Source: an uncultured Pseudomonadales bacterium (GTDB lineage: Bacteria; Pseudomonadota; Gammaproteobacteria; Pseudomonadales; Porticoccaceae). Taken from it: a stretch of 64,000 nucleotides of DNA. The DNA is taken from contig OX044363.1 in NCBI GenBank assembly GCA_943846685.1, positions 372,001-436,000 of the forward strand, written 5' to 3'. Of the stretch, positions 1-64,000 are shown piece by piece (positions within the stretch are counted from its first letter, which is position 1; every line of letters begins with the position of its first letter). The notes under the pieces are model-generated. The model was not told the origin of the DNA and did not search any database. It saw only the letters and a program-made list of their open reading frames with translations. The position numbers and the translations under genes are program-made.

Positions 1-955
1 TCTATGTATTTACCCCCAAAGGTAATATTGTCGAACTGCCCTCGGGCGCTACGCCTATCGACTTCGCCTATTCGGTGCACACCGGACTCGGCAACAGCTG
101 TATTGCCTGCCGCGTAGACGGGCAGCTAACACCGCTCTCGGAACAGTTACAGAGTGGTCAGAAAGTCGAGATTATCAGCGCCGAAGAAGCACAGCCAAAT
201 CCAAGCTGGTTAAACTTTGTAGTCAGCGCCAAAGCGCGCAGTGCAATTCGCCACTTCCTCAAGCATCAGCAACATGACGAATCTGTAGATCTGGGCAAAC
301 GCCTACTCGACCAGTCTCTGAGTCGCTTGGGAACCAACTACAATCAACTTAAAAAGTCGCAGATCAAAGGCTTGCTCAAAGAGACCGGCGCCAAGACCTT
401 TGAATATATTCTGCAGCAGATTGGCCTCGGCAATCGCGTGCCCTTTGCTGTGGCAAACCTGCTGGTTCCGGCAGCCAAACGCAAGCCAGTGAAGAGAGCA
501 AAAACTCGACACTCCCGGTTATGGTTGATGCCTCTGATGGTCTGCTGCTGCAGTATGCCCGCTGCTGCCACCCGATACCAGGAGATCCTATCGTCGGCCA
601 TATCTCGCCGGGTAAAGGCCTAGTGATTCATCTGGAATCCTGCCGCAATCTTGTCGAAATTCGCAACAATCCAGAAAAATGCATGCCGCTGGCCTGGTCA
701 AATAATGTCAGCGGTGAGTTCCCTGTCGAGCTTAAAGTAGAGATCACACCGGAGCGCGGCTTTATTGCTGCCCTGGCATCGCGAATGACCGAATCAGATG
801 CCACTATTGAAAATATTAGCGTCGATGAAAAAGATGCCTTTACCAGTGTAGTCGACGTTGTACTGACCGTGCGCGACCGCATTCATCTGGCAGATATTCT
901 CAGACGCATCCGCGGCTTGAAACATGTGCGCCGCATCCATCGCGTTAAAAATTAA
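1..955 (+). CDS. spoT: (p)ppGpp synthetase/hydrolase SpoT, C-terminal part, frameshifted
   Basis: This is the 3' part of the bifunctional alarmone enzyme that makes and degrades (p)ppGpp; the HD hydrolase and synthetase domains lie upstream of the window. Reading from base 3, the TGS domain (VFTPKGNIVELPSGATP, ending in DFAYSVHTG) is followed by the helical region. After a frame change the zinc-finger/ACT part appears: YARCCHPIPGDP, HISPGKGLVIH, then an ACT domain ending LKHVRRIHRVKN. The first frame is good to about base 487 (AAKRKP) and the second from about base 488 (SEESKNSTLPV). Adding one C to the CC at about 486-487 restores one SpoT-like frame. Either a sequencing error or a real lesion separating the regulatory ACT domain is possible; error is more likely, because the flanking residues are well conserved. 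ridA follows 21 bases downstream, the usual order in pseudomonads. Confidence 0.93.
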
Positions 956-976
956 TGACCGACAATGGAGACTACC

Positions 977-1360
977 GTGACCAATAAAGCCGTAATTCAT
1001 ACAGACAACGCCCCCGCCGCCATAGGCACTTATTCTCAGGCAGTTAAGGTCAACAACACTGTTTATCTGTCTGGACAGATTCCTCTCGACCCCCAGACCA
1101 TGGAACTGGTCGACAGCGATATCAAGGCGAGTATTCGTCAGGTTTTTGATAACCTCAGCGCAGTTTGCGCAGCCTCTGGCGGCGATCTCGGCAATATAGT
1201 CAAACTGAATATCTTCCTCACCGACCTAGGCAACTTTACTGCGGTCAATGAGGTGATGGCGGAATATTTTCAGCAGCCATTCCCGGCCCGTGCAGCGATT
1301 GGGGTCAGTGAATTACCCAAGGGCGCGCAGGTAGAAATGGATGGGATCGTAGTAATCTAA
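977..1360 (+). CDS. ridA: RidA family enamine/imine deaminase
   Basis: RidA hydrolyses reactive 2-aminoacrylate and related enamines/imines released by PLP enzymes such as threonine dehydratase, protecting the cytosol. The protein is about 127 residues, the family's usual size. It has the signatures [13 protein letters not shown] near the N-terminus, [10 protein letters not shown], and the substrate-binding Arg in [21 protein letters not shown] longer start at 965 is open, but the GTG at 977 has a GGAG six bases before it and begins at the conserved TNKAVIHT, so I chose it. It lies directly after spoT and is probably cotranscribed. A 13-bp tandem duplication begins at its stop codon. Confidence 0.93.
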
Positions 1361-1384
1361 AAAAGCTATTTAAAGAAGCTATTC
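1359..1384. repeat. 13-bp imperfect tandem repeat at the ridA stop codon
   Basis: Two copies, AAAAAAGCTATTT and AAAGAAGCTATTC, differ at two positions. The first begins inside the ridA TAA. The second runs a few bases into the 3' end of the convergent epimerase gene. It resembles other post-stop duplications in this window. Confidence 0.6.
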
Positions 1385-2221
1385 AGGCAAGGCATCAATT
1401 AAAGACTGATAACCCTCTTTATAACCCGGGTAGATAAACTTATAGCCGGTTTCTAAAAGCCGCTGGTTACTACAGCGGCGAATCGCCTTCTGCTCGACAA
1501 TCTCATCCTGTAAATCAACGTTTAATTGCGCCGCCAGCCACAGACGTAAATCGTGCTGTGTCACCGGCGCGCAGTCAGTCGCCACATACAGACTATCGAG
1601 CTTATCGCCACTTTCAAAACAGCGAATCAAGTGCGCCAACACCCCCGCGCAATCATCACTGTGAATACGATTACTCCACTGCTCGGGCTGAGCCGGGCGG
1701 CCTTTTCCGGCCAATATCTGACCGAGCATACGGGTGCGGCCGGGGCCATAGATACCAGAAAATCTGACAATAATAGAAGCGCAGGGCAGTGCGGAAATAT
1801 GTTCCTCTGCCTGCAACAGCAACTTGCCGGAAAATGACAGCGGTGCTGTCGCCGACAGCTCATCGACCCAGGCACCCTGATTGTCGCCGTAGACACTGGT
1901 ACTAGAAACCCAGATAACCAGACGCGGTTTATGTTCAGCCTTATCAATCGCAGTGGCGAGGGTTGTCGCGCCATCCACATAGGACTTTTGGTAGGCCTCC
2001 GGAGTAAAGGTACCTGGCGTCAATGTCACCACCAGCACATCAAAGCCCTCGGCTAGAACGTCCTGCAGACGATTGAGATCAGTAAGGCTGCCGGCAATAG
2101 GCTTGATCGAATCCGGTAGTTTTTGCGGATTGCGCTTGAGCCCGAAACAGTCATGCTGCGGCGCTAACTGCAAGCCAGTTCGGCAACCAATGTCACCACA
2201 GCCGGCCAATAAAATTTTCAA
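1379..2221 (-). CDS. NAD-dependent epimerase/dehydratase family protein (YeeZ-like SDR)
   Basis: An extended short-chain dehydrogenase-type protein of 280 residues; the substrate is not known. The N-terminus MKILLAGCGDIGCRTG carries the GxGxxG dinucleotide loop at about residues 7-12. WVSSTSVYGDNQG (about 105-117) resembles the SDR catalytic serine region, and FSGIYGPGR matches the usual SDR-e C-terminal substrate region. It resembles the YeeZ family. It runs against ridA and is divergent from recG, with 181 bases between the two starts. It is probably soluble and cytoplasmic. The family assignment is firm; any specific substrate would be a guess. Confidence 0.8.
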   Translation of the reverse strand: MKILLAGCGDIGCRTGLQLAPQHDCFGLKRNPQKLPDSIKPIAGSLTDLNRLQDVLAEGFDVLVVTLTPGTFTPEAYQKSYVDGATTLATAIDKAEHKPRLVIWVSSTSVYGDNQGAWVDELSATAPLSFSGKLLLQAEEHISALPCASIIVRFSGIYGPGRTRMLGQILAGKGRPAQPEQWSNRIHSDDCAGVLAHLIRCFESGDKLDSLYVATDCAPVTQHDLRLWLAAQLNVDLQDEIVEQKAIRRCSNQRLLETGYKFIYPGYKEGYQSLIDALPE

Positions 2222-2402
2222 ACGATGTTTCCCCTCTTATTCTAATTTGGCTATTATTGTGCCACTTCAGAGGTTATCCAAATGACAATAAGCCAACAAG
2301 CGGCATCATCCGCCAATCTGCGCCATTCTGGCATGGCTATAAAGCCCTGTAACCTCAAATTTTCACTTTTTAATTCCAGTTCTCTGACTGTATACGGACT
2401 CT

Positions 2403-4502
2403 ATGCAAGCCCTGCATAGCATCAGCGTCGACAAGCTGCGCGGCGTTGGCCCACAGCTCAGCGGAAAACTGCAAAAGCTCGGTCTGCACAGTATTCAGGA
2501 TCTGCTTTTTCATCTGCCGCTGCGCTATATAGACCGCACAAAAATCACAGCTATTGGCGGCATCCAACCGCTTACCGAAGTGGTTATTGAAGGCGAGATA
2601 AAAGCCTCTGATGTGGTCTTTGGTCGCCGCCGCAGCCTAGTCTGCCGGATTCAGGATCACAGCGGAACCATCACATTGCGCTTCTTTCATTTTAATCAGG
2701 CACAGCAACAGAGCCTGCAGGCTGGAACCAAACTGCGTTGTTTTGGCGAGGTGCGGCGCGGCAAAGCTGGCCTGGAAATGTACCATCCAGAATATCAGCA
2801 TCTCAATCAGGCCAAGCCGCCGGCACTGGCAGAAACCCTGACCCCGATCTATCCGGCAACCGAGGGTGTCACTCAGCAGCGAATTCGCGACCTCTGCGCC
2901 CAGGCCCTGCAACGACTGGATACCCATCGACTTGAAGATCTACTATATGCAGATCTGGACAGTCCCAGACTGTCTTACTCTCTGGTCGATGCGGTGCGTC
3001 TATTGCACAACCCGCCACCGGGCACTGCACTGAATCTGCTCGCGGAGGGAGAGCATCCTGCCCAGCAGCGGCTCGCCGCTGAAGAGTTAGTCGCCCATCA
3101 TTTAAGTCTGTTGCGACTGCGACAGAAGATTCAACAGCAAGGAGCTCCAGCACTGGCCCCCAATGAGCCCGCCAGTCAACGCTTCCTCGAGCAACTGCCA
3201 TTTACACTGACCGCTGCACAGCAGCGTGTTGCCACGGAAATCAGTGCCGATATCAGTCAGTCTCTGCCGATGCTGAGATTGGTTCAGGGCGATGTTGGCT
3301 CGGGCAAAACCGTGGTCGCGGCTCTCGCCGCTGTGCAGGCGATTGCCAGCGGTATGCAAGCCGCACTGATGGCGCCCACAGAAATACTCGCCGAACAGCA
3401 CCGGGTTAATTTCGAGACATGGCTGAAACCACTGGGTATACGCATTGCCTGGCTAACCGGAAAACTCAAAGGCAAGGGCCGCGAAGTGCAACTGGCGGCT
3501 ATTGCCGATGGCAGCGCGCAGATTATTATTGGCACCCATGCGCTGTTTCAAGAAGGCGTCGAATTCCATAATCTCGGCCTGACAATTATTGACGAGCAGC
3601 ACCGCTTCGGCGTTCATCAGCGCCTGGCGCTGCGCAAGAAAGGCGCCAATCTTGACGCTGATACCGCGGGCCTAGGTTCCACCCCCCACCAGTTAATTAT
3701 GACCGCAACACCTATTCCGCGAACGCTAGCGATGAGTGCCTATGCAGATCTCGACTGCTCGGTGATTGATGAGTTACCGCCCGGGCGCACACCGGTCGAA
3801 ACTGTGGTGCTCAACAACCTTAGACGCAACGATGTAATTGAACGAGTACGCGCCTCCTGCACCAGCGGTCGTCAGGCCTACTGGGTATGCACGCTAATTG
3901 AAGAATCGGATGTGCTCGAAGCTCAGGCTGCCGAGGCAACCGCCCAAGAGCTGCAACTAATGCTCTCGGAGCTGTCTATCGGTTTGATTCACGGTCGCCT
4001 TAAGCCAAAAGAAAAAGTGCAGATTATGCAGGCCTTTAAAGACGGTGAGATCAACTTACTGGTCGCCACAACAGTCATTGAAGTGGGCGTTGATGTGCCC
4101 AATGCGAGCCTGATGATTATCGAGAACTCCGAGCGTCTCGGCCTCTCCCAACTCCATCAGCTGCGCGGCCGAGTGGGGCGCGGCAGTGAAAGCAGCCACT
4201 GTGTTCTGCTCTATCAACCGCCTATCTCTGGCAACAGTGCGGCGCGCCTGAAAATTATGCGCGAGACCAACGATGGCTTTAAGATCGCCGAGAAAGATCT
4301 GGAGATCCGCGGACCCGGTGAGGTGCTCGGCACCCGACAAACCGGCGATATGCAGTTTCATATTGCCGATCTGCAGAGAGATGCCCATATGCTGCCAGAG
4401 GTTAAGACCATCGCTCTGGCGCTTCTGCATCAGCACCCCGAAAACGTGGATCCATTAATTGCCCGCTGGCTGGGTCACAGCGAAGAGTATGCTCAGGCTT
4501 AG
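2403..4502 (+). CDS. recG: ATP-dependent DNA helicase RecG
   Basis: RecG is a monomeric double-strand DNA translocase that reverses stalled replication forks and processes Holliday junctions. The protein is 699 residues, normal for RecG. The N-terminal wedge/OB region includes RGVGPQLSGKLQKLGL and LLFHLPLRYIDRT. Helicase motif I, GDVGSGKT, is near residue 297, motif II (DEQH) near 396, and motif III (TATPIPRT) follows. The late motif QLRGRVGRG is near 586, and the C-terminal RecG region follows it. The start ATG at 2403 has no strong Shine-Dalgarno, but the protein begins at the expected point. Close to spoT as in pseudomonads. Confidence 0.97.
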   Translation: MQALHSISVDKLRGVGPQLSGKLQKLGLHSIQDLLFHLPLRYIDRTKITAIGGIQPLTEVVIEGEIKASDVVFGRRRSLVCRIQDHSGTITLRFFHFNQAQQQSLQAGTKLRCFGEVRRGKAGLEMYHPEYQHLNQAKPPALAETLTPIYPATEGVTQQRIRDLCAQALQRLDTHRLEDLLYADLDSPRLSYSLVDAVRLLHNPPPGTALNLLAEGEHPAQQRLAAEELVAHHLSLLRLRQKIQQQGAPALAPNEPASQRFLEQLPFTLTAAQQRVATEISADISQSLPMLRLVQGDVGSGKTVVAALAAVQAIASGMQAALMAPTEILAEQHRVNFETWLKPLGIRIAWLTGKLKGKGREVQLAAIADGSAQIIIGTHALFQEGVEFHNLGLTIIDEQHRFGVHQRLALRKKGANLDADTAGLGSTPHQLIMTATPIPRTLAMSAYADLDCSVIDELPPGRTPVETVVLNNLRRNDVIERVRASCTSGRQAYWVCTLIEESDVLEAQAAEATAQELQLMLSELSIGLIHGRLKPKEKVQIMQAFKDGEINLLVATTVIEVGVDVPNASLMIIENSERLGLSQLHQLRGRVGRGSESSHCVLLYQPPISGNSAARLKIMRETNDGFKIAEKDLEIRGPGEVLGTRQTGDMQFHIADLQRDAHMLPEVKTIALALLHQHPENVDPLIARWLGHSEEYAQA

Positions 4503-4505
4503 ATG

Positions 4506-4547
4506 GGCGGTCTTAGTTAGGTAGTCTTAGTTAGGCAGTCTTAGATA
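4506..4547. repeat. 14-bp imperfect tandem repeat, three copies, after recG
   Basis: Three consecutive 14-bp units, GGCGGTCTTAGTTA, GGTAGTCTTAGTTA and GGCAGTCTTAGATA, start three bases after the recG TAG. A degenerate fourth unit (GGCAGGTGCAG) follows. It fills about half of the 103-base gap to the DUF47 gene. No hairpin or promoter is evident in it. Confidence 0.75.
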
Positions 4548-4605
4548 GGCAGGTGCAGAAAAGCAGGCTAGAATAAATTTAAAAATAATCTAAAAGGGGT
4601 TTCAG

Positions 4606-5286
4606 ATGGCGTTGAGTAACTCGATTTCAAATATCTTTGGGGTGTCCCCCATCAAACCGCTGCAAAATCATATGGCAGCAGCGATAAAGTGCGTTGACCT
4701 TTTAGACCCTTTCCTAAAGGCGACATTTGAAGATAATTGGGACAAGGCAACAGATGTCTTTGATAAAATCAGCGCCGAAGAACAGAGCGCCGACGATCTT
4801 AAAAAACAATTTCGTATGCATATGCCTAAAAGCCTGTTTATGCCGGTTTCAAGGGGCGACCTTCTCAGCATAATTACCAAGCAGGACAATATTGCCAATC
4901 TCACCAAAGATATATGCGGCATTATTCTCGGCAGAAAAATGGCTATACCGAAAAAGCTCCAGGATGACTTTATTGGCTTTGCCGAGAGCTCTGCAGAGAC
5001 TTGCCATAAAGCTCACGGCGCGATCAATGAACTCGATGAACTGCTCGAAACCGGGTTTGCCGGATCGGAAGTGAAATTTGTTAAAAAGCTGATTCGTGAT
5101 CTCGCTGCACAAGAGCAGAAAGTCGATAAAAAAGAACAAAAACTACGTAAAAAATTATTTAATATCGAAACTGACCTGTCGCCCATTGATGTGATTTTTA
5201 TGTATAACATAATTGATCAGATCGGCGGCCTGGCCGACACCGCCGAGCTGATTGGCAACCAAGTTGAGCTACTTCTAGCAAAATAA
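4606..5286 (+). CDS. DUF47 family PhoU-like protein (PiT accessory)
   Basis: A 226-residue all-alpha cytoplasmic protein of the TIGR00153/DUF47 family, related to PhoU, which is typically encoded beside PiT phosphate transporters and thought to modulate them. Seen in the sequence: SNIFGVSPIKPLQNHM at the N-terminus, a helical four-helix-bundle pattern, the basic/acidic stretch around EQKVDKKEQKLRKKLFNIE, and DVIFMYNIIDQIGGLADTAE near the C-terminus, all typical of this family. AAAAGGGG lies upstream of the ATG. The PiT gene starts 48 bases after its stop, so the two likely form an operon. Its precise regulatory role is inferred from the family, not shown here. Confidence 0.88.
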   Translation: MALSNSISNIFGVSPIKPLQNHMAAAIKCVDLLDPFLKATFEDNWDKATDVFDKISAEEQSADDLKKQFRMHMPKSLFMPVSRGDLLSIITKQDNIANLTKDICGIILGRKMAIPKKLQDDFIGFAESSAETCHKAHGAINELDELLETGFAGSEVKFVKKLIRDLAAQEQKVDKKEQKLRKKLFNIETDLSPIDVIFMYNIIDQIGGLADTAELIGNQVELLLAK

Positions 5287-5334
5287 TAACTACAAAAATC
5301 CACTAGAAAATAATCACTTTCGGAAACCAACATT

Positions 5335-6615
5335 ATGGAATTTTTTACTGAATACGGCGCTATTCTAATTATCATTGCCGCGATGGCCGGCTTTTTTATG
5401 GCCTGGGGCGTCGGCGCCAATGATGTCGCTAATGCAATGGGTACCTCGGTTGGCTCCAAAGCGCTGACCATTAAGCAGGCTATTCTTATCGCCATGGTAT
5501 TTGAATTCGCCGGTGCTTATTTGGCCGGGGGCGAAGTTACCTCAACCATTCGCAAAGGCATTGTCGATTCCGCCATCTTTGCCGAAAGACCCAATGATCT
5601 GGTATTTGGCATGTTATCCGCGCTGCTGGCTGCAGGAACATGGCTGATGATTGCCAGCTTTATGGGCTGGCCAGTGTCGACAACCCATTCTATTGTCGGT
5701 GCGATTGTCGGCTTTGCGGCGATTGGTGTTTCGGTCGATGCGGTTCACTGGGGCAAGGTAAGCACTATTGTCGCCAGCTGGGTGGTCTCTCCAGTGATAG
5801 CAGGCACCCTGTCTTTCGCGCTGTTCCGCAGTGTGCAACGTCTTATCCTGCTCCAGGACGACCCCTTTACAAAAGCCAAACGCTATATTCCTATTTATAT
5901 GTTTTTTGTTGGTTTCCTTATCGCCATGGTGACCCTGCTAAAAGGTCTCAAGCATGTCTTTAAAGATAACGGCATGGCATTGACCTTTGCAGATTCTGCA
6001 CTGATCGCATCGGTGGTCGGTATTGTTGTGGCGATAATTGGCAGCTACCTATTATCTCGAATTAAGCGTGACCTGAGCTTGGAAACAGATAATCGCTTCG
6101 CCAATGTTGAGCGCGTCTTCGCCGTCCTGATGATCTTTACTGCCTGTGCTATGGCCTTTGCCCACGGCTCAAACGATGTGGCTAACGCTGTAGGCCCTCT
6201 GGCTGCCGTGGTGAGCATTGTCTCTTCCGGCGGTGATATTGCCGCAAAGAGCATTATGCCCCCGTGGATACTCCTCTTGGGTGGTGGCGGAATCGTTGTG
6301 GGTCTCGCCACTTACGGCTTTAAAGTAATGGGCACCATCGGCCGCAAGATTACCGAGCTGACGCCAAGCCGTGGCTTTGCTGCCGAGCTGGGCGCCGCCG
6401 CTACTGTGGTTATTGCCTCGGGTACCGGCCTGCCAATCTCAACCACTCACACTCTGGTTGGTGCGGTTCTCGGCGTCGGTTTAGCCCGTGGTATTGGCGC
6501 ATTAAATCTGCGTATGGTGGGATCGATCTTCCTATCCTGGCTGGTCACTCTGCCTGCCGGTGCCGGTCTCTGTATTATCTTCTTCTATATATTCAAAGCC
6601 AGCTTTGGTCAATAA
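5335..6615 (+). CDS. pit: PiT family inorganic phosphate transporter
   Basis: A low-affinity inner-membrane phosphate (metal-phosphate) symporter of 426 residues with about 10-12 hydrophobic segments. The two inverted PiT repeats each carry the family signature: GANDVANAMGTS at about residues 27-38 and AHGSNDVANAVGP at about 275-287. Conserved PVSTTHSIVGAIVG and PISTTHTLVGAVLG elements follow each half. It is preceded by its PhoU-like partner and followed by a strong inverted repeat. The pair sits just before the nitrate locus, but nothing in the sequence links their regulation. Confidence 0.95.
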   Translation: MEFFTEYGAILIIIAAMAGFFMAWGVGANDVANAMGTSVGSKALTIKQAILIAMVFEFAGAYLAGGEVTSTIRKGIVDSAIFAERPNDLVFGMLSALLAAGTWLMIASFMGWPVSTTHSIVGAIVGFAAIGVSVDAVHWGKVSTIVASWVVSPVIAGTLSFALFRSVQRLILLQDDPFTKAKRYIPIYMFFVGFLIAMVTLLKGLKHVFKDNGMALTFADSALIASVVGIVVAIIGSYLLSRIKRDLSLETDNRFANVERVFAVLMIFTACAMAFAHGSNDVANAVGPLAAVVSIVSSGGDIAAKSIMPPWILLLGGGGIVVGLATYGFKVMGTIGRKITELTPSRGFAAELGAAATVVIASGTGLPISTTHTLVGAVLGVGLARGIGALNLRMVGSIFLSWLVTLPAGAGLCIIFFYIFKASFGQ

Positions 6616-6621
6616 GTCTCA

Positions 6622-6656
6622 GGCGCCATTAAACAGCCACACTGTTTAATGGCGCC
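6622..6656. terminator. Perfect 15-bp inverted repeat after the PiT gene
   Basis: GGCGCCATTAAACAG and its exact complement CTGTTTAATGGCGCC flank a five-base loop (CCACA), beginning seven bases after the transporter stop. It is followed by GATTCC rather than a T-run, so termination may be weak or the hairpin may stabilise the transcript. Confidence 0.6.
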
Positions 6657-6788
6657 GATTCCTAAACGTAAATCATCCAGAATAAAACTGCCCCAAGATA
6701 TAGCCAAACCAAAAAGTCTCGCACCAGCTTGTTTCAAAACCTTTCCTTAAGCGTCCTCAAAATCAGCTAAGTTATTGATTTTATTGGC

Positions 6789-6805
6789 TTGGCACGGATA
6801 TTGTA
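6789..6805 (+). promoter_or_regulatory. Sigma-54-like -24/-12 promoter of the porin leader
   Basis: TTGGCACGGATATTGTA matches the -24/-12 consensus (TGGCACG...TTGCW) except for T instead of C in the -12 GC. The two G anchors (6791 and 6803) are 12 bases apart as required. The predicted transcript start, about 6815, falls exactly at the first leader hairpin. GCACC at 6721-6725 resembles half an NtrC site but has no good partner. Confidence 0.6.
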
Positions 6806-6814
6806 TTGTGATTA

Positions 6815-6881
6815 GCGACATTGCAGTCTGCCGGGTAACGTAGCCCCTGCGCAAACGAATATTTGTGCACGGGCTTTTTTT
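6815..6881 (+). promoter_or_regulatory. ANTAR-type antitermination leader upstream of the porin
   Basis: Hairpin P1 is GCGAC-[ATTGCA]-GTC(T)GC at 6815-6831. Hairpin P2 is GGGT-[AACGTA]-GCCC at 6833-6846. Both hexaloops have A at position 1 and G at position 4, the rule for RNA targets of ANTAR proteins such as NasT/NasR. The 3' arm of P2 (GCCC at 6843) is also the start of a terminator stem, GCCCCTGCGCAAA (6843-6855) with TTTGTGCACGGGC (6862-6874), followed by seven T. P2 and the terminator therefore exclude each other. The motif is well known for nitrate genes; its use here by NasT is inferred from the adjacent nasT. Confidence 0.78.
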
Positions 6882-6917
6882 GTTTTTTGACCTTCGTTTT
6901 TCACAATAGGATTTACT

Positions 6918-8123
6918 ATGAACCACACACGCATCATCTCAACCGCTGCAGCGGCGCTTCTATGCCTGCAGCCTTTTGTCGCAACCTCTGCCGAAGATGC
7001 AACCAGTGTCAGCCAGATGTTCACTGATGGCAGCGCTTCAACATCTTTCCGCTATCGCTACGAAATGGTTGACCAGGATGGTATCGATAAAGATGCCGGT
7101 GCCTCAACACTAAAATCTCGCCTGACTTGGAAATCGGCTGCCTACAATGGGTTTACTGCAGGTATCGAAGTAGACAATGTCACCGTTATTGGTAACGAGA
7201 GCTACAAGACGCCAACCAATGGTAATGCTGGCTACCCAATCGTCGCCGACCCCAAGGGTACAGATATGAACCAGGCTTTTGTCGGCTATGCAGGTTCATC
7301 CTACAGCGCCAAGCTTGGTCGTCAGCGTATTTTGCACGCCGGTCAGCGTTTTGTCGGCGGTGTCGGCTGGAGACAGAATGAGCAGACTTACGATGCACTG
7401 ACTCTCAGCCTGCCAGATTTTCATTCGGTGAAAATCGACTACAGTTACATCTGGAACGTAAACCGTATCTTTGGCCCTATCGACAGCACAGTTCAGGCCA
7501 AGCAGTGGGGGTCTGATTCCCATGCGCTGTTGGCCTCTTACTCACCGGCTAAAGGACATTCATTTAAGGGTTACGCCTATCTTCTGGACTTCGACAATGC
7601 GGCTGCCAACTCGACTAGTACTTACGGTATCGACTACAAAGGCAAACTTGGCAAGGCAACATTGGCCGCCAGTATCGCCTCGCAGTCAGACTATGGCGAC
7701 AACCCTGCCTCATTCGACACTGATTACCTGATGGCTGAGCTCAGCATGCCGGTCAAAAAGGTAACTGTTGCTCTGGGTTATGAATTGCTTGGCAGTGATG
7801 AAGGTGTTGGCTTTAAAACCCCACTAGCGACATTGCACAAGTTCCAGGGTTGGGCTGATAAGTTCCTCGGTACTCCGGGAACTGGTCTTGAAGATACCTA
7901 CCTGAAAGTCGCAGGCAAGATTTCCGGTATTCCTGTTGCCGTTTTCTACCATACGTTTACTGCCGATGAAGGCGGTGCCGATCTTGGTTCGGAACTGGAT
8001 ATTGTCGGTACCTACAAAATCAATAAAAACCTTTCTGCACAGCTTAAATACGCCAGCTACTCTGCAGATACCCATGCAACTGATACCGATAAAGTCTGGT
8101 TGACGTTGAATATGAAGTTTTAA
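6918..8123 (+). CDS. Outer-membrane beta-barrel porin, probably for nitrate/nitrite
   Basis: A 401-residue protein with a Sec signal peptide (about residues 1-25, ending near ATSAEDA) and alternating hydrophobic/polar beta strands. It ends in the aromatic residue of a typical outer-membrane barrel signal (LTLNMKF). It resembles the alginate-export/OprD-like porins of marine gammaproteobacteria; no enzymatic motif is seen. Its gene is preceded by a sigma-54-like promoter and an ANTAR-type leader that closely matches the one before nrtA. It lies directly before nasT-nasS. I therefore infer that it admits nitrate or nitrite across the outer membrane. A terminator follows. Family assignment is by overall character, so the exact porin class is uncertain. 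Confidence 0.75.
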   Translation: MNHTRIISTAAAALLCLQPFVATSAEDATSVSQMFTDGSASTSFRYRYEMVDQDGIDKDAGASTLKSRLTWKSAAYNGFTAGIEVDNVTVIGNESYKTPTNGNAGYPIVADPKGTDMNQAFVGYAGSSYSAKLGRQRILHAGQRFVGGVGWRQNEQTYDALTLSLPDFHSVKIDYSYIWNVNRIFGPIDSTVQAKQWGSDSHALLASYSPAKGHSFKGYAYLLDFDNAAANSTSTYGIDYKGKLGKATLAASIASQSDYGDNPASFDTDYLMAELSMPVKKVTVALGYELLGSDEGVGFKTPLATLHKFQGWADKFLGTPGTGLEDTYLKVAGKISGIPVAVFYHTFTADEGGADLGSELDIVGTYKINKNLSAQLKYASYSADTHATDTDKVWLTLNMKF

Positions 8124-8155
8124 TCCTATCTCCCAAAGATAGTAATAATAAGATC

Positions 8156-8186
8156 GGGGCGTGGATATGATCTGCGCCCCTTTTTT
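8156..8186 (+). terminator. Intrinsic terminator after the porin gene
   Basis: GGGGCG (8156-8161) pairs with CGCCCC (8175-8180), with further GGAT/GATC-like pairing inside, followed by six T. It lies 33 bases after the porin stop and before nasT. Some readthrough into nasT is plausible since no separate promoter is obvious. Confidence 0.75.
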
Positions 8187-8219
8187 ATTACTTCGCCTTT
8201 TTTTACAACAGATAAATTT

Positions 8220-8819
8220 ATGACCTCAGAGGTAGAAAAAAATCATGCTCGCGTAATGCTGGTGGATGACCTTCCGCAGCGATCTGCCCGAGTTGAAGAA
8301 AAACTTATTCAAGATGGCTTTGAGGTTATTTCCATACTGCCCTCTGCAACAGGTTTACTGTTTCAAATCGAACAGCTCAAACCAGATATTATCCTTATTG
8401 ATTTACAGTCCCCGGGCCGTGATGTTCTCGACAGCCTGTCGGTGATCAATGCTCACAATCCCACACCGGTGGTGATGTTCTCGGAAGAGGAAGATCCAGA
8501 TTTTATTAAAGATGCCGTCGATGCCGGTGTCACCGCCTATATGATGGGTGGCGTAGATACGGAAAAAGTAAAACCTGTGATCGACGTCGCCATGGCGCAA
8601 TTTAAATCCTTTCAGTCACTGCGCCAGAAATTGGATACCACAAGAACACAGCTAGAGAGCCTGTCGGTGATCGACAAAGCCAAACGTCTGCTGATGGATC
8701 AACAGGGAATCAGTGAAGACAGCGCCCACAAAGTGTTGCGCAACCTTTCTATGGACAGCAATCAGAGCCTGCCTCAGGCGGCCAAATCCGTTGTACAAAT
8801 ACTTAATAAAAATTCCTAG
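8220..8819 (+). CDS. nasT: NasT, ANTAR-domain nitrate-responsive antiterminator
   Basis: A two-domain RNA-binding response regulator of 199 residues. The receiver domain (about 10-130) has the acidic pair in VMLVDDLP and the expected phospho-acceptor Asp in IILIDLQSPG near residue 61. A coiled linker (LRQKLDTTRTQLE) leads to a C-terminal ANTAR domain (about 140-195: IDKAKRLLMDQQGISED...AHKVLRNLSMD). In the NasS/NasT system NasT is held by NasS without nitrate and, when released, binds two-hairpin leaders and prevents termination. Two such leaders flank this gene. The stop overlaps a GTG start of nasS, so the two are translationally coupled. Confidence 0.93.
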   Translation: MTSEVEKNHARVMLVDDLPQRSARVEEKLIQDGFEVISILPSATGLLFQIEQLKPDIILIDLQSPGRDVLDSLSVINAHNPTPVVMFSEEEDPDFIKDAVDAGVTAYMMGGVDTEKVKPVIDVAMAQFKSFQSLRQKLDTTRTQLESLSVIDKAKRLLMDQQGISEDSAHKVLRNLSMDSNQSLPQAAKSVVQILNKNS

Positions 8820-10045
8820 TGTCGGTTATGAATATACAAATCAATAAAAACTTACCCACCGCCGAGCTCGACCATCTCAATCTCGGCTATATGCGCCTCA
8901 CCGATAGCGCCCCGCTGATTGTTGCCCAGCATCTCGGGTTGTATGAAAATTTTGGCTTAAATGTGACCCTGCATAGAGAAGTTTCCTGGGCCAATATTCG
9001 CGACAAAACCATTGCCGGCACCTTCGACGCCTGCCAGATGCTGGCACCTATGCCGCTGGTGACAACCATGGGCGCGGCCGGTATTCGCGCACCGATGATC
9101 ACCGGGCTAGTGCTCTCTTTAAATGGCAATGGGGTGACAGTGTCCTCATCGCTGTGGAGCAAAATGAATGACTGTGCGAATGTTGATCAACCGCCAAAAG
9201 ATGCCCTGACCTCAGCACAATCATTGCGCGCGGTATTAAATAAAAACCCGGATACCAGACTGACCTTTGCCACCGTGCACTCTTTCTCCAGCCACACATT
9301 GCTGCTCAGAAAATGGCTGGTCGCTGGCGGCATTGATCCGGATACCGAAGTGCGGATTATTGTCTTGCCGCCAGAGCAGATGGTCGACAGTCTCGCCCAG
9401 GGAGTTATCGATGGCTTTTGTGTCGGCGCGCCCTGGAACACCATTGCTGTTGAATACGGTGTTGGCATTATGGCCACCACCGGATTTGAAATATGGAATA
9501 ACGCACCGGAAAAAGTTCTCGGCGTTCTCGAATCCTGGCACACGCGAAATCCGTCGACTCATTTGCGCCTGCGACTGGCATTGATGGCCGCCTGTGAATG
9601 GCTCGCCGATATGGAAAATCGCAAGACCGCAGTGGATATTCTCTCGCGACCCGAATATCTGGATCTTCCCGCCGACTACCTGCGTCCATCGCTGACCGGC
9701 GAGCTGATTCAACAGCGCTCGAAGACTATGCAGAGTCGCTCCAACTACCATGTCTTTTCCAGCTACCATGCCGGCTTCCCGTGGCGCTCCCAAGCTGAAT
9801 TAATGCTCGAACAATTTACCCCGCTGCTCGGCAAGCCGGTTGATTCAGACAAGCTCGCCTCTCTGGCACAGCAATGTTTCCGCAGCGACCTCTACCGTGA
9901 GGCTGCCACTCGCGCCGGCTTGAACTTTCCCGAGCAGGACTCCAAGCCTGAAGGTATTCACACCGAACCCTGGATGCTTAATGACAAGATTGAGCTTGGC
10001 AGCGACCTGATGGTCAGCCCCAGCGCGCCAACTCGGAACAGATAA
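8819..10045 (+). CDS. nasS: NasS, cytoplasmic nitrate sensor (NrtA-like)
   Basis: A 408-residue protein homologous to nitrate-binding NrtA/CmpA but lacking a signal peptide, as expected of the cytoplasmic sensor that sequesters NasT. Shared features with the NrtA encoded downstream include LGYMRLTDSAPLIVAQHLGLYE, cut here to its core LTDSAPL, then QMLAPMPL, GFCVGAPWN and the FxxYxxGFPWRSQAE region. The GTG at 8819 overlaps the nasT stop (TAGTG). The ATG at 8828 is an alternative start and the ribosome-binding site is weak for both. The pairing with nasT and absence of a leader peptide distinguish it from the periplasmic paralogue. Confidence 0.9.
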   Translation: MSVMNIQINKNLPTAELDHLNLGYMRLTDSAPLIVAQHLGLYENFGLNVTLHREVSWANIRDKTIAGTFDACQMLAPMPLVTTMGAAGIRAPMITGLVLSLNGNGVTVSSSLWSKMNDCANVDQPPKDALTSAQSLRAVLNKNPDTRLTFATVHSFSSHTLLLRKWLVAGGIDPDTEVRIIVLPPEQMVDSLAQGVIDGFCVGAPWNTIAVEYGVGIMATTGFEIWNNAPEKVLGVLESWHTRNPSTHLRLRLALMAACEWLADMENRKTAVDILSRPEYLDLPADYLRPSLTGELIQQRSKTMQSRSNYHVFSSYHAGFPWRSQAELMLEQFTPLLGKPVDSDKLASLAQQCFRSDLYREAATRAGLNFPEQDSKPEGIHTEPWMLNDKIELGSDLMVSPSAPTRNR

Positions 10046-10064
10046 CCGCTACGCACAACATAAA

Positions 10065-10081
10065 TGCACAGATTTGGTGCT
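10065..10081. promoter_or_regulatory. NtrC-like binding site upstream of the nrtA promoter
   Basis: TGCACAGATTTGGTGCT matches the NtrC consensus TGCACY-N5-GGTGCA in both half sites and spacing, differing at the sixth and the last base. It lies about 150 bases upstream of the -24/-12 promoter, a typical enhancer distance. The same bases also form part of a hairpin after nasS (8-bp arms at 10072-10079 and 10096-10103). Confidence 0.55.
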
Positions 10082-10227
10082 TGGCTTTTTTGCCTCACCA
10101 AATATGCCAGACCTGATCATTCTCAATAGATAATGCTTCGCCGTGTTTTCCCCAATACTTTCTATTTTGCCCCTGCTTTTATCTCTGTTTTCCCGCAAAA
10201 AACTATTTTCGACTTAATTTAAATAAC

Positions 10228-10244
10228 TGGCACAGTTATTGAAT
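10228..10244 (+). promoter_or_regulatory. Sigma-54-like -24/-12 promoter of the nrtA operon
   Basis: TGGCACAGTTATTGAAT has the -24 TGGCAC and a -12 TTGA in place of TTGC, with G anchors at 10229 and 10241 exactly 12 bases apart. The predicted start is about 10253, just before the leader hairpins. The -12 element is imperfect, so confidence is moderate. Confidence 0.5.
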
Positions 10245-10270
10245 AGTTACTTATACGCACTGCAATGCAA

Positions 10271-10351
10271 GACCTCATCGCTGATGGGTGTCACCGGGTA
10301 ACGATGCCCGCCTACCTCCGCTACCACGGATAGTAGGCGGGCATTTTTTTT
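10271..10351 (+). promoter_or_regulatory. ANTAR-type antitermination leader upstream of nrtA
   Basis: P1 is CCTC-[ATCGCT]-GA(T)GG at 10273-10287, with the same bulged T as in the porin leader. P2 is CGGGT-[AACGAT]-GCCCG at 10295-10310. Both hexaloops carry A1 and G4. The terminator 5' arm ATGCCCGCCTAC (10304-10315) overlaps P2 and pairs perfectly with GTAGGCGGGCAT (10333-10344). An inner TCCG/CGGA pairing extends it, and eight T follow. This is the layout described for NasT/NasR-controlled nas leaders. Nitrate should favour P1/P2 and readthrough. Confidence 0.85.
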
Positions 10352-10379
10352 GATTCTTAAATATTGAGGTATAGGTTTT

Positions 10380-11768
10380 ATGCATTCCGCTACAAAAAAT
10401 AGCTTTAAAAGTGTGTTCTCTCGCACACTGAAAACATTGGCCGCTGTCGGCCTGATGTTAAATGGCACCTCCGCAATAGCAGAGCTGGGCGAACCTGAAA
10501 AAGACGAACTCAGATTCGGTTTTATTAAGTTAACGGATATGGCACCTATCGCCATCGCCTATGAAAACGGTTACTTCGAAGACGAAGGTCTGTACGTGAC
10601 CATCGAAGCGCAGGCCAACTGGAAAGTACTTCTCGACGGTGTTATCGACGGCAAACTGGACGGCGCACATATGCTTGCCGGCCAGCCTCTAGCGGCAACC
10701 ATCGGCTACGGCACCAAAGCGCATATCGTTACACCCTTTAGTATGGATCTGAATGGTAATGCGATCACTGTCTCCAACGATATCTGGAAGCAGATGAAAC
10801 CCTATGTGCCGATGGAAGATGGCAAGCCTGTCCATCCGATCAAAGCTGACTACATGAAGCCAGTCGTCGACAAATTTACCGCCGAAGGCAAGCCGTTCAA
10901 AATGGGTATGGTATTCCCTGTATCGACCCACAACTATGAACTGCGCTACTGGTTGGCGGCGGGCGATATTCACCCGGGTTTCTACGCACCGCACAAAGGT
11001 GATAGCAGCGGTACATTAGAAGCTCAGGCACTATTGTCTGTAACCCCACCACCACAGATGCCAGCCACCCTCGAAGCCGGCACTATCTACGGCTACTGTG
11101 TCGGCGAGCCTTGGAATCAGCAGGCTGTGTTTAAAGGTATTGGTGTGCCTGTAGTCACTGATTACGAAATCTGGAAGAACAACCCAGAGAAAGTTTTCGG
11201 CATGACTAAAGAGTTCACCGAGAAGTATCCAAACACCACAGCACGCGTGGTTAAAGCATTGATCCGCGCCGCTAAATGGCTCGATGAGAACGACAATGCC
11301 AACCGTCCTGCCGCGGTTAAGATCCTCTCGCAGAGCAACTATGTTGGCGCCGACTACGATGTAATTGCCAACAGCATGACCGGCACCTTTGAGTACGAAA
11401 AAGGTGACAAGCGTTCGGTTCCTGACTTCAACGTGTTCTTCCGTTACTTCGCAACCTACCCCTACTACTCAGATGCAGTCTGGTACCTGACTCAAATGCG
11501 TCGCTGGGGACAGATTTCAGAACCCAAATCTGACCAGTGGTATTTCGATGTTGCTGCCAGCGTTTACCGTCCGGATATCTACAAGACTGCGGCACTGGAA
11601 TTGATCGAAGAGGGTGTTGTGAGCGCTGCAGATTTCCCGGAGTTTGCTAAAGAGAGCGGTTTCCGCTCACCACAGAAACACTTTATTGATGAAATCGTCT
11701 ACGACGGTTCCAAGCCCAATGATTACCTGAAGAAATTCCCAATTGGTCTTAAGGACGAAATTCTATAA
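10380..11768 (+). CDS. nrtA: Nitrate ABC transporter, substrate-binding protein NrtA
   Basis: The 462-residue periplasmic nitrate (nitrite) binding component of the NrtABC importer. A signal peptide spans residues 1-34 (basic SRTLK, hydrophobic LAAVGLML, cleavage after SAIA). The mature part has the family blocks [45 protein letters not shown] and FEIWK-like [13 protein letters not shown]. It is the first gene of the operon behind the sigma-54/ANTAR leader. A GC-rich stem-loop lies between it and nrtB, consistent with more binding protein than permease. Confidence 0.95.
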
Positions 11769-11792
11769 GAGTTCTTAAACCGAGCAGTAACG

Positions 11793-11830
11793 AAAACAAC
11801 GGCAGGCCAAACCGGCCTGCCGATTGTTTT
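11793..11830 (+). terminator. Intercistronic stem-loop between nrtA and nrtB
   Basis: CGGCAGGCC (11800-11808) and GGCCTGCCG (11814-11822) form a nine-bp GC-rich stem with loop AAACC. The flanks AAAACAA and TTGTTTT extend it across one bulged A. As a partial terminator or 3'-end stabiliser it would raise the NrtA to NrtB ratio; this is inference. Confidence 0.6.
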
Positions 11831-11885
11831 GAAAGCCGAATTAATTAAGACAGCAATATAAAGAATTTAAATTAAGGCACCGAAA

Positions 11886-12887
11886 ATGAGTACAGCAACA
11901 ATCACATCCAAGATCGCAAAATTACAGTCTCTGATCACAGTAGCTAACCTGTTAAGCGCTTTGGAAAAAACGGTAAAAGCAGCGGTACTTCCGCTAACCG
12001 GAATCGTGATGTTTCTGTTTCTCTGGCAGGCAACCGCCAGCAATATTGTCACCTCTCTGGGTCAGTTTCCGGGACCGGGAGATGTTTGGGACCAATCAAA
12101 AATATTAATCGAAGAACATCATGCCGAGCGCGAAAAAGCCGATGCATTTTATGTTCGCCAAGAAGTACGCAATGCCAAGAAGCTGGCTAAAAATCCAGAT
12201 GCTAAAGTAAAAATTCGCCCCTACACGGGCAAGGCAACCTACTTCGATCAAATTTTCACCAGCCTCTACACCGTCGCCTTTGGCTTTTTAATTGCGACCC
12301 TGATTGCCATACCTCTAGGTATCGCCTGCGGCCTTAGCGAAAAAGTCTACAGCGCCGTCAATCCGATTATTCAAACATTCAAGCCAGTGTCACCGCTGGC
12401 TTGGCTGCCGCTGGTTACCATGGTGGTATCAGCACTCTATGTCAGCGATGACCCCTACTTTGAAAAAGCCTTTTTAACCTCGGCATTCACCGTCGCGCTC
12501 TGCTGTCTGTGGCCCACCGTGGTCAACACCATTGTCGGTGTCGCCAGTATCGACCGCGACCTGATCGACGTAAGTCGCGTACTGCGACTGTCATGGCCTG
12601 TCTATATCAAGACCATTGTTATCCCCTCAGCGATTCCACTTATCTTTACCGGACTGCGCCTCTCTCTAGCGACTGGCTGGATGGTTTTGATCGCCGCTGA
12701 AATGCTCGCCCAAAACCCCGGGCTGGGAAAATTTATCTGGGATGAATTCCAAAATGGATCATCCAGTTCTCTCGGCCGAATTATGGTCGCGGTCATTACC
12801 ATCGGCATTATCGGTTTTATTTTGGATCGCTTAATGCTGGCTCTACAAAAACGTGTTAGCTGGGACAAACAGGCGATTTTCCGCTAG
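11886..12887 (+). CDS. nrtB: Nitrate ABC transporter, permease NrtB
   Basis: A 333-residue inner-membrane permease. A cytoplasmic N-terminus leads to a first membrane segment at about residues 36-55 (LPLTGIVMFLFLWQATA). A soluble basic insert follows (about 75-115, rich in KKLAKNPDAKVKIRPY), typical of proteobacterial nitrate permeases. Five further membrane segments carry the coupling loop with VASIDRDLIDVSRVLRLSW and GLRLSLATGWMVLIAAEML. It pairs with NrtA and the NrtC ATPase encoded on either side. Three 12-bp tandem repeats follow its stop. Confidence 0.95.
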   Translation: MSTATITSKIAKLQSLITVANLLSALEKTVKAAVLPLTGIVMFLFLWQATASNIVTSLGQFPGPGDVWDQSKILIEEHHAEREKADAFYVRQEVRNAKKLAKNPDAKVKIRPYTGKATYFDQIFTSLYTVAFGFLIATLIAIPLGIACGLSEKVYSAVNPIIQTFKPVSPLAWLPLVTMVVSALYVSDDPYFEKAFLTSAFTVALCCLWPTVVNTIVGVASIDRDLIDVSRVLRLSWPVYIKTIVIPSAIPLIFTGLRLSLATGWMVLIAAEMLAQNPGLGKFIWDEFQNGSSSSLGRIMVAVITIGIIGFILDRLMLALQKRVSWDKQAIFR

Positions 12888-12890
12888 GCC

Positions 12891-12926
12891 CTGTGCAATA
12901 ACTTGCGCAATAACCTGTGCAACAAA
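12891..12926. repeat. 12-bp imperfect tandem repeat, three copies, after nrtB
   Basis: CTGTGCAATAAC, TTGCGCAATAAC and CTGTGCAACAAA follow one another from four bases after the nrtB stop and fill most of the gap to nrtC. An upstream in-frame start for nrtC inside this repeat (12903) is unlikely to be used. Confidence 0.7.
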
Positions 12927-12953
12927 CCCAGAAATTGTTTTAAGGAAATAACT

Positions 12954-13820
12954 ATGCATAAAAACTACCTAGAAATTAGTCAGGTAGGAATTGAATTCCC
13001 CACTGAAGCGGAGCCGTTTCGCGCGCTGCAGAATGTGAACCTGTCCATTCAACAGGGAGAATTTATCTCGTTAATCGGTCACTCCGGCTGCGGTAAATCC
13101 ACCGTGCTAAATATTATTGCCGGCCTCTACCAGGCCACCGAAGGCGGCATTATTCTCGAGGGCCGGGAAGTTGATGAGCCGGGCCCAGACCGCGCGGTTG
13201 TCTTCCAAAATCACGCGCTACTGCCATGGCTTACGGTTTATCAGAATGTTGAGCTCGCGGTTAAATGTGTTTTTAAGAAAACCAAAAGCAAAGCCGAGAT
13301 TCGCGAGTGGATTGAGCACAATCTCGAGCTGGTGCATATGGATCACGCCATGCACAAGCGCCCGGGAGAAATCTCTGGCGGTATGAAGCAGCGTGTCGGT
13401 ATTGCCCGCTGTCTGGCTATGCAGCCAAAAGTATTATTGATGGATGAACCCTTTGGCGCACTTGATGCGCTGACCCGCGCGCACCTGCAAGACTCACTGA
13501 TGGAAATTCAAAATCGACTCGGCAACACCGTGGTCATGATTACCCACGATGTTGACGAGGCAGTCCTGCTCTCCGATCGCATTGTCATGATGACCAATGG
13601 CCCGGCCGCCTCTATTGGCGAAGTGTTAGATATTAATTTGCAGCGTCCCCGCGATCGTTTATCACTGGCTGAAGACCCAGCATTTAATGCCTATCGTCAG
13701 CAGGTTTTGCGCTTCCTTTACGAAAAGCAGAAGAACCCCGCTGCAAAGCCGAAACAGGTTGAATCTGCATCAAAATCTGAGCCAAAAACCGACAAGGTTA
13801 GTGCTCCGGAAGCAGCATAA
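12954..13820 (+). CDS. nrtC: Nitrate ABC transporter, ATP-binding protein NrtC/NrtD type
   Basis: A 288-residue ATPase energising nitrate import. Walker A GHSGCGKST is near residue 42, the Q-loop follows in VFQNHALLPWLTV, the ABC signature SGGMKQRVGIAR is near 140, and Walker B LLMDEPFGALDA near 161, with the switch His in MITHDVDEA. It is a single-domain protein without the C-terminal NrtA-like domain of cyanobacterial NrtC. Its C-terminus is a low-complexity Lys/Pro/Ala/Ser tail. The ORF is open from 12903, but the ATG at 12954 has AAGGAA just upstream and starts at conserved sequence. Confidence 0.94.
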   Translation: MHKNYLEISQVGIEFPTEAEPFRALQNVNLSIQQGEFISLIGHSGCGKSTVLNIIAGLYQATEGGIILEGREVDEPGPDRAVVFQNHALLPWLTVYQNVELAVKCVFKKTKSKAEIREWIEHNLELVHMDHAMHKRPGEISGGMKQRVGIARCLAMQPKVLLMDEPFGALDALTRAHLQDSLMEIQNRLGNTVVMITHDVDEAVLLSDRIVMMTNGPAASIGEVLDINLQRPRDRLSLAEDPAFNAYRQQVLRFLYEKQKNPAAKPKQVESASKSEPKTDKVSAPEAA

Positions 13821-13863
13821 AAGCGAACAAATCCAGAAACATATTAATTAAGGAAATAGATCA

Positions 13864-16389
13864 ATGTTAAAAGTCGTCGTCGTCGGAAATGGCATGGTGG
13901 GACACCATTATGTCGAGCAACTGGTTGCCTCAGAAATAGAGGCTCATATCACCGTGATCGGTGGTGAAACTCGCCCAGCCTATGACCGGGTTCACCTCTC
14001 CGAAGTCTTCTCTGGACGCACTCCGGAAGATCTCGCAATGACCACCAGAGATCACTACCGTGAGCTTGGCGTTGAAGCGCACTTTGGCGACTTTGTAGCG
14101 AGCATTGATCGCGATAATAAAATCGTCACTACCGAAAGCGGCAAAGAGTATGCCTATGACAAACTGGTACTGGCGACAGGTTCCTACCCCTTTGTACCTC
14201 CAGTAAAAGGCAATGACCTTGAACCCTGCCTGGTATACCGCACGATTGATGATCTCGGCATGATTCAAGCCCAGGCCAAAGACCGCAAAATCGGTGTGGT
14301 TGTGGGTGGCGGACTGCTCGGACTGGAATGTGCCAACGCCGTCAAAAATCTCGGCCTGGAAACCCATGTTGTTGAATTTGCCCCGGGGCTGATGGGCGTT
14401 CAGCTCGACAATGGCGGCAGCGCCATGCTGCGCCGCAAGATTGAAGCACTCGGCGTTCAGGTACACACCAGCAAAGCCACTCAGGTTATTGAAGAAAACA
14501 GCGATGGCGACACGCGCCTGGTGATGCAGTTCGCCGATGGTGGCTCACTGGCCACCGATATGATTGTCTTCTCCGCCGGTATTCGCCCTTACGACCAACT
14601 GGCGCGCGACTGCGGCCTAACTGTTGGCGAACGCGGCGGTATCGAAGTCGACTACCATTGTAAAACCAGCGACTCAGATATTTTTGCGATCGGTGAATGC
14701 GCCCTGTTTGGCGGTAGAATTTTTGGACTGGTGGCACCGGGTTACCGTATGGCCGAAGCCGCTGTCAGCCAGCTGGGCAATGATAGCGTCGCCTTCCAGG
14801 GCGCCGATATGAGCACCAAGTTAAAACTGCTCGGTGTCGATGTTGGCTCGATTGGCGATGCCCACGGCAAAGAAGAAGGCTCTGTCGCCTACACCTTTAG
14901 CGATGAGCGCATCGATGTCTACAAGCGTCTGATTGTCAGCGCCGATGGCAAAAAATTACTCGGCGCAGTATTGGTGGGTGACTGTTCCGACTACGACACC
15001 TTGCTGCAGTATTTCCTCAACGGCATTGATCTGCCCGCCGATCCACAGACCCTGATCCTGCCCTATAACGCTGGTGAAGCACCCGCCCTTGGCGCTGCAG
15101 CACTGCCTGCCACAGCCACTATCTGCTCCTGCCACAATGTCAGCAAAGGCGATATTGTCAGTGCCATGGATGCTGGCTTCTGCTCACTGGCAGAGGTTAA
15201 AGCCGAAACCGCCGCCAGCACCGGTTGCGGTGGCTGTACCGCACTGCTGAAAAATATTGTCGACGATGAGATGGCCGCACGCGGTCTGGAAGTGAATACC
15301 GCCATGTGCGAACACTTCAACTTTACCCGTCAGGAAATGTTTCATGTTATTAAAGTTGAATCGATCAAAAGCTTTGAAGAGCTGATTGAAAAACACGGCA
15401 CTGGCCGCGGCTGCGATATCTGTAAGCCGACCGCTGGTTCGATTCTCGCCTCACTGTGGAACGACTATGTTCTCGAAGACAAACACGTTGGCCTGCAGGA
15501 TACCAACGACACCTTCCTCGCCAATATGCAGAAGAACGGCACCTACTCCGTCGTGCCGCGTATTCCAGGCGGTGAAATCACCCCCGACAAATTAATTGTT
15601 CTCGGCCAGGTCGCCAAAAAGTACCAGCTCTACACCAAAATCACCGGCGCTCAGCGTGTCGATCTGTTTGGTGCCCGCGTGCAACATCTCCCGGCTATCT
15701 GGGAAGAGTTGATCGAAGCCGGTTTTGAAACCGGCCACGCCTACGGCAAGGCACTGCGCACCGTGAAATCCTGCGTTGGCAGCACCTGGTGTCGCTACGG
15801 CGTTCAGGACAGTGTCGCCATGGCACTCTATGTAGAGAACCGCTACAAAGGTCTGCGCTCCCCGCACAAATTCAAGTCTGCAGTCTCTGGCTGTACCCGC
15901 GAATGTGCAGAGGCGCAGTCAAAAGACTTTGGCATTATCGCCACCGAGAACGGCTGGAATCTTTTTGTCTGCGGTAACGGCGGAATGAAGCCACGACATG
16001 CAGACCTGTTTGCCACCGATCTCGACGACGAGACACTGATCAAATATATCGACCGCTTCCTGATGTTTTACGTGCGCACTGCAGATCGCCTGCAGCGAAC
16101 CTCGGTATGGATGGATAACCTCGAAGGCGGTCTGGAATATCTGCAGAAAGTGGTTATCGAAGACTCTCTGGGAATAGGCGCCGAGCTCGAAGATCAGATG
16201 AATAATATTGTCGACACCTACCAGTGCGAGTGGAAAACCACCATTGAAGATCCGGAAAAACTCAAACGCTTCCGCCAGTTTGTAAATTCTGAAGCGGAAG
16301 ATCGTGAAATTATCTTTGTCGAAGAGCGCGGCCAGCCAAGACCCGCCACCGAAGAAGAACGCCAACAAATTTTAGCTAAATCAGCCTAG
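13864..16389 (+). CDS. nirB: Assimilatory nitrite reductase [NAD(P)H], large subunit
   Basis: An 841-residue cytoplasmic flavo-siroheme enzyme that reduces nitrite to ammonium with six electrons. Domains in order: FAD/NAD(P)H pyridine-nucleotide oxidoreductase (VVVGNGMVGHHYVEQL at the N-terminus; VVGGGLLGLECA near 150), a BFD-type [2Fe-2S] domain (CSCHNVSKGDI near 422 with STGCGGC near 453), then the ferredoxin-like and siroheme/[4Fe-4S] domains. The siroheme ligand motifs are CVGSTWC near 635 and SGCTRECAE near 675. The length is typical of NirB. AAGGAA precedes the ATG. nirD follows 11 bases later. Confidence 0.97.
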   Translation: MLKVVVVGNGMVGHHYVEQLVASEIEAHITVIGGETRPAYDRVHLSEVFSGRTPEDLAMTTRDHYRELGVEAHFGDFVASIDRDNKIVTTESGKEYAYDKLVLATGSYPFVPPVKGNDLEPCLVYRTIDDLGMIQAQAKDRKIGVVVGGGLLGLECANAVKNLGLETHVVEFAPGLMGVQLDNGGSAMLRRKIEALGVQVHTSKATQVIEENSDGDTRLVMQFADGGSLATDMIVFSAGIRPYDQLARDCGLTVGERGGIEVDYHCKTSDSDIFAIGECALFGGRIFGLVAPGYRMAEAAVSQLGNDSVAFQGADMSTKLKLLGVDVGSIGDAHGKEEGSVAYTFSDERIDVYKRLIVSADGKKLLGAVLVGDCSDYDTLLQYFLNGIDLPADPQTLILPYNAGEAPALGAAALPATATICSCHNVSKGDIVSAMDAGFCSLAEVKAETAASTGCGGCTALLKNIVDDEMAARGLEVNTAMCEHFNFTRQEMFHVIKVESIKSFEELIEKHGTGRGCDICKPTAGSILASLWNDYVLEDKHVGLQDTNDTFLANMQKNGTYSVVPRIPGGEITPDKLIVLGQVAKKYQLYTKITGAQRVDLFGARVQHLPAIWEELIEAGFETGHAYGKALRTVKSCVGSTWCRYGVQDSVAMALYVENRYKGLRSPHKFKSAVSGCTRECAEAQSKDFGIIATENGWNLFVCGNGGMKPRHADLFATDLDDETLIKYIDRFLMFYVRTADRLQRTSVWMDNLEGGLEYLQKVVIEDSLGIGAELEDQMNNIVDTYQCEWKTTIEDPEKLKRFRQFVNSEAEDREIIFVEERGQPRPATEEERQQILAKSA

Positions 16390-16400
16390 GAGAATTGACT

Positions 16401-16754
16401 GTGACCAATACGCAACAAGCAATCGAACCCCAAACAATCACTCTCTGTGGGCTATCTGACCTGATTCCAAATTCTGGAATCTGTGCAGAAGTCGATGGCC
16501 AGCAGATCGCACTGTTTTATCTGCCCAGTGAAACCCCGCAGGTCTATGCCATAGGCAACTGGGATCCGATTGGTAAAGCCCATGTACTATCAAGGGGCAT
16601 GGTCGGCGATATTGGCGGCAAATTGGTGGTTGCATCACCGCTGTATAAACAACATTTTGATCTGTTGACCGGCGAGTGCCTTGAAAATGACCAGGTATCG
16701 GTCAGCGCTTTCTCTGTGTCACTGGTTGACGATCAAGTACTGCTGAGTCTGTGA
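16401..16754 (+). CDS. nirD: Nitrite reductase [NAD(P)H], small subunit
   Basis: A 117-residue Rieske-fold partner of NirB. The region NWDPIGKAHVLSRGMVGD and VASPLYKQHFDLLTGECLE corresponds to the Rieske core, but the Cys/His cluster ligands are absent, as is normal for NirD. GTG at 16401 is preceded by AGGAG at eight bases; a TTG at 16395 is also in frame but too close to that site. It lies between nirB and nasA with very short gaps. Confidence 0.94.
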   Translation: MTNTQQAIEPQTITLCGLSDLIPNSGICAEVDGQQIALFYLPSETPQVYAIGNWDPIGKAHVLSRGMVGDIGGKLVVASPLYKQHFDLLTGECLENDQVSVSAFSVSLVDDQVLLSL

Positions 16755-16764
16755 TTTTTCATCC

Positions 16765-19527
16765 ATGACTGACAGCGACAACCTGCTAACTGATAGCCAA
16801 ATAAAAACAACCTGCCCCTACTGTGGTGTGGGTTGTGGCGTCAGTGCAACAGTTGAAAATGACCAGATTATTGCCGTCTCTGGAGATCAGCAACACCCGG
16901 CCAATTTAGGCAAACTCTGCGTTAAAGGCGCTGCACTGGACAAAACCATGGGCAGTCAGGGCCGCTTGTTGCATCCCTCTATTGAAGGCCAAACGGTCAG
17001 CTGGGAAACCGCGATAGAAACCGTTGCCGACAAGTTAAATACCATTCGAGAAGAACATGGCCCCGGTGCAATTGCCTTCTATCTCTCCGGGCAGTTGCTG
17101 ACCGAAGACTACTATGTGGCCAATAAACTCGCCAAAGGGTTTATCGGCACCGGCCATGTGGATACCAATTCAAGACTCTGTATGTCATCCGCCGTTGCTG
17201 GCTATAAACGCGCCTTTGGCGCTGATGCCGTCCCCTGCAACTACGAAGACCTGGAACAGTGCGACCTGTTAGTGCTGACCGGCTCCAACGCCGCCTGGAC
17301 TCATCCAGTGCTGTATCGCCGTATCGCCGCAGCCAAAGAAAAAAATCCGGCGATGAAAGTTGTGGTTATCGATCCCCGCCGAACCGCCACCTGTGACCTC
17401 GCCGATCTGCATCTGGCGATTGCACCGGGTTCAGATGCTTTTGTATTCAATGGCTTACTCCGCTACCTGAAGCAAAACAACCGCCTTGACCAACAGTATA
17501 TTGCACAGCACACCGAGGAATTTGAGGCTGCCATCGCTGAGGCCCTGTCCCACAACCAGGCCGAACTGGAAGAGAAGATTGCGGTTAGCTCAGACGATCT
17601 ACAAACCTTTTACCAATGGTTTTCCGAGACTGAAAAGGCGATTACTTTTTACTCCATGGGCGTTAATCAATCCGCCACCGGCACCGATAAATGCAATGCC
17701 ATTATCAACTGCCATCTGGCCACCGGCCGCATCGGTAAAGTCGGCGCAGGACCTTTCTCAATTACCGGCCAGCCCAATGCCATGGGTGGTCGTGAAGTCG
17801 GCGGTCTAGCCAATATGCTCGCCGCGCATATGGACTACAGCAGTGAAACCATCGCTACCGTCAGGGAATTTTGGAAAGCGGACAATATGAGTCAAGAGCC
17901 CGGTTTTAAAGCTGTAGATCTATTTGATGCCGTCGCCGATGGCAGAATTAAAGCGATTTGGATTATGGGCACCAATCCGGTGGTCAGCATGCCCGATGCC
18001 AATCGCGTAAAAGCCGCTCTGGAACAGTGTGACACGGTGATTGTCTCCGACTGTATCGCCCAGACGGATACTACTGCCACGGCAAATATACTCTTGCCCG
18101 CCAGTGGCTGGGGTGAAAAGTCCGGCACTGTAACCAACTCTGAGCGACGTATCTCTGGCCAGCGCGCATTGGTAACCCCAATTGCCGAAGCCAAATCAGA
18201 CTGGTGGATAATCTCCCAGGTCGCTCAAGCTATGGGCTTTAAAGGCGCCTTTAATTACCAGTCGGCGCGGGATATTTTTGTTGAGCACGCTGAGCTCAGT
18301 GGTTTCAAAAACAATGGCAGTAGATTATTTAATATCAGTGCCCTTAGTGAAATCTCTGCCGCGGAATACGATCAGCTTAAACCTATACAGTGGCCGATTA
18401 CCGCCGCCAAACCCAATGGCACCGAGCGTCTATTTGAAGACGGTCAATTTATAACCCCCAGCGGCAAGGCTAGATTTATAGCGGTTGCTGCCAGTCTTCC
18501 CCAACGCCGTAAGTCTGAAGAACTGTTTCCCCTGACCCTGAATAGCGGGCGTATTCGCGACCAGTGGCACACCATGACTCGCACCGGTCGTGCCCCTGAG
18601 CTATTGACCCATATAGAACAGCCCACAGTTGCCATACATCCACAGACGGCAAAAGAGTTCGGCTTGGAGAACGGCGATCTAGCTGAAATTACTACCCAGC
18701 AGGGCAGTATTAAAGTCGTCACCCAGATTGATGCGGGCATGCAATTGCAGCAACTCTTTGTGCCTATTCACTGGAACGATCAATTCGCCAGCAGTGCGCG
18801 AGTCGACAGCCTGGTGGCGCCAATTATCGATGGGGTCTCCGGGCAACCAGAGTTTAAATACAGCCGTGCCGCGATCAAAAAACTAGAGACTCCCTGCTGG
18901 GCCACTGTGGTCAGCCGCAACAAAATTAACTGTTCAGGCTTTATTCACTGGGTGGTCTCCCCCCTGCCAGACAACTTGGGCTTTATCTATCAGGTTGCAC
19001 TGGACAGTGACTTCAACTGGCAGACCTATATGGCTGCAGCTAATAGCGACCTATCCGCTACCCCCCAGGCCTATGCCCAATTTTCCGATAGGGCGAATCT
19101 CGATCAGCGCCTTATTTGCTATACCGACGATCGTATGGAGATGGCCATTTTTAGTCACCGAGATAAACAGGCGCTACCGCCAAAAACCTGGATGCAGACG
19201 CTGCTTAACAACAGTGTTATCGACACTTACTGGTCGCTGCTCTCGGGGCCCAGCAACAGTCAGAAACCGGACAGCAGACTTATCTGTTCCTGCTTTAAAG
19301 TCAGTGAGAAGCGCATTGTCGAAGCGATTGAAGCCGGTGCTAATTCTGCTCAGGCGCTGGGCGAGCAATTGAACTGTGGCACTAACTGCGGCTCCTGTAT
19401 TCCCGAACTCAACAGTCTTATAGCGCTCTCAACTGCCAAGCCAAATAGCCAGCTAGATTCCCAATTAGAGGGCCCTATGCTGTTTGAAGAAATTCCCCCA
19501 TCCCCCATCACAAGTACAATTGGATAA
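16765..19527 (+). CDS. nasA: Assimilatory nitrate reductase, catalytic subunit
   Basis: A 920-residue cytoplasmic molybdopterin oxidoreductase that reduces nitrate to nitrite. The N-terminal [4Fe-4S] ligands are CPYCGVGCG near residue 16, with GKLCVKG near 51. Conserved Mo-bis-MGD blocks include TNSRLCMSSAVAGYKRAFG (19 residues), FNGLLRYL and GTNPVVSMPDA, with RDQWHTMTRTGRAPELL in the C-terminal molydopterin-binding domain. A BFD-like [2Fe-2S] domain closes the protein (CSCFKVSEKRIVEAIEAG near 840; NCGTNCGSC near 870), so electrons probably arrive from a reductase or NADH-linked partner. The gene starts 10 bases after nirD. Molybdenum cofactor genes are not in the window. Confidence 0.96.
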   Translation: MTDSDNLLTDSQIKTTCPYCGVGCGVSATVENDQIIAVSGDQQHPANLGKLCVKGAALDKTMGSQGRLLHPSIEGQTVSWETAIETVADKLNTIREEHGPGAIAFYLSGQLLTEDYYVANKLAKGFIGTGHVDTNSRLCMSSAVAGYKRAFGADAVPCNYEDLEQCDLLVLTGSNAAWTHPVLYRRIAAAKEKNPAMKVVVIDPRRTATCDLADLHLAIAPGSDAFVFNGLLRYLKQNNRLDQQYIAQHTEEFEAAIAEALSHNQAELEEKIAVSSDDLQTFYQWFSETEKAITFYSMGVNQSATGTDKCNAIINCHLATGRIGKVGAGPFSITGQPNAMGGREVGGLANMLAAHMDYSSETIATVREFWKADNMSQEPGFKAVDLFDAVADGRIKAIWIMGTNPVVSMPDANRVKAALEQCDTVIVSDCIAQTDTTATANILLPASGWGEKSGTVTNSERRISGQRALVTPIAEAKSDWWIISQVAQAMGFKGAFNYQSARDIFVEHAELSGFKNNGSRLFNISALSEISAAEYDQLKPIQWPITAAKPNGTERLFEDGQFITPSGKARFIAVAASLPQRRKSEELFPLTLNSGRIRDQWHTMTRTGRAPELLTHIEQPTVAIHPQTAKEFGLENGDLAEITTQQGSIKVVTQIDAGMQLQQLFVPIHWNDQFASSARVDSLVAPIIDGVSGQPEFKYSRAAIKKLETPCWATVVSRNKINCSGFIHWVVSPLPDNLGFIYQVALDSDFNWQTYMAAANSDLSATPQAYAQFSDRANLDQRLICYTDDRMEMAIFSHRDKQALPPKTWMQTLLNNSVIDTYWSLLSGPSNSQKPDSRLICSCFKVSEKRIVEAIEAGANSAQALGEQLNCGTNCGSCIPELNSLIALSTAKPNSQLDSQLEGPMLFEEIPPSPITSTIG

Positions 19528-19533
19528 AACCCC

Positions 19534-20391
19534 ATGACTAATATTTTAAATTTATTTGCCGATTCAAAGACCCAAGACACCTCTCTAAAAGAGACTGAGC
19601 AAAAGACCGCTGGGGAAGTTTTTCTGGTTGGCGCGGGACCGGGAGATCCAGAACTGATTACAGTCAAAGCTATGCGTCTACTACAGGAAGCCGATGCCAT
19701 CGTTTACGACCGTTTGGCAAACCCTGCACTGCTTGAATACGCACAGACAAATTGTGACCTGATTTACGTCGGTAAAAAGAAAGACCAGCACAGTCTGCCC
19801 CAAGAGCAGATCTGCGAATTGCTGGCAATACTCGCCCGCTGCGGAAAGAATGTAGTGCGCCTTAAAGGCGGCGACCCGTTTATTTTTGGTCGTGGCGGCG
19901 AAGAGGTTGAACATTTGAATGAACAGGGCATCAACTGCCATATTGTCCCCGGCATCACTGCCGCTATTGGCTGTGCTGCGGCTACCCAGATTCCCTTAAC
20001 CCACCGCGATCACGCCCATGCGGTGACCTTTATTACCGGTCACAGACAGAATGGCAGGATGTATATCAACTGGGATCTGGCGCTGCAAAAAGATAGCACT
20101 GTGGTGTTCTATATGGGCCTGTCGAATCTTCCGGAAATTACTTCAGAACTTATCGCCCGGGGTTGCCCGGCGAATAAACCTTTCGCTGTGGTGGCACAGG
20201 GCACTGCGGATGAACAGCAGGTTCTGGTGGGCACTATTAGTGATATTGCCGCGAGAGTTGAGCAGCACCCGCTGCCTTCGCCCGCTCTATTGGTTATGGG
20301 TGATGTGGTGAAAGCCAATGGCTATGCGCAAAAACTGGCAGACCTAACCACACAGATACCCAGCGAGATGCTGGTTTCAGAGGTTATCTGA
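19534..20391 (+). CDS. cobA: Uroporphyrinogen-III C-methyltransferase (siroheme synthesis)
   Basis: A 285-residue SAM-dependent enzyme that makes precorrin-2, the precursor of the siroheme used by NirB. Family motifs: FLVGAGPGDPELITVKAM (about 29-46), YDRLANPALLEYA, VVRLKGGDPFIFGRGGEE (about 109-126), and VPGITAAIGCAAATQIPLTH. It lacks the CysG oxidase/ferrochelatase domain. It is the last gene of the nrt-nir-nas operon, six bases after nasA. Its 3' end overlaps the convergent ACT-domain gene by 15 bases. Confidence 0.95.
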   Translation: MTNILNLFADSKTQDTSLKETEQKTAGEVFLVGAGPGDPELITVKAMRLLQEADAIVYDRLANPALLEYAQTNCDLIYVGKKKDQHSLPQEQICELLAILARCGKNVVRLKGGDPFIFGRGGEEVEHLNEQGINCHIVPGITAAIGCAAATQIPLTHRDHAHAVTFITGHRQNGRMYINWDLALQKDSTVVFYMGLSNLPEITSELIARGCPANKPFAVVAQGTADEQQVLVGTISDIAARVEQHPLPSPALLVMGDVVKANGYAQKLADLTTQIPSEMLVSEVI

Positions 20392-20775
20392 CTGTAATAG
20401 CGCCAGCGCTCGCTGAGCACTATCGGCGTTAACAAAAATATGGTCGTGATAACAAGCGGCGATCATATTAGCGCTGATGCCATTTTCCGCAAGCAGGGTA
20501 GATACAGCAGCGGTTAAGCCGATTGCTTCGAGACTGGAGTATATATTCAGGGTTATGCGCTTAAATACGCCCTGATAGCTTATCCCCTCCCGATCCGCTC
20601 GTTCTTTGGGGATCACTAGGGTTAAGCCTTCGTCTTCGAGAAATGAGGCTACGGGTTGCAGCTCGGCATAGTCACCATAGGCGCTATCTTTAAAGGTACA
20701 GAAGACATAATCGCAACTATCCAGGAGTGGCGACAGATTTTCCAAAAGCTTTTTTAGATCGATCTCACCAGTCAC
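20377..20775 (-). CDS. ACT domain-containing protein
   Basis: A 132-residue protein made of tandem ACT-like modules of the family that includes small amino-acid-binding regulators. Seen: LKKLLENLSPLLDSCDYVFCTF at the N-terminus (part), then ITLNIYSSLEAIGLTAAVSTLLAENGIS, whose core SSLEAIGLTAAVS is typical of this family, and NMIAACYHDHIFV. The start is GTG at 20775, whose last bases overlap the stop of an upstream 58-residue membrane protein (GTGA), so the two are likely translated together. Function unknown. Confidence 0.8.
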   Translation of the reverse strand: MTGEIDLKKLLENLSPLLDSCDYVFCTFKDSAYGDYAELQPVASFLEDEGLTLVIPKERADREGISYQGVFKRITLNIYSSLEAIGLTAAVSTLLAENGISANMIAACYHDHIFVNADSAQRALALLQSDNL

Positions 20776-20948
20776 TTTTTATCCCCGTTTTTTGCTTTGC
20801 AAAACAGTGCGAATGGTATTGCCAGGGGACCAAAAAGGAGTCCCATCCAACCCCAGAAGCGGGTGTTACCGTCGCGATTTTTTGCGATATCGTAACAGAT
20901 AAAAATACTGATGATATTTATTGCGACCAGAGCGTAGGCTGTGAACAT
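20772..20948 (-). CDS. Small membrane protein of 58 residues
   Basis: An ORF of 58 codons plus stop, starting at an ATG (20948). It has two hydrophobic segments, about residues 3-19 (TAYALVAINIISIFICY) and 31-50 (FWGWMGLLFGPLAIPFALFC), separated by a polar loop DIAKNRDGNTR and ending in a basic tail (KAKNGDKK). The pattern of the second segment resembles small PLDc_N/YqaE-size membrane proteins with conserved GWxGLLFGP. Its TGA overlaps the GTG start of the ACT-domain gene. No function can be assigned. Confidence 0.65.
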   Translation of the reverse strand: MFTAYALVAINIISIFICYDIAKNRDGNTRFWGWMGLLFGPLAIPFALFCKAKNGDKK

Positions 20949-21100
20949 GGAATTGGGCCTTAGGTTTTTTGTTTTTAAATTGTAGCGTGGCGGACGGAAC
21001 CTAGGAAGGTATTCCGGGACTCGCCGTAAACCCGGTCGCTACCGGCATTCTGCCTAACGCGACACTCATACATCCCTATATATCGTCCATGGGGGCTCGA

Positions 21101-21120
21101 GTGCGGCATCCATGCCGCAC
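21101..21120. repeat. Nine-bp perfect palindrome hairpin in intergenic region
   Basis: GTGCGGCAT and ATGCCGCAC flank two C (20 bases in all). It lies in the 421-base gap 20949-21369, which has no supportable gene. The surrounding sequence (GGAACCTAGGAAGGTATTCC-like half palindromes at about 20996-21016) looks like a repeat rather than coding sequence. Confidence 0.55.
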
Positions 21121-21232
21121 AGGGTCTGGGAAAGCCTTTGCCCACTCTGAGCTTCAACTGAAAGTATGAATTACTTTTCTAAATCTAGTCAGTGCTTTTT
21201 TAGAAATCCGAAGTTTGGCTTTAAGGCTGGAG

Positions 21233-21323
21233 CCGAGGATGGCCTCCCGGGACCGTGCGCCGTAGGGAACGGCGCTCGAACGCCCAGGGATGGCTTGAGT
21301 GAGTCCCGGGAGGCCATCTTCGG
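21233..21323. repeat. Structured intergenic repeat with 21-bp stem
   Basis: The arms 21233-21253 and 21303-21323 pair over 21 bp with one G-U wobble (core CTCCCGGGAC with GTCCCGGGAG). The 49-base interior forms a second hairpin, GCGCCGT with ACGGCGC around AGGGA. The GC-rich design resembles dispersed intergenic hairpin elements of marine gammaproteobacteria. Both strands are open here by chance, giving false ORFs. Only one copy is in the window. Confidence 0.6.
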
Positions 21324-21369
21324 TTTCGGCCGCCCCAATCTTCTTCAAGCGCCCCCAAATGCCACGAAA

Positions 21370-21702
21370 TCAACTACCAGCACAAACAGCCGAAAACAGT
21401 GCCGCCAAAGGTTTTACCGCCCAGCTGTATTTTTCATACATGCCCTCAACAATATCCACAAACCCCGGTTGCTCGGGGTGTTTAACCAGCTCAGCCACCT
21501 GCGCCCTAAGCTGCTGGTAGTCGTTAAAATCAATATTGTTATAGGCCGCTATATTGGCAATCGACTGATAAAAAGCCTCCACATCCACCGCCTCAAAATG
21601 AATAACCTGATTCGACTCCAACTGCGCATTATCACCCTGATTAATATTCCCAAAACTGGCATTGCCGCCAGAGACATTAATTTTCATATCAGAAACGGTC
21701 AT
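21370..21702 (-). CDS. Uncharacterised 110-residue protein with SGG motif
   Basis: I do not recognise this protein. The N-terminus contains INVSGGNASFGNINQGDNAQ, a glycine/asparagine-rich motif that also closes the upstream protein. The rest is soluble and mostly helical (VEAFYQSIANIAAYNNIDF, QQLRAQVAELVKHPEQPGF), ending with a hydrophobic stretch (WAVKPLAALFSAVCAGS). The start ATG overlaps the stop of the upstream gene as ATGA, so the two are translationally coupled. A start five codons later (MKINVSGG) is also possible. It is the last gene of a three-gene cassette that is richer in A+T than the neighbouring operons. Confidence 0.75.
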   Translation of the reverse strand: MTVSDMKINVSGGNASFGNINQGDNAQLESNQVIHFEAVDVEAFYQSIANIAAYNNIDFNDYQQLRAQVAELVKHPEQPGFVDIVEGMYEKYSWAVKPLAALFSAVCAGS

Positions 21703-22559
21703 GCCTTAGCTCCCTTCGCCACACCACCAATCTTATTCATCGCACCCTGAACCACATTGCCCATATTGACCTTGCCGCCAGAAATATTGATATTCATGGT
21801 CTGCATTTTCTGCACCTTTAAATCACTGGTATCTATGCCGTTTTTTTCCAACTCAGCAATCATTGCGTCAAATACAGCCTCGTGCAGACAGCGCACCTGA
21901 GTGGATACATCCATATCATTGTAAGAACCCGGGTAGATGGTTCTGACTCGGCTTAGCAGATCAGTTTCACGCCTTAGATAGGGCGCAATCCAAAAGAAAA
22001 ATGTAAGCGGCGAATAAGCGATTAAATTGAATTTGGCGTTTTTATCCACATAGCCACCGGCCAAAACTCGCCACTCAATAGAACGCATAGAACCAAAATT
22101 AGATTGATTCAAAACCAGTGTAATTGCCGTGCCCCTTGCAGTCGGCGATGATTCACCTTTGATAAAGCTTCTCTGTTCACTTTTATTGAGGTCTTTATCT
22201 TTATCCGTAATAGCAACCGCGTCGAGAGAGGTAATCGGTGTTTTCGCTTTTAACTCATTTTCAATCGCCGCATAAATATCTTTTTCGATACTGAAAGCGT
22301 TATAAAAGACGTGCTGAAAACTTCCAAACACCTGACCAAAATATCTAAAGGGGAAGTTTTTATTAAAACTATTGGCGCTTGATTTTGCCTCGTTAATATC
22401 CTTGTCCAGAAGAGTGGAAGTTATAAAACCAATAATTAAAAGCAGTACTAAAGATACGCCTAAAGTAAAGACTGCCAAATAGAGATGAGCGATAACTGCA
22501 ATTGCAATACTGCGCTTTTTAATTCTGTTATTTACATTTTTCGAATCCATTAAATCCAT
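21699..22559 (-). CDS. Uncharacterised membrane protein with C-terminal SGG motif
   Basis: A 286-residue protein I do not recognise. A basic N-terminus (NRIKKR) precedes a long hydrophobic stretch of about residues 17-48, probably one or two membrane segments (VIAHLYLAVFTLGVSLVLLL). A large polar domain follows, with a second hydrophobic segment near 185-200 (LIAYSPLTFFFWIAPYL). The C-terminus has INISGGKVNMGNVVQGAM, which aligns with the N-terminal motif of the next gene's product (INxSGGxxxxGNxxQG). The two genes overlap by four bases. The shared motif suggests the two products interact or co-assemble; this is inference. Confidence 0.75.
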   Translation of the reverse strand: MDLMDSKNVNNRIKKRSIAIAVIAHLYLAVFTLGVSLVLLLIIGFITSTLLDKDINEAKSSANSFNKNFPFRYFGQVFGSFQHVFYNAFSIEKDIYAAIENELKAKTPITSLDAVAITDKDKDLNKSEQRSFIKGESSPTARGTAITLVLNQSNFGSMRSIEWRVLAGGYVDKNAKFNLIAYSPLTFFFWIAPYLRRETDLLSRVRTIYPGSYNDMDVSTQVRCLHEAVFDAMIAELEKNGIDTSDLKVQKMQTMNINISGGKVNMGNVVQGAMNKIGGVAKGAKA

Positions 22560-22609
22560 TTCAATTTACTCCGTAATTTGGATTCCCCCCAAAGTCCGGT
22601 TAATTAAAC

Positions 22610-22981
22610 TTACAAATCATTTTTATTGGCTGAAAAATAAAACCCGGTAACTGTGCCAATAATCGCGCTACCAAACGCTAATATTTCGCTAAAGTGCTGG
22701 TGATTAAAAATTGACGTTACCATTATTAAAGTTAATACGCAGAAAGTTAACAATACCGCTAGTACAGGAGCCATTCTTTTATTTAATCGATCGGTAAATG
22801 GCTCAGCTTTACCCAGACCCCGACAGCAGCCACAGACTAAACCAACCTGCCCCGAACGTCGCCAGAATGGCAATTCATTTAATCTCGCGCAGGCTCGACA
22901 GGCGGCTTGATTCTCACCATTGGTGCAGGTTCCAGTGGCAGAACAATGTTTGCATTCGTAGAAAGTAAGAGACGATGACAT
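22610..22981 (-). CDS. Uncharacterised zinc-ribbon membrane protein
   Basis: A 123-residue protein with a Cys-rich N-terminal half: CKHCSATGTC near residue 10, CRAC near 34 and CGCCRGLGKAEPF near 52. The CxxCxGxG-like spacing recalls the DnaJ zinc finger. Two hydrophobic segments follow (about 72-91, VLAVLLTFCVLTLIMV, and 101-117, FGSAIIGTVTGFYFSA). It lies 50 bases upstream of the SGG membrane protein on the same strand and probably starts the cassette. No function can be assigned. Confidence 0.7.
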   Translation of the reverse strand: MSSSLTFYECKHCSATGTCTNGENQAACRACARLNELPFWRRSGQVGLVCGCCRGLGKAEPFTDRLNKRMAPVLAVLLTFCVLTLIMVTSIFNHQHFSEILAFGSAIIGTVTGFYFSANKNDL

Positions 22982-23103
22982 AGATAGCCTTTCCCTGTGC
23001 TCTGTGAATCTATTTTTCCATAAATAGATAATTCTTTAAAAAAGCGACTAGTTAAAACAACCTTAGACCAGATAACCCAAAATTACACAACCAAATATTG
23101 GTC

Positions 23104-23403
23104 TCAAGAGTTCTTAAGCTTGCCTGATGTCCATGGATTGGATTTTTCATCAACTTTTCTGGCCGGTTGGGCAGCAGGCTTTTCATCACTAAAGGCAGCG
23201 ACATACAGAGCTTCAACCTTCTCTCTGGCCCACAGGGTTCTGCGCAGAAATTTAAGGCTGGATTTCACCGAAGGATTGCTTTTAAAGCAGTTGATATTGA
23301 TGTTTTTGGCTAGGTAATCCCAGCCATAGCGCCGTTCAAGTCGGGTGACGACCTGTTCCAGAGTAATCCCATGCAGGGGGTTATTGGGTTGTTCTTCAGC
23401 CAT
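23104..23403 (-). CDS. VF530 family protein (DUF2132)
   Basis: A 99-residue small DNA-binding-like protein of the VF530 family, whose role is unknown. The diagnostic core is present: [21 protein letters not shown] (abridged [12 protein letters not shown]), then [20 protein letters not shown] and [12 protein letters not shown] 25-residue C-terminal extension rich in Lys, Pro and Ala follows and ends [10 protein letters not shown]. Its start overlaps the end of the upstream YkgJ-family gene by eight bases, indicating one transcript. Confidence 0.88.
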
Positions 23404-23698
23404 CTAATACCATACCTTCTGATCGCTCGACTTTACATTCATAAGAGCCTGTTGCAAATTCTCGGCAGATCCACGGGCGGTTCTCGTAAATCGTGCACAG
23501 CAGCGTACTCCGATCGAGCGCCGAGCACCAGCCATCGTCGAGACGCATCATAGTTTCAGCGCCCCAGCGATCGGTTTTGATATGCTCTTTGGGAACCCCA
23601 GTATCAGTGATAAGCATCACCTCTAGCTTGCAACAGCAAGCCTGACAGCTGGAACAGCTAATCTCTGGTTCCGGCAGATGGGTTACCGGGATACTCAC
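23396..23698 (-). CDS. YkgJ family cysteine cluster protein
   Basis: A 100-residue protein with the Cys cluster of the UPF0153/YkgJ family, a predicted zinc or iron-sulphur-binding fold. The motif [15 protein letters not shown] lies at about residues 15-29 and is followed by [24 protein letters not shown], whose core [15 protein letters not shown] is characteristic (C-x2-Y-x2-RP-x2-CR). The biochemical role is not known. It overlaps VF530 downstream and follows ppnP by 16 bases. Confidence 0.87.
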
Positions 23699-23714
23699 CG
23701 GTTATGCCCGAGAA

Positions 23715-24029
23715 TCAGGCAAAGTATGAGCAGACATAGTTGGTAACCTGGTGCACCTTGACGCCAAATTTGGCATTGGCGGGCACTTCGAAAGCCATAT
23801 CGCCAGTAAACGCCTGCCACTTCGCTGCGCCGGGCAGAAGTACATCCAGCTCACCAGAGGTAATCTCCATCAGCTCTTTGACTTCGGTACCAAACTCATA
23901 GTCTCCGGGAAGCATCACGCCAAGGGTTTTTCTGGTGCCATCGGCAAATATAATGGTGCGGCTAGTGACTTGGCCGTCGAAATAAACATTGGCTTCCTTG
24001 CTGACTGTGACATTGGTAAATTCTGACAT
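23715..24029 (-). CDS. ppnP: Pyrimidine/purine nucleoside phosphorylase PpnP
   Basis: A 104-residue cupin-fold enzyme (DUF1255) that phosphorolyses a broad range of nucleosides to the base and ribose-1-phosphate. Typical blocks: [31 protein letters not shown], and [20 protein letters not shown]. The length is that of the family. It heads a small-gene run together with the YkgJ and VF530 genes. Confidence 0.92.
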
Positions 24030-24071
24030 CTAACTGATAACCTTTTATATAGTGAAATAATTATTCTGGGT

Positions 24072-24640
24072 CTATTGACGTTCGGGACGAGCACAAAATC
24101 CCTGAGCTGGAACATCAAGGGCGCTATTGAACTTGCTGGATAGATTCTGAAAGGCAATAAGACCGGTTAATTCGACGATAGTATCATCATCAAAGATAAC
24201 TTTTAAGCGCTGCATTAACTCTTCCGTTACCTGCTGATCGGAATAGGTTACCGCTTCGGCATACTCCAGAGCCAGGCGCTCTCTATCACTGTAAATATCC
24301 CGCTTCCTGCCAGTCTGCCAGCTGCTCGACTTTATCCATTGAGCCAGCGCGTTTTGCCAATGTCATAGAGTTAATATCGACACAGAAGTCGCACCAGTTA
24401 ATCTGTGAGACCCGCACCGTCACCAGCGAGCGCAATACTGGATCAAGGGGTGAACTCTTTGCGGTCGAGCACGCCATAGAGCAGGGCAACAGCGGCAAAC
24501 AGCTTTGGCACCCGCCCCCAGAGCAAGCCGGGGTCGAGTACTGCGCCATATTTACGCTGTTGACTCCAAAAGAACGGCCGCAGCCAGAATGGGTATTTTT
24601 TAAGCGGTTTTACCGGAATATACATAGGTGTTATACCCAT
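24072..24640 (-). CDS. Carboxymuconolactone decarboxylase/AhpD-like protein, twice frameshifted
   Basis: Three frames together give one AhpD-like protein of about 189 residues. The first part starts MYIPVKPLKKYPFWLRPFFW and runs to about base 24457. The second (SSPLDPVLRSLVTVRVSQ, then NWCDFCVDINS) runs to about 24310. The third (RDIYSDRERLALEYAEAVTY, then VELTGLIAFQN) ends at a TAG at 24072. CDFC matches the CxxC redox motif of the family. One extra base at about 24458-24464 (CGCAAAGAG) and another at about 24305 explain both shifts. Two lesions in one gene mean either real decay or poor local sequence quality. The same region holds other frameshifts. Confidence 0.75.
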
Positions 24641-24685
24641 AGTTATTTATTGATCACCAGTGGCGACCTAAACACCAAATTCGGA

Positions 24686-25093
24686 TTACCCCAGAATAAC
24701 AATAAACCTAATCCACATCACCAATAGCGTTATAGCCGAAACCAGAAAAACCCCAAAGCGTTGCATCACATGGTTATAAGTAATATGGATTGCGCTGTGT
24801 AAAATCCGCGTTCCAACAAACAACCATGCGAGATTGACCAGTATTGGATCGTTAATCTCCAGCGTGATCATCAATACAGCTAAGAGATAAAAAAACATTG
24901 GGATTTCTAACAGATTGGCAAAATTTCGCGTGAGTTTTTGTACATACACCGGCGGCTCGTAACCTGCCATTAATACAAACAGCTTAGGATTTACGTCCCT
25001 TCTTCGCACACTGACAAATCTTGATGTCGCTAAAGCCATCAACACCACAAAGGTGAACAAGACTAGGGTAAATACTGGATAGATTATGTCCAT
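24686..25093 (-). CDS. MAPEG family membrane protein
   Basis: A 135-residue protein with four hydrophobic segments (about 5-24, 58-80, 83-97 and 112-132), the MAPEG size and topology. FxNLLEIPMFFYLL and the segment RILHSAIHITYNHVMQRFGVF resemble the MAPEG signature (N-x2-E-x2-P and R-x3-S-x2-H-x4-N-x3-R-x2-F). MAPEG proteins include glutathione-dependent membrane enzymes; substrate here is unknown. Confidence 0.85.
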   Translation of the reverse strand: MDIIYPVFTLVLFTFVVLMALATSRFVSVRRRDVNPKLFVLMAGYEPPVYVQKLTRNFANLLEIPMFFYLLAVLMITLEINDPILVNLAWLFVGTRILHSAIHITYNHVMQRFGVFLVSAITLLVMWIRFIVILG

Positions 25094-25193
25094 AATTTAG
25101 ATGCCCATTAATTAAGAATTTGTATCTGTTGAAAACCGACTAAACCTTATATTAGTTGCGGTTTGGACCGCTAGTACGGTCCTGCCCTAGAGC

Positions 25194-25454
25194 TCAAGGA
25201 TTTTCAGCAAGCTCGTTAGCCACCGCTTTGTCCGCCACAATACTTTTCTGATGTTTAATCGTAACTCTGGTTTTCCAAGATAAGTAAGACACGATGGTAG
25301 CCACTGAAAGCAGCAGTGAACCAATAATTAAAACCTCCAGCCTATCGTCTCCAGCCATCATCCCATCAATCAGAATAAGCTTTAAACCCACCGCACCAGT
25401 CACCGCAGTAAAACCTTTTTGTAATAATAAATCGATTAGCTTATCCAAATTCAT
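25194..25454 (-). CDS. Small membrane protein of 86 residues
   Basis: I do not recognise a family. An N-terminal amphipathic part (MNLDKLIDLLLQKG) precedes a hydrophobic segment (about 15-30) and a second one (about 40-60, VLIIGSLLLSVATIVSYLSW). The tail is basic and then acidic (KTRVTIKHQKS...NELAENP). A good ribosome-binding site, AAGGAG, lies seven bases before the ATG, which supports it as a real gene. Upstream and downstream gaps are about 80-100 bases. Confidence 0.65.
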   Translation of the reverse strand: MNLDKLIDLLLQKGFTAVTGAVGLKLILIDGMMAGDDRLEVLIIGSLLLSVATIVSYLSWKTRVTIKHQKSIVADKAVANELAENP

Positions 25455-25533
25455 CGGTATCTCCTTCTTAAGATAAAGGGCAATGAAATACAGTAACTTT
25501 AGAAGTATTTTCAGAGGTTATTAAAATATATTT

Positions 25534-26061
25534 TTACTTGTCGGAAATCCCCACCACCATATCTGTCACGCCAATATCTATTCCAGCCTGATAAAGCAGC
25601 GTTGAAACCTGGCCGCGATGATGAGTTTGATGATTAAAAACATGCAGTAATAAGTCACCCATATTTTTATTAAATTTCTGGCCCTTGGAATTTGTATACT
25701 TCAGCGTGCTGACAATCACCTCATCAGTAAGCTCTGATATAAATTGCATTATTGCGGAATCCGTATGCTCCCTTGCCTCCGATAGCTCGGATAGCTCATC
25801 ATGCAATATCTCATCAAGTGAAGCAGGCTTTTTAACTGAACGAAAATATTCAAGTGATTGATAATTAGCGGGGTGATTAGCAAAACGTTTAAACCAGAAA
25901 ATATCGCCGACAAGAATATGATTTAGAGTTCCAATAATCGACCCAAAATAAGCGCCGCGATTTTCGCTTAGCGCCTGTTGATTTAATTTACCGGCAGAAG
26001 AGTAAACTCTCTTATTTATCCACTGATTGTAGTGAGCCAATTGCTGATAATATCTTTTCAC
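25534..26061 (-). CDS. DinB family protein
   Basis: A four-helix-bundle protein of about 175 residues in the DinB/YfiT superfamily of metal-dependent hydrolase- or transferase-like proteins. Family features: YNQWINKRVYSSA near the start, GTLNHILVGDIFWFKRF with the first metal His, and LLLHVFNHQTHHRGQVSTLL with the paired His residues. The frame is open to 26088, but GTG at 26061 begins at the family start (KRYYQQLAHYNQW) and comes one base after the upstream GFA stop, so I chose it. Function is unknown; DinB-fold proteins often act with bacillithiol, mycothiol or glutathione-like cofactors. Confidence 0.87.
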   Translation of the reverse strand: MKRYYQQLAHYNQWINKRVYSSAGKLNQQALSENRGAYFGSIIGTLNHILVGDIFWFKRFANHPANYQSLEYFRSVKKPASLDEILHDELSELSEAREHTDSAIMQFISELTDEVIVSTLKYTNSKGQKFNKNMGDLLLHVFNHQTHHRGQVSTLLYQAGIDIGVTDMVVGISDK

Positions 26062-26062
26062 T

Positions 26063-26482
26063 TTAAGCCTTAACCGGAAGCTCAGCATATTCAGGCAATT
26101 CGCCTGGAGCCTTATACCACTCTGCTTTTGAACTGCAGAATATATTCTGAATCGGCTCGATCCCAGGACTGGTATCTAGCGTGCCGGCCGGAACAATAAC
26201 TACCTCACTGCCCTTTGATCGCCAGGGCAGTGATGAACCACATTTTTCACAAAAAGCAGTGGCAAAATATTTGGTCTCTTGCGGTAGAAAATTAACTACT
26301 GATGACTGACCTTTTAGCCAGTTAAATTGTTCCGGGGTAACGAATAGATTTGAGGCATGGGCACTGCCGGTAACCTTGCGGCAGCGCGAACAGTGACAGT
26401 ATTGAAAAATACCCATATTGCCGGTTATTTTATATTCAACCGCTCCGCAGAGGCAGCTTCCGATTGCATCTACCGTTTTCAT
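26063..26482 (-). CDS. GFA family (CENP-V/GFA) zinc protein
   Basis: A 139-residue protein with the GFA metal-binding pattern: GSCLCGAVEYKI at residues 8-19, YCHCSRCRKVTGSAH near 28-42, and FCEKCGSSLPWR near 75-86. The family contains glutathione-dependent formaldehyde-activating-like enzymes; most members are of unknown function. It shares a tight operon layout with the DinB gene that follows. Confidence 0.88.
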   Translation of the reverse strand: MKTVDAIGSCLCGAVEYKITGNMGIFQYCHCSRCRKVTGSAHASNLFVTPEQFNWLKGQSSVVNFLPQETKYFATAFCEKCGSSLPWRSKGSEVVIVPAGTLDTSPGIEPIQNIFCSSKAEWYKAPGELPEYAELPVKA

Positions 26483-26529
26483 TTTTTCTCCCTTTTAAAA
26501 TGTAAATCTTCCGTAATTTAAAAACATTT

Positions 26530-26886
26530 TTAGCTTTTATCCGACCAAACCGCATACTCATTATTGCTCGGATCACTAAAATGAAAGCGTCGACCGCCGG
26601 GAAATGAAAAAATCGGTTTTATAATTTCTCCTCCCGCCCGTTCAATTTTTTTCTGGGTCTTTTCTAATTGCGAACTATAGAAAACAATCAGCGCGCTTCC
26701 ATGTTCAGTGGAAGCGCACTGATCAGATTTAAAAAATCCGCCTTCTAGTCCGGCATTAGAAAACGCCATGTACTCGGAACCATAGTCTTCAAAAGTCCAG
26801 TCGAAGATATGACTAAAAAATGTCTTTGTTTTTTCTAAGTCTTTTGCAGGAAATTCAACATAGTTTATTTTTTCATGCCTGTTCAC
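26530..26886 (-). CDS. VOC family protein (glyoxalase-like)
   Basis: A 118-residue vicinal oxygen chelate protein. [19 protein letters not shown] at the start, FGWxFEDYG-like [38 protein letters not shown] and NNEYAVWS at the end are typical of the glyoxalase/bleomycin-resistance fold. It starts with GTG overlapping the fda stop region by 14 bases, so it may be translated from the fda transcript. The ligand is unknown. Confidence 0.85.
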
Positions 26887-27968
26887 TTACCAGCTCCTCA
26901 AGCCAGTTAATTTTTGGATCCAACTCTCCGCGGTCATAGCGCTCAGTCATTGCATCCAAGCTGATTGGCTTTATCTTCGCTGCATTACCTGCAGTACCAA
27001 AAGCTTCGTAGCGGGCGACGGCAATATCTTTCATCGCTGCGGTGGTTTCTTTCAGATAGGCGCGTGGATCAAAGGCGCTGGGATTTTCTTTTAGGAAGCG
27101 GCGCACGGCGCCAGTTGATGCCAGGCGCAGATCAGTATCTATATTAATTTTCCGCACACCGTACTTAATACCTTCGCAGATTTGCTCGACGGGGACACCA
27201 TAGGTTTCAGGTATCTCACCACCGTATTGATTGATAACCGCAAGCCATTCCTGAGGCACTGAAGATGATCCATGCATGACCAGATGGGTGCCCGGTATAC
27301 GTCGATTAATTTCCTTGATGCGGTCAATCGCCAGTATATCGCCGGTCGGTGGACGACTAAATTTATAGGCGCCGTGACTGGTGCCACAGGCTATAGCCAG
27401 AGCATCGACACCGGTCTTAGCAACAAAGTCTGCGGCCTCTTCGGGGTCGGTAAGCATCTGTTCCTGGGTTAATTTTCCCTCTGCGCCCTGCCCGTCTTCC
27501 TCTCCGGCCTCACCGGTTTCCAGGGATCCTAGGCAGCCTAGCTCACCCTCGACCGAGACGCCGCAGGCATGGGCCATCTCGACGCTGCGCCTGGTTACAT
27601 CGACGTTATATTCATAACTGGAGGGGGTTTTGCCATCATCTTCCAGTGAGCCATCCATCATCACCGAGCTAAAGCCCAGTTGAATGGAGCGCTGACAAAC
27701 GGCGGGACTGGTGCCGTGATCCTGGTGCATACACACAGGGATATGCGGCCACTCTTCGATGGCTGCCTGAATAAGATGACGGAGAAAGGGGGCACCGGCA
27801 TATTTACGAGCACCTGCCGATGCCTGAACTATCACTGGGCTGTCTGGTTTGATCTGCGGCCATCATAATGGCGCGCATCTGTTCGAGATTATTTACGTTA
27901 AATGCTGGCACGCCGTAATTGTGTTCGGCGGCGTGATCCAGCATCTGCCGGAGAGAGATTAATGCCAT
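26873..27968 (-). CDS. fda: Fructose-bisphosphate aldolase class II, frameshifted
   Basis: The zinc-dependent aldolase that interconverts fructose-1,6-bisphosphate with two triose phosphates. The N-terminus [19 protein letters not shown], then [20 protein letters not shown], is in one frame from the ATG at 27968. From about base 27843 the next frame gives [17 protein letters not shown] and the rest of the enzyme. Metal ligand His motifs CMHQDHG and [10 protein letters not shown] are present, and [14 protein letters not shown] near the C-terminus. One extra base in CAAACCAGAC (for example CC in place of C) separates the parts. Total length about 365 residues, normal for the family. In an order tkt-epd-pgk-fda as in pseudomonads. 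Confidence 0.92.
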
Positions 27969-28129
27969 ATGACTATTCCTTTAGTGCTAAATTTTTTAAC
28001 AGTAGTTTTTACAATCTGGCCTTTAGGCCTCCTATGTAATCTAGCCTCTACTGCTAACGATTTTCTCCCCGCTGTTTTATATCCTTACTATTCACTGTTG
28101 TTATAAATGTTTTTATTGGAAGCTTGTAA

Positions 28130-29286
28130 TTAAGCGCGCTGTTCAAGCATAGCCACAGCGGGTAATTCTTTGCCTTCTACATATTCTAGAAACGCGCCGC
28201 CCCCTGTTGAAATATAGGACACTTGTTCAGTGATTTCATATTTATCCACTGCAGCAAGGGTATCTCCACCCCCGGCAATCGAGAATCCTGCACTTTCAGC
28301 AATGGCTAATGCTAGCGTCTTTGTGCCTTCACCAAATTGATCAAACTCAAAAACGCCGACGGGGCCATTCCAGATAATGGTGCCCATTTCTGTCAGCATC
28401 GCGGCCAGACTTGCGGCTGAATCGGGCCTATATCAAAGATCATATCGTCTTCGGCAACATCATCTACAGACTTGATGGTGGCTTCAGCGGTTTCAGAAAA
28501 TTCCTTGCCAACCACTACATCGGTGGGCAGTGGAATATTGACCTTTTTCATTAGTTCTTGGGCGGCGGGAATCAGGTCAAATTCACAGAGTGATTTACCT
28601 ACCGGCTTGCCTGCTGCAGCGAGGAAGGTGTTGGCGATACCGCCGCCGACAATTAACTGATCAACCTTGTCGGAGAGCGCTTCGAGAACCATCAGTTTGG
28701 TGGAGACTTTTGATCCCCCAACAATCGCCGCTACTGGCGGCGTCGGCGCGGCCAGTGCTTTAGAGAGGGCATCTAGCTCTTTAGCTAACAGTGGGCCGGC
28801 ACAGGCGACGGGGGCAAATTTTGCCACGCCGTGAGTTGAGGCCTGGGCGCGGTGGGCGGTGCCAAAGGCATCCATCACAAAGATATCGCAGAGGTTGGCG
28901 TAGGCTTTGGCAAGAGTGTCGTCGTTCTTTTTCTCGCCGGGGTTAAAGCGCACATTTTCTAGGATAACCACTTCACCGGCAGCTATCTCAATGCCATTGG
29001 TCCAGCTCTGCTCTAAGCGAACTGTTTGTCCAAGCAACTCACTCAGATGTACAGCGACCGGCTCCATACTGAAGTCGAGGTTATATTCCCCTTCAGTGGG
29101 TCGTCCCAGATGCGACATCAATATAACTTTGGCACCGGCTTTTAAAGCGTGCTGAATACTCGGCAGTGCGGCTCTGATTCTTGCGTCGCTGGTAACGCTG
29201 CCATCTTTAATCGGCACATTGAGGTCTTCGCGAATAAGTACTCGTTTGCCGGCTAGGTCTAGCTCGGTCATTAATTTGACGGTCAT
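28130..29286 (-). CDS. pgk: Phosphoglycerate kinase, frameshifted
   Basis: The enzyme transfers phosphate from 1,3-bisphosphoglycerate to ADP. The first frame (from [20 protein letters not shown]) includes [32 protein letters not shown] and [10 protein letters not shown]. It changes at about base 28424. The second frame continues [27 protein letters not shown] and ends in [20 protein letters not shown], with residues shown in short parts. Restoring GGCCCC from GGCCC gives the familiar DIGPDSA and a single 386-residue kinase. A sequencing error in a C run is the simplest explanation, but two neighbours show similar lesions. Confidence 0.92.
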
Positions 29287-29302
29287 TTTGATCCTTAAAT
29301 AT

Positions 29303-30335
29303 TTATTTGGTGGTGCTAAAGCGTTCAGTTGAACACCAGTGCAATAGGGTGTCTAGCATACGGTTGGCATAGCCCCATTCGTTATCAAACCAGATTAGCA
29401 CTTTGACTAATTTTTGCTGGCTGACTCTGGTCTGGCTGGCGTCGACAATGCCGCTGCGCGGGTCGTGGTTAAAATCACAGGAGGCCAATGGCTCTTCGGT
29501 GTAACCGAGCACGCCCTCTAAAAATCCTTCCGAGGCTTCCGATAAGGCGGCATTAACATCGGCTGTATCAATTTTTGTATTGAGCATGACCGAGAGATCA
29601 ATCGCTGAAACATTGACCGTGGGCACACGCATCGCCTGAGCTTGAAAACGTCCGGTCAGTTCTGGCAGCAGACGATCAATGCCCAGCGCCAGCCCGGTGT
29701 CTACGGGAATAATCGACTGCATGGCGGCGCGGGTTTTGCGCAGATCTGTATGGTGATAGGCGTCGATTACTGGCTGATCATTCATCGCCGAGTGGATAGT
29801 GGTGATAACACCGCCATCAACCCCAAAGCGATCATTGAGGACTTTAATCACTGGCACAACACAGTTGGTCGAGCAGGAGGCGCTGGAGATAATGGTTTCT
29901 TCGCCAGTCAGAATATCTCTGGTTGATACCATAGACAATGGTGGCATCAACATTGGACTCGGCGGGCTGGGAAAATAGCACCCGTTTGGCCCCTCTATCT
30001 ATATGTTGCTGTGCGGTGGCACGATCGGCAAAGGCACCACTACATTCCAGCACCACATCTATATCCAGTTCGCCCCAGGGCAGCTGGTTTATTTGCTCAC
30101 TGTGAAGAATGGCAATGCTGTCGCCATTAATCGTTAACTGATCATCAGCAACTTCAACGGTGCCGGGAAAGCGTCCGTGGGTGGAGTCATAGCGGGTTAG
30201 ATGGCCGATGGTTTTACAATCGGCCAGCTCGTTGATAGCAACTACTGTCACAGCACTGCGCGCATCTGATTCATACAGAGCACGCAATACTGAACGGCCA
30301 ATTCGGCCATAGCCATTAATGGCTACGCGAATCAT
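29303..30335 (-). CDS. epd: Erythrose-4-phosphate dehydrogenase/GAPDH family, frameshifted
   Basis: NAD-dependent dehydrogenase of the Gap family. The N-terminal frame, [20 protein letters not shown], runs to about base 29930 (ATIVYGIN). The second frame continues [19 protein letters not shown] with the catalytic Cys. The pattern [15 protein letters not shown] and [19 protein letters not shown] is that of the Epd-like group found between tkt and pgk in pseudomonads, where it supplies erythronate-4-phosphate for PLP synthesis or acts as a glycolytic Gap. One extra base in ATCAACCAGAGAT causes the shift. Its ATG overlaps the tkt stop as TAATG. Confidence 0.9.
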
Positions 30336-32329
30336 TAGCCGATGCTTTCCATAACATTGGAGACAACGTTTTCAACGGTGAAACCAAATTCTTCCATCAG
30401 CACATTGCCGGGAGCTGATTCGCCGAAGCTGGTCATACCCACAACGCGACCGTCGAGACCGACAAACTTGTACCAGTAGTCAGCGTGCAGTGCTTCGACA
30501 GCCACTCGTGCGCGAATCGCTGGCGGCAATACGGCATCGCGGTAGTCTGCATCCTGGGCGGAGAATATCTCTGCGCAGGGCATGGAGACAACGCGAACCT
30601 GAATGCCTTTGGCGGCCAGATCGATCGGCAGCGGTACAGCGAGCTCAACTTCAGAACCGGTGGCAATCAGAATTGCCTGAGGTTCGGCGCAGTCTTTCAA
30701 GATATAACCACCGCGGGCAATAGCGGCGACCTGTTCGTTGGAGCGCGGCATGGGTGCCAGACCCTGACGACTAAAGACCAGTGCACTTGGACCGTCGCGA
30801 CGTTCGATAGCACTCTTCCAACAAACCGCAGATTCCACGGTGTCACAGGGACGCCAGGTGTGCAGGTTTGGTGTTGAGCGCAGCGCGCTGAGCTGTTCGA
30901 CTGGCTGGTGGGTCGGGCCATCTTCACCGAGACCGATTGAATCGTGGGTGTAGACAAAGATACTCTGCAGACCCATCAGCGCTGACATACGCACTGCGTT
31001 GCGGGCGTATTCCATAAACATCAGGAAGGTTGCACCGTAGTTTACAAAGCCACCGTGGAGGGCGATACCATTCATAATCGCGCTCATACCAAATTCACGT
31101 ACACCGTAATAGATGTAGTTACCGTCGGCATTGTCACCGCTGATATCTTTTGAGCCAGACCAGATAGTCAGGTTTGAACCGGCCAGGTCAGCGGAGCCGC
31201 CAAGCAGTTCAGGTAACTCTGGGCCATAGGCATTAAGACAGTTTTGTGAGGCTTTACGCGAGGCAACTTTTTCCATCTTGCTCTGGCACTCTGCGATATA
31301 GGCATCAGCATTGGCACTGAAGTCTTCTGGCAGGTCACCTCTGGTGCGGCGCTCAAACTCTGAGGCCAGCTCCGGGTATTCTGCGCGGTACTCTTCAAGC
31401 TGATTGGCCCATGCTGTCTGTGCAGCGGAACCCTTCTCAACACCATTCCAACCGGCGTAATGATCTTCGGGGATCTCAAATGGTCCGTGAGTCCAGCCGA
31501 GGGCTTCACGGGTTAGGGCAACTTCGTCTACGCCTAGTGCAGCGCCGTGACAGTCTTCTTTGCCCTGCTTGTTCGGTGAACCAAAACCAATAATAGTTTT
31601 ACAGCAGATCAATGTCGGCTTGCCGGTTTCAGCATGAGCCTGTTCGATCGCGGCTTTAATCGCGTCGCTGTCGTGACCATCGACATTAGGGATTACCTGC
31701 CAGCCGTAGGATTCGAAACGCGCTGGGGTGTCGTCGCTAAACCAGCCTTCAACTTCACCATCAATCGAGATGCCGTTGTCGTCATAGAAGGCGACCAGCT
31801 TGTTGAGCTTTAAGGTGCCGGCCAGTGAGCAGACTTCGTGAGAGATACCTTCCATCAGGCAGCCATCACCGAGGAATGTGTAGGTGCTGTGATCGACCAA
31901 ATCGTGACCCGGACGGTTGAACTGCGCGCCGAGAACTTTTTCAGCCAGCGCCATACCCACTGCGTTACTGATGCCCTGACCCAGTGGGCCAGTGGTTGTT
32001 TCTACACCTGGGGCATAACCGTATTCAGGGTGGCCAGGTGTCTTGGAGTGCAATTGACGGAAGTTTTTAATTTCTTCAATTGGTAGGTCATAGCCTGTGA
32101 GGTGCAATAGAGAGTAGAGCAACATTGAGCCGTGACCGTTGGAGAGCACGAAGCGATCCCGGTTCACCCAGGTTGGGTCAGCTGGATTGTGGCTGAGATA
32201 GTCATTCCAGAGTACTTCGGCAATATCTGCCATGCCCATTGGGGCTCCGGGATGGCCACTATTAGCCTGTTGAACTGCATCCATACTGAGGGCGCGAACT
32301 GCGTTGGCAAGGTCTCTGCGTGAGGCCAT
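30335..32329 (-). CDS. tkt: Transketolase
   Basis: A 664-residue thiamine-diphosphate enzyme that transfers two-carbon ketol units in the pentose phosphate pathway. Seen: [20 protein letters not shown] near the start, [13 protein letters not shown] with the GDG...N diphosphate/Mg motif, [10 protein letters not shown] near the C-terminus, and [12 protein letters not shown] with the catalytic Glu-Asp/His region. Intact and full length, unlike the next three genes. It is divergent from sahR, separated by about 190 bases, the arrangement of Pseudomonas tkt and metK. Confidence 0.97.
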
Positions 32330-32468
32330 GGAATCATCACTCCTGATAGGGAAAATTGTAAGCGCGCATTGTCTCTTAGACGGCCCTGTCAGTAAACTTA
32401 AATTCTCTATTCAGCGGCTCTTTTCAGCAGAGAATTTTGCTTGCGCTACAACTGTGATTCACCTCTTC

Positions 32469-32494
32469 CTATATATAAAAATATTTTGATATAG
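32469..32494. promoter_or_regulatory. AT-rich palindrome, candidate SahR operator
   Basis: A 26-base imperfect palindrome bounded by CTATAT and ATATAG with AAAATATTTT at the centre, 29 bases before the sahR ATG and in the tkt-sahR gap. ArsR-family repressors bind such palindromes near their own promoters. That SahR binds it is inference. Confidence 0.5.
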
Positions 32495-32522
32495 CAAAAG
32501 CGCTGTGCTAAAGTCCCGCACC

Positions 32523-33527
32523 ATGAACAATCTCAGCCATTTTGACAGCCAACCGCGATCTGCCACCGATACCAGCGCTATTACTGCCCTGTGTAAAGCG
32601 GCCGGCGATCCCCTGCGTATGCAGGTTTTGAAGGTGCTGCAACAAAATGCTTACGGGGTTCTGGAGCTCTGCCAGGTATTTGATATTCGCCAGTCGGCAA
32701 TGAGTCATCATCTAAAGATTCTCGCCAACGCCGGATTGGTCGCCACCCGACGTGAAGGCACAACAATCTTTTATCGACGCAACGAGAGCCACCCGGACAC
32801 CGATTTGCAGCCACTGCAGCAGGTGCTGTTTCAAACCATCGATGATGCGGCGCTGGATCCAGCGCTGCGTGGTCGACTGGAGTCGATCAATCAGGAGCGT
32901 TCGGCGGCTTCGGTGGCTTTCTTCAACCACAATGCCCAGCGCTTTGAAGAGAATCAGGATCTTATTGCAAGCTGGTCAGACTACGGTGATAGCGTTGAGA
33001 GCTTTCTTGAGAGCAGTATCGGCAATAAGAATTCAGCCCTGGAGATCGGCCCTGGCTACGGGCAGTTTCTCGGCAAATTATCCGCCTGCTTTAAGCGTGT
33101 AACGGCACTGGATAACTCGGCGGAGATGCTTGAGCAGTGTCGCGGACGCGCCACTTCTCAGGGACTAAAAAATATCGATTTCAAATTGGGTGATACCGAT
33201 TTGGCTCGCAGCGAAGGGCTTCGCAGTGACTGTGTTTCTCTGAATATGGTGCTGCACCACAACCCGACACCGGGCGATATTATCAGCGACTGTGCCGAGC
33301 TTTTGAGTGATAGAGGGGTGTTGCTGATCACTGATCTCTGCGCCCATGATCAGGATTGGGTAAAGAAAGCCTGCGGCGATTTATGGCTCGGCTTCGAGCC
33401 TCAGGAATTAACTCGCTGGGCAGCCGCTGCTGGCCTTGAAGAGGGCAACAGCCTTTATCTGGCTCAGCGCAATGGATTTCGAATTCAGCTGCGGCAGTTT
33501 ATTAAGTCCCCAGAACAGAACAAGTAG
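32523..33527 (+). CDS. sahR: SahR-like ArsR regulator fused to a SAM methyltransferase-like domain
   Basis: A 334-residue protein. Residues about 15-100 form an ArsR winged helix (LCKAAGDPLRMQVLKVLQQ, DIRQSAMSHHLKILANAGLV, GTTIFYRR). Residues about 130-330 form a Rossmann methyltransferase-like domain (ALEIGPGYGQFLGKL, VTALDNSAEMLEQC, LNMVLHHNPTPGD). This architecture, upstream of metK, ahcY and metF, matches SahR, the S-adenosylhomocysteine-responsive repressor of methionine-cycle genes in Proteobacteria. The methyltransferase-like part probably senses SAH. The frame is open from 32505; the ATG at 32523 begins at conserved sequence. A three-copy 14-bp repeat covers its stop. Confidence 0.88.
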   Translation: MNNLSHFDSQPRSATDTSAITALCKAAGDPLRMQVLKVLQQNAYGVLELCQVFDIRQSAMSHHLKILANAGLVATRREGTTIFYRRNESHPDTDLQPLQQVLFQTIDDAALDPALRGRLESINQERSAASVAFFNHNAQRFEENQDLIASWSDYGDSVESFLESSIGNKNSALEIGPGYGQFLGKLSACFKRVTALDNSAEMLEQCRGRATSQGLKNIDFKLGDTDLARSEGLRSDCVSLNMVLHHNPTPGDIISDCAELLSDRGVLLITDLCAHDQDWVKKACGDLWLGFEPQELTRWAAAAGLEEGNSLYLAQRNGFRIQLRQFIKSPEQNK

Positions 33528-33559
33528 TACCGAACAAGTAGCACCGAACAACTAACAGC
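33518..33559. repeat. 14-bp tandem repeat, three copies, spanning the sahR stop
   Basis: GAACAAGTAGTACC, GAACAAGTAGCACC and GAACAACTAACAGC. The first unit contains the sahR TAG, the second repeats the same triplet. The array lies in the 64-base gap before metK. Confidence 0.75.
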
Positions 33560-33591
33560 AACTTTAAAGACAAATTACATCGGGAACGTTT

Positions 33592-34746
33592 ATGTCTAAC
33601 TATGATATTTTTACCTCGGAATCAGTCTCCGAAGGCCATCCGGATAAAATGGCCGACCAAATCTCTGACGCGGTGTTGGATGCCATCCTTAAAGATGACC
33701 CGCACTCTCGCGTTGCGGTAGAGACCTTGGTTAAAACCGGTATGACTATTATTGCCGGTGAGGTGCGCACAGATACCTATGTGGATCTCGAGCAGATTGT
33801 TCGCGATGTGATTACCGGTATCGGCTACGACAGCTCAGAGGTTGGCTTCGATGGCAATTCCTGTGCGGTACTCAATGCAATCGGCAAACAGTCGAGTGAT
33901 ATTGCTCAGGGAGTCGATGCCGCTGAAGACAAAGATATTGGTGCCGGCGATCAGGGCCTGATGTTTGGCTATGCCAGCAACGAGACTGATGTGTTGATGC
34001 CCGCGCCGATTTACTACGCTCACCGACTAGTCGAGCGCCAGGCACAGCTGCGTAAAAACGGTGTGCTGCCCTGGTTGCGCCCGGATGCAAAAAGCCAGGT
34101 CACGCTGAGATATGAAGCTGGTGTTCCAGTGGCCGTCGATGCGGTTGTCCTCTCGACCCAGCATGCGCCGAATATCGCCCTGCCAGATTTACAGGAAGCC
34201 GTGCTCGAAGAGATTATTCGCCCGGTGCTGCCTGAAGAATGGTTACACAGCGGCACTCAGTACCATATCAACCCTACCGGCCAGTTTATTATTGGTGGTC
34301 CAATGGGTGACTGCGGGCTAACCGGACGTAAGATTATTGTCGATACCTACGGCGGAATGGCGCACCACGGTGGCGGTGCATTCTCTGGCAAGGATCCCAC
34401 CAAGGTGGATCGCTCGGCAGCCTATGCTGGTCGCTATGTGGCAAAAAATATTGTCGCTGCTGGTCTCGCCGATCGCTGTGAGATTCAGGTTTCCTATGCG
34501 ATTGGTGTTTCAGAGCCAACCTCTATCAGTATCAATACCTTTGGCACCGGCAAGTTGTCCGATGCTGAAATTATCACTCTGGTTCGCGATAACTTTGATC
34601 TGCGCCCCAGAGGCCTGATTGAAATGCTCGATCTGCGTCGTCCGATTTATCAAGACACCGCGGCCTATGGGCATTTTGGTCGTGAGGAAGAAAATTTTAC
34701 TTGGGAAAAAACTGACAAGGTCGCTGACCTTAGCAAAGCACTCTAA
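33592..34746 (+). CDS. metK: S-adenosylmethionine synthetase
   Basis: A 384-residue enzyme that makes SAM from methionine and ATP. Signatures: [21 protein letters not shown] near the start (core [14 protein letters not shown]), the hexapeptide [21 protein letters not shown], and the P-loop-like [19 protein letters not shown]. Full length. Second gene of the sahR unit, with weak ribosome-binding sequence GGGAA. Likely repressed by SahR when SAH is low. Confidence 0.97.
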
Positions 34747-34787
34747 AAGGCAGAGCGCTCTAAAAAGTAAGGCGCTTTAAGCAAGCG
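34738..34787. repeat. 17-bp imperfect tandem repeat, about three copies, over the metK stop
   Basis: Units GCACTCTAAAAGGCAGA, GCGCTCTAAAAAGTAAG and a shorter GCGCTTTAAGCAAGCG. The first contains the metK TAA. The second and third keep the CTCTAAA/CTTTAA core. Confidence 0.65.
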
Positions 34788-34806
34788 GGCGACACTCTTT
34801 ATGCCT

Positions 34807-34875
34807 GTCACCCTGAGCGTAGTCGAAGGGTCTCAGGCAGACTGGCAGAGGTCCTTCGGCTTCGCTCAGGATGAC
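34807..34875. repeat. Dispersed inverted repeat between metK and ahcY
   Basis: The arms GTCACCCTGAGCGTAGTCG (34807-34825, continuing AAGGG) and the complementary TTCGGCTTCGCTCAGGATGAC (here cited as parts ending at 34875) form a long imperfect stem. The sequence is a common dispersed intergenic repeat of many bacterial genomes. A degenerate partial copy (GCTCCGGATGAC) lies near 34924-34935. The 208-base gap holds no gene and no riboswitch that I can recognise. Confidence 0.65.
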
Positions 34876-34974
34876 AAGAGATATAAATAACAGGAAAGAA
34901 ATACCCAGAGCGAGAGTAAGAAATGCTCCGGATGACAAATTTAAAATTAATTAATGTTTAATAGGCAAACAATT

Positions 34975-36363
34975 ATGAACGCATCAATACATTCCATTAA
35001 TGCTGAACAGGCTGACTATAAAGTCGCCGATATCTCTCTCGCCGATTGGGGCAAAAAAGAGATCTCTATCGCTGAATCTGAAATGCCTGCGCTGATGGCA
35101 CTGCGCGAAAAGTATCGCGCTGAACAGCCCCTGTCTGGCGCGCGCATTCTCGGCTGTATCCATATGACTATCCAGACGGCTGTGTTGATTGAAACACTGG
35201 AAGCTCTGGGCGCTGAAGTGCGCTGGACCTCGTGCAATATCTTCTCAACTCAGGATCATGCTGCCGCGGCAATCGCTGCCAACGGTACGCCGGTTTTCGC
35301 TTGGAAAGGCGAGACTGAAGAAGAGTATGAATGGTGCCTGGAACAGCAGGTTCTAAAAGGTGGCGTGCCCTGGAATGCCAATATGATTCTCGATGATGGC
35401 GGCGATCTAACTGCCCTGCTGCACAGCAAATACCCGCAGGTTCTGGATGCAGTTCACGGTGTCACTGAAGAGACGACCACTGGCGTTCACCGCCTCTATG
35501 AAATGCTTGAGAACGGCGAATTAAAAGTACCGGCAATCAACGTTAATGATTCGGTAACTAAGTCTAAGTGCGATAACAAATACGGCTGTCGTCACAGCTT
35601 GAACGATGCGATTAAGCGCGCCACCGATCACCTGCTGTCAGGCAAAAAAGCGGTTGTGGTTGGCTATGGTGATGTGGGTAAAGGTTCCGCTCAGTCACTC
35701 CGTCAGGAAGGCATGATTGTTAAGGTTACCGAAGTAGACCCAATCTGTGCCATGCAGGCTTGCCTGGACGGCTTTGAAGTTGTCTCTACATACAACGATG
35801 GCGATCCTGCCAAAGGTGTTAACACTGAGTTGCTGGCAACTACCGATATGCTGGTGACCAGCACTGGTAACTACAATGTCTGTGATTCCGACATTCTCGC
35901 GGCGCTTAAGAGTGGCTGTGTGGTCTGTAATATCGGTCACTTCGACAATGAAATTGATACTGCCTATATGCGTGGTAACTGGGAGTGGGATGAGATCAAA
36001 CCTCAGGTTCACAAGGTTTACCGCGACCGCGCCAACAACGATCACCTTCTGCTGTTAGCCGAGGGTCGCCTGGTTAATCTGGGTAATGCCACCGGTCACC
36101 CAAGCCGAATTATGGATGGCTCGTTTGCCAATCAGGTGCTGGCACAGATCGATCTGTACGCGCGCCAGTTTGCCGCTCAGGATGATGCAACTAAAGCCGA
36201 GATGCTGCGTGTTGAAGTACTGCCCAAGCACCTCGACGAAGAAGTTGCCCGCCATATGGTTGGTGGTTTTGGCGGTGTGATTACCACACTGAGTCAAGCA
36301 CAGGCTGACTATATTAAGGTGCCGGTTGAAGGTCCATTTAAAGGCGATAGCTACAAGTACTAA
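34975..36363 (+). CDS. ahcY: S-adenosylhomocysteine hydrolase
   Basis: The NAD-dependent enzyme that splits SAH into adenosine and homocysteine, removing the inhibitor of methyltransferases. About 462 residues. Seen: [21 protein letters not shown] (core [13 protein letters not shown]), [30 protein letters not shown], the Rossmann loop [13 protein letters not shown], and the C-terminal [10 protein letters not shown] with the conserved Lys-Tyr end. The ORF opens at 34954, but the ATG at 34975 with AGG upstream fits homologues. Follows metK in the presumed SahR regulon. Confidence 0.97.
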
Positions 36364-36402
36364 GTTGTAAAATTACAGCTTAGCTAAAAGGAAATATATT
36401 TA

Positions 36403-37251
36403 ATGAACAATGATGCACCCCATCTCAGCTTTGAGTTTTTCCCACCCAAGACCGATCAGGGGAAAAGCAAACTGGCGGTCACCCGCCAGGAGCTGGGAAA
36501 ATTTAATCCGGAATTTTTCTCGGTAACCTATGGTGCCGGCGGCTCGACTCGCGCCACCACCATGGATCAGGTTGCGGCTATTCAGGCGGATGGGTTTGCC
36601 GTAGCGCCGCATATCTCTTTTGGCGGCAGCGCCGAAGAGGAAGTGCTGACATTACTCAATGACTATAAAGCTTCAGGTGTAACCGAACTCGTGGCACTGC
36701 GCGGCGACCTGCCCTCGGGAATGGGCGGTGCAGCTCAGCTGGTTCACGCCAATCAGCTGGTGGCATTTATTCGCCAGCATACCGGCGACCACTTTAATAT
36801 TAATGTTGCCGCCTACCCGGAGATTCACCCTGAAGCTGAAAGTTACAGCCAGGATGTCTACTGGCTCGGCGAGAAGTTTAAAGCCGGTGCCAACCGCGCT
36901 ATCACCCAGTATTTCTACAGCGCCGATGCCTACTTTAAGTTTGTCGACGAGTGCGCCAAAGCGGGTATTGGTGAGCCGATAATTCCAGGCATTATGCCGC
37001 TGACCAATTACAGCAATTTGCTGCGCTTTTCCGAGAGCTGTGGCGCTGAGATTCCGCGCTGGCTGCAATGGCAGCTTAAAGAGCGCAGTGACAATCCTGC
37101 GGACCTGATCAGCTATGGTATTGATATTATTACCGAGCTAAGCCAAAAGCTGCTCGATGGCGGCGCTCCGGGCCTGCACTTCTACACCATGAATCAGTGG
37201 CAGGTGAGCGATAGCCTGTGTCGCAATCTCGGCTTTCCGGAAAAAAGTTAA
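36403..37251 (+). CDS. metF: 5,10-methylenetetrahydrofolate reductase
   Basis: A 282-residue FAD enzyme supplying 5-methyl-THF for homocysteine methylation. It begins with FEFFPPKTDQGKSKL and has the conserved FFSVTYGAGGSTR, VALRGDLPSGMG and AAYPEIHPEA blocks; the residues bind FAD and folate in the TIM barrel. GAPGLHFYTMNQ closes the fold. AAAGGAAA lies upstream of the ATG, 39 bases after ahcY. Confidence 0.97.
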   Translation: MNNDAPHLSFEFFPPKTDQGKSKLAVTRQELGKFNPEFFSVTYGAGGSTRATTMDQVAAIQADGFAVAPHISFGGSAEEEVLTLLNDYKASGVTELVALRGDLPSGMGGAAQLVHANQLVAFIRQHTGDHFNINVAAYPEIHPEAESYSQDVYWLGEKFKAGANRAITQYFYSADAYFKFVDECAKAGIGEPIIPGIMPLTNYSNLLRFSESCGAEIPRWLQWQLKERSDNPADLISYGIDIITELSQKLLDGGAPGLHFYTMNQWQVSDSLCRNLGFPEKS

Positions 37252-37260
37252 ACCACTGCC

Positions 37261-38001
37261 ATGCGTATCCCACGGATATTCACCGAACTGAGTTTAAGCT
37301 GCGATAGCAGCTTAGATCTCGACGGCAGTGCAGCGCGCCATCTCTCCTCCGCTCTGCGAATGAAGGTTGGGCAGGAAATTACCCTGTTTAACGGTCAGGG
37401 TGGTGAATATGCCGCGACGTTAACCGAGGTCTGCAAGAATAAAGTATCGGTGAAAGTTGTCGAATACCGGGATATTAATCGCGAGTCAGCACTGAAAATC
37501 CATCTGGTTATCGGTGTTTCCCGGGGCGAGCGCATGGATCTGATTGTGCAAAAAGCCACCGAGCTGGGCGCGACAGAAATCACCCCACTGTTTACCGAAC
37601 GCACTGAAGTAAAACTTAACGGCGAGAGGTTGGAAAAGAAAGTTCGTCACTGGCAGCAGATTGCTATCAGTGCCTGTGAGCAGTGTCAGCGCAACTCGGT
37701 TCCAGTAATTAACAGCCCGATCAGTCTCGATCAATGGCTGCATCTCTCAAATAAAAGCGTTGTGGATGAGCTCAAACTGGTGCTGCACCATCGCACCGTA
37801 AAACGCCTGAATGAACATCAGGCGGTGAACAATATTTGTCTTTTAGTTGGCCCCGAGGGCGGGCTTAATGAGGGAGAAATTGCCGCGGCAATTAAAAAGG
37901 GTTTTCAACCGCTGGCATTGGGTCCTCGCGTACTGCGTACCGAGACCGCGCCACTGGCGGCCATCAGTATTATGCAATCGCTCTGGGGCGATATGGGCTA
38001 G
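37261..38001 (+). CDS. rsmE: 16S rRNA (uracil1498-N3)-methyltransferase
   Basis: A 246-residue SPOUT-class enzyme that methylates U1498 of 16S rRNA with SAM. N-terminal PUA-like part HLSSALRMKVGQEITLFNG, then HLVIGVSRGERMDLIVQKATELGA and ITPLFTERTEVKL. The SAM-binding trefoil knot has LLVGPEGGLNEGEI and ALGPRVLRTETAPLAAI near the end. It starts nine bases after metF, probably by cotranscription. Its location fits the SAM theme. Confidence 0.95.
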   Translation: MRIPRIFTELSLSCDSSLDLDGSAARHLSSALRMKVGQEITLFNGQGGEYAATLTEVCKNKVSVKVVEYRDINRESALKIHLVIGVSRGERMDLIVQKATELGATEITPLFTERTEVKLNGERLEKKVRHWQQIAISACEQCQRNSVPVINSPISLDQWLHLSNKSVVDELKLVLHHRTVKRLNEHQAVNNICLLVGPEGGLNEGEIAAAIKKGFQPLALGPRVLRTETAPLAAISIMQSLWGDMG

Positions 38002-38043
38002 TCTCTAGCTGCGAGACCAATCTTAAAAACTCTCAATAAGTCT

Positions 38044-39990
38044 TTAATCAATCTCAGCCGTTTGCGGCTTATTCGATACCCGATTCTCAGCTGAGGCCAT
38101 ATCCGACCAGGGATTTTCTTTGGCAAAAACAATCTCCCGGGCAAAGCCTGGAATATTAATTCCCTTGCTAGAAATACTCAGATCCGCCTCATCAAGCACT
38201 GCTTCACCAAAGCGATAGATCACATCTAGCTCGGCATTGTCGGCACGTTGGGCATACTCAGCGGCTGCGCTGCGCGTCGCTTCACGCTTCTCAAGATACT
38301 GATCAAACTGATCGGCGTAACGGGTCGCTAACATGCTGTCGACCTTATTTGGCGAGAGCACCAACGCGGTCGCATTATTACCACCAAAACCCTTTGAGTT
38401 GATAAAGGCGACATCCATTTTCGTCGCGCTGACATCCATATCGCACAGTGGAAAACGCCCACGCTCCTGATGAACATCCGGCGCGATTTCGGTAATGGTT
38501 TTAATCCCGGGAATCGTGTCGTACTTAAAGGTTCCCAGCGCTGCCACTAGCTGATCGCCGCTTGCAGTCGCCAGAGAGTGACCGACATAGGATTTAATCG
38601 CTGTCACTGGCCAGTCGTAGATATCGAAAGCCGATGCTACGCGGTCGATCAGTTCAGATTCTGTGGTGCGGTTAGCTGGGGTACTGGAACCGTGAGCGTG
38701 AACAAAGCTGTGTTTCTGCACGCTTTCCTCGCCGACAATACTGATTGCCGTCGCCACGGCTTTCGACATTGAAATATAGTTGCCGACACCGGGAGCAGAG
38801 ATCGATTTTTTCACACCATCGGCATTGATAAACACATCGGGAACAGCGCCGTGAATATCGGCACCCAGTTCAATCGCCAGGGCGTCATCCATCAATACCA
38901 GGTATTGACTGGATTCGGAGAGCGTAAAGCCGCAGTTATAACCAAAGGGTCGACTGGCGCGACGCAGATCAGCAGTATCTGTGCCATCCAACTTGCAGAG
39001 ATTCTCTTCACTGCCGAGGGCATTCATATTTGAAAACCCTTCCATAATTTCCGGGGTAACACCGGCTTCGGCATTACCTAAAATAGCCACGCGGCGGCGG
39101 CCATTGCGAATATCCCGCACTGCGGCCTGCAGCACATAGAGGAAACTGGCACAGGCACCGGTAATCGCTTCGGTGTGGCCAACACTGCCGAGGACATAGG
39201 CATTAATAAAGTCGGCGGGCATTGAGTTTAAACCCAGCGGCACCTGCTTGGCGGTGGTACGGCTACCTTTGAGACGGGCCTGTAAAAGGCCGCCAAAACC
39301 CTCTTCATTCATCTGACTTAATGCGCTTGAGGAGTAAACACCCACTTCGTCTGGTGACACTGAATTTGCGACTTTATCCCATGGAATTCCCAGGGAATGT
39401 ACTGCATCGCTGGCACCCAGTATGGCCATCTGCAAACCGCGGGGATGGAAGCGTGCGTTGTAATGATCACCAGGGCTAAATCCGCTGGGTAATTGACCCG
39501 CCGCTTTTGCCGCCAACTCATAATGGGATTCAACCAGGTATTCACTGGCGCTTGTGGCGGTTATTTCCACACTGCCATTATCAAGATCACGGACCTGCCA
39601 ATCTTCCGGTATTGAGCGCGGCATATCGCGCTTCAACATCGTAAAGACCATCTGCTGATCCTGATCGTTGGCAAATGTGATCTTTTTATTGCCTGGAACA
39701 TGAGCGGGATCAAAGGATTCTACTCTGCGCACCAATGTGCCATTGATAACCTCTGACCTAAACTGCTTATCGACATCGGCGGCGCTGAGCAGCTTGCCCT
39801 GCAGATCGCGGTAGCTCTGTCCCTCCACTGTTACCTGAGCCATAAGACAGGCGAGGCTAACAACTGTGCTCTGCTGCTCTGGAGCTGGAAGTGATTCGAG
39901 AATCATGCGTCGAAACGCCTGGTGAGAAGAGCTGCGTCCGGCGGCGCTGTAGCCGCCGAAACCGACAATAACCGGCAGTGAATTAGCCAT
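38044..39990 (-). CDS. fabY: Beta-ketoacyl-ACP synthase, FabY type
   Basis: A 648-residue ketosynthase of the FabY (PA5174-like) family, which starts fatty acid synthesis by condensing acetyl-CoA with malonyl-ACP. The catalytic residues are visible: Cys in GACASFLYVLQAA, His in FVHAHGSSTPANRTTE, and a second His in IKSYVGHSLATASGDQ. GFGGNNATALVLSP near the C-terminus is typical of KAS enzymes. The N-terminal 200 residues are an extension absent from FabB/FabF. A GlxA/AraC-type regulator is divergent from it, with 124 bases between. Confidence 0.9.
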   Translation of the reverse strand: MANSLPVIVGFGGYSAAGRSSSHQAFRRMILESLPAPEQQSTVVSLACLMAQVTVEGQSYRDLQGKLLSAADVDKQFRSEVINGTLVRRVESFDPAHVPGNKKITFANDQDQQMVFTMLKRDMPRSIPEDWQVRDLDNGSVEITATSASEYLVESHYELAAKAAGQLPSGFSPGDHYNARFHPRGLQMAILGASDAVHSLGIPWDKVANSVSPDEVGVYSSSALSQMNEEGFGGLLQARLKGSRTTAKQVPLGLNSMPADFINAYVLGSVGHTEAITGACASFLYVLQAAVRDIRNGRRRVAILGNAEAGVTPEIMEGFSNMNALGSEENLCKLDGTDTADLRRASRPFGYNCGFTLSESSQYLVLMDDALAIELGADIHGAVPDVFINADGVKKSISAPGVGNYISMSKAVATAISIVGEESVQKHSFVHAHGSSTPANRTTESELIDRVASAFDIYDWPVTAIKSYVGHSLATASGDQLVAALGTFKYDTIPGIKTITEIAPDVHQERGRFPLCDMDVSATKMDVAFINSKGFGGNNATALVLSPNKVDSMLATRYADQFDQYLEKREATRSAAAEYAQRADNAELDVIYRFGEAVLDEADLSISSKGINIPGFAREIVFAKENPWSDMASAENRVSNKPQTAEID

Positions 39991-40086
39991 CGTTTGTCCT
40001 TTGAGTAGAATAAGTTGGTATGGCTGTAGTTTAGGGTTGAATATGCCTCGTCTCTTTTATTATTAAGCCACTAACTGTAGTTATTC

Positions 40087-40116
40087 GGCCATAATATGTT
40101 ACATTTAGGCCATTAT
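40087..40116 (+). promoter_or_regulatory. Direct repeat, candidate AraC-type operator
   Basis: GGCCATAAT (40087) and GGCCATTAT (40108) are direct repeats 21 bases apart, that is two helical turns. AraC-family proteins typically bind such tandem sites. The second repeat overlaps the regulator's own start codon, so autorepression is possible. Inference only. Confidence 0.4.
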
Positions 40117-41113
40117 GGCTTTTAACCTAACTCTTTTACTCTGTGACAATATGCTGGTTTCCAGCAGCACGCTGGCGGCGGAGATATTTCGCTTTGCTGA
40201 ATCTATGGCGCGGGCAACCAAACAGCAGCAGGGTGAGCTGGTTATTCGCCGGGTCAGTGCCGATGGCAAGCCGGTGCAAACATCCTCTGGCTTCGAGTTG
40301 TATCCGACCCATTCTATCGACGATGATTTTGCCAGTGACCTTATCCATATTCCCGCCCTGTGGCGCAATCCGCGCCCTGCCGTGCTTAAACATGCGGCCT
40401 TTATCCCCTGGCTGCAGGAACAACATCAGTACAACTGTAATTTTACTGCGGTGGGAACCGGGGTGTGCTTTTTGGCTGAGGCGGGCCTGCTGGATGATAA
40501 GCCGGCGACCACCCACTGGCACTATTTCGATCAGCTGCAGCGATCCTACCCGAAGATTAAACTGGCTCGTCAGCACTTCACTACTCAGGCCGGGAATATC
40601 TATTGTGCGGCGAGTATCAATGCGATGGCCGAGCTGATTATGCATCAGGTGGAGCGCATTTTTGGACGGGTTATCGCGCGCCAGGCGCAACGCAATTTCT
40701 TTCATGAAATTCGCAATCTCGCCGATCCGATTAGCCTTAGCGATCAACAGCAGATAAATCGGCACAGCGATGAGACCATTGTTCAGGCACAGATGTGGGT
40801 TCAAGATAATCACAGCAAGCAGCTCTCGGTACCCGGGCTGGCTGCGCAGTTTGGTATGACCACCAGAACCTTTAACCGGCGGTTTATGGCGGCGGTGGGC
40901 AAGACGCCGGGAGATTACCTGACCGAGGTGAGAATGACCTTTGCCTGTGATCTGCTAAAGAATACCGACCTGTCGATTTTGGAGATTGCCAACTACAGCG
41001 GCTATAAGGATGCCAGTTGGTTTTCTTCACGCTTTAAGCACTGGTCGGGGAACAGCCCCAAGGAGTACCGGCGCACGGTGCGCGCCAAGTTATTTTCGGC
41101 CGAAACTAATTAG
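40115..41113 (+). CDS. GlxA family AraC-type transcriptional regulator
   Basis: A 332-residue regulator. The N-terminal part (about 1-190) is a DJ-1/PfpI-like ligand domain (LTLLLCDNMLVSSSTLAAE, TAVGTGVCFLAEAGLLDDK with the usual nucleophile-elbow position, TTHWHYFDQL). The C-terminal 100 residues are two helix-turn-helix motifs: LSVPGLAAQFGMTTRTFNRRF and ILEIANYSGYKDASWFSSRF. Divergent from fabY; it may control fabY or itself, but the ligand is unknown. Confidence 0.88.
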   Translation: MAFNLTLLLCDNMLVSSSTLAAEIFRFAESMARATKQQQGELVIRRVSADGKPVQTSSGFELYPTHSIDDDFASDLIHIPALWRNPRPAVLKHAAFIPWLQEQHQYNCNFTAVGTGVCFLAEAGLLDDKPATTHWHYFDQLQRSYPKIKLARQHFTTQAGNIYCAASINAMAELIMHQVERIFGRVIARQAQRNFFHEIRNLADPISLSDQQQINRHSDETIVQAQMWVQDNHSKQLSVPGLAAQFGMTTRTFNRRFMAAVGKTPGDYLTEVRMTFACDLLKNTDLSILEIANYSGYKDASWFSSRFKHWSGNSPKEYRRTVRAKLFSAETN

Positions 41114-41135
41114 TCTGTAAAAAAACAGCACCCAT

Positions 41136-41163
41136 AAAAAAAGCGCCCGAAGGCGCTTTTTTT
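41136..41163. terminator. Bidirectional terminator between AraC-type gene and serA
   Basis: AAAAAAAGCGCC (41136-41147) and GGCGCTTTTTTT (41152-41163) form a 12-bp perfect stem around CGAA, with A-run and T-run on both sides. It serves both convergent genes. Confidence 0.9.
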
Positions 41164-41180
41164 AATTCAGCATTGCTGAA

Positions 41181-42350
41181 TTAGATAAGGCGGACGTGAA
41201 CCACGCCTTCAACCGCAGCAATCTTGCTCTGCAGGCTGTCGTCGAAGTCACCCTCAATATCAATAATATTGTAAGCAATTTCGTCACGGCTCTTGTTCAC
41301 CATATCGACAACGTTCAACTCGCTATCCGCCAGTATCGACAGGACATTACCCAGAACTTTTGGCACATTCTTATTAGTGAAGGTAATGCGCGCGCCGCCG
41401 TTGCGGGCCATCTTGATCTGCGGGTAGTTAACCGAATTGCGGATATTGCCGTTCTCAAGAAAATCCATCAGCTGGTTGGCGGCCATTACGGCACAGTTCT
41501 CTTCAGCTTCTGCAGTACTGGCACCAATATGCGGCATCAACAGTACGTCGCTGCGACCAAGCAGTTCAGGGGCTGGGAAATCAGTGATATAACCGCCGAT
41601 TACGCCATTATCCAAGGCTTCAACCATATCTGCTGAACTGACAATCTCTTCACGGGCAAAGTTAAGAATCTTTGCTGTGCTCTTCATAATAGACAGTGTC
41701 TTGCTGTTGATCAGGTGCTTGGTAGCGGGAATTGCCGGTACGTGCAGAGTGATAAAATCAGAGCGCGCCAACAGTGCTTCAATGCTGTCCATACGCTCAA
41801 CACTGCTCGACAGCTGCCAGGCCGCTTCAACTGAGATTGCTGGATCGTAACCGACAACATCCATACCCAGCTCGAGAGCCAGGTTGGCGATCATTGAGCC
41901 AATAGCACCCAAACCAATTACACCGAGAGTTTTGCCCTGCACTTCGCCACCGGCAAAACGCTTTTTCTCTTTTTCCAGCAACTGACCCATCTCTCCAGAG
42001 TCCGTGATCTCGGTCAGGCCCTGAACATAGTTCATGCCACCATAGATATCTCGTGAACCCATCAACAGTGATGCGACGATTAATTCTTTTACCGCATTGG
42101 CATTGGCGCCGGGTGTGTTAAACACAACAATGCCCTGATCGGTGTAATCTGCTGTTGGAATATTGTTGGTACCAGCGCCGGCACGGGCGATGGCAACAAC
42201 GGATTCAGGCATTACTTCATTGTGCAATTTCTGGCTGCGCAACAGTACGCCAACGGGATCTGCGCACTCGCTTGAAACCTTATAGCTGTCTGCGGGGAAG
42301 CGCTCGAGGCCTTTTGATGAGATTGCGTTATAGGTACGAATTTTATACAT
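41181..42350 (-). CDS. serA: D-3-phosphoglycerate dehydrogenase (short form with ACT domain)
   Basis: NAD-dependent enzyme of serine synthesis, 389 residues. The N-terminal substrate domain contains RAGAGTNNIPTADYTDQGIVVFN (core RAGAGTNNIP). The NAD-binding loop is GVIGLGAIGSMIA. The catalytic His lies in LLMPHIGASTAEAEEN. A C-terminal ACT domain follows (VLSILADSELNVVDMVNKSR; DIEGD). The loop NFAREEIV replaces the common NxARGGLV, seen in this short gammaproteobacterial/alphaproteobacterial type. serC is immediately upstream, so both form one operon. Confidence 0.92.
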   Translation of the reverse strand: MYKIRTYNAISSKGLERFPADSYKVSSECADPVGVLLRSQKLHNEVMPESVVAIARAGAGTNNIPTADYTDQGIVVFNTPGANANAVKELIVASLLMGSRDIYGGMNYVQGLTEITDSGEMGQLLEKEKKRFAGGEVQGKTLGVIGLGAIGSMIANLALELGMDVVGYDPAISVEAAWQLSSSVERMDSIEALLARSDFITLHVPAIPATKHLINSKTLSIMKSTAKILNFAREEIVSSADMVEALDNGVIGGYITDFPAPELLGRSDVLLMPHIGASTAEAEENCAVMAANQLMDFLENGNIRNSVNYPQIKMARNGGARITFTNKNVPKVLGNVLSILADSELNVVDMVNKSRDEIAYNIIDIEGDFDDSLQSKIAAVEGVVHVRLI

Positions 42351-42396
42351 AGCTTTTTTCTTCTCGCTTTACGTTCTGTGTTTTATCAATTAATTT

Positions 42397-43512
42397 TTAT
42401 TGTGAAACTTGCTCATATGCCCAATCTAGCCAGGGCAGCAGCGCTTCAAGATCAGATTTTTCAACGGTGGCACCACACCAGATTCGCAATCCAGCCGGCG
42501 CATCGCGGTAGGCGCCAATATCGTAGGCAACACCTTCAGCGTTTAACAGCTTAACAATTTGCTTAACCTGATCTGCGTCGAGATCAAGGGTCAGGCAGAC
42601 GCTGGTATTAGAAACCTGTTCGGGAACCTCAGCCAAAAAATGTGCCCAGTCGCGAGTGGCGACAAAGCCCTTGATAACCTCAAGGTTGTCCTCTGATTTG
42701 GCGATTGCCGCTGGCAAGCCACCGATTGAGCGAACCCAATCCAGCGCGTCCAGATAGTCGGCAACACAGAGCATCGACGGTGTATTAATTGTCTCACCGC
42801 GGAAGATCCCCTCGATTAACTTGCCGCCTTTGGTCATGCGGAAAATTTTAGGCAGGGGCCAGGCCGGGGTGTAGTTTTCAAGACGCTCTACTGCTCGCGG
42901 GCTAAGAATTAACATGCCGTGAGCACCTTCACCGCCGAGCACTTTCTGCCAGCTAAAGGTGACAACATCGAGTTTTTCCCAAGGCATATCCATGGCAAAT
43001 ACTGCGGATGTCGCATCACAGATGGTCAGGCCTGTGCGGTCGTCGCTAATCCAGTCGCCATTCTCTACCTTTACGCCTGCAGTAGTACCGTTCCAGGTAA
43101 AGACGATATCGTTATCTGGATTGGCCTGACTGAGGTCGGGCAATTTTCCGTAATCGGCAGTGTAGCTGTTCAGATTGTCGAGTTTGAGCTGCTTAACCGC
43201 ATCGGTAAGCCAGCCGCTGCCAAATGATTCCCAGGCAAAAATATCTACAGGTCGCGCACCCAGCGCTGACCACATAATCATTTCTACAGCACCTGTATCA
43301 GAGGCGGGCACTACGCCAACTCGGTAGCCTTCCGGCAGCCCAAGAATTTCAGCGGTGTCAGCACATGCACGACCCAGCGCAATCTTTCCCAGACTTGAGC
43401 GATGTGAGCGGCCGAGTGTCGCAATATCAAGATTGTTGACATCATAGCCGGGACGCTTGGAGCAGGGGCCTGAGGAAAAATTCGGATTGTTCGGTTTAAT
43501 CGTCGGTTTCAT
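42397..43512 (-). CDS. serC: Phosphoserine aminotransferase
   Basis: A 371-residue PLP enzyme converting 3-phosphohydroxypyruvate to phosphoserine, of the non-E. coli type (TIGR01365-like). Seen: [16 protein letters not shown] at the start, the PLP Lys in [22 protein letters not shown], and [21 protein letters not shown]. It lies 46 bases upstream of serA. Terminator-like hairpin from the dsbA side is before it. Confidence 0.92.
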
Positions 43513-43563
43513 ATTTTTCTGAAGACTTCTTTTAAAATAATGTTTTTTAAATAAAGGTTAATG

Positions 43564-43593
43564 TTGCAGCCCATTCGATTGATTGGGCTGCAA
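43564..43593 (-). terminator. Hairpin after dsbA
   Basis: TTGCAGCCCA and TGGGCTGCAA pair over ten bp around a ten-base loop. It is 35 bases beyond the dsbA stop on the minus strand and is followed there by a weak U-rich tract. It separates dsbA from serC. Confidence 0.65.
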
Positions 43594-43627
43594 GTTTCAC
43601 TCTGTATTTATTGGGGATTTATTTTTA

Positions 43628-44269
43628 CTATTTGGCTGCAGCAGCGCGTTCTTTTGCAATCAGGAAGTCGGCGACTTTAATCATTCCGTCAAACCCACCA
43701 GCCATTCTGCTACTAACTCTGTATTTGCCGTTTACAACCATTTCAGGGGTTCCCTGAGTACGGTAACTACGCATTCGGGCTTTGCCCTGATTGACCATGC
43801 TGGTCATACCAAAGGAGTTGAATACTTTAGAAAATTTAACGCTGTCGATACCGGCTGCAACAAAAAAATTGGCCATATCCTGCTCAGTTCTAACCGCTTC
43901 TTTGCGCACATGAATGGCTTCAAAAATCGGCATATGTACCTTGTCCAAAACCTTCAGTGCCAGTGCGCTGTAGTAGGCGCGAGCATAGACTTCCATGGCT
44001 GGCTGCCAGACGGCTGGGGTGCGCTGCATATCCACATCGTCGGCGAGAGTCTCTTCCCAGGGATGCAGAACCGCTTCAAAGTCATAACAGTGGCTGCACG
44101 AGTAGGCAAAAACTTCATTAACTTCGATTTTATTTGGATTCGCTGTTCTGACAGCCTGCGGCAGTACTTCGTAGTCAACACCAGCTTTGTATTGCTCTGA
44201 TTCAGCACAACCCAGAGAGGCGGGCAACATCAGCAACAAAAAGAAATAGCTATAAACACGACGCAACAT
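43628..44269 (-). CDS. dsbA: Thiol:disulfide interchange protein DsbA
   Basis: A periplasmic disulfide oxidase of about 213 residues. A signal peptide spans the first 20-23 residues (YFFLLLMLPASLG) with a Cys just after it. The thioredoxin-fold active site is CSHC in FAYSCSHCYDFEAV, where most DsbA have CPHC. The cis-Pro loop is GTPEMVVNGKY. The ORF opens at 44290, but the ATG at 44269 has GGGAG upstream and starts the signal peptide. The downstream order cytochrome c4, dsbA matches pseudomonads. Confidence 0.9.
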   Translation of the reverse strand: MLRRVYSYFFLLLMLPASLGCAESEQYKAGVDYEVLPQAVRTANPNKIEVNEVFAYSCSHCYDFEAVLHPWEETLADDVDMQRTPAVWQPAMEVYARAYYSALALKVLDKVHMPIFEAIHVRKEAVRTEQDMANFFVAAGIDSVKFSKVFNSFGMTSMVNQGKARMRSYRTQGTPEMVVNGKYRVSSRMAGGFDGMIKVADFLIAKERAAAAK

Positions 44270-44348
44270 AGGAAACTCCCTTACAACCATTGGTAAAAAT
44301 TGAAGGGGCTGAATTTCCAGCCCACTCCATCAACGTTTTATCTAAGTA

Positions 44349-44990
44349 CTAGTTAAGCCCAGAAATATAATTGGCCACTGCCTTAATTTCTTTGTTGCTC
44401 ATACGCTCAGCAACACCTTGCATAATTTTTGCGTTACCACCGCTGGCGCGCTCGCCGCTGCGGTATTTCAACAGCTGGCTTTCAATATAGTCAGCGTGTT
44501 GGCCGCCCAGTGCCGGGTAACCCGCAGGGTCATTGCCTTTACCAGCCGGTGAGTGACAACCAATACAGGCTGCTACTTCAGTCTTAATGTTGCCACCGCG
44601 GTAGATATTTTCGCCGAGCTGCAGAGCTTCGTCGGGATCGCTGTAACCAATCATGGTAATTTCTTGAGCACCGGATATCTGTCGCTGCTGACTATTGTAA
44701 TAGGCCGCCATATCTTGCAGATCTTGATCTGAAGAAGCGTCTAAAATACCGGTCATCGATGCAATGGCACGCTCGCCAGACTTGATATCACGCAGCTGTC
44801 GAACTAAATAATTCTCGCCAAGATCGGCCAGTTTAGGAAATGAAGCAACCATGCTGTTACCGTCACTACCGTGACAACCAGCACATACAGCTACCTTCGA
44901 TTCTCCCGCTACAGCATCACCAGATGCCAGGGCCTGATTTGCTGTCAGTGCAGCGATCAGACAAATAATACTAAAAAAGCTTTTTTTCAT
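44349..44990 (-). CDS. Cytochrome c4, diheme
   Basis: A 213-residue periplasmic diheme cytochrome c. Signal peptide about 1-22 (FFSIICLIAALTANQALA). Two heme-binding motifs, CAGCHGSDG near residue 36 and CIGCHSPAGKG near 141, with two matching class-I c domains and methionines for axial ligands (GAQEITMIG region; AKIMQGVAERMS). Electron donor to terminal oxidases such as the caa3-type oxidase encoded at 55-60 kb; the partner is inferred. Confidence 0.94.
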   Translation of the reverse strand: MKKSFFSIICLIAALTANQALASGDAVAGESKVAVCAGCHGSDGNSMVASFPKLADLGENYLVRQLRDIKSGERAIASMTGILDASSDQDLQDMAAYYNSQQRQISGAQEITMIGYSDPDEALQLGENIYRGGNIKTEVAACIGCHSPAGKGNDPAGYPALGGQHADYIESQLLKYRSGERASGGNAKIMQGVAERMSNKEIKAVANYISGLN

Positions 44991-45142
44991 GGTTAATCAA
45001 CTCGTGCAATCCGCTAGAATAGAACTTATATATGAACTCCAACTTATATGCTGGAGTCATTACATTAGCCACGTCGGCTAAAGCCGGCGCATTATATACT
45101 AATAAGTAGCACTTCTTACAGCGAGATAATGACCCTTTAGCC

Positions 45143-45781
45143 ATGGATTCAAATCATATTGATTATAAGCGCGTGTCATTTATGACTAGCGCGCCCTCAC
45201 TGAAACAATGTCCGCCGGATAACGGCTGTGAAATTGCTTTTGCCGGCCGTTCAAATGCCGGTAAATCTAGCGCCATAAATACCCTTACTCGCAATAGAGG
45301 TCTGGCCAGAACCAGCAAAACCCCTGGCCGAACACAGCTGATTAATTTCTTTGAGCTACATGGCGGCAAGCGTCTGGTCGATCTTCCCGGCTATGGCTAC
45401 GCCAAAGTGCCGATCGCCATGAAAAGAGAATGGGACAAACATCTGGCGGAGTACTTGCAGATGCGTCAGAGTCTGGCGGGGCTAGTACTGCTGATGGATA
45501 TTCGCCACCCTCTCCAGGAGTTTGATCTGCAGATGCTCAACTGGGCGGCCCAGGCCGGTTTGCCAGTGCATCTATTGTTAACCAAGTCAGACAAACTGAA
45601 ACGCGGCCCAGCACAGAGTGCTCTGTTAATGGTCGAACGACATCTGCGCGAGATGGATCCCGGCTGCACCCTGCTTAGCGTACAGATTTTTTCTTCACTC
45701 AAAAAACAGGGGCTGCCAGAATTGGAGTCGGTGCTGGGTCACTGGATGAACTCAGACTTTGTTGATCCGGCCACAGTTTAA
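45143..45781 (+). CDS. engB: GTP-binding protein EngB/YsxC (YihA)
   Basis: A 212-residue essential GTPase of the TRAFAC class, involved in 50S ribosome and cell-cycle functions. G1 is [14 protein letters not shown] near residue 35, the G2 switch contains [12 protein letters not shown]3 is [10 protein letters not shown], and G4 is TKSDKLKRG. The gene is divergent from cytochrome c4 over a 152-base gap that has imperfect hairpins (TCGGCTAAAGCCG) but no clear operator. Confidence 0.94.
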
Positions 45782-45861
45782 GTAATTCAGCGGCCTCTGC
45801 AGGACTTCACTTGCACCCCTTTAAGTGCTCCCTCGTGTAGAAAAAGCCAGACATAAAAAAA

Positions 45862-45884
45862 CCCCGATCCAATGTGGACCGGGG
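45862..45884 (-). terminator. Intrinsic terminator downstream of polA
   Basis: On the minus strand CCCCGGTCCA and TGGATCGGGG pair with one mismatch around CAT, followed by seven T (complement of 45855-45861). It lies about 225 bases beyond the polA stop, inside the 328-base gap 45782-46109. I see no gene in the rest of that gap. Confidence 0.75.
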
Positions 45885-46109
45885 TGTGCTTCGCTTTGCT
45901 TGGGAGTTCAGCTTTTAAGTTTGCTTAATTTGGGGGAGAGTAAGCAATCATGTCTTGCCCTTATTAAGACAGGCTGAAATCAGATAGTTCAAAAATAATT
46001 TCAAAAAAGTGAAAATAATTTTAAATCTTGCAGGCTAGTGCCGTTGTCTCTTCACATTAACCGCTATTGTTACTGTCTCAAGCCCCTCACTTCTGTTAGT
46101 GCGCCCCCA

Positions 46110-48896
46110 TTAATGCGCCTCATCCCAGTTATCCCCAACACCCACATCCACTAACAGCGGAACCAGTAGCTCGGCGGCGGATTCCATGCGCTCAATCAAC
46201 CCCTGCTTAACCACTTCCAGCTCTGATTCTGGCACCTCCAGCACAAGCTCATCGTGGACCTGCATAATCATGCGGCTTTGCAACTCACTGCTTTGCAGCC
46301 AGTCATCTACTGAGATCATCGCCCGCTTAATAATATCTGCGGCGGTTCCCTGCATTGGCGCATTGATTGCGGTGCGCTCGGCCGCCTGACGGCGCATGCC
46401 GTTTCTGGAGTTTATTTCCGGCAGGTAGAGGCGGCGTCCAAAGAAGGTTTCTACAAAACCATTTTCAGCGGCGGTGTAGCGGATATTGTTCATATAGTTT
46501 TGCACCCCGGGATAGCGGGCAAAATAGAGCTCGATATATTCAGCGGCCTGCTTACGATTGATCCCCAGCTGACGGGCCAGACCAAAGGCTGACATGCCGT
46601 AGATAAGCCCAAAGTTAATCGCCTTGGCACTGCGTCGCTGCTCGGTGGTGACCGCTTCTGGCTCAACCGCAAATACCTCTGCCGCTGTCGCGCGGTGAAT
46701 ATCTTGCCCGGCGTTAAACGCAGCTAACAGACTTGGATCTTCTGAAAGGTGAGCCATAATCCGCAGCTCGACCTGAGAGTAATCCGCAGCCACCAAAACA
46801 CAGCCCGGCTTGGCGATAAATGCCTGACGAACGCGGCGGCCTTCAGCGGTTCGAATCGGAATATTCTGCAAATTGGGATCCGAGGATGAGAGTCGTCCAG
46901 TCGCGGTTCCCGCCTGATGGTAGGAGGTGTGAATACGGCCAGTTACCGGATTAATCATAACCGGCAGCTTATCGGTATAAGTCGACTTGAGCTTGGCCAG
47001 ACCGCGATGCTCCAAAATTACTTTTGGCAGCGGATAGTCTAATGCCAGCTCCTGCAACACCTCTTCTTTTGTCGAGGGCGCTCCCTTGGCAGTTTTCTTC
47101 AGTATCGGAATTTCGAGTTTTTCAAAAAGTATCTCCCCTAGTTGCTTGGGCGAGGCGAGATTAAACTGCTGGCCGGCCAGATCCCATGCTTGGGTTTCCA
47201 GTTCCGCCAGTCGCTCAGATAATTCCTGGCTCTGCTGAAATAACAAGGTGTCATCAACCAGTGCGCCGGTGCGCTCTATTCGTGACAATACTGGAATCAG
47301 CGGCAGCTCAATTTCGTCGAACACTTTTGTCAGCGTGGCTTCAGCGGAGACCTGCGGCCACAGCTGGTTGTGCAAGCGCAAGGTTATATCGGCATCTTCC
47401 GAGGCATAGGGCCCGGCTTCCTCTAAAGATACCTGATTAAAGGTAATCTGCGCTGCGCCCTTTCCGGCAACATCGGAAAATTTGATGGTTTCTTCATCGA
47501 GATATTTTAGTGCTAGGCTGTCCATATCGTGACGGGTTGCCACAGAGTCGAGCACATAGGATTCGAGCATGGTATCAAAGGCGACGCCCCGCAAATCTAT
47601 GCCGTGCTGGGCCAATACACTCATATCATATTTGAGGTTTTGACCTACTTTTGCAATTGAGGCATCTTCCAGAAGCGGCTTGATTTTTTCCAATACAAAT
47701 TCTTGAGATAACTGCTCCGGCGCACCCAGATAGTCATGGCCAAAGGGTATATAGGCGGCTTCGCCAGGGGCTACAGCTAGCGAAATTCCTACTAACTGTG
47801 CACGCATATAATCAAGGCTGGTTGTCTCTGTGTCCACGGCGACAAGTTCTGCGGCTTTTATCTTGTCTATCCAAATGTCGAAATCGGCTTCGGTTAAAAC
47901 AGTTTGATAGTTTTTATTGATCTCTTCCCTGACTGTTTCAGCAACAGCTTCAGTTGCTTGCGACTCTTCCGCCTGAGTATCTGGCTTCGATTGCGCACTA
48001 TTTCCGGCTGACCCTGTCGTGGCCTCTTCGACCCAAGTTTTAAATTCCATATCACGGAATAGACTCAACAGTTGCGACTGATCTGGCTCGCCGTTCTCTA
48101 GCTCACCAATTTGCAGGGGCATTTCTACATCGGTCTTAATAGTTGCCAACAGATAGGAGAGATAGGCCAACTCTCTGTGCTCTTCAAGCTTGGGAGACAT
48201 GGTTTTGGCACCGCGGAAAGCGAGGCCGGAAACTTCGTCGAGGCGGGCATAGATATCATCCAGCCCCCCTATTCCCTGCAGTAAGCCAAGTGCGGTTTTT
48301 TCACCGACCCCGGGTACGCCAGGAATATTGTCTGACTTATCACCTAACAGCGCGAGATAATCGATAATCAACTCTGGCGGGATACCAAATTTTTCAATCA
48401 CCCCTTCCCTATCCAGCGTTGAGTTGTTCATGGTGTTGATCAGGGTGATATGCTCATTGACCAGCTGGGCTATATCTTTGTCACCGGTCGAGATAATCAC
48501 TGGCTGCTCGGCCGCTGTAGCCTGCACTGCCAATGTGCCAATAACATCATCGGCTTCAACGCCGTCAATGATCAGCATCGGCAGGCCCATGGCTTTAATA
48601 ATATTGTGGATTGGCTCTATCTGTACCCGCAGATCATCTGGCATCGGCGGGCGCTGCGCCTTGTAGTCACTGTATATTTCATCGCGGAAAGTTTTGCCCT
48701 TGGCATCGAACACCACTACTACCGTGCTCTGCGGGTAATCCTTTAGCAACCGCCGCATCATATTAATCACACCTTTTACGGCACCCGTCGGCACACCTTT
48801 GCTGTTGGTTAGCGGTGGCAACGCATGGTAGGCGCGGTACAGGTAGGAGGATCCATCAACGAGAATCAGCGGGGTTTTAGTGTCCATATTTTCCAT
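46110..48896 (-). CDS. polA: DNA polymerase I
   Basis: A 928-residue repair and Okazaki-processing polymerase. The N-terminal 5' nuclease domain (about 1-290) has [15 protein letters not shown] and [13 protein letters not shown]. The 3'-5' exonuclease (about 330-520) keeps [13 protein letters not shown] and [11 protein letters not shown], so proofreading residues are present. The polymerase domain has [45 protein letters not shown] and the palm motif [12 protein letters not shown]. The frame is open from 48905; ATG at 48896 or 48887 are the realistic starts. In the conserved engB-polA-znu neighbourhood. Confidence 0.96.
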
Positions 48897-48958
48897 AATA
48901 TTCAATATGATTGAGTGGGTTTTAGCGGTAATTTTTATCTGCCCAAAGGATACACGAT

Positions 48959-49885
48959 TTACTCGAAACAGGCCTTAAATTGCGCCACCAGCCCGGTCAT
49001 AAATTTGCCATAACTGTCATCAGTTAATGGCTGATCAAAACCCTGTGGATCGAGAATCTTCAGAGGTAACTGCAGTTCTCGGGCAAGCACCTTTGCGTCT
49101 TTATCTGCGTATTGCGGTTCGATAAAAATACAGCTGGCAGCGGCTTCGCTAGCCTGCTGACGAAGTAAATATTGGCTTCTGGCACCCTGACTTGCGCCAC
49201 TGGCATCGCGAATAGAGTGCCCCTCAGCAAGCTCAAACGCCGTAACAAAATGCGCAAAGGCATCATGATGGGTAAGGTAGCTTTTCTTTTTGTAAGGCTT
49301 GAGCTCTACTTTAAGCTGCTCTATCTGCGCAGAATCAATAATCGGAAAGATCGGTAGATTCAGCCGCTGCTGAATGCTGTTAGCGACAATATTGGCATTG
49401 GCTGGATTTAGCCAGACATGTGGATCGAACTGCAGATGCTCATGATGGTGTTTAATTTTATGCGCTTCTTTAATGGCTGCTTTTTCGGAATCACTATGGT
49501 CAGCTGGCAGCAGGTCCAATTCCATCACTGTTATCCGTTTTGCTTCAGACAACAGTGCCATCGGCTTGCCGATGCGCGCCTCGAAACCCTCACCGATCCA
49601 GATAATAAGTTCCGCCTGCTCTATTTTCTTTAACGCGGAGACCGGCAACGACACTTCGTGAGCCGATTGCACCGCAGATTGCAGATATTCAACTCGGGCA
49701 TTATCGGCCACAGCGGATTTGGCAATAATTGCCAGGGGTTTGATGGTCGTGATAATTAGCGGCTTTTGCTGTGCGGTTGGAGTCTTTTGTGACTCATCAG
49801 CCACTGCCAGAAAGCTGCTAAAAAGCACCACTGAAGCCAGCACCGCGAAACATACGTTATACTGTATCTTTTTAACTATTGACAA
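48959..49885 (-). CDS. znuA: Zinc ABC transporter, substrate-binding protein ZnuA
   Basis: A 308-residue periplasmic zinc-binding protein of the cluster A-I family. Signal peptide ends near residue 29 ([16 protein letters not shown]). The His-rich metal loop is [20 protein letters not shown] with three His ligand positions. Later motifs are [13 protein letters not shown] and [15 protein letters not shown]. It starts with TTG at 49885: AAGGAA lies just upstream, and no in-frame ATG exists nearby. Divergent from zur-znuC-znuB across a Zur-like box. Confidence 0.92.
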
Positions 49886-49940
49886 GATTATTCCTTACAT
49901 TCAAGCTAAGTGGTCGAAGTTTAATTGATTTATCGTCGTT

Positions 49941-49957
49941 ATGTTATAACTTAACAT
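49941..49957. promoter_or_regulatory. Zur box in the znuA-zur intergenic region
   Basis: ATGTTATAACTTAACAT agrees with the Zur consensus (GAAATGTTATANTATAACATTTC) core at 14 of 16 non-degenerate positions. It lies 56 bases before znuA and 46 before zur, placed to control both divergent units with zinc. Confidence 0.75.
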
Positions 49958-50002
49958 TAATTTAGGCCGGAATATTAAGGCTAACTTTTAAATAGAAAAA
50001 TT

Positions 50003-50500
50003 ATGCTGACCAATTCAAAATTAGTCCACCATTCTCACGACCATCGACGCTGTATCAATGCTGCACTGGCTCGCGCCAATGACTTATGCGACGCAGAAAA
50101 TCACCGCTTAACACCAACCCGCGAGTCTGTTCTGCGGCTTTTATGGCAGAGTCACCGACCAATGGGAGCCTATCAGCTTCAGGACCAGCTGGCGAAAATC
50201 TCCGGCAAACCTATAGCCCCACCGACAATCTACCGGGCCATTGAATTTCTGCTTAAGGTTGGCTTAATACACCGTATTGCCTCGCTTAATGCCTATATAG
50301 GCTGCCCTTTCCCGACCAGTGATCACAGCAACTTGTTTATGATCTGCAACGGCTGCGGCAGTGTCGCTGAAGTGGCTCTAAATAGTATTAACGGTCTGCT
50401 TAAGAGCGCCAGCGAAAAAGCCAACTTTACCCTACAAGACCAGTCTCTTGAGCTTTTTGGTCTGTGCCCTAATTGCAGTTCAGAACAGGAACAAGAGTAA
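50003..50500 (+). CDS. zur: Zinc uptake regulator Zur (Fur family)
   Basis: A 165-residue Fur-family repressor that shuts off zinc uptake when zinc is bound. The winged helix contains RLTPTRESVLRLLWQSHRP and APPTIYRAIEFLLKVGLIHRI. Metal-site residues include an N-terminal HSHDH, and two zinc-finger CxxC motifs, MICNGCGS and LCPNCSSE. znuC follows by four bases. Confidence 0.93.
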   Translation: MLTNSKLVHHSHDHRRCINAALARANDLCDAENHRLTPTRESVLRLLWQSHRPMGAYQLQDQLAKISGKPIAPPTIYRAIEFLLKVGLIHRIASLNAYIGCPFPTSDHSNLFMICNGCGSVAEVALNSINGLLKSASEKANFTLQDQSLELFGLCPNCSSEQEQE

Positions 50501-50504
50501 GATC

Positions 50505-51272
50505 ATGAATAAACGCCCGCTTATTACTCTGGACAAGGTCAACAAGGCCTTTGCCGAGCGCCCAATACTGCAGAATATTTCCATGCAGCTAATGCAGGGG
50601 GAGATTACCACATTGATTGGCCCCAATGGGGCCGGAAAATCGACGCTAGTACGGCTTATTCTCGGCCTTATTCGTCCGGACAGCGGTTCAATTACCCCTG
50701 CAGCTGATTTAAAGGTTGGCTATATGCCGCAAAAGATCAGCATTGACCCAAGCCTGCCCATTTCTACCGGTCGTTTTCTACAACTGGCAAATACCTCTCA
50801 TAAAGCCTGCCATGAGGCGTTGGAGATGGTGGGTATAAGCCATCTGGCTGCATCACCGATTCAGATGCTGTCCGGTGGCGAGCTTCAGCGAGCGCTGCTG
50901 GCGCGGGCAATTTTGCGCAAACCCAATTTCCTAGTGCTTGATGAGCCGGTTCAGGGGGTTGATGTCACCGGCCAAAATGCGCTGTATGAAATGATTGGCG
51001 AGCTATCTAAGTCGCTAAACTGCGGAATTTTAATGGTTTCCCATGATTTACATCTGGTGATGTCGGCGACCGATCAGGTTATCTGCCTCAACCAGCATAT
51101 TTGCTGTCAGGGTCATCCGGAGCAGGTCACCCAGGATCAGGCTTATATAGATATCTTTGGCCAGACTACGGCTATCTATGCCCATCAGCACGATCACCAA
51201 CACAGCATTCACGGTGAGGTGCTCGACAAACAGGGCAAGCACCAACATGGGGAGGGCTGCAGCCATGACTGA
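50505..51272 (+). CDS. znuC: Zinc ABC transporter, ATP-binding protein ZnuC
   Basis: A 255-residue ATPase. Walker A GPNGAGKST is near residue 40, the ABC signature LSGGELQRALLARAIL near 121 and Walker B FLVLDEPVQGVD near 141, with switch His in MVSHDLH. A His-rich C-terminal tail (HQHDHQHSIHG, KHQHGEGCSHD) probably binds zinc. The frame is open from 50448, inside zur; the ATG at 50505 is the true start by homology. znuB overlaps the end by eight bases. Confidence 0.94.
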   Translation: MNKRPLITLDKVNKAFAERPILQNISMQLMQGEITTLIGPNGAGKSTLVRLILGLIRPDSGSITPAADLKVGYMPQKISIDPSLPISTGRFLQLANTSHKACHEALEMVGISHLAASPIQMLSGGELQRALLARAILRKPNFLVLDEPVQGVDVTGQNALYEMIGELSKSLNCGILMVSHDLHLVMSATDQVICLNQHICCQGHPEQVTQDQAYIDIFGQTTAIYAHQHDHQHSIHGEVLDKQGKHQHGEGCSHD

Positions 51273-52050
51273 ATTTTTACTCTATGCCTTGCTCGCTGGA
51301 TTGGGTGTTGCTTTGGTTGCCGGACCTCTGGGCTGCTTTGTGGTGTGGCGACGCATGGCCTATTTTGGTGACACTCTGGCTCACTCAGCCTTACTGGGCG
51401 TGTCCATTGGCGTACTGCTGGGGATTAATATCAGCATTACCGTAGCCGCTATTCCCATGCTGATTGCACTGGGCCTGGTCTATCTTGAGCAGCGCGGTAT
51501 TTTGTCTCTGGATACACTGCTCGGTATTCTCAGCCACTCGGCTCTGGCAACAGGTCTGGTGCTAATCTCGCTGCTGCCAGATGTGCGGGTGGATCTGATG
51601 TCGTTGCTATTTGGCGATCTACTCTCGGTAACCAAGAATGATCTCTGGGTGATCTATGGTGTCGCGGGAACGGTTGTAGTTCTGCTGTTGTGGCTGTGGA
51701 AGCCGCTGATCAATATTACTGTCCACGAGGAGCTGGCCAGTGTTGAGGGGGTTAAAACCTCCGCAGTGCGCACAGCGCTAATGTTGATAACGGCTCTGGT
51801 GATTGCCATTGCTATGAAAATTGTCGGCGTACTGCTGATTACAGCGCTGCTGATTATTCCCGCAGCTACTGCGCGACGAGTGAGCAGCACCCCGGAGCAG
51901 ATGGCGGTGATGGCAAGCTTGATTGCCATGTTAACTGTTGTGATGGGGTTGGCTATGTCTTGGTATAGCGATACGCCAGCAGGCCCCTCTGTGGTGGTCT
52001 GTGGCGCATTGCTCTTCACCCTTTCGCTGGTGGTTAAGCCGCGAAGTTAA
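51265..52050 (+). CDS. znuB: Zinc ABC transporter, permease ZnuB
   Basis: A 261-residue inner-membrane protein with about eight hydrophobic segments of the ABC-3 family. Blocks: GPLGCFVVWRRMAYFGDTLAHSALLGVS (core WRRMAYFGDTLAHSALLG) and ITALLIIPAATARRVSST. The frame is open further upstream (51157) within znuC, but ATG at 51265 begins the family sequence (MTEFLLYALLAG). Its stop shares TTAA with the convergent sco gene. Confidence 0.94.
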   Translation: MTEFLLYALLAGLGVALVAGPLGCFVVWRRMAYFGDTLAHSALLGVSIGVLLGINISITVAAIPMLIALGLVYLEQRGILSLDTLLGILSHSALATGLVLISLLPDVRVDLMSLLFGDLLSVTKNDLWVIYGVAGTVVVLLLWLWKPLINITVHEELASVEGVKTSAVRTALMLITALVIAIAMKIVGVLLITALLIIPAATARRVSSTPEQMAVMASLIAMLTVVMGLAMSWYSDTPAGPSVVVCGALLFTLSLVVKPRS

Positions 52051-52691
52051 CGGGCAAAAGTGTCTTTAATCGAACGCCAGGTCTGGCGCATAGCAACTTC
52101 ACCGTGAGGCGCTTTAAAGAACCCATGGTAGTGACCCTTGGGATTGATCAACACCACTTGAGTGCTGTGATCGACAGTGTAGTTGTTGTCACCTAGATCT
52201 ACCTTGGTGTAGGCAATAGTGAGCTGCGTACTGAGACCCAAAATAGAGTAGGGGTTGCCTGTGACGCCAATGAAGTCTTCGTTGAAGTAGGGCACATAGA
52301 GGGCCATTTTCTCAACGGTGTCGCGCTCGGGATCCAGAGACACCATCACGATCTGTAGGTTTTCTTTTTCGCTGTCACCGAGATCTTCGTACATCGCATT
52401 GAGCGTTGACAGAGTGGTGGGGCAGATATCCGGACAGTTGGTAAAACCAAAAAACACTATGCTCCAAACACCTTTGAAGTTTTCCAGGGTGAAAGGCTGG
52501 CCATTATGATCGATCAAATCGAAGTCGCTAAATATCCTCGGCGTGCTCAGCTCAATCGCACCATTCACCCGCAGATCTTCTGCAGACATGGGCACCGGCT
52601 GACGCATCTTCCAGGCAAAGCCAAAGATCACTAAAACGATAAAGCAGAGGATAACCAAGACGGTCAACTTGATACCGGTTTGTTGCTTCAT
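52047..52691 (-). CDS. SCO1/SenC family copper chaperone
   Basis: A 214-residue membrane-anchored thioredoxin-like protein that delivers copper to the CuA centre of cytochrome oxidase. One N-terminal membrane segment (VLVILCFIVLVIFGFAW). Copper-binding motif CPDICP within FFGFTNCPDICPTTLS, and the downstream His in DHSTQVVLINPKG. The frame opens at 52718; ATG at 52691 fits the membrane anchor. Last gene of the cox assembly run. Confidence 0.9.
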   Translation of the reverse strand: MKQQTGIKLTVLVILCFIVLVIFGFAWKMRQPVPMSAEDLRVNGAIELSTPRIFSDFDLIDHNGQPFTLENFKGVWSIVFFGFTNCPDICPTTLSTLNAMYEDLGDSEKENLQIVMVSLDPERDTVEKMALYVPYFNEDFIGVTGNPYSILGLSTQLTIAYTKVDLGDNNYTVDHSTQVVLINPKGHYHGFFKAPHGEVAMRQTWRSIKDTFAR

Positions 52692-52745
52692 GATACTGTT
52701 CTCCAAAAACGCCTGCATCTAAACGAATAGCCAGCGGCGGATAAG

Positions 52746-53651
52746 TTAAATAATCGGTGTAGTCTCTATAAGGTAGTGATCGAGCAGCATAATCACAAAC
52801 AACACCATCAAATAGGTAATCGAGTATTTAAAGGTCTTCATGCCCGAGTCATCGTCCTGCCCATAGAGCATTACCAGAGCCCAGTACAAGAAGCCTGCAC
52901 CTAAGATCAAAGCACCGGCCAGATACAGCAAGCCGAACATGCCAGTCAAAAACGGCAGCACGGTAATCACAATCAACAGCAAAGTATAGAGCACGATATT
53001 GATCTTGGTGTACTGCTCGCCGTGGGTTACCGGCAGCATAGGAATCTCGGCTTTGGCGTAATCGTCTTTGCGGTGAATGGCTAGGGCCCAAAAATGCGGC
53101 GGCGTCCAGGCGTAGATAATCAGTACCAGCAGCAGGGCGTTGTAGTGTATTTCGCCAGTAACAGCAGTCCAACCCAGCAGCGGTGGCGCTGCGCCAGCCA
53201 AACCACCAATCACAATATTCTGTGGCGTTGCACGCTTTAGATACATGGTGTACACAAAGGCATAGCCAATCGATGACGCCAGGGTTAGCCAGGCGGTAAT
53301 CTGGTTGATAAATACCAGCAAGATAACCATGCCGGCGAAGCCGGTCAGAGCGGCAAACAGAATCGCTTCATTGGGCTGAATGCGACCACGGGCAATAGGG
53401 CGGTTGTGGGTGCGGGCCATGGTGTCATCAATCTTGCGATCGACAATATGGTTTACCGCAGCGGCTGAACCGGCACAGAGCGCGATGCCCAGGTTACCCA
53501 GAATTAATACGTCCAGAGCGACCATGCCGTCAGTGGCCAAGAGCATGCCGATCAGAGAGGTGAGAATCATTAGCGCAACCACGTTTGGCTTGCACAACTC
53601 TAGGTAGTCGCGCCAGCTTAAGCCGGTTGTTTCTAATTCAGTTTGTTGCAT
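52746..53651 (-). CDS. ctaB: Protoheme IX farnesyltransferase (heme O synthase)
   Basis: A 301-residue UbiA-type prenyltransferase with about nine membrane segments that converts heme B to heme O. The prenyl-binding motifs are present: NHIVDRKIDDTMARTHNRP (N/D-x3-D-x3-D form) and YAWTPPHFWALAIHRKDDYAKAE (core WTPPHFWALAI). ATG at 53651 is preferred over the GTG at 53666. In pseudomonads a heme A synthase gene precedes ctaB; here only 31-46 bases separate it from the previous gene. Confidence 0.94.
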   Translation of the reverse strand: MQQTELETTGLSWRDYLELCKPNVVALMILTSLIGMLLATDGMVALDVLILGNLGIALCAGSAAAVNHIVDRKIDDTMARTHNRPIARGRIQPNEAILFAALTGFAGMVILLVFINQITAWLTLASSIGYAFVYTMYLKRATPQNIVIGGLAGAAPPLLGWTAVTGEIHYNALLLVLIIYAWTPPHFWALAIHRKDDYAKAEIPMLPVTHGEQYTKINIVLYTLLLIVITVLPFLTGMFGLLYLAGALILGAGFLYWALVMLYGQDDDSGMKTFKYSITYLMVLFVIMLLDHYLIETTPII

Positions 53652-53696
53652 GTGATTCAGCTCCACAGATTAATCTGTTGTTTAACGGTCTTGTAA

Positions 53697-54314
53697 TTAA
53701 CGGTCTGGTGAATATTTTAAAAGGTGCTTCATATCTTCTAGCAGCCCCATAACATCGTCGTCTTGGGTGAAGTAGAGAATAACCTCAGCATCGGGCGTGA
53801 CCACAAAGTAGCGGGTGTCTGCCATATCCCAGTCTGCTGAGGTGTTTTTCAGCAATCGCTTAAACTCATTCAAGCCTGTGGTTTGGATGGTCAAATGAGG
53901 GTGGGCAAAACTCAGATCGTCAAATTCCTGCTGTTGCAGTTGCTCAGAATCTGCGAGGTATACACGCTCTGCTCGACGGACTAACTTACCCATCAGTATG
54001 TGGACCGAACGGGTGTCTAAAATCACTTGGTTACAGGCAGCATCACAGCTATCACCGCCAGCTACAACAATCTTCCACTTTTGCGCCTTATCAGGATTGG
54101 CAGGAAATACGGTGCGGGCATCTACAGAAGGCTTAACCAGTGTACCCTGATTAGTGGTGCCTAAGGTGGCCATCAACTGCTGGCGCTGCTCTTCCGACTT
54201 GGGCTGCATCAATGTTCCAGCCACCATCACACCGCCAACCATAATCAACATAATCCAAATCTGGATCTTCATGCCGCGGTTGCGGGGGCCCTGGTTATTC
54301 TGCGCGTCACTCAT
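53697..54314 (-). CDS. Membrane-anchored thioredoxin-like protein of the cox cluster
   Basis: A 205-residue protein with one N-terminal membrane segment (about 16-33, QIWIMLIMVGGVMVAGTLM). A periplasmic domain follows, with WKIVVAGGDSCDAACNQVILDTRSVHI; the CDAAC pair resembles the Cys pair of SCO-like copper carriers, although His and other ligands are not obvious. Such genes sit between SURF1 and heme A/O synthases in pseudomonads. Its start overlaps the SURF1 stop by four bases. Exact role unknown. Confidence 0.75.
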   Translation of the reverse strand: MSDAQNNQGPRNRGMKIQIWIMLIMVGGVMVAGTLMQPKSEEQRQQLMATLGTTNQGTLVKPSVDARTVFPANPDKAQKWKIVVAGGDSCDAACNQVILDTRSVHILMGKLVRRAERVYLADSEQLQQQEFDDLSFAHPHLTIQTTGLNEFKRLLKNTSADWDMADTRYFVVTPDAEVILYFTQDDDVMGLLEDMKHLLKYSPDR

Positions 54315-55090
54315 AAAGCTTCACTCTCTTTTTTTGCCATTTTAAATTTGAACCATGCCGCCAGGTTTGAGTTGGCATTAATGGTTAGTAATAACAGTAC
54401 CAACGCCATCACAAACCACTGTACTGCATAGGCTGTATGCTTTTCAGGCTGTACCGACACTGTCGGCCAACCGGTGGTTAATGCGCCAATTGAGTCGCTA
54501 TCCAATCGCAGCTGGTAGGCGAAAAACTCATCGGCAAATAATTCTGCGGCGCGCTCTGTGGAAATCCAGCCTACTCGACCAGGCCAACTCTCAACAGCAC
54601 GAACACCGTCATCTAACTGCAGGCCGCCTCTTAAAATCTTGTAGAGGGACCCGCGCAACTGCACCTGACCTAACACTGACTCTACATCCGGTAGTTCATT
54701 GCGGTCTAGGGATGCCTGTACCCAGCCACGGTTGACCAGTATCTTTAACTCGCTGCTGGCTAAGGTTAGGACCTCAAAAATCTCGTAGCCGGGTCTCCCA
54801 TTGCGGACGCGATTATCCAGTAAAACACGTCGCGATGCATCTAGTTCGCCGACAAATTGAACCTGCCTATACTGCAAATTTTTGCTGGTATCTAGCAGCT
54901 CAAAGCCAACCGGCTGGGATTCTTGATTGGACTTAAATTCGGCCAATATCTCGCGCTTTTCTTGAGCGCGATCTAATTGCCAGTAACCCAAACTGATTAA
55001 CAGTGGCATCATTAACAGCACGAGAAACAATAACTTGGCATTTGGCTGCCAAGAAAAGGTTTCCGCGTTAAGATGTGGGTCAGTGTTCAT
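54311..55090 (-). CDS. SURF1 family cytochrome oxidase assembly protein
   Basis: A 259-residue inner-membrane protein thought to help insert heme into subunit I. Two membrane segments: about 18-38 (LLFLVLLMMPLLISLGYWQ) and about 225-245 (AVQWFVMALVLLLLTI). Family motifs: LGYWQLDRAQEKREIL, LLDNRVRNGRPGYEI, LVNRGWVQAS, and KHTAYAVQWF at the C-terminus. First gene of a tight group with the thioredoxin-like gene. Confidence 0.9.
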   Translation of the reverse strand: MNTDPHLNAETFSWQPNAKLLFLVLLMMPLLISLGYWQLDRAQEKREILAEFKSNQESQPVGFELLDTSKNLQYRQVQFVGELDASRRVLLDNRVRNGRPGYEIFEVLTLASSELKILVNRGWVQASLDRNELPDVESVLGQVQLRGSLYKILRGGLQLDDGVRAVESWPGRVGWISTERAAELFADEFFAYQLRLDSDSIGALTTGWPTVSVQPEKHTAYAVQWFVMALVLLLLTINANSNLAAWFKFKMAKKESEAL

Positions 55091-55140
55091 TTATGTTTAA
55101 ATTCCACTTTCTTTTCTATTTTCTTTAATCCGAGACCACT

Positions 55141-55446
55141 ATGCTCAAGACTCTAATGCTTATACTGCTTATCGCCCTGATAGCCAGCCTGTTTGGCGGC
55201 TTAAACTTTTTGGTCAAGGATCTTGGGGGCAGCAATAAAAAACGTCTGCTCTATGCCCTGGGCCTGCGTGTCACCCTGGCGGTGATGTTGGTTTGCACCA
55301 TTATATACGGCGCCTACACAGGACAGATCAAAAGTCAGGCTCCATGGGACAAACAGCTGCACCCAGAGAATGTCGCGCCCTCTGTTGCTCCTGCTGCCCC
55401 AGCTGCTCCTGCTGCCCCAGCTGCTCCAATAGTGCCAAAGCCTTAA
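55141..55446 (+). CDS. Twin-transmembrane protein (DUF2909) with Ala-Pro tail
   Basis: A 101-residue inner-membrane protein with two hydrophobic segments (LMLILLIALIASLFGGLNFL and a second around VTLAVMLVCTIIYGAY). The signature FLVKDLGGSNKKRLLYALGLRV (core LVKDLGGS) is typical of DUF2909 in cox clusters. The C-terminal 20 residues repeat Ala-Pro (APAAPAAPAAPAAP). It is the only cox-region gene on this strand, lying between SURF1 and coIII. Function unknown. Confidence 0.85.
   Translation: MLKTLMLILLIALIASLFGGLNFLVKDLGGSNKKRLLYALGLRVTLAVMLVCTIIYGAYTGQIKSQAPWDKQLHPENVAPSVAPAAPAAPAAPAAPIVPKP
55387..55427. repeat. 18-bp tandem repeat encoding the Ala-Pro tail
   Basis: GCTCCTGCTGCCCCAGCT occurs twice in tandem plus a third partial copy (GCTCC). 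It encodes APAAPA units. Such in-frame repeats can vary in copy number between strains. Confidence 0.8.
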
Positions 55447-55517
55447 AGGCTCTTAAGCCCTTCTATTATAACGCTCAGGGCTGTTGATGGCTCAGGGCTG
55501 ATATATAGCCTACAAAC

Positions 55518-55552
55518 AAAAACGGCCAGGCAAATTGCCTAGCCGTTTTTTT
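55518..55552. terminator. Bidirectional terminator between DUF2909 gene and coIII
   Basis: AAAAACGGC (55518-55526) and GCCGTTTTT (55542-55550) form the outer stem, with GGCAA/TTGCC pairing inside. A-run and T-run lie on the two sides, so it can end both convergent transcripts. Confidence 0.85.
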
Positions 55553-55571
55553 ACGTCTAGCAAAATTCTAT

Positions 55572-56513
55572 CTAGTCAAAAACATAGACTACAAAGAACA
55601 ATATGATCCAAACAACGTCAACAAAGTGCCAGTACCAGGATGCAGCTTCAAAGCCGAACTGATCTTCATTGCTAAAGTGCCCTTTGATTGCGCGAATCAA
55701 AGCGATCAATAGCATGACAGTTCCAAGGGTTACGTGAGCCCCGTGAAAGCCAGTAAGCAAAAAGAACGTAGTTCCGTAGATACCAGATTCTAAAGTGAGG
55801 CCCATATGCTGGTAGGCATGAACATACTCTTCAACCTGAAGTACCAGGAAGATCATGCCAAGTAATACCGACAGCGCCAACCAACCGATAAACTGCTTAC
55901 GGTTATTGTTCTTTAGGCCGGTGTGGGCAATATGGACAGTGACACTAGAGGTAATCAGAATAACTGTGTTCCACAGTGGCAACCAACCGAGAAGCTTGGC
56001 CCAACCGGGGAAGCTCATGGCCTCATCGGGACCAATAAAGGTAGCGTTAGCGCCGTTGGCTGCTTCGTCAGGTGTAACCATTGGCGGCCAAGCAGTTTCA
56101 TATCCAGGCCACAGCAGGGCATTGTTCGCTACGGCAGCGTCGGTCGGGGTATCGTCAAATAGGCCGATAGCCGCATCACCACCCAACCAGGAGTTAACAA
56201 TCACTCGCAAGTAGAAGAGGGCTCCAAAGAAGGCGGCAAAGAACATTACTTCAGAGAAGATAAACCACAGCATACCCAGAACATAAGAGCGCTTGAGCTG
56301 ATCGTTGGCCAAGCCACGCATATTCTCATCAATAACTAGGCTCCACCACTTGAACATCACCACTGCCATAATGGCTAGGCCGGCGGTGAAGATCATGCTT
56401 CCACCACTGACAACCCAGGAGGCGGCACCATAAGCCATTAATCCCATGCCCGTGGCAGTGATAATCGGCAGTTTGCTCTGCTCGGGTACGTAATAACTGC
56501 TTTCTGTTGACAT
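55572..56513 (-). CDS. coIII: Cytochrome c oxidase subunit III
   Basis: A 313-residue seven-helix subunit of the heme-copper oxidase. Blocks: YVLGMLWFIFSEVMFFAAFFGALFY (core FIFSEVMFFAAFFGA), VTLGTVMLLIALIRAI, and the C-terminal ASWYWHFVDVVWIILFFVVYVFD (core YWHFVDVVWI). Family length normal to slightly longer, with a polar insert near residues 100-150. Last structural gene of coxB-coxA-ctaG-coIII. Confidence 0.94.
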   Translation of the reverse strand: MSTESSYYVPEQSKLPIITATGMGLMAYGAASWVVSGGSMIFTAGLAIMAVVMFKWWSLVIDENMRGLANDQLKRSYVLGMLWFIFSEVMFFAAFFGALFYLRVIVNSWLGGDAAIGLFDDTPTDAAVANNALLWPGYETAWPPMVTPDEAANGANATFIGPDEAMSFPGWAKLLGWLPLWNTVILITSSVTVHIAHTGLKNNNRKQFIGWLALSVLLGMIFLVLQVEEYVHAYQHMGLTLESGIYGTTFFLLTGFHGAHVTLGTVMLLIALIRAIKGHFSNEDQFGFEAASWYWHFVDVVWIILFFVVYVFD

Positions 56514-56554
56514 CTTTTATCTCCGTGTTGTTATTCCCAAGCGCTTGGGAATTA

Positions 56555-57106
56555 CTATAACTGTGCTATTGGATCTGCCGCTCGATCGGTTATATCGAAA
56601 ATCGTATAGGAGAGCGTCACACTATTAACGCCCGCCGGCAAATCCGGATCAATAATAAATACAAGCTTAAGGTCTGCCTGGTCGCCTGCTGCCAGAGGTT
56701 GATTCTCAAAACAGAAACACTCTGTCTTGTGGAAATAATCCGCCACATTGTTCGGCACCAAACTGGGTATCGCCTGGGAAACCATATCTTGGTCTGTCAC
56801 GTTATGGGCAAAGTAAGTGATCTCTGTTGGCTCACCCGGATGCACTACAACGCTGTCTTTAGTCGGTTTAAATACCCAGGGCATGGATGCATTGTTTGAG
56901 GCCAAAAACCTAACCCTGACCTCGCGCGATGTATCAACCCTGACATCAACTGCGGTGTACTCATCACCTGTTTTTCCACCGAGACCGGTGATCTCGCAAA
57001 ACAGGTCATACATTGGCGGTAATACAAAGATTGCAAAAGCAAACATACCGGCCGCACCAAAAAGCGACTTGACCACCACTCTGCGGTTAGAAGCATCCGT
57101 TGACAT
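56555..57106 (-). CDS. ctaG: Cytochrome c oxidase assembly protein CtaG (Cox11)
   Basis: A 183-residue membrane-anchored copper chaperone for the CuB centre of subunit I. One N-terminal membrane helix (LFGAAGMFAFAIFVLPPMYDLFC, core FAFAIFVLPPMYDLFC) ends with the conserved Cys. The periplasmic domain has the copper-binding CFCFENQPL (CxCF-type), and IDPDLPAGVNSVTLSYTIF. The order coxA, ctaG, coIII is standard. Confidence 0.94.
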   Translation of the reverse strand: MSTDASNRRVVVKSLFGAAGMFAFAIFVLPPMYDLFCEITGLGGKTGDEYTAVDVRVDTSREVRVRFLASNNASMPWVFKPTKDSVVVHPGEPTEITYFAHNVTDQDMVSQAIPSLVPNNVADYFHKTECFCFENQPLAAGDQADLKLVFIIDPDLPAGVNSVTLSYTIFDITDRAADPIAQL

Positions 57107-57119
57107 AACCTAGGCCTTC

Positions 57120-58694
57120 CTATTTAAACTCGGGAGGCTTTTCAAACGTGTGGTAAGGCGCTGGTGATGGAACAGTCCACTCCAGTCCTTCGGCACCTTC
57201 CCAAGTCTTTTCTTCAGTAGTTGGCTTACCGTTGCGGATAGTCGCGATCACGTTATACAACAACATAATCTGCGCGCCGCCGTAGATAAAGGCACCAATA
57301 CTAGAGACCATATTCCAGTCAGCAAACTGCAGGCCGTAATCCGCGTAGCGACGTGGCATACCGGCTAGACCCAAGAAGTGCTGTGGCATAAAGGCAATGT
57401 TAAAGCCGATAAAGGCAACCCAGAACTGCACCTGACCCATGGTTTCGTTGTACATCTTTCCACACCACTTTGGCAACCAGTAGTAGATAGCAGCCGTGCC
57501 ACTAAATACTGCACCTGCAACCATTACGTAGTGGAAGTGAGCAACAACAAAGTAGGTGTCGTGGTACTGCATATCAGCAGCCGCAATCGACAGCATCAAA
57601 CCAGTGAAGCCACCAAAGGTAAACAGAATCACAAAGGCGATACTGAATAGCATGGGCGTTTCAAAGGTCAATGAACCCTTGTACATGGTGGTGATCCAGT
57701 TAAACACCTTCACACCTGTTGGCACAGCAATCAGCATAGTGGCGTACATAAAGTACAGCTCACCGGCGATTGGCATACCCACAGTAAACATGTGGTGCGC
57801 CCAGACCACGAAGGACAAGAACGCGATCGCTGCCGTGGCGTAAACCATCGACGAGTAACCAAACAGCGGCTTGCGGCTGAAGGTTGGAATAATCTGCGAT
57901 ACAACACCGAAGGCTGGCAAGATAATGATGTAAACCTCTGGGTGACCAAAGAACCAGAATACATGCTGGAACAATACCGGGTCACCGCCACCAGCAGCAT
58001 CGAAGAAGCTGGTACCGAAGTTAATATCCATCAACATCATGGTTACTGCGCCGGCAAGAACTGGCATTACAGCAACTAGCAAGAATGCTGTGATTACCCA
58101 GGTCCATACAAACAGCGGCATCTTCATGTACGTCATGCCAGGAGCGCGCATGTTCATTACAGTAGCAATAATATTAATCGAGCCCATGATAGATGAGGCA
58201 CCCATAATATGGATTGCAAAGATAAAGAAGTTAACCGATTCTGGTGCGTAGGTAGTCGACAGTGGCGCATAGAAAGTCCAACCGAAGTTAGGACCGCCGC
58301 CTTCCATAAACAACGTTGAAGTCAGGATCGCAAACGCGAAAGGCAGGATCCAAAAACTCAGGTTGTTCATACGTGGAAGAGCCATATCTGGCGCCCCGAT
58401 CATCAGGGGAATCATCCAGTTAGCCAAGCCAACAAAGGCCGGCATAATCGCGCCGAACACCATGACTAAGCCGTGCATAGTGGTCATCTGGTTAAAAAAT
58501 TCAGGTCTAATCAACTGCATGCCTGGCTGGAACAACTCTGCGCGAATAACCATCGCGAAAGCGCCGCCCATCAAGAACATTGCAAAGCTAAACCAGAGGT
58601 ACAGTGTACCGATGTCTTTGTGATTGGTCGTAAATACCCAGCGGCTTATATAAGCGCGCCAGCCATCTGCCAATGTTGCGGGACCGTGTGCCAT
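57120..58694 (-). CDS. coxA: Cytochrome c oxidase subunit I
   Basis: A 524-residue twelve-helix catalytic subunit. Heme and CuB ligands are visible: HGLVMVFGAIMP (heme a His), WFFGHPEVYIIILPAFG with the His-Tyr pair, WAHHMFTVG (CuB His pair) and AHFHYVMVAGAVF (heme a and a3 His). The K-channel/D-channel residues were not checked in detail. Encoded between coxB and ctaG. Confidence 0.97.
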   Translation of the reverse strand: MAHGPATLADGWRAYISRWVFTTNHKDIGTLYLWFSFAMFLMGGAFAMVIRAELFQPGMQLIRPEFFNQMTTMHGLVMVFGAIMPAFVGLANWMIPLMIGAPDMALPRMNNLSFWILPFAFAILTSTLFMEGGGPNFGWTFYAPLSTTYAPESVNFFIFAIHIMGASSIMGSINIIATVMNMRAPGMTYMKMPLFVWTWVITAFLLVAVMPVLAGAVTMMLMDINFGTSFFDAAGGGDPVLFQHVFWFFGHPEVYIIILPAFGVVSQIIPTFSRKPLFGYSSMVYATAAIAFLSFVVWAHHMFTVGMPIAGELYFMYATMLIAVPTGVKVFNWITTMYKGSLTFETPMLFSIAFVILFTFGGFTGLMLSIAAADMQYHDTYFVVAHFHYVMVAGAVFSGTAAIYYWLPKWCGKMYNETMGQVQFWVAFIGFNIAFMPQHFLGLAGMPRRYADYGLQFADWNMVSSIGAFIYGGAQIMLLYNVIATIRNGKPTTEEKTWEGAEGLEWTVPSPAPYHTFEKPPEFK

Positions 58695-58708
58695 TTATCT
58701 AATCTCCC

Positions 58709-59854
58709 TTATTTGCTTTGCTTGTAGTTGAGAACATCAATTGGCTGAGTTACATCGCCAACATCATTGCCCCAAGCATTTCGCTGATAGTGAATAACCG
58801 CAGCTATATTGACTTCGGAAAGCTGGTCAGCAAATGACTGCATGGCTGAGCCGGGAACACCGTCGATCAATACTGCAATGTGGCCTATTTGAGGTCCCAG
58901 GGCGATGGGGCTGCCTTTAATTGCTGGGAATACGCCAGGAATACCGTTGCCGTCAGCCTGGTGACAGCCTGCACAACTCTGCAGGTAGACGCCTTCGCCT
59001 TTGGTCATCAGCTCTTCAGCTGTCCACTCTTTACCGATAGTGGAAGCGTACTCGACTGCTTCAGCTTTCTTGTTGGCCAACCATGCGTCGTATTCAGCTT
59101 GTTCTTTCACTTCTACAACTACTGGCATAAAGGCGTGACCCTGTCCGCACAGCTCGGTACATTCACCGACATAGGTACCAGGCTTGTCTGTCTTAGCCCA
59201 ACCAGCGGTGAACAGTCCCGGGACCGCATCCCGCTTAACGCCGAAATCGGGAACCCACCAGGAGTGAATTACGTCGTTGCCGGTTACTAGGAAGCGAATC
59301 TTTTTGCCTGCAGGAAGAACCAATGGCTCGGTGACTTCACGAAGATAGTGCTCACCCTTGGGCTCGCGACCATAGACTTCGTCGTCAGAGGTGCGCAGTT
59401 CACTCATGAACTTAACGCCTTCGCCGAGGTACTCGTACTGCCATTTCCACTGGTAGCCAGTAACCTTAATCTCGATATCTGGATTGTCTGTATCGTAGAC
59501 TTTTAATAGTGCTGTAGTCGCTGGGAATGCCATAACGATCAAAATAATCGTCGGAACAATTGTCCACAGCAGCTCTACAACTAAATTTTCATGGAAGTTC
59601 TCAGCTACAGCACCACGGGATTTACGGTGTGCATACATCACGTAGAACATAAAACCAAAAACGCCGACACCGATAACGGTACAGACCCAAACCATAATCA
59701 TATGAATGTCATATGCGGCCTGACTAACTTCGGTAACACCTTGGGGCATATTGAGTTGCCTAGTCGACGTTTCGACGACTGCGCTGCCCAGTGCGGGCAA
59801 TGAAACAACAAGGCTCAACAGACTCAAGAAAAGTGCTTTCGCTCTTTTCAACAT
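58709..59854 (-). CDS. coxB: Cytochrome c oxidase subunit II with fused cytochrome c domain
   Basis: About 381 residues. A signal peptide and two membrane helices (IHMIMVWVCTVIGVGVFGF; VVELLWTIVPTIILIVMAF) precede the CuA domain, whose ligands are in GECTELCGQGHAFMPVVVEV. A C-terminal heme-binding domain has CAGCHQADGNGIPGVFPAIKG, so the enzyme is caa3-like. The frame opens at 59902; ATG at 59854 starts the signal peptide. First gene of the cox operon; the upstream gap to 60185 has no clear gene. Confidence 0.95.
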   Translation of the reverse strand: MLKRAKALFLSLLSLVVSLPALGSAVVETSTRQLNMPQGVTEVSQAAYDIHMIMVWVCTVIGVGVFGFMFYVMYAHRKSRGAVAENFHENLVVELLWTIVPTIILIVMAFPATTALLKVYDTDNPDIEIKVTGYQWKWQYEYLGEGVKFMSELRTSDDEVYGREPKGEHYLREVTEPLVLPAGKKIRFLVTGNDVIHSWWVPDFGVKRDAVPGLFTAGWAKTDKPGTYVGECTELCGQGHAFMPVVVEVKEQAEYDAWLANKKAEAVEYASTIGKEWTAEELMTKGEGVYLQSCAGCHQADGNGIPGVFPAIKGSPIALGPQIGHIAVLIDGVPGSAMQSFADQLSEVNIAAVIHYQRNAWGNDVGDVTQPIDVLNYKQSK

Positions 59855-60185
59855 CGCTTGTTTCTCCGTGGTAATTGTGATTTTTAAGCCAAAACTTTCC
59901 AACTTTGCCCGGTTAATCTAACCGAGCAGGTTAAAAGCGGCGGCAGTATAGCAAAGCAAACCTGTTATCACTACTGTAAAACCGCTTGAATTGCCGACCG
60001 TAGGGGTACTGTCTGCACACAGCTCATTCAAAGCCTAACTACAAAAATGATCAAACTATGTGGCGCAGAGCGCATTTTCTGCTAGATTTAGATCATGGTC
60101 GTTGAAGCTAAGCCTGCGACCTCAAGCGGATATAAGCCCTGAGAACGGATATTTCCTCGATAAAAACATCAACAGAGAGTTGCCC

Positions 60186-60815
60186 ATGGCTCCACTTTCG
60201 GCACAGAGTAGCGACTTTTTAGTTGCCTACTTAAACGAACGAGTACAGCACCTACACGCGTCTATACGGCTGAGAGAGGGTGATGGGACTACTGCTCTGG
60301 CATCTTTTATTGAGCGCTATGTGGAATTGATACCTGAGCTGATCACTGCCTTTGAAGATTTTCTTAACTGTGCCGGTGTCAGCGGCGCCATCGCCCAACA
60401 AATAGTCACCGCCAAAGAGTTTCTCGATGTGCCCGAGGGTATTATGTCTGTGGAAGAGAGTCTGGAAGCCAATATGTATCAGGCCTACCTAGCTCACCGG
60501 CTGCTCGAAGAACTCAATGATGTTTTAAGCGCCAATTACAACTGCCCAGTTATTCCGGTCAATATGACCAGATCAAATCTGATTGTTCACCATATTATTG
60601 GCGAGCCCTTCGCCAACCAGATTGATGGCGCCATCCAGCTGCTCAATGACAAGCTGTTGGCATCCATCGCCAAAGACACAGCTCTGAGTGTAAAACTATT
60701 TGAGTACAGCAGTGCGCTTGGCAAAGATCCCACAGAACGCTTCCCCTGTTTAACTGAATCTTCAAATATTCGCCTGCTATTTAAAAGTCAGAATTCTCGG
60801 GTGCGCCTACACTAG
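60186..60815 (+). CDS. Conserved hypothetical protein, 209 residues
   Basis: I do not recognise a named family. The protein is soluble, helix-rich and acidic in the middle (FIERYVELIPELITAFEDFLN, cut to core YVELIPELITAFEDFL; MSVEESLEANMYQAYLAHRLLEELND). It has no signal peptide. The frame is open from 60060, but the ATG at 60186 fits better and lies 12 bases after GAGAG. It ends four bases from a convergent coding-like remnant. Divergent from coxB. Confidence 0.7.
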   Translation: MAPLSAQSSDFLVAYLNERVQHLHASIRLREGDGTTALASFIERYVELIPELITAFEDFLNCAGVSGAIAQQIVTAKEFLDVPEGIMSVEESLEANMYQAYLAHRLLEELNDVLSANYNCPVIPVNMTRSNLIVHHIIGEPFANQIDGAIQLLNDKLLASIAKDTALSVKLFEYSSALGKDPTERFPCLTESSNIRLLFKSQNSRVRLH

Positions 60816-60819
60816 TAAG

Positions 60820-61193
60820 TTATTGGGTTTTGCAGGTGCTGGCCGATCTAAGGTAGACAAGGGTCTTTTCGCCTACAACAACCGAGGCAGGTGGTATCCA
60901 ATACTCTTTACTACTAAGGATTTGTTCTGGCTGTTGCGGCAAGAGCCGGGCGATAACCGCCTTATCCACCTCAGCTCTAGATCCCGGCTTTAAAAAATCT
61001 TCCCCGCAACTGATTAAACTCTTCGAAGTAGGGACGCAATGTTAGGGGGTAATTTCCGCCAGAAACCCGCCGCCACAGCCAAGCCAAATCCTTAGAAGCA
61101 AGCACTACCAGAACGCACTGAACCTTTGTATTTGAAAGCGGGAATTGCTCCCTGATAGTGCGTAACGGGGAGTGCGGCCCTGGCAGAGTGGCA
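60820..61193 (-). other. Coding-like remnant after the YheV-like gene, frameshifted
   Basis: No continuous ORF exists here, but two frames abut. The first, in the same frame as the yheV-like gene and right after its TAG, reads LPGPHSPLRTIREQFPLS, then VLVVLASKDLAWLWRRVSGG and NYPLTLRPYFEEFNQLR. It shifts at a CGGGG run near 61015 to a frame reading EDFLKPGSRAEVDKAV, QILSSKEYWIPPAS and VGEKTLVYLRSAS up to TAA at 60820. Removing one G would join them. No start codon is obvious and I do not recognise the product, so it may be a decayed gene or a dispersed repeat. Confidence 0.35.
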
Positions 61194-61195
61194 AA

Positions 61196-61435
61196 CTAGC
61201 TAGGGTCGACCAACTTAACCGTCGAAACCTTATTCTCCGGCAAATCAGCCGCACTATTAACCCGCGTCTCCAACTCTCGGGGCTCAGAAAAAACCCGCAT
61301 CTCATCGCGAAACCCGCAGCTAACGCACTCGCGGTAGTCAACACCATCCAGAGAATAAGCCTGAAGCTTGTCCATCTTTGCGCACTTGGGACAGGTAACA
61401 CCTGCAATAAATCGTTTTTGGGTTGAAAAAGCCAT
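61196..61435 (-). CDS. YheV-like zinc-ribbon protein (TIGR02443 family)
   Basis: A 79-residue protein with a two-CxxC zinc ribbon: CPKCAKMDKLQAYSLDG at residues 15-31 and YRECVSCGFRDEM at about 33-45. The first line, KRFIAGVTCPKC, matches YheV-like proteins of gammaproteobacteria (often beside prlC). Role unknown. It is divergent from the gamma-carbonic anhydrase gene, 49 bases away. Confidence 0.82.
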   Translation of the reverse strand: MAFSTQKRFIAGVTCPKCAKMDKLQAYSLDGVDYRECVSCGFRDEMRVFSEPRELETRVNSAADLPENKVSTVKLVDPS

Positions 61436-61484
61436 GTAAATATCACCACAATAGGAGTCTTTATTATATCGGACATAAGTGCAT

Positions 61485-62033
61485 ATGGATCACTCAATTC
61501 GCAGCCACAGAGGCATTTCCCCAAAACTCGGACAGCGCGTCTACATCGACCCCGCCGCAACCGTTATCGGCGACGTGCATCTGGGTGATGACGCATCTGT
61601 CTGGCCCGGCGCGGTTATTCGCGGCGATATGCACTCTATAAGAATCGGCGACCGCTCCAATGTACAGGACAATGCCGTGCTACATATCACCCACGCCAGC
61701 GACTTTAACCCCAATGGCTGGCCATTAAACATTGGCGATGATGTAGTGATTGGCCACCGCGCCGTTCTCCACGGCTGCACGGTTGGCAACCGCATACTAA
61801 TTGGCAATGGCGCGATTATTAATGATGGCGCCGTAGTTGAAGATGAAGTGATTGTCGGTGCCGGCTGCATGGTACCGCCGGGCAAGACTCTCGCCAGCGG
61901 CTTTGTTTATGTTGGCAATCCTTGCAAGCAGATGCGCCCACTCTCGGAAAAGGAAAAAGCCTTTTTCAGCTATTCCGCAGCCAACTATGTAAAGTTAAAA
62001 GATGAGTATCTAGCGGAAAATAGCCAGAAATAA
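61485..62033 (+). CDS. Gamma-class carbonic anhydrase family protein (YrdA)
   Basis: A 182-residue left-handed beta-helix protein with hexapeptide repeats. Metal-site His motifs: DNAVLHITHAS, IGHRAVLHGCTVGN. Other blocks: VWPGAVIRGDMHSIRIGDRS, GAGCMVPPGKTL, and VGNPCKQMRPLSEKE at the end. It belongs to the YrdA/CaiE-type gamma-CA family; some members are active, others only bind zinc. ATG at 61485 is preferred over GTG at 61479. It ends immediately before the convergent aroE. Confidence 0.93.
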   Translation: MDHSIRSHRGISPKLGQRVYIDPAATVIGDVHLGDDASVWPGAVIRGDMHSIRIGDRSNVQDNAVLHITHASDFNPNGWPLNIGDDVVIGHRAVLHGCTVGNRILIGNGAIINDGAVVEDEVIVGAGCMVPPGKTLASGFVYVGNPCKQMRPLSEKEKAFFSYSAANYVKLKDEYLAENSQK

Positions 62034-62852
62034 TTAGAGAGAAGCGCGCTGAGCCTGAATAACCGCGGCAGTTTCAGGCTTAACCTGTCGCCAGATATTG
62101 AATGATTCAGCAGCCTGCTCAACCAACATACCCAGACCGTCCGCAGTCACTGCGCCTCTGCGCTGAGCCCACTTCATAAATGGCGTCGGCTCCGCAGCGT
62201 ACATCATATCGTAACAAGCAGATCCCGCCGGGATCAGATCGTCCGGCAGGGGAGGCATACCACCCGTCAAGCTGGTGCTAGTGCCATTGATAACCAGATC
62301 AAACTCCTGACCCGGCAACATATCGAAACCACAACCAAGAATATAACCCAGCTCAGCAAAGCCCTTAGAGAGCTGCAGCGCCTTTTCCAAGGTGCGATTG
62401 GCTATCACCACATGCTGTGGCTGCTCAGCCATCAGCGGCTCTAAAATACCGCGCACCGCACCGCCGGCGCCGAGTACCAGAACTCGCTTGGCGCGAATCT
62501 GCCAGCCGAGATTTTTGACTATATCTGTCACCATACCGACGCCATCGGTAGTATCGCCAATCACCGTACCATCATCCTGCAGGGTCAATGTGTTGACCGC
62601 ACCGGCGCGGCGCGCGCGCTCGGTTAGCCGCGCAGCATAGGAATAGGCTTCCTGCTTAAAGGGAACAGTAATATTTAGCCCCTTGCCGCCAGCGGCGAAG
62701 AATTCATCCGCCGCAGCCTCAAAGCCGTCGATAGCAACAAGCTGTTTTTCATAACTGAGATCCTGCTCAGTAGCCGCGGCAAAAGCACTGTGAATCTGCG
62801 GCGATCTACTATGAACAACCGGGTTGCCAAAAACAGCGTATTTATCAGTCAT
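62034..62852 (-). CDS. aroE: Shikimate dehydrogenase
   Basis: A 272-residue NADPH enzyme of aromatic amino acid synthesis. N-terminal substrate site: VFGNPVVHSRSPQIHSAF. Catalytic Lys region: GLNITVPFKQEAY; then Asp in DTTDGVGMV-like GDTTDGVGMVTDI. NADP-binding: VLVLGAGGAVRGILEPL. C-terminal YDMMYAAEPTPFMKWA. It is downstream of hemF on the same strand, 15 bases apart, as in pseudomonads. Confidence 0.96.
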   Translation of the reverse strand: MTDKYAVFGNPVVHSRSPQIHSAFAAATEQDLSYEKQLVAIDGFEAAADEFFAAGGKGLNITVPFKQEAYSYAARLTERARRAGAVNTLTLQDDGTVIGDTTDGVGMVTDIVKNLGWQIRAKRVLVLGAGGAVRGILEPLMAEQPQHVVIANRTLEKALQLSKGFAELGYILGCGFDMLPGQEFDLVINGTSTSLTGGMPPLPDDLIPAGSACYDMMYAAEPTPFMKWAQRRGAVTADGLGMLVEQAAESFNIWRQVKPETAAVIQAQRASL

Positions 62853-62867
62853 GTTCTTTTCCAGAAT

Positions 62868-64000
<1,133 letters not shown>

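Follow-up and report, generated by a model that had tools for sequence, protein, structure and literature searches.

The closest described systems are the leaders of nasF, nasA, nirB, eutP and nosR, controlled by NasT, NasR or EutV, in which a hairpin (P2) with A at position 1 and G at position 4 of its hexaloop (A1 and G4) shares its 3′ arm with a terminator. The available text on eutP and nasF reports that the hairpin P1 is required for antitermination (PMC3369931, PMC3369936). That on EutV gives a single hexaloop as the minimal binding motif, states that antitermination needs both hexaloops to be contacted in turn, and leaves the role of single hexaloops to further work (PMC8934654). In Paracoccus, nitrate or nitrite releases NasT from NasS, according to the available sections of PMC3795266 and PMC5424462. 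OpdQ of Pseudomonas aeruginosa is an OprD-family porin raised by nitrate via the NarXL two-component system (available text of PMC4694141). In a Burkholderia cenocepacia ntrC mutant several porins are lowered in expression, and porins and nasT are in the NtrC-dependent set; the available part of that report describes no leader or antitermination for these porins, a difference from the locus described here (PMC5491218).

Our locus lies in a stretch of 64,000 nucleotides (the window) from a genome of about 2.2 Mb in one contig. It resembles the NasT, NasR and EutV leaders in having an A1/G4 P2 that shares its 3′ arm with a terminator and in its nas gene setting, with NasT and NasS adjoining, but differs from them in that the target is a porin gene, the leader matches no Rfam family, and no canonical P1 is conserved. 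OpdQ is an OprD-family porin and is among the closest solved folds to the window porin, but it is under NarXL control (available text), whereas antitermination is predicted for the window porin. Among the titles and abstracts of the best literature matches listed, no porin under NasT or ANTAR control was found, and the word 'porin' is absent from the main texts, as available, of PMC3369931, PMC8934654, PMC6759348, PMC5424462, PMC3369936, PMC8164766 and PMC12316311, although the supplementary hit tables of PMC3369931 could include one. As far as the literature was searched, the NasT switch and nitrate control of an OprD-family porin (by NarXL) are known, and the porin target and the lack of a conserved second canonical loop appear to be new. 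We propose, with a probability of about 0.85, that an attenuation leader of the NasST/ANTAR kind controls this OprD/Occ-like porin gene by the mechanism set out below.

The porin gene in its nas locus

The order on the + strand is leader, porin, nasT, nasS, second leader, nrtA, nrtB, nrtC, nirB and nasA, with these features:

6790–6805, + strand: sigma-54-like promoter TGGCACG-GATA-TTGTA (GG-N10-GT), from direct sequence reading and scoring of relatives
6815–6831, + strand: hairpin named P1, GCGAC[ATTGCA]GTC-T-GC, from the fold, at the projected transcript start
6817–6821, + strand: GACAT, part of a (T)GACA-type sequence enriched 5′ of P2 in porin leaders
6833–6846, + strand: P2, GGGT[AACGTA]GCCC, ANTAR-type hexaloop with A1 and G4, from the finder and covariation
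6842–6881, + strand: intrinsic terminator, stem 6842–6875 and then a T run, GCCC common to P2, from the fold and covariation
6918–8123, + strand: outer-membrane porin, 401 aa, OprD/Occ-like fold, Pfam Alginate_exp, ATG at 6918
8156–8186, + strand: terminator-like site between porin and nasT, 11 pairs and six T
8220–8819, + strand: nasT, receiver and ANTAR domain, from domain matches
8819–10045, + strand: NasS-like nitrate/nitrite sensor (NMT1_2, NrtA-like), from a family match, adjoining nasT
10228–10243, + strand: sigma-54-like site TGGCACAGTTATTGAA before nrtA, by eye
10271–10292, + strand: hairpin GACCTCATCGCTGATGGGTGTC before the nrtA P2; contiguous pairing gives no A1/G4 hexaloop
10295–10352, + strand: nrtA leader, P2 CGGGT[AACGAT]GCCCG and overlapping terminator, from the fold, finder and model
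10380–19527, + strand: nrtA, nrtB, nrtC, nirB and assimilatory nitrate reductase (nasA), from family matches

An initial annotation, made from the letters alone, had named an outer-membrane porin gene, and this is borne out by the fold, by an Alginate_exp (PF13372) score of 42.7 bits against a gathering cut-off of 25.2, and by its position directly 5′ of nasT-nasS. AlphaFold2 predicts a confident 18-strand barrel (mean pLDDT 84.5). The closest solved folds are MOMP, OccK, OccAB and OpdQ, while OprD and AlgE rank lower, and the top ten have TM scores of 0.62–0.67 by query length. The predicted barrel and the domain match thus ally the protein with the OprD/Occ and AlgE channels, but it differs from them in sequence, with 11–17% identity among the 50 fold matches listed and no match at E≤1 in a phmmer search of the PDB. 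Against the Opr family porin model NF033923 (NCBIfam) it scores 40.2 bits, below the curated cut-off of 150. It is the one porin of its family in its own genome at E≤0.001, and its substrate would be nitrate or nitrite.

The nasT product is the sole ANTAR match of the genome, adjoins the leader, and aligns to EutV (6wsh/6ww6) across nearly its entire length. Like a NasS-NasT pair, this receiver-ANTAR protein stands beside an NrtA-like NMT1_2 protein with nitrate assimilation genes adjoining; the nasA product scores below the NasC cut-off of NCBIfam and is named from its match and context. The genome has one sigma-54 (RpoN) gene, plus NtrC above the curated cut-off. As the terminator-like site at 8156–8186 parts the porin from nasT, nasT would profit from read-through only, and the porin and nasT are more than one simple shared transcript.

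The sigma-54-like promoter claimed in the initial annotation is read at 6790–6805 and recurs in relatives. Its spacing element is GG-N10-GT, where the classical form is GG-N10-GC, and relatives have C, T or A at the place of that final C. A site scoring at least 19 is present in 36/36 nasT-linked porin loci (the window and L083 added, duplicates included), 105–255 bases 5′ of the estimated porin start codon, compared with 6/53 unlinked loci and 15/360 shuffles. NtrC-like sites in the window reach 7/10 matches, which is shuffle level, and are complete in L056 and L064 only. The transcript start at about 6815 is a projection from the position of the putative promoter.

There are several features of P2 and the terminator that bear on the proposal. 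First, a strict finder (A..G hexaloop, stem of at least 4 bp, 3′ arm opening a terminator with a T run) finds two sites on both strands of the 64 kb, at 6837 and at 10300 (before nrtA), and none in five mononucleotide shuffles, one strand each. Second, the GCCC shared by P2 and a terminator ending in seven T (6875–6881), as first annotated, is confirmed in the sequence. Third, in an alignment of 14 porin leaders from near kin (alignment A1), 9/14 terminator pairs are changed on both sides (25 such cells), a level that 0/500 shuffles reach; for the P2 helix, counted with its outer column pair 38-53, 95.7% of cells are paired, and one pair is changed on both sides. RNAalifold chooses the terminator alone on the aligned leaders, and P2 itself is 4 bp long in the window and 3 bp in several relatives. 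RNAfold of the porin leader gives the terminator and the small hairpin at 6815–6831, with an energy that is ordinary compared with shuffles (z −1.3; 23/200 equally good).

A second leader of the same type, absent from the initial annotation, lies at 10228–10352. The fold of the nrtA leader stands out from its shuffles (z −4.2), and a covariance model from porin leaders, with the nrtA leader left out, matches it at E 0.0097. A third match of the leader model in the genome (E 0.08) was rejected, being a terminator without P2.

Leaders in related genomes

Porin relatives were taken as the best 80 loci listed for 581 relatives, and the nearest among those listed belong to uncultured Pseudomonadales, Porticoccaceae and the SAR92 clade. 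A relaxed finder (P2 of at least 3 bp, P2-terminator within 350 bases) detects the leader before 26/34 porins located directly 5′ of nasT (a set that includes the duplicates L118 = L048 and L125 = L067, and L117, whose leader letters equal those of L046), compared with 1/55 others; dinucleotide shuffles give 6/680 (linked) and 1/1100 (unlinked). The lone unlinked match, L083, is nasT-linked by coordinates, with its porin 41 bases 5′ of the nasT match, and was counted as unlinked by the distance rule because the nasT frame, taken stop to stop, begins inside the porin. In the eight linked loci that are negative by the finder (L067, L087, L093, L099, L109, L111, L123 and L125), a P2-like hairpin with a poorer terminator is seen by eye. 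Two of these have A at position 4 of the P2 loop (L087, AATAAA; L099, AACAAG), the position at which G stacks on the protein in EutV, and their NasTs form a tight pair in the tree described below.

These counts bear on a different explanation, that the hairpin is the terminator of the upstream phosphate-transporter genes, which we take to be a phoU-like gene and pit, that its likeness to P2 arose by chance and that the porin is expressed from elsewhere. There is indeed an intrinsic terminator, and pit ends at 6615, about 175 bases 5′ of the promoter-like site. However, the sigma-54-like site found in all 36 linked loci is placed, in the window, after pit and before the hairpin, and pit has a 15-bp inverted repeat of its own just 3′ of it (6622–6656; seen by eye, with no T run on the + strand). 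The hairpin also occurs in L034, L035 and L037, where no pit was found upstream in the stretch examined, and is absent before unlinked porins; in addition, no sigma-70-like site was found on the + strand of 6600–10500. We therefore consider this explanation highly improbable.

Three comparisons relate the leader to the nas locus and to the ANTAR gene. First, among the 46 genomes with an unlinked porin, 15 carry an ANTAR gene; the finder detects a leader before 0/15 of their unlinked porins, which suggests that control goes with the nas locus rather than with the porin family. Second, the porins of L039 and L040 are 66 and 64% identical to the window porin and have a sigma-54-like site, an ANTAR gene was not found in either genome, and P2 and the terminator are decayed by eye and negative by the finder. 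Third, in L058 and L105 neither an ANTAR gene nor, by the finder, a leader was detected, and the control loci with a leader, L035, L048 and L053, have ANTAR in 3/3, although several ANTAR-negative genomes are MAGs, whose incompleteness could mimic ANTAR absence; L041, with an upstream stretch ending at a contig edge, was left out of this comparison.

A covariance model built from alignment A1, to which the porin leader matches by construction, has a match at E≤0.1 in 21 of 61 genomes of the family. Nineteen model-found loci were inspected (L192, L197 and L198 left out): six are before porins, six before nrtA and one before nirB (71%), and of the other six, L187 and L194 are unnamed and four precede an FAD oxidoreductase that shares about 30% identity with NirB. 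In L187, one of these 19, no P2-terminator was found. The six porins (leaders L188, L191, L193, L195, L196 and L203, L196 being the L064 locus again) belong to other genera of the family and are 50–53% identical to the window porin. The FAD oxidoreductase leaders (L200, L201, L204 and L206) all occur in one genus of the family. A porin lies directly 5′ of nasT in 7/60 nasT loci examined in the order (88 found). L166 (4642–5094) and L170 (7742–8599) have porins 3′ of nrtC and not 5′ of nasT, and no leader was found there.

Taken together, the terminator covariation, the association with nasT, the decay in two orthologues whose genomes gave no ANTAR match and the gene order argue for NasT-type control of the porin, as initially annotated; on these sequence grounds, a porin under predicted NasT-type antitermination and a sigma-54-type promoter is well supported.

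The hairpin at the projected transcript start

The initial annotation had claimed two A1/G4 hexaloops. The claim stands for P2, and for P1 as a hairpin in the window sequence and fold; it is not supported for P1 as a conserved hexaloop. Requiring an A1/G4 hexaloop with at least three contiguous pairs within 50 bases 5′ of P2, P1 is found in 2/28 porin leaders (shuffle mean 2.9) and in 2/14 nrtA leaders of Porticoccaceae-like kin (1.4), compared with 16/25 comparison leaders (3.0), a mixed set in which three of the 25 are nrtA leaders of the porin-linked loci L083, L084 and L109, all without P1, L151 is counted twice and the L142 site lies within a frame annotated NasS. For these counts the near-duplicates L032, L047, L048, L049, L117 and L118 and nine P2 sites without an annotated downstream gene were removed, L123 and L125 were left out, and six porin P2s were placed by hand. 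P1 with five pairs occurs in 0 porin leaders, 0 nrtA leaders of kin and 13 comparison leaders. In 18 further leaders of the family, which partly overlap the earlier set (L199 being the nrtA leader of L045, and L196 being L064), there are 2 contiguous P1s (shuffle mean 1.7), and with four pairs also 2 (mean 0.7, maximum 3). Contiguous P1 is thus at shuffle level in the lineage, and P1 with A1 and G4 was not found to be conserved in relatives. Among the best 80 porin loci listed, a dual-hairpin scan returns only L032 besides both window leaders.

These counts, together with the alignment, bear on a second explanation, in which the leader has two working hexaloops, P1 being real but degenerate in relatives, and NasT contacts both P1 and P2. 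The window P1 does have A1 and G4 and is part of the predicted fold. When one bulge and one closing mismatch are tolerated with at least four pairs, 6/28 porin leaders have P1 (shuffle mean 2.9, maximum 8), the window and the same-genus L114 at the same place, with 2/14 nrtA leaders of kin (1.2) and 16/25 comparison leaders (3.1). At the aligned P1 place A1 is kept in 14/14 leaders and G4 in 6/14, both being kept in those six (the window, L032, L114, L043, L044 and L045). Covariation, named in the initial annotation as the check on P1 and P2, gives a divided answer. Across the 14 leaders, pairing holds in 71.4% of cells for the outer four pairs of P1, one pair having changes on both sides, and the P2 helix is paired at the higher figure given above; against this, the loop-closing pair of P1 is broken in 11/14 aligned leaders, G4 is absent in 8/14, including all five SAR92-type leaders, and the joint P1 and P2 score is equalled by 18/500 shuffles. 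With these breaks, and with contiguous P1 in only 2/28, 2/14 and 2/18 leaders of the lineage against 16/25 in the comparison set, the two-hexaloop explanation seems unlikely. As judged from the aligned letters, a closed canonical P1 is not conserved in these leaders, and a degenerate, mismatched P1 is possible in the nearest kin. Without a conserved canonical P1, NasT probably acts via one canonical hexaloop.

The region 5′ of P2 is not featureless. Hairpins with at least five pairs and a loop of 3–8 occur there in 22/28 porin leaders (shuffle mean 14.1, maximum 20), some of them overlapping the promoter, and TGAC and GACA are each present in 15/28 leaders where about two are expected. Such signals raise the prospect that NasT reaches its target by another route, for instance by contact with the GACA-type sequence or with the 5′ hairpin, P2 serving as a switch helix only; the SAR92-group 5′ hairpins keep their stem while the letters change (by eye), which would fit such a route. 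It appears rather improbable nonetheless. Of the parts of the leader, the P2 loop most closely resembles known ANTAR sites, and A1 and G4 are kept in it in the porin leaders inspected except L087 and L099, while the GACA-type sequence is not enriched in the nrtA leaders of the same group.

P1 was also set against the relationships of NasT. When 81 NasT proteins are placed in a quick tree, 46 rows are split from 35 by a branch with support 99; the 46 include every comparison locus with a P1 of at least five pairs, and the 35 hold all 28 porin-linked rows, with L119 (4 bp, AU-rich) the sole P1-plus row among them. The P1 label requires at least three changes on this tree, counted without the window, with five rows unlabelled and with L123 labelled though outside the P1 count. 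Details of the tree are unsure because several end branches are long, and the sample leans to porin-linked loci because many were found via the porin. The residue matching EutV Tyr164, which in EutV stacks on G4, is His in the window; across the 28 porin-linked loci it is His in 19, Phe in five, Tyr in three and unreadable in one, and it is Tyr in 14/16 comparison loci with P1. A tie between P1 loss and change at this position was tested on the tree and is not supported: starred branches give only two independent pairs, neither of which runs in the expected direction, and the residue follows kinship.

Proposed mechanism and its setting

We return to the reading in which NasT acts at P2. Sigma-54 RNA polymerase would start near 6815, probably with NtrC activation at nitrogen shortage. 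If the NasS-NasT logic of Paracoccus applies here, NasS would hold NasT when nitrate is absent, the 3′ arm of P2 would join the terminator, and transcription would end at the T run; once nitrate or nitrite is present, freed NasT would bind the P2 hexaloop, and P2 would replace the terminator. The porin would then be made alongside the NrtABC pump. The one canonical hexaloop may be aided by a degenerate P1, a variable 5′ hairpin or the GACA-type sequence. NasT binding, the nitrate response, and passage of nitrate or nitrite through the porin are all predicted steps. The initial annotation suggested that permeability of the outer membrane and nitrate uptake are switched on together; the sister leader before nrtA in the same cluster makes this a fair inference.

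More tentatively, and with the odds somewhat against it, we suggest that a separate NasT branch (SAR92/Porticoccaceae, Halieaceae-like and related marine gammaproteobacteria) antiterminates via one canonical hexaloop, a variable 5′ hairpin or the GACA-type sequence having taken the place of the lost second loop, and that the porin has been brought into the regulon under an AND gate that needs both nitrogen hunger (sigma-54/NtrC) and nitrate (NasT). Unlike the EutV proposal, such leaders would manage with one canonical loop, and they offer natural material for asking whether one hexaloop suffices for antitermination, a question left by the available text of PMC8934654.

The proposed control would bring the outer membrane into the nitrate-assimilation regulon of marine bacteria. 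Where nitrate is scarce, uptake could be limited by diffusion across the outer wall, and making a dedicated pore only in the presence of nitrate would be a sensible answer. In this SAR92-like bacterium and in related ones, the cell probably opens the outer wall along with the nitrate pump.

Two further observations concern NasT relatives and the start of the window. L112 and L113, from another family, have NasTs 86–87% identical to that of the window, with nasS and nrtA and no porin match 5′ of nasT, a pattern that perhaps reflects horizontal transfer or porin loss. At 75–955 there is what we take to be a SpoT C-terminal-like region across two overlapping frames, resembling a frameshift that is either real or a sequencing error.
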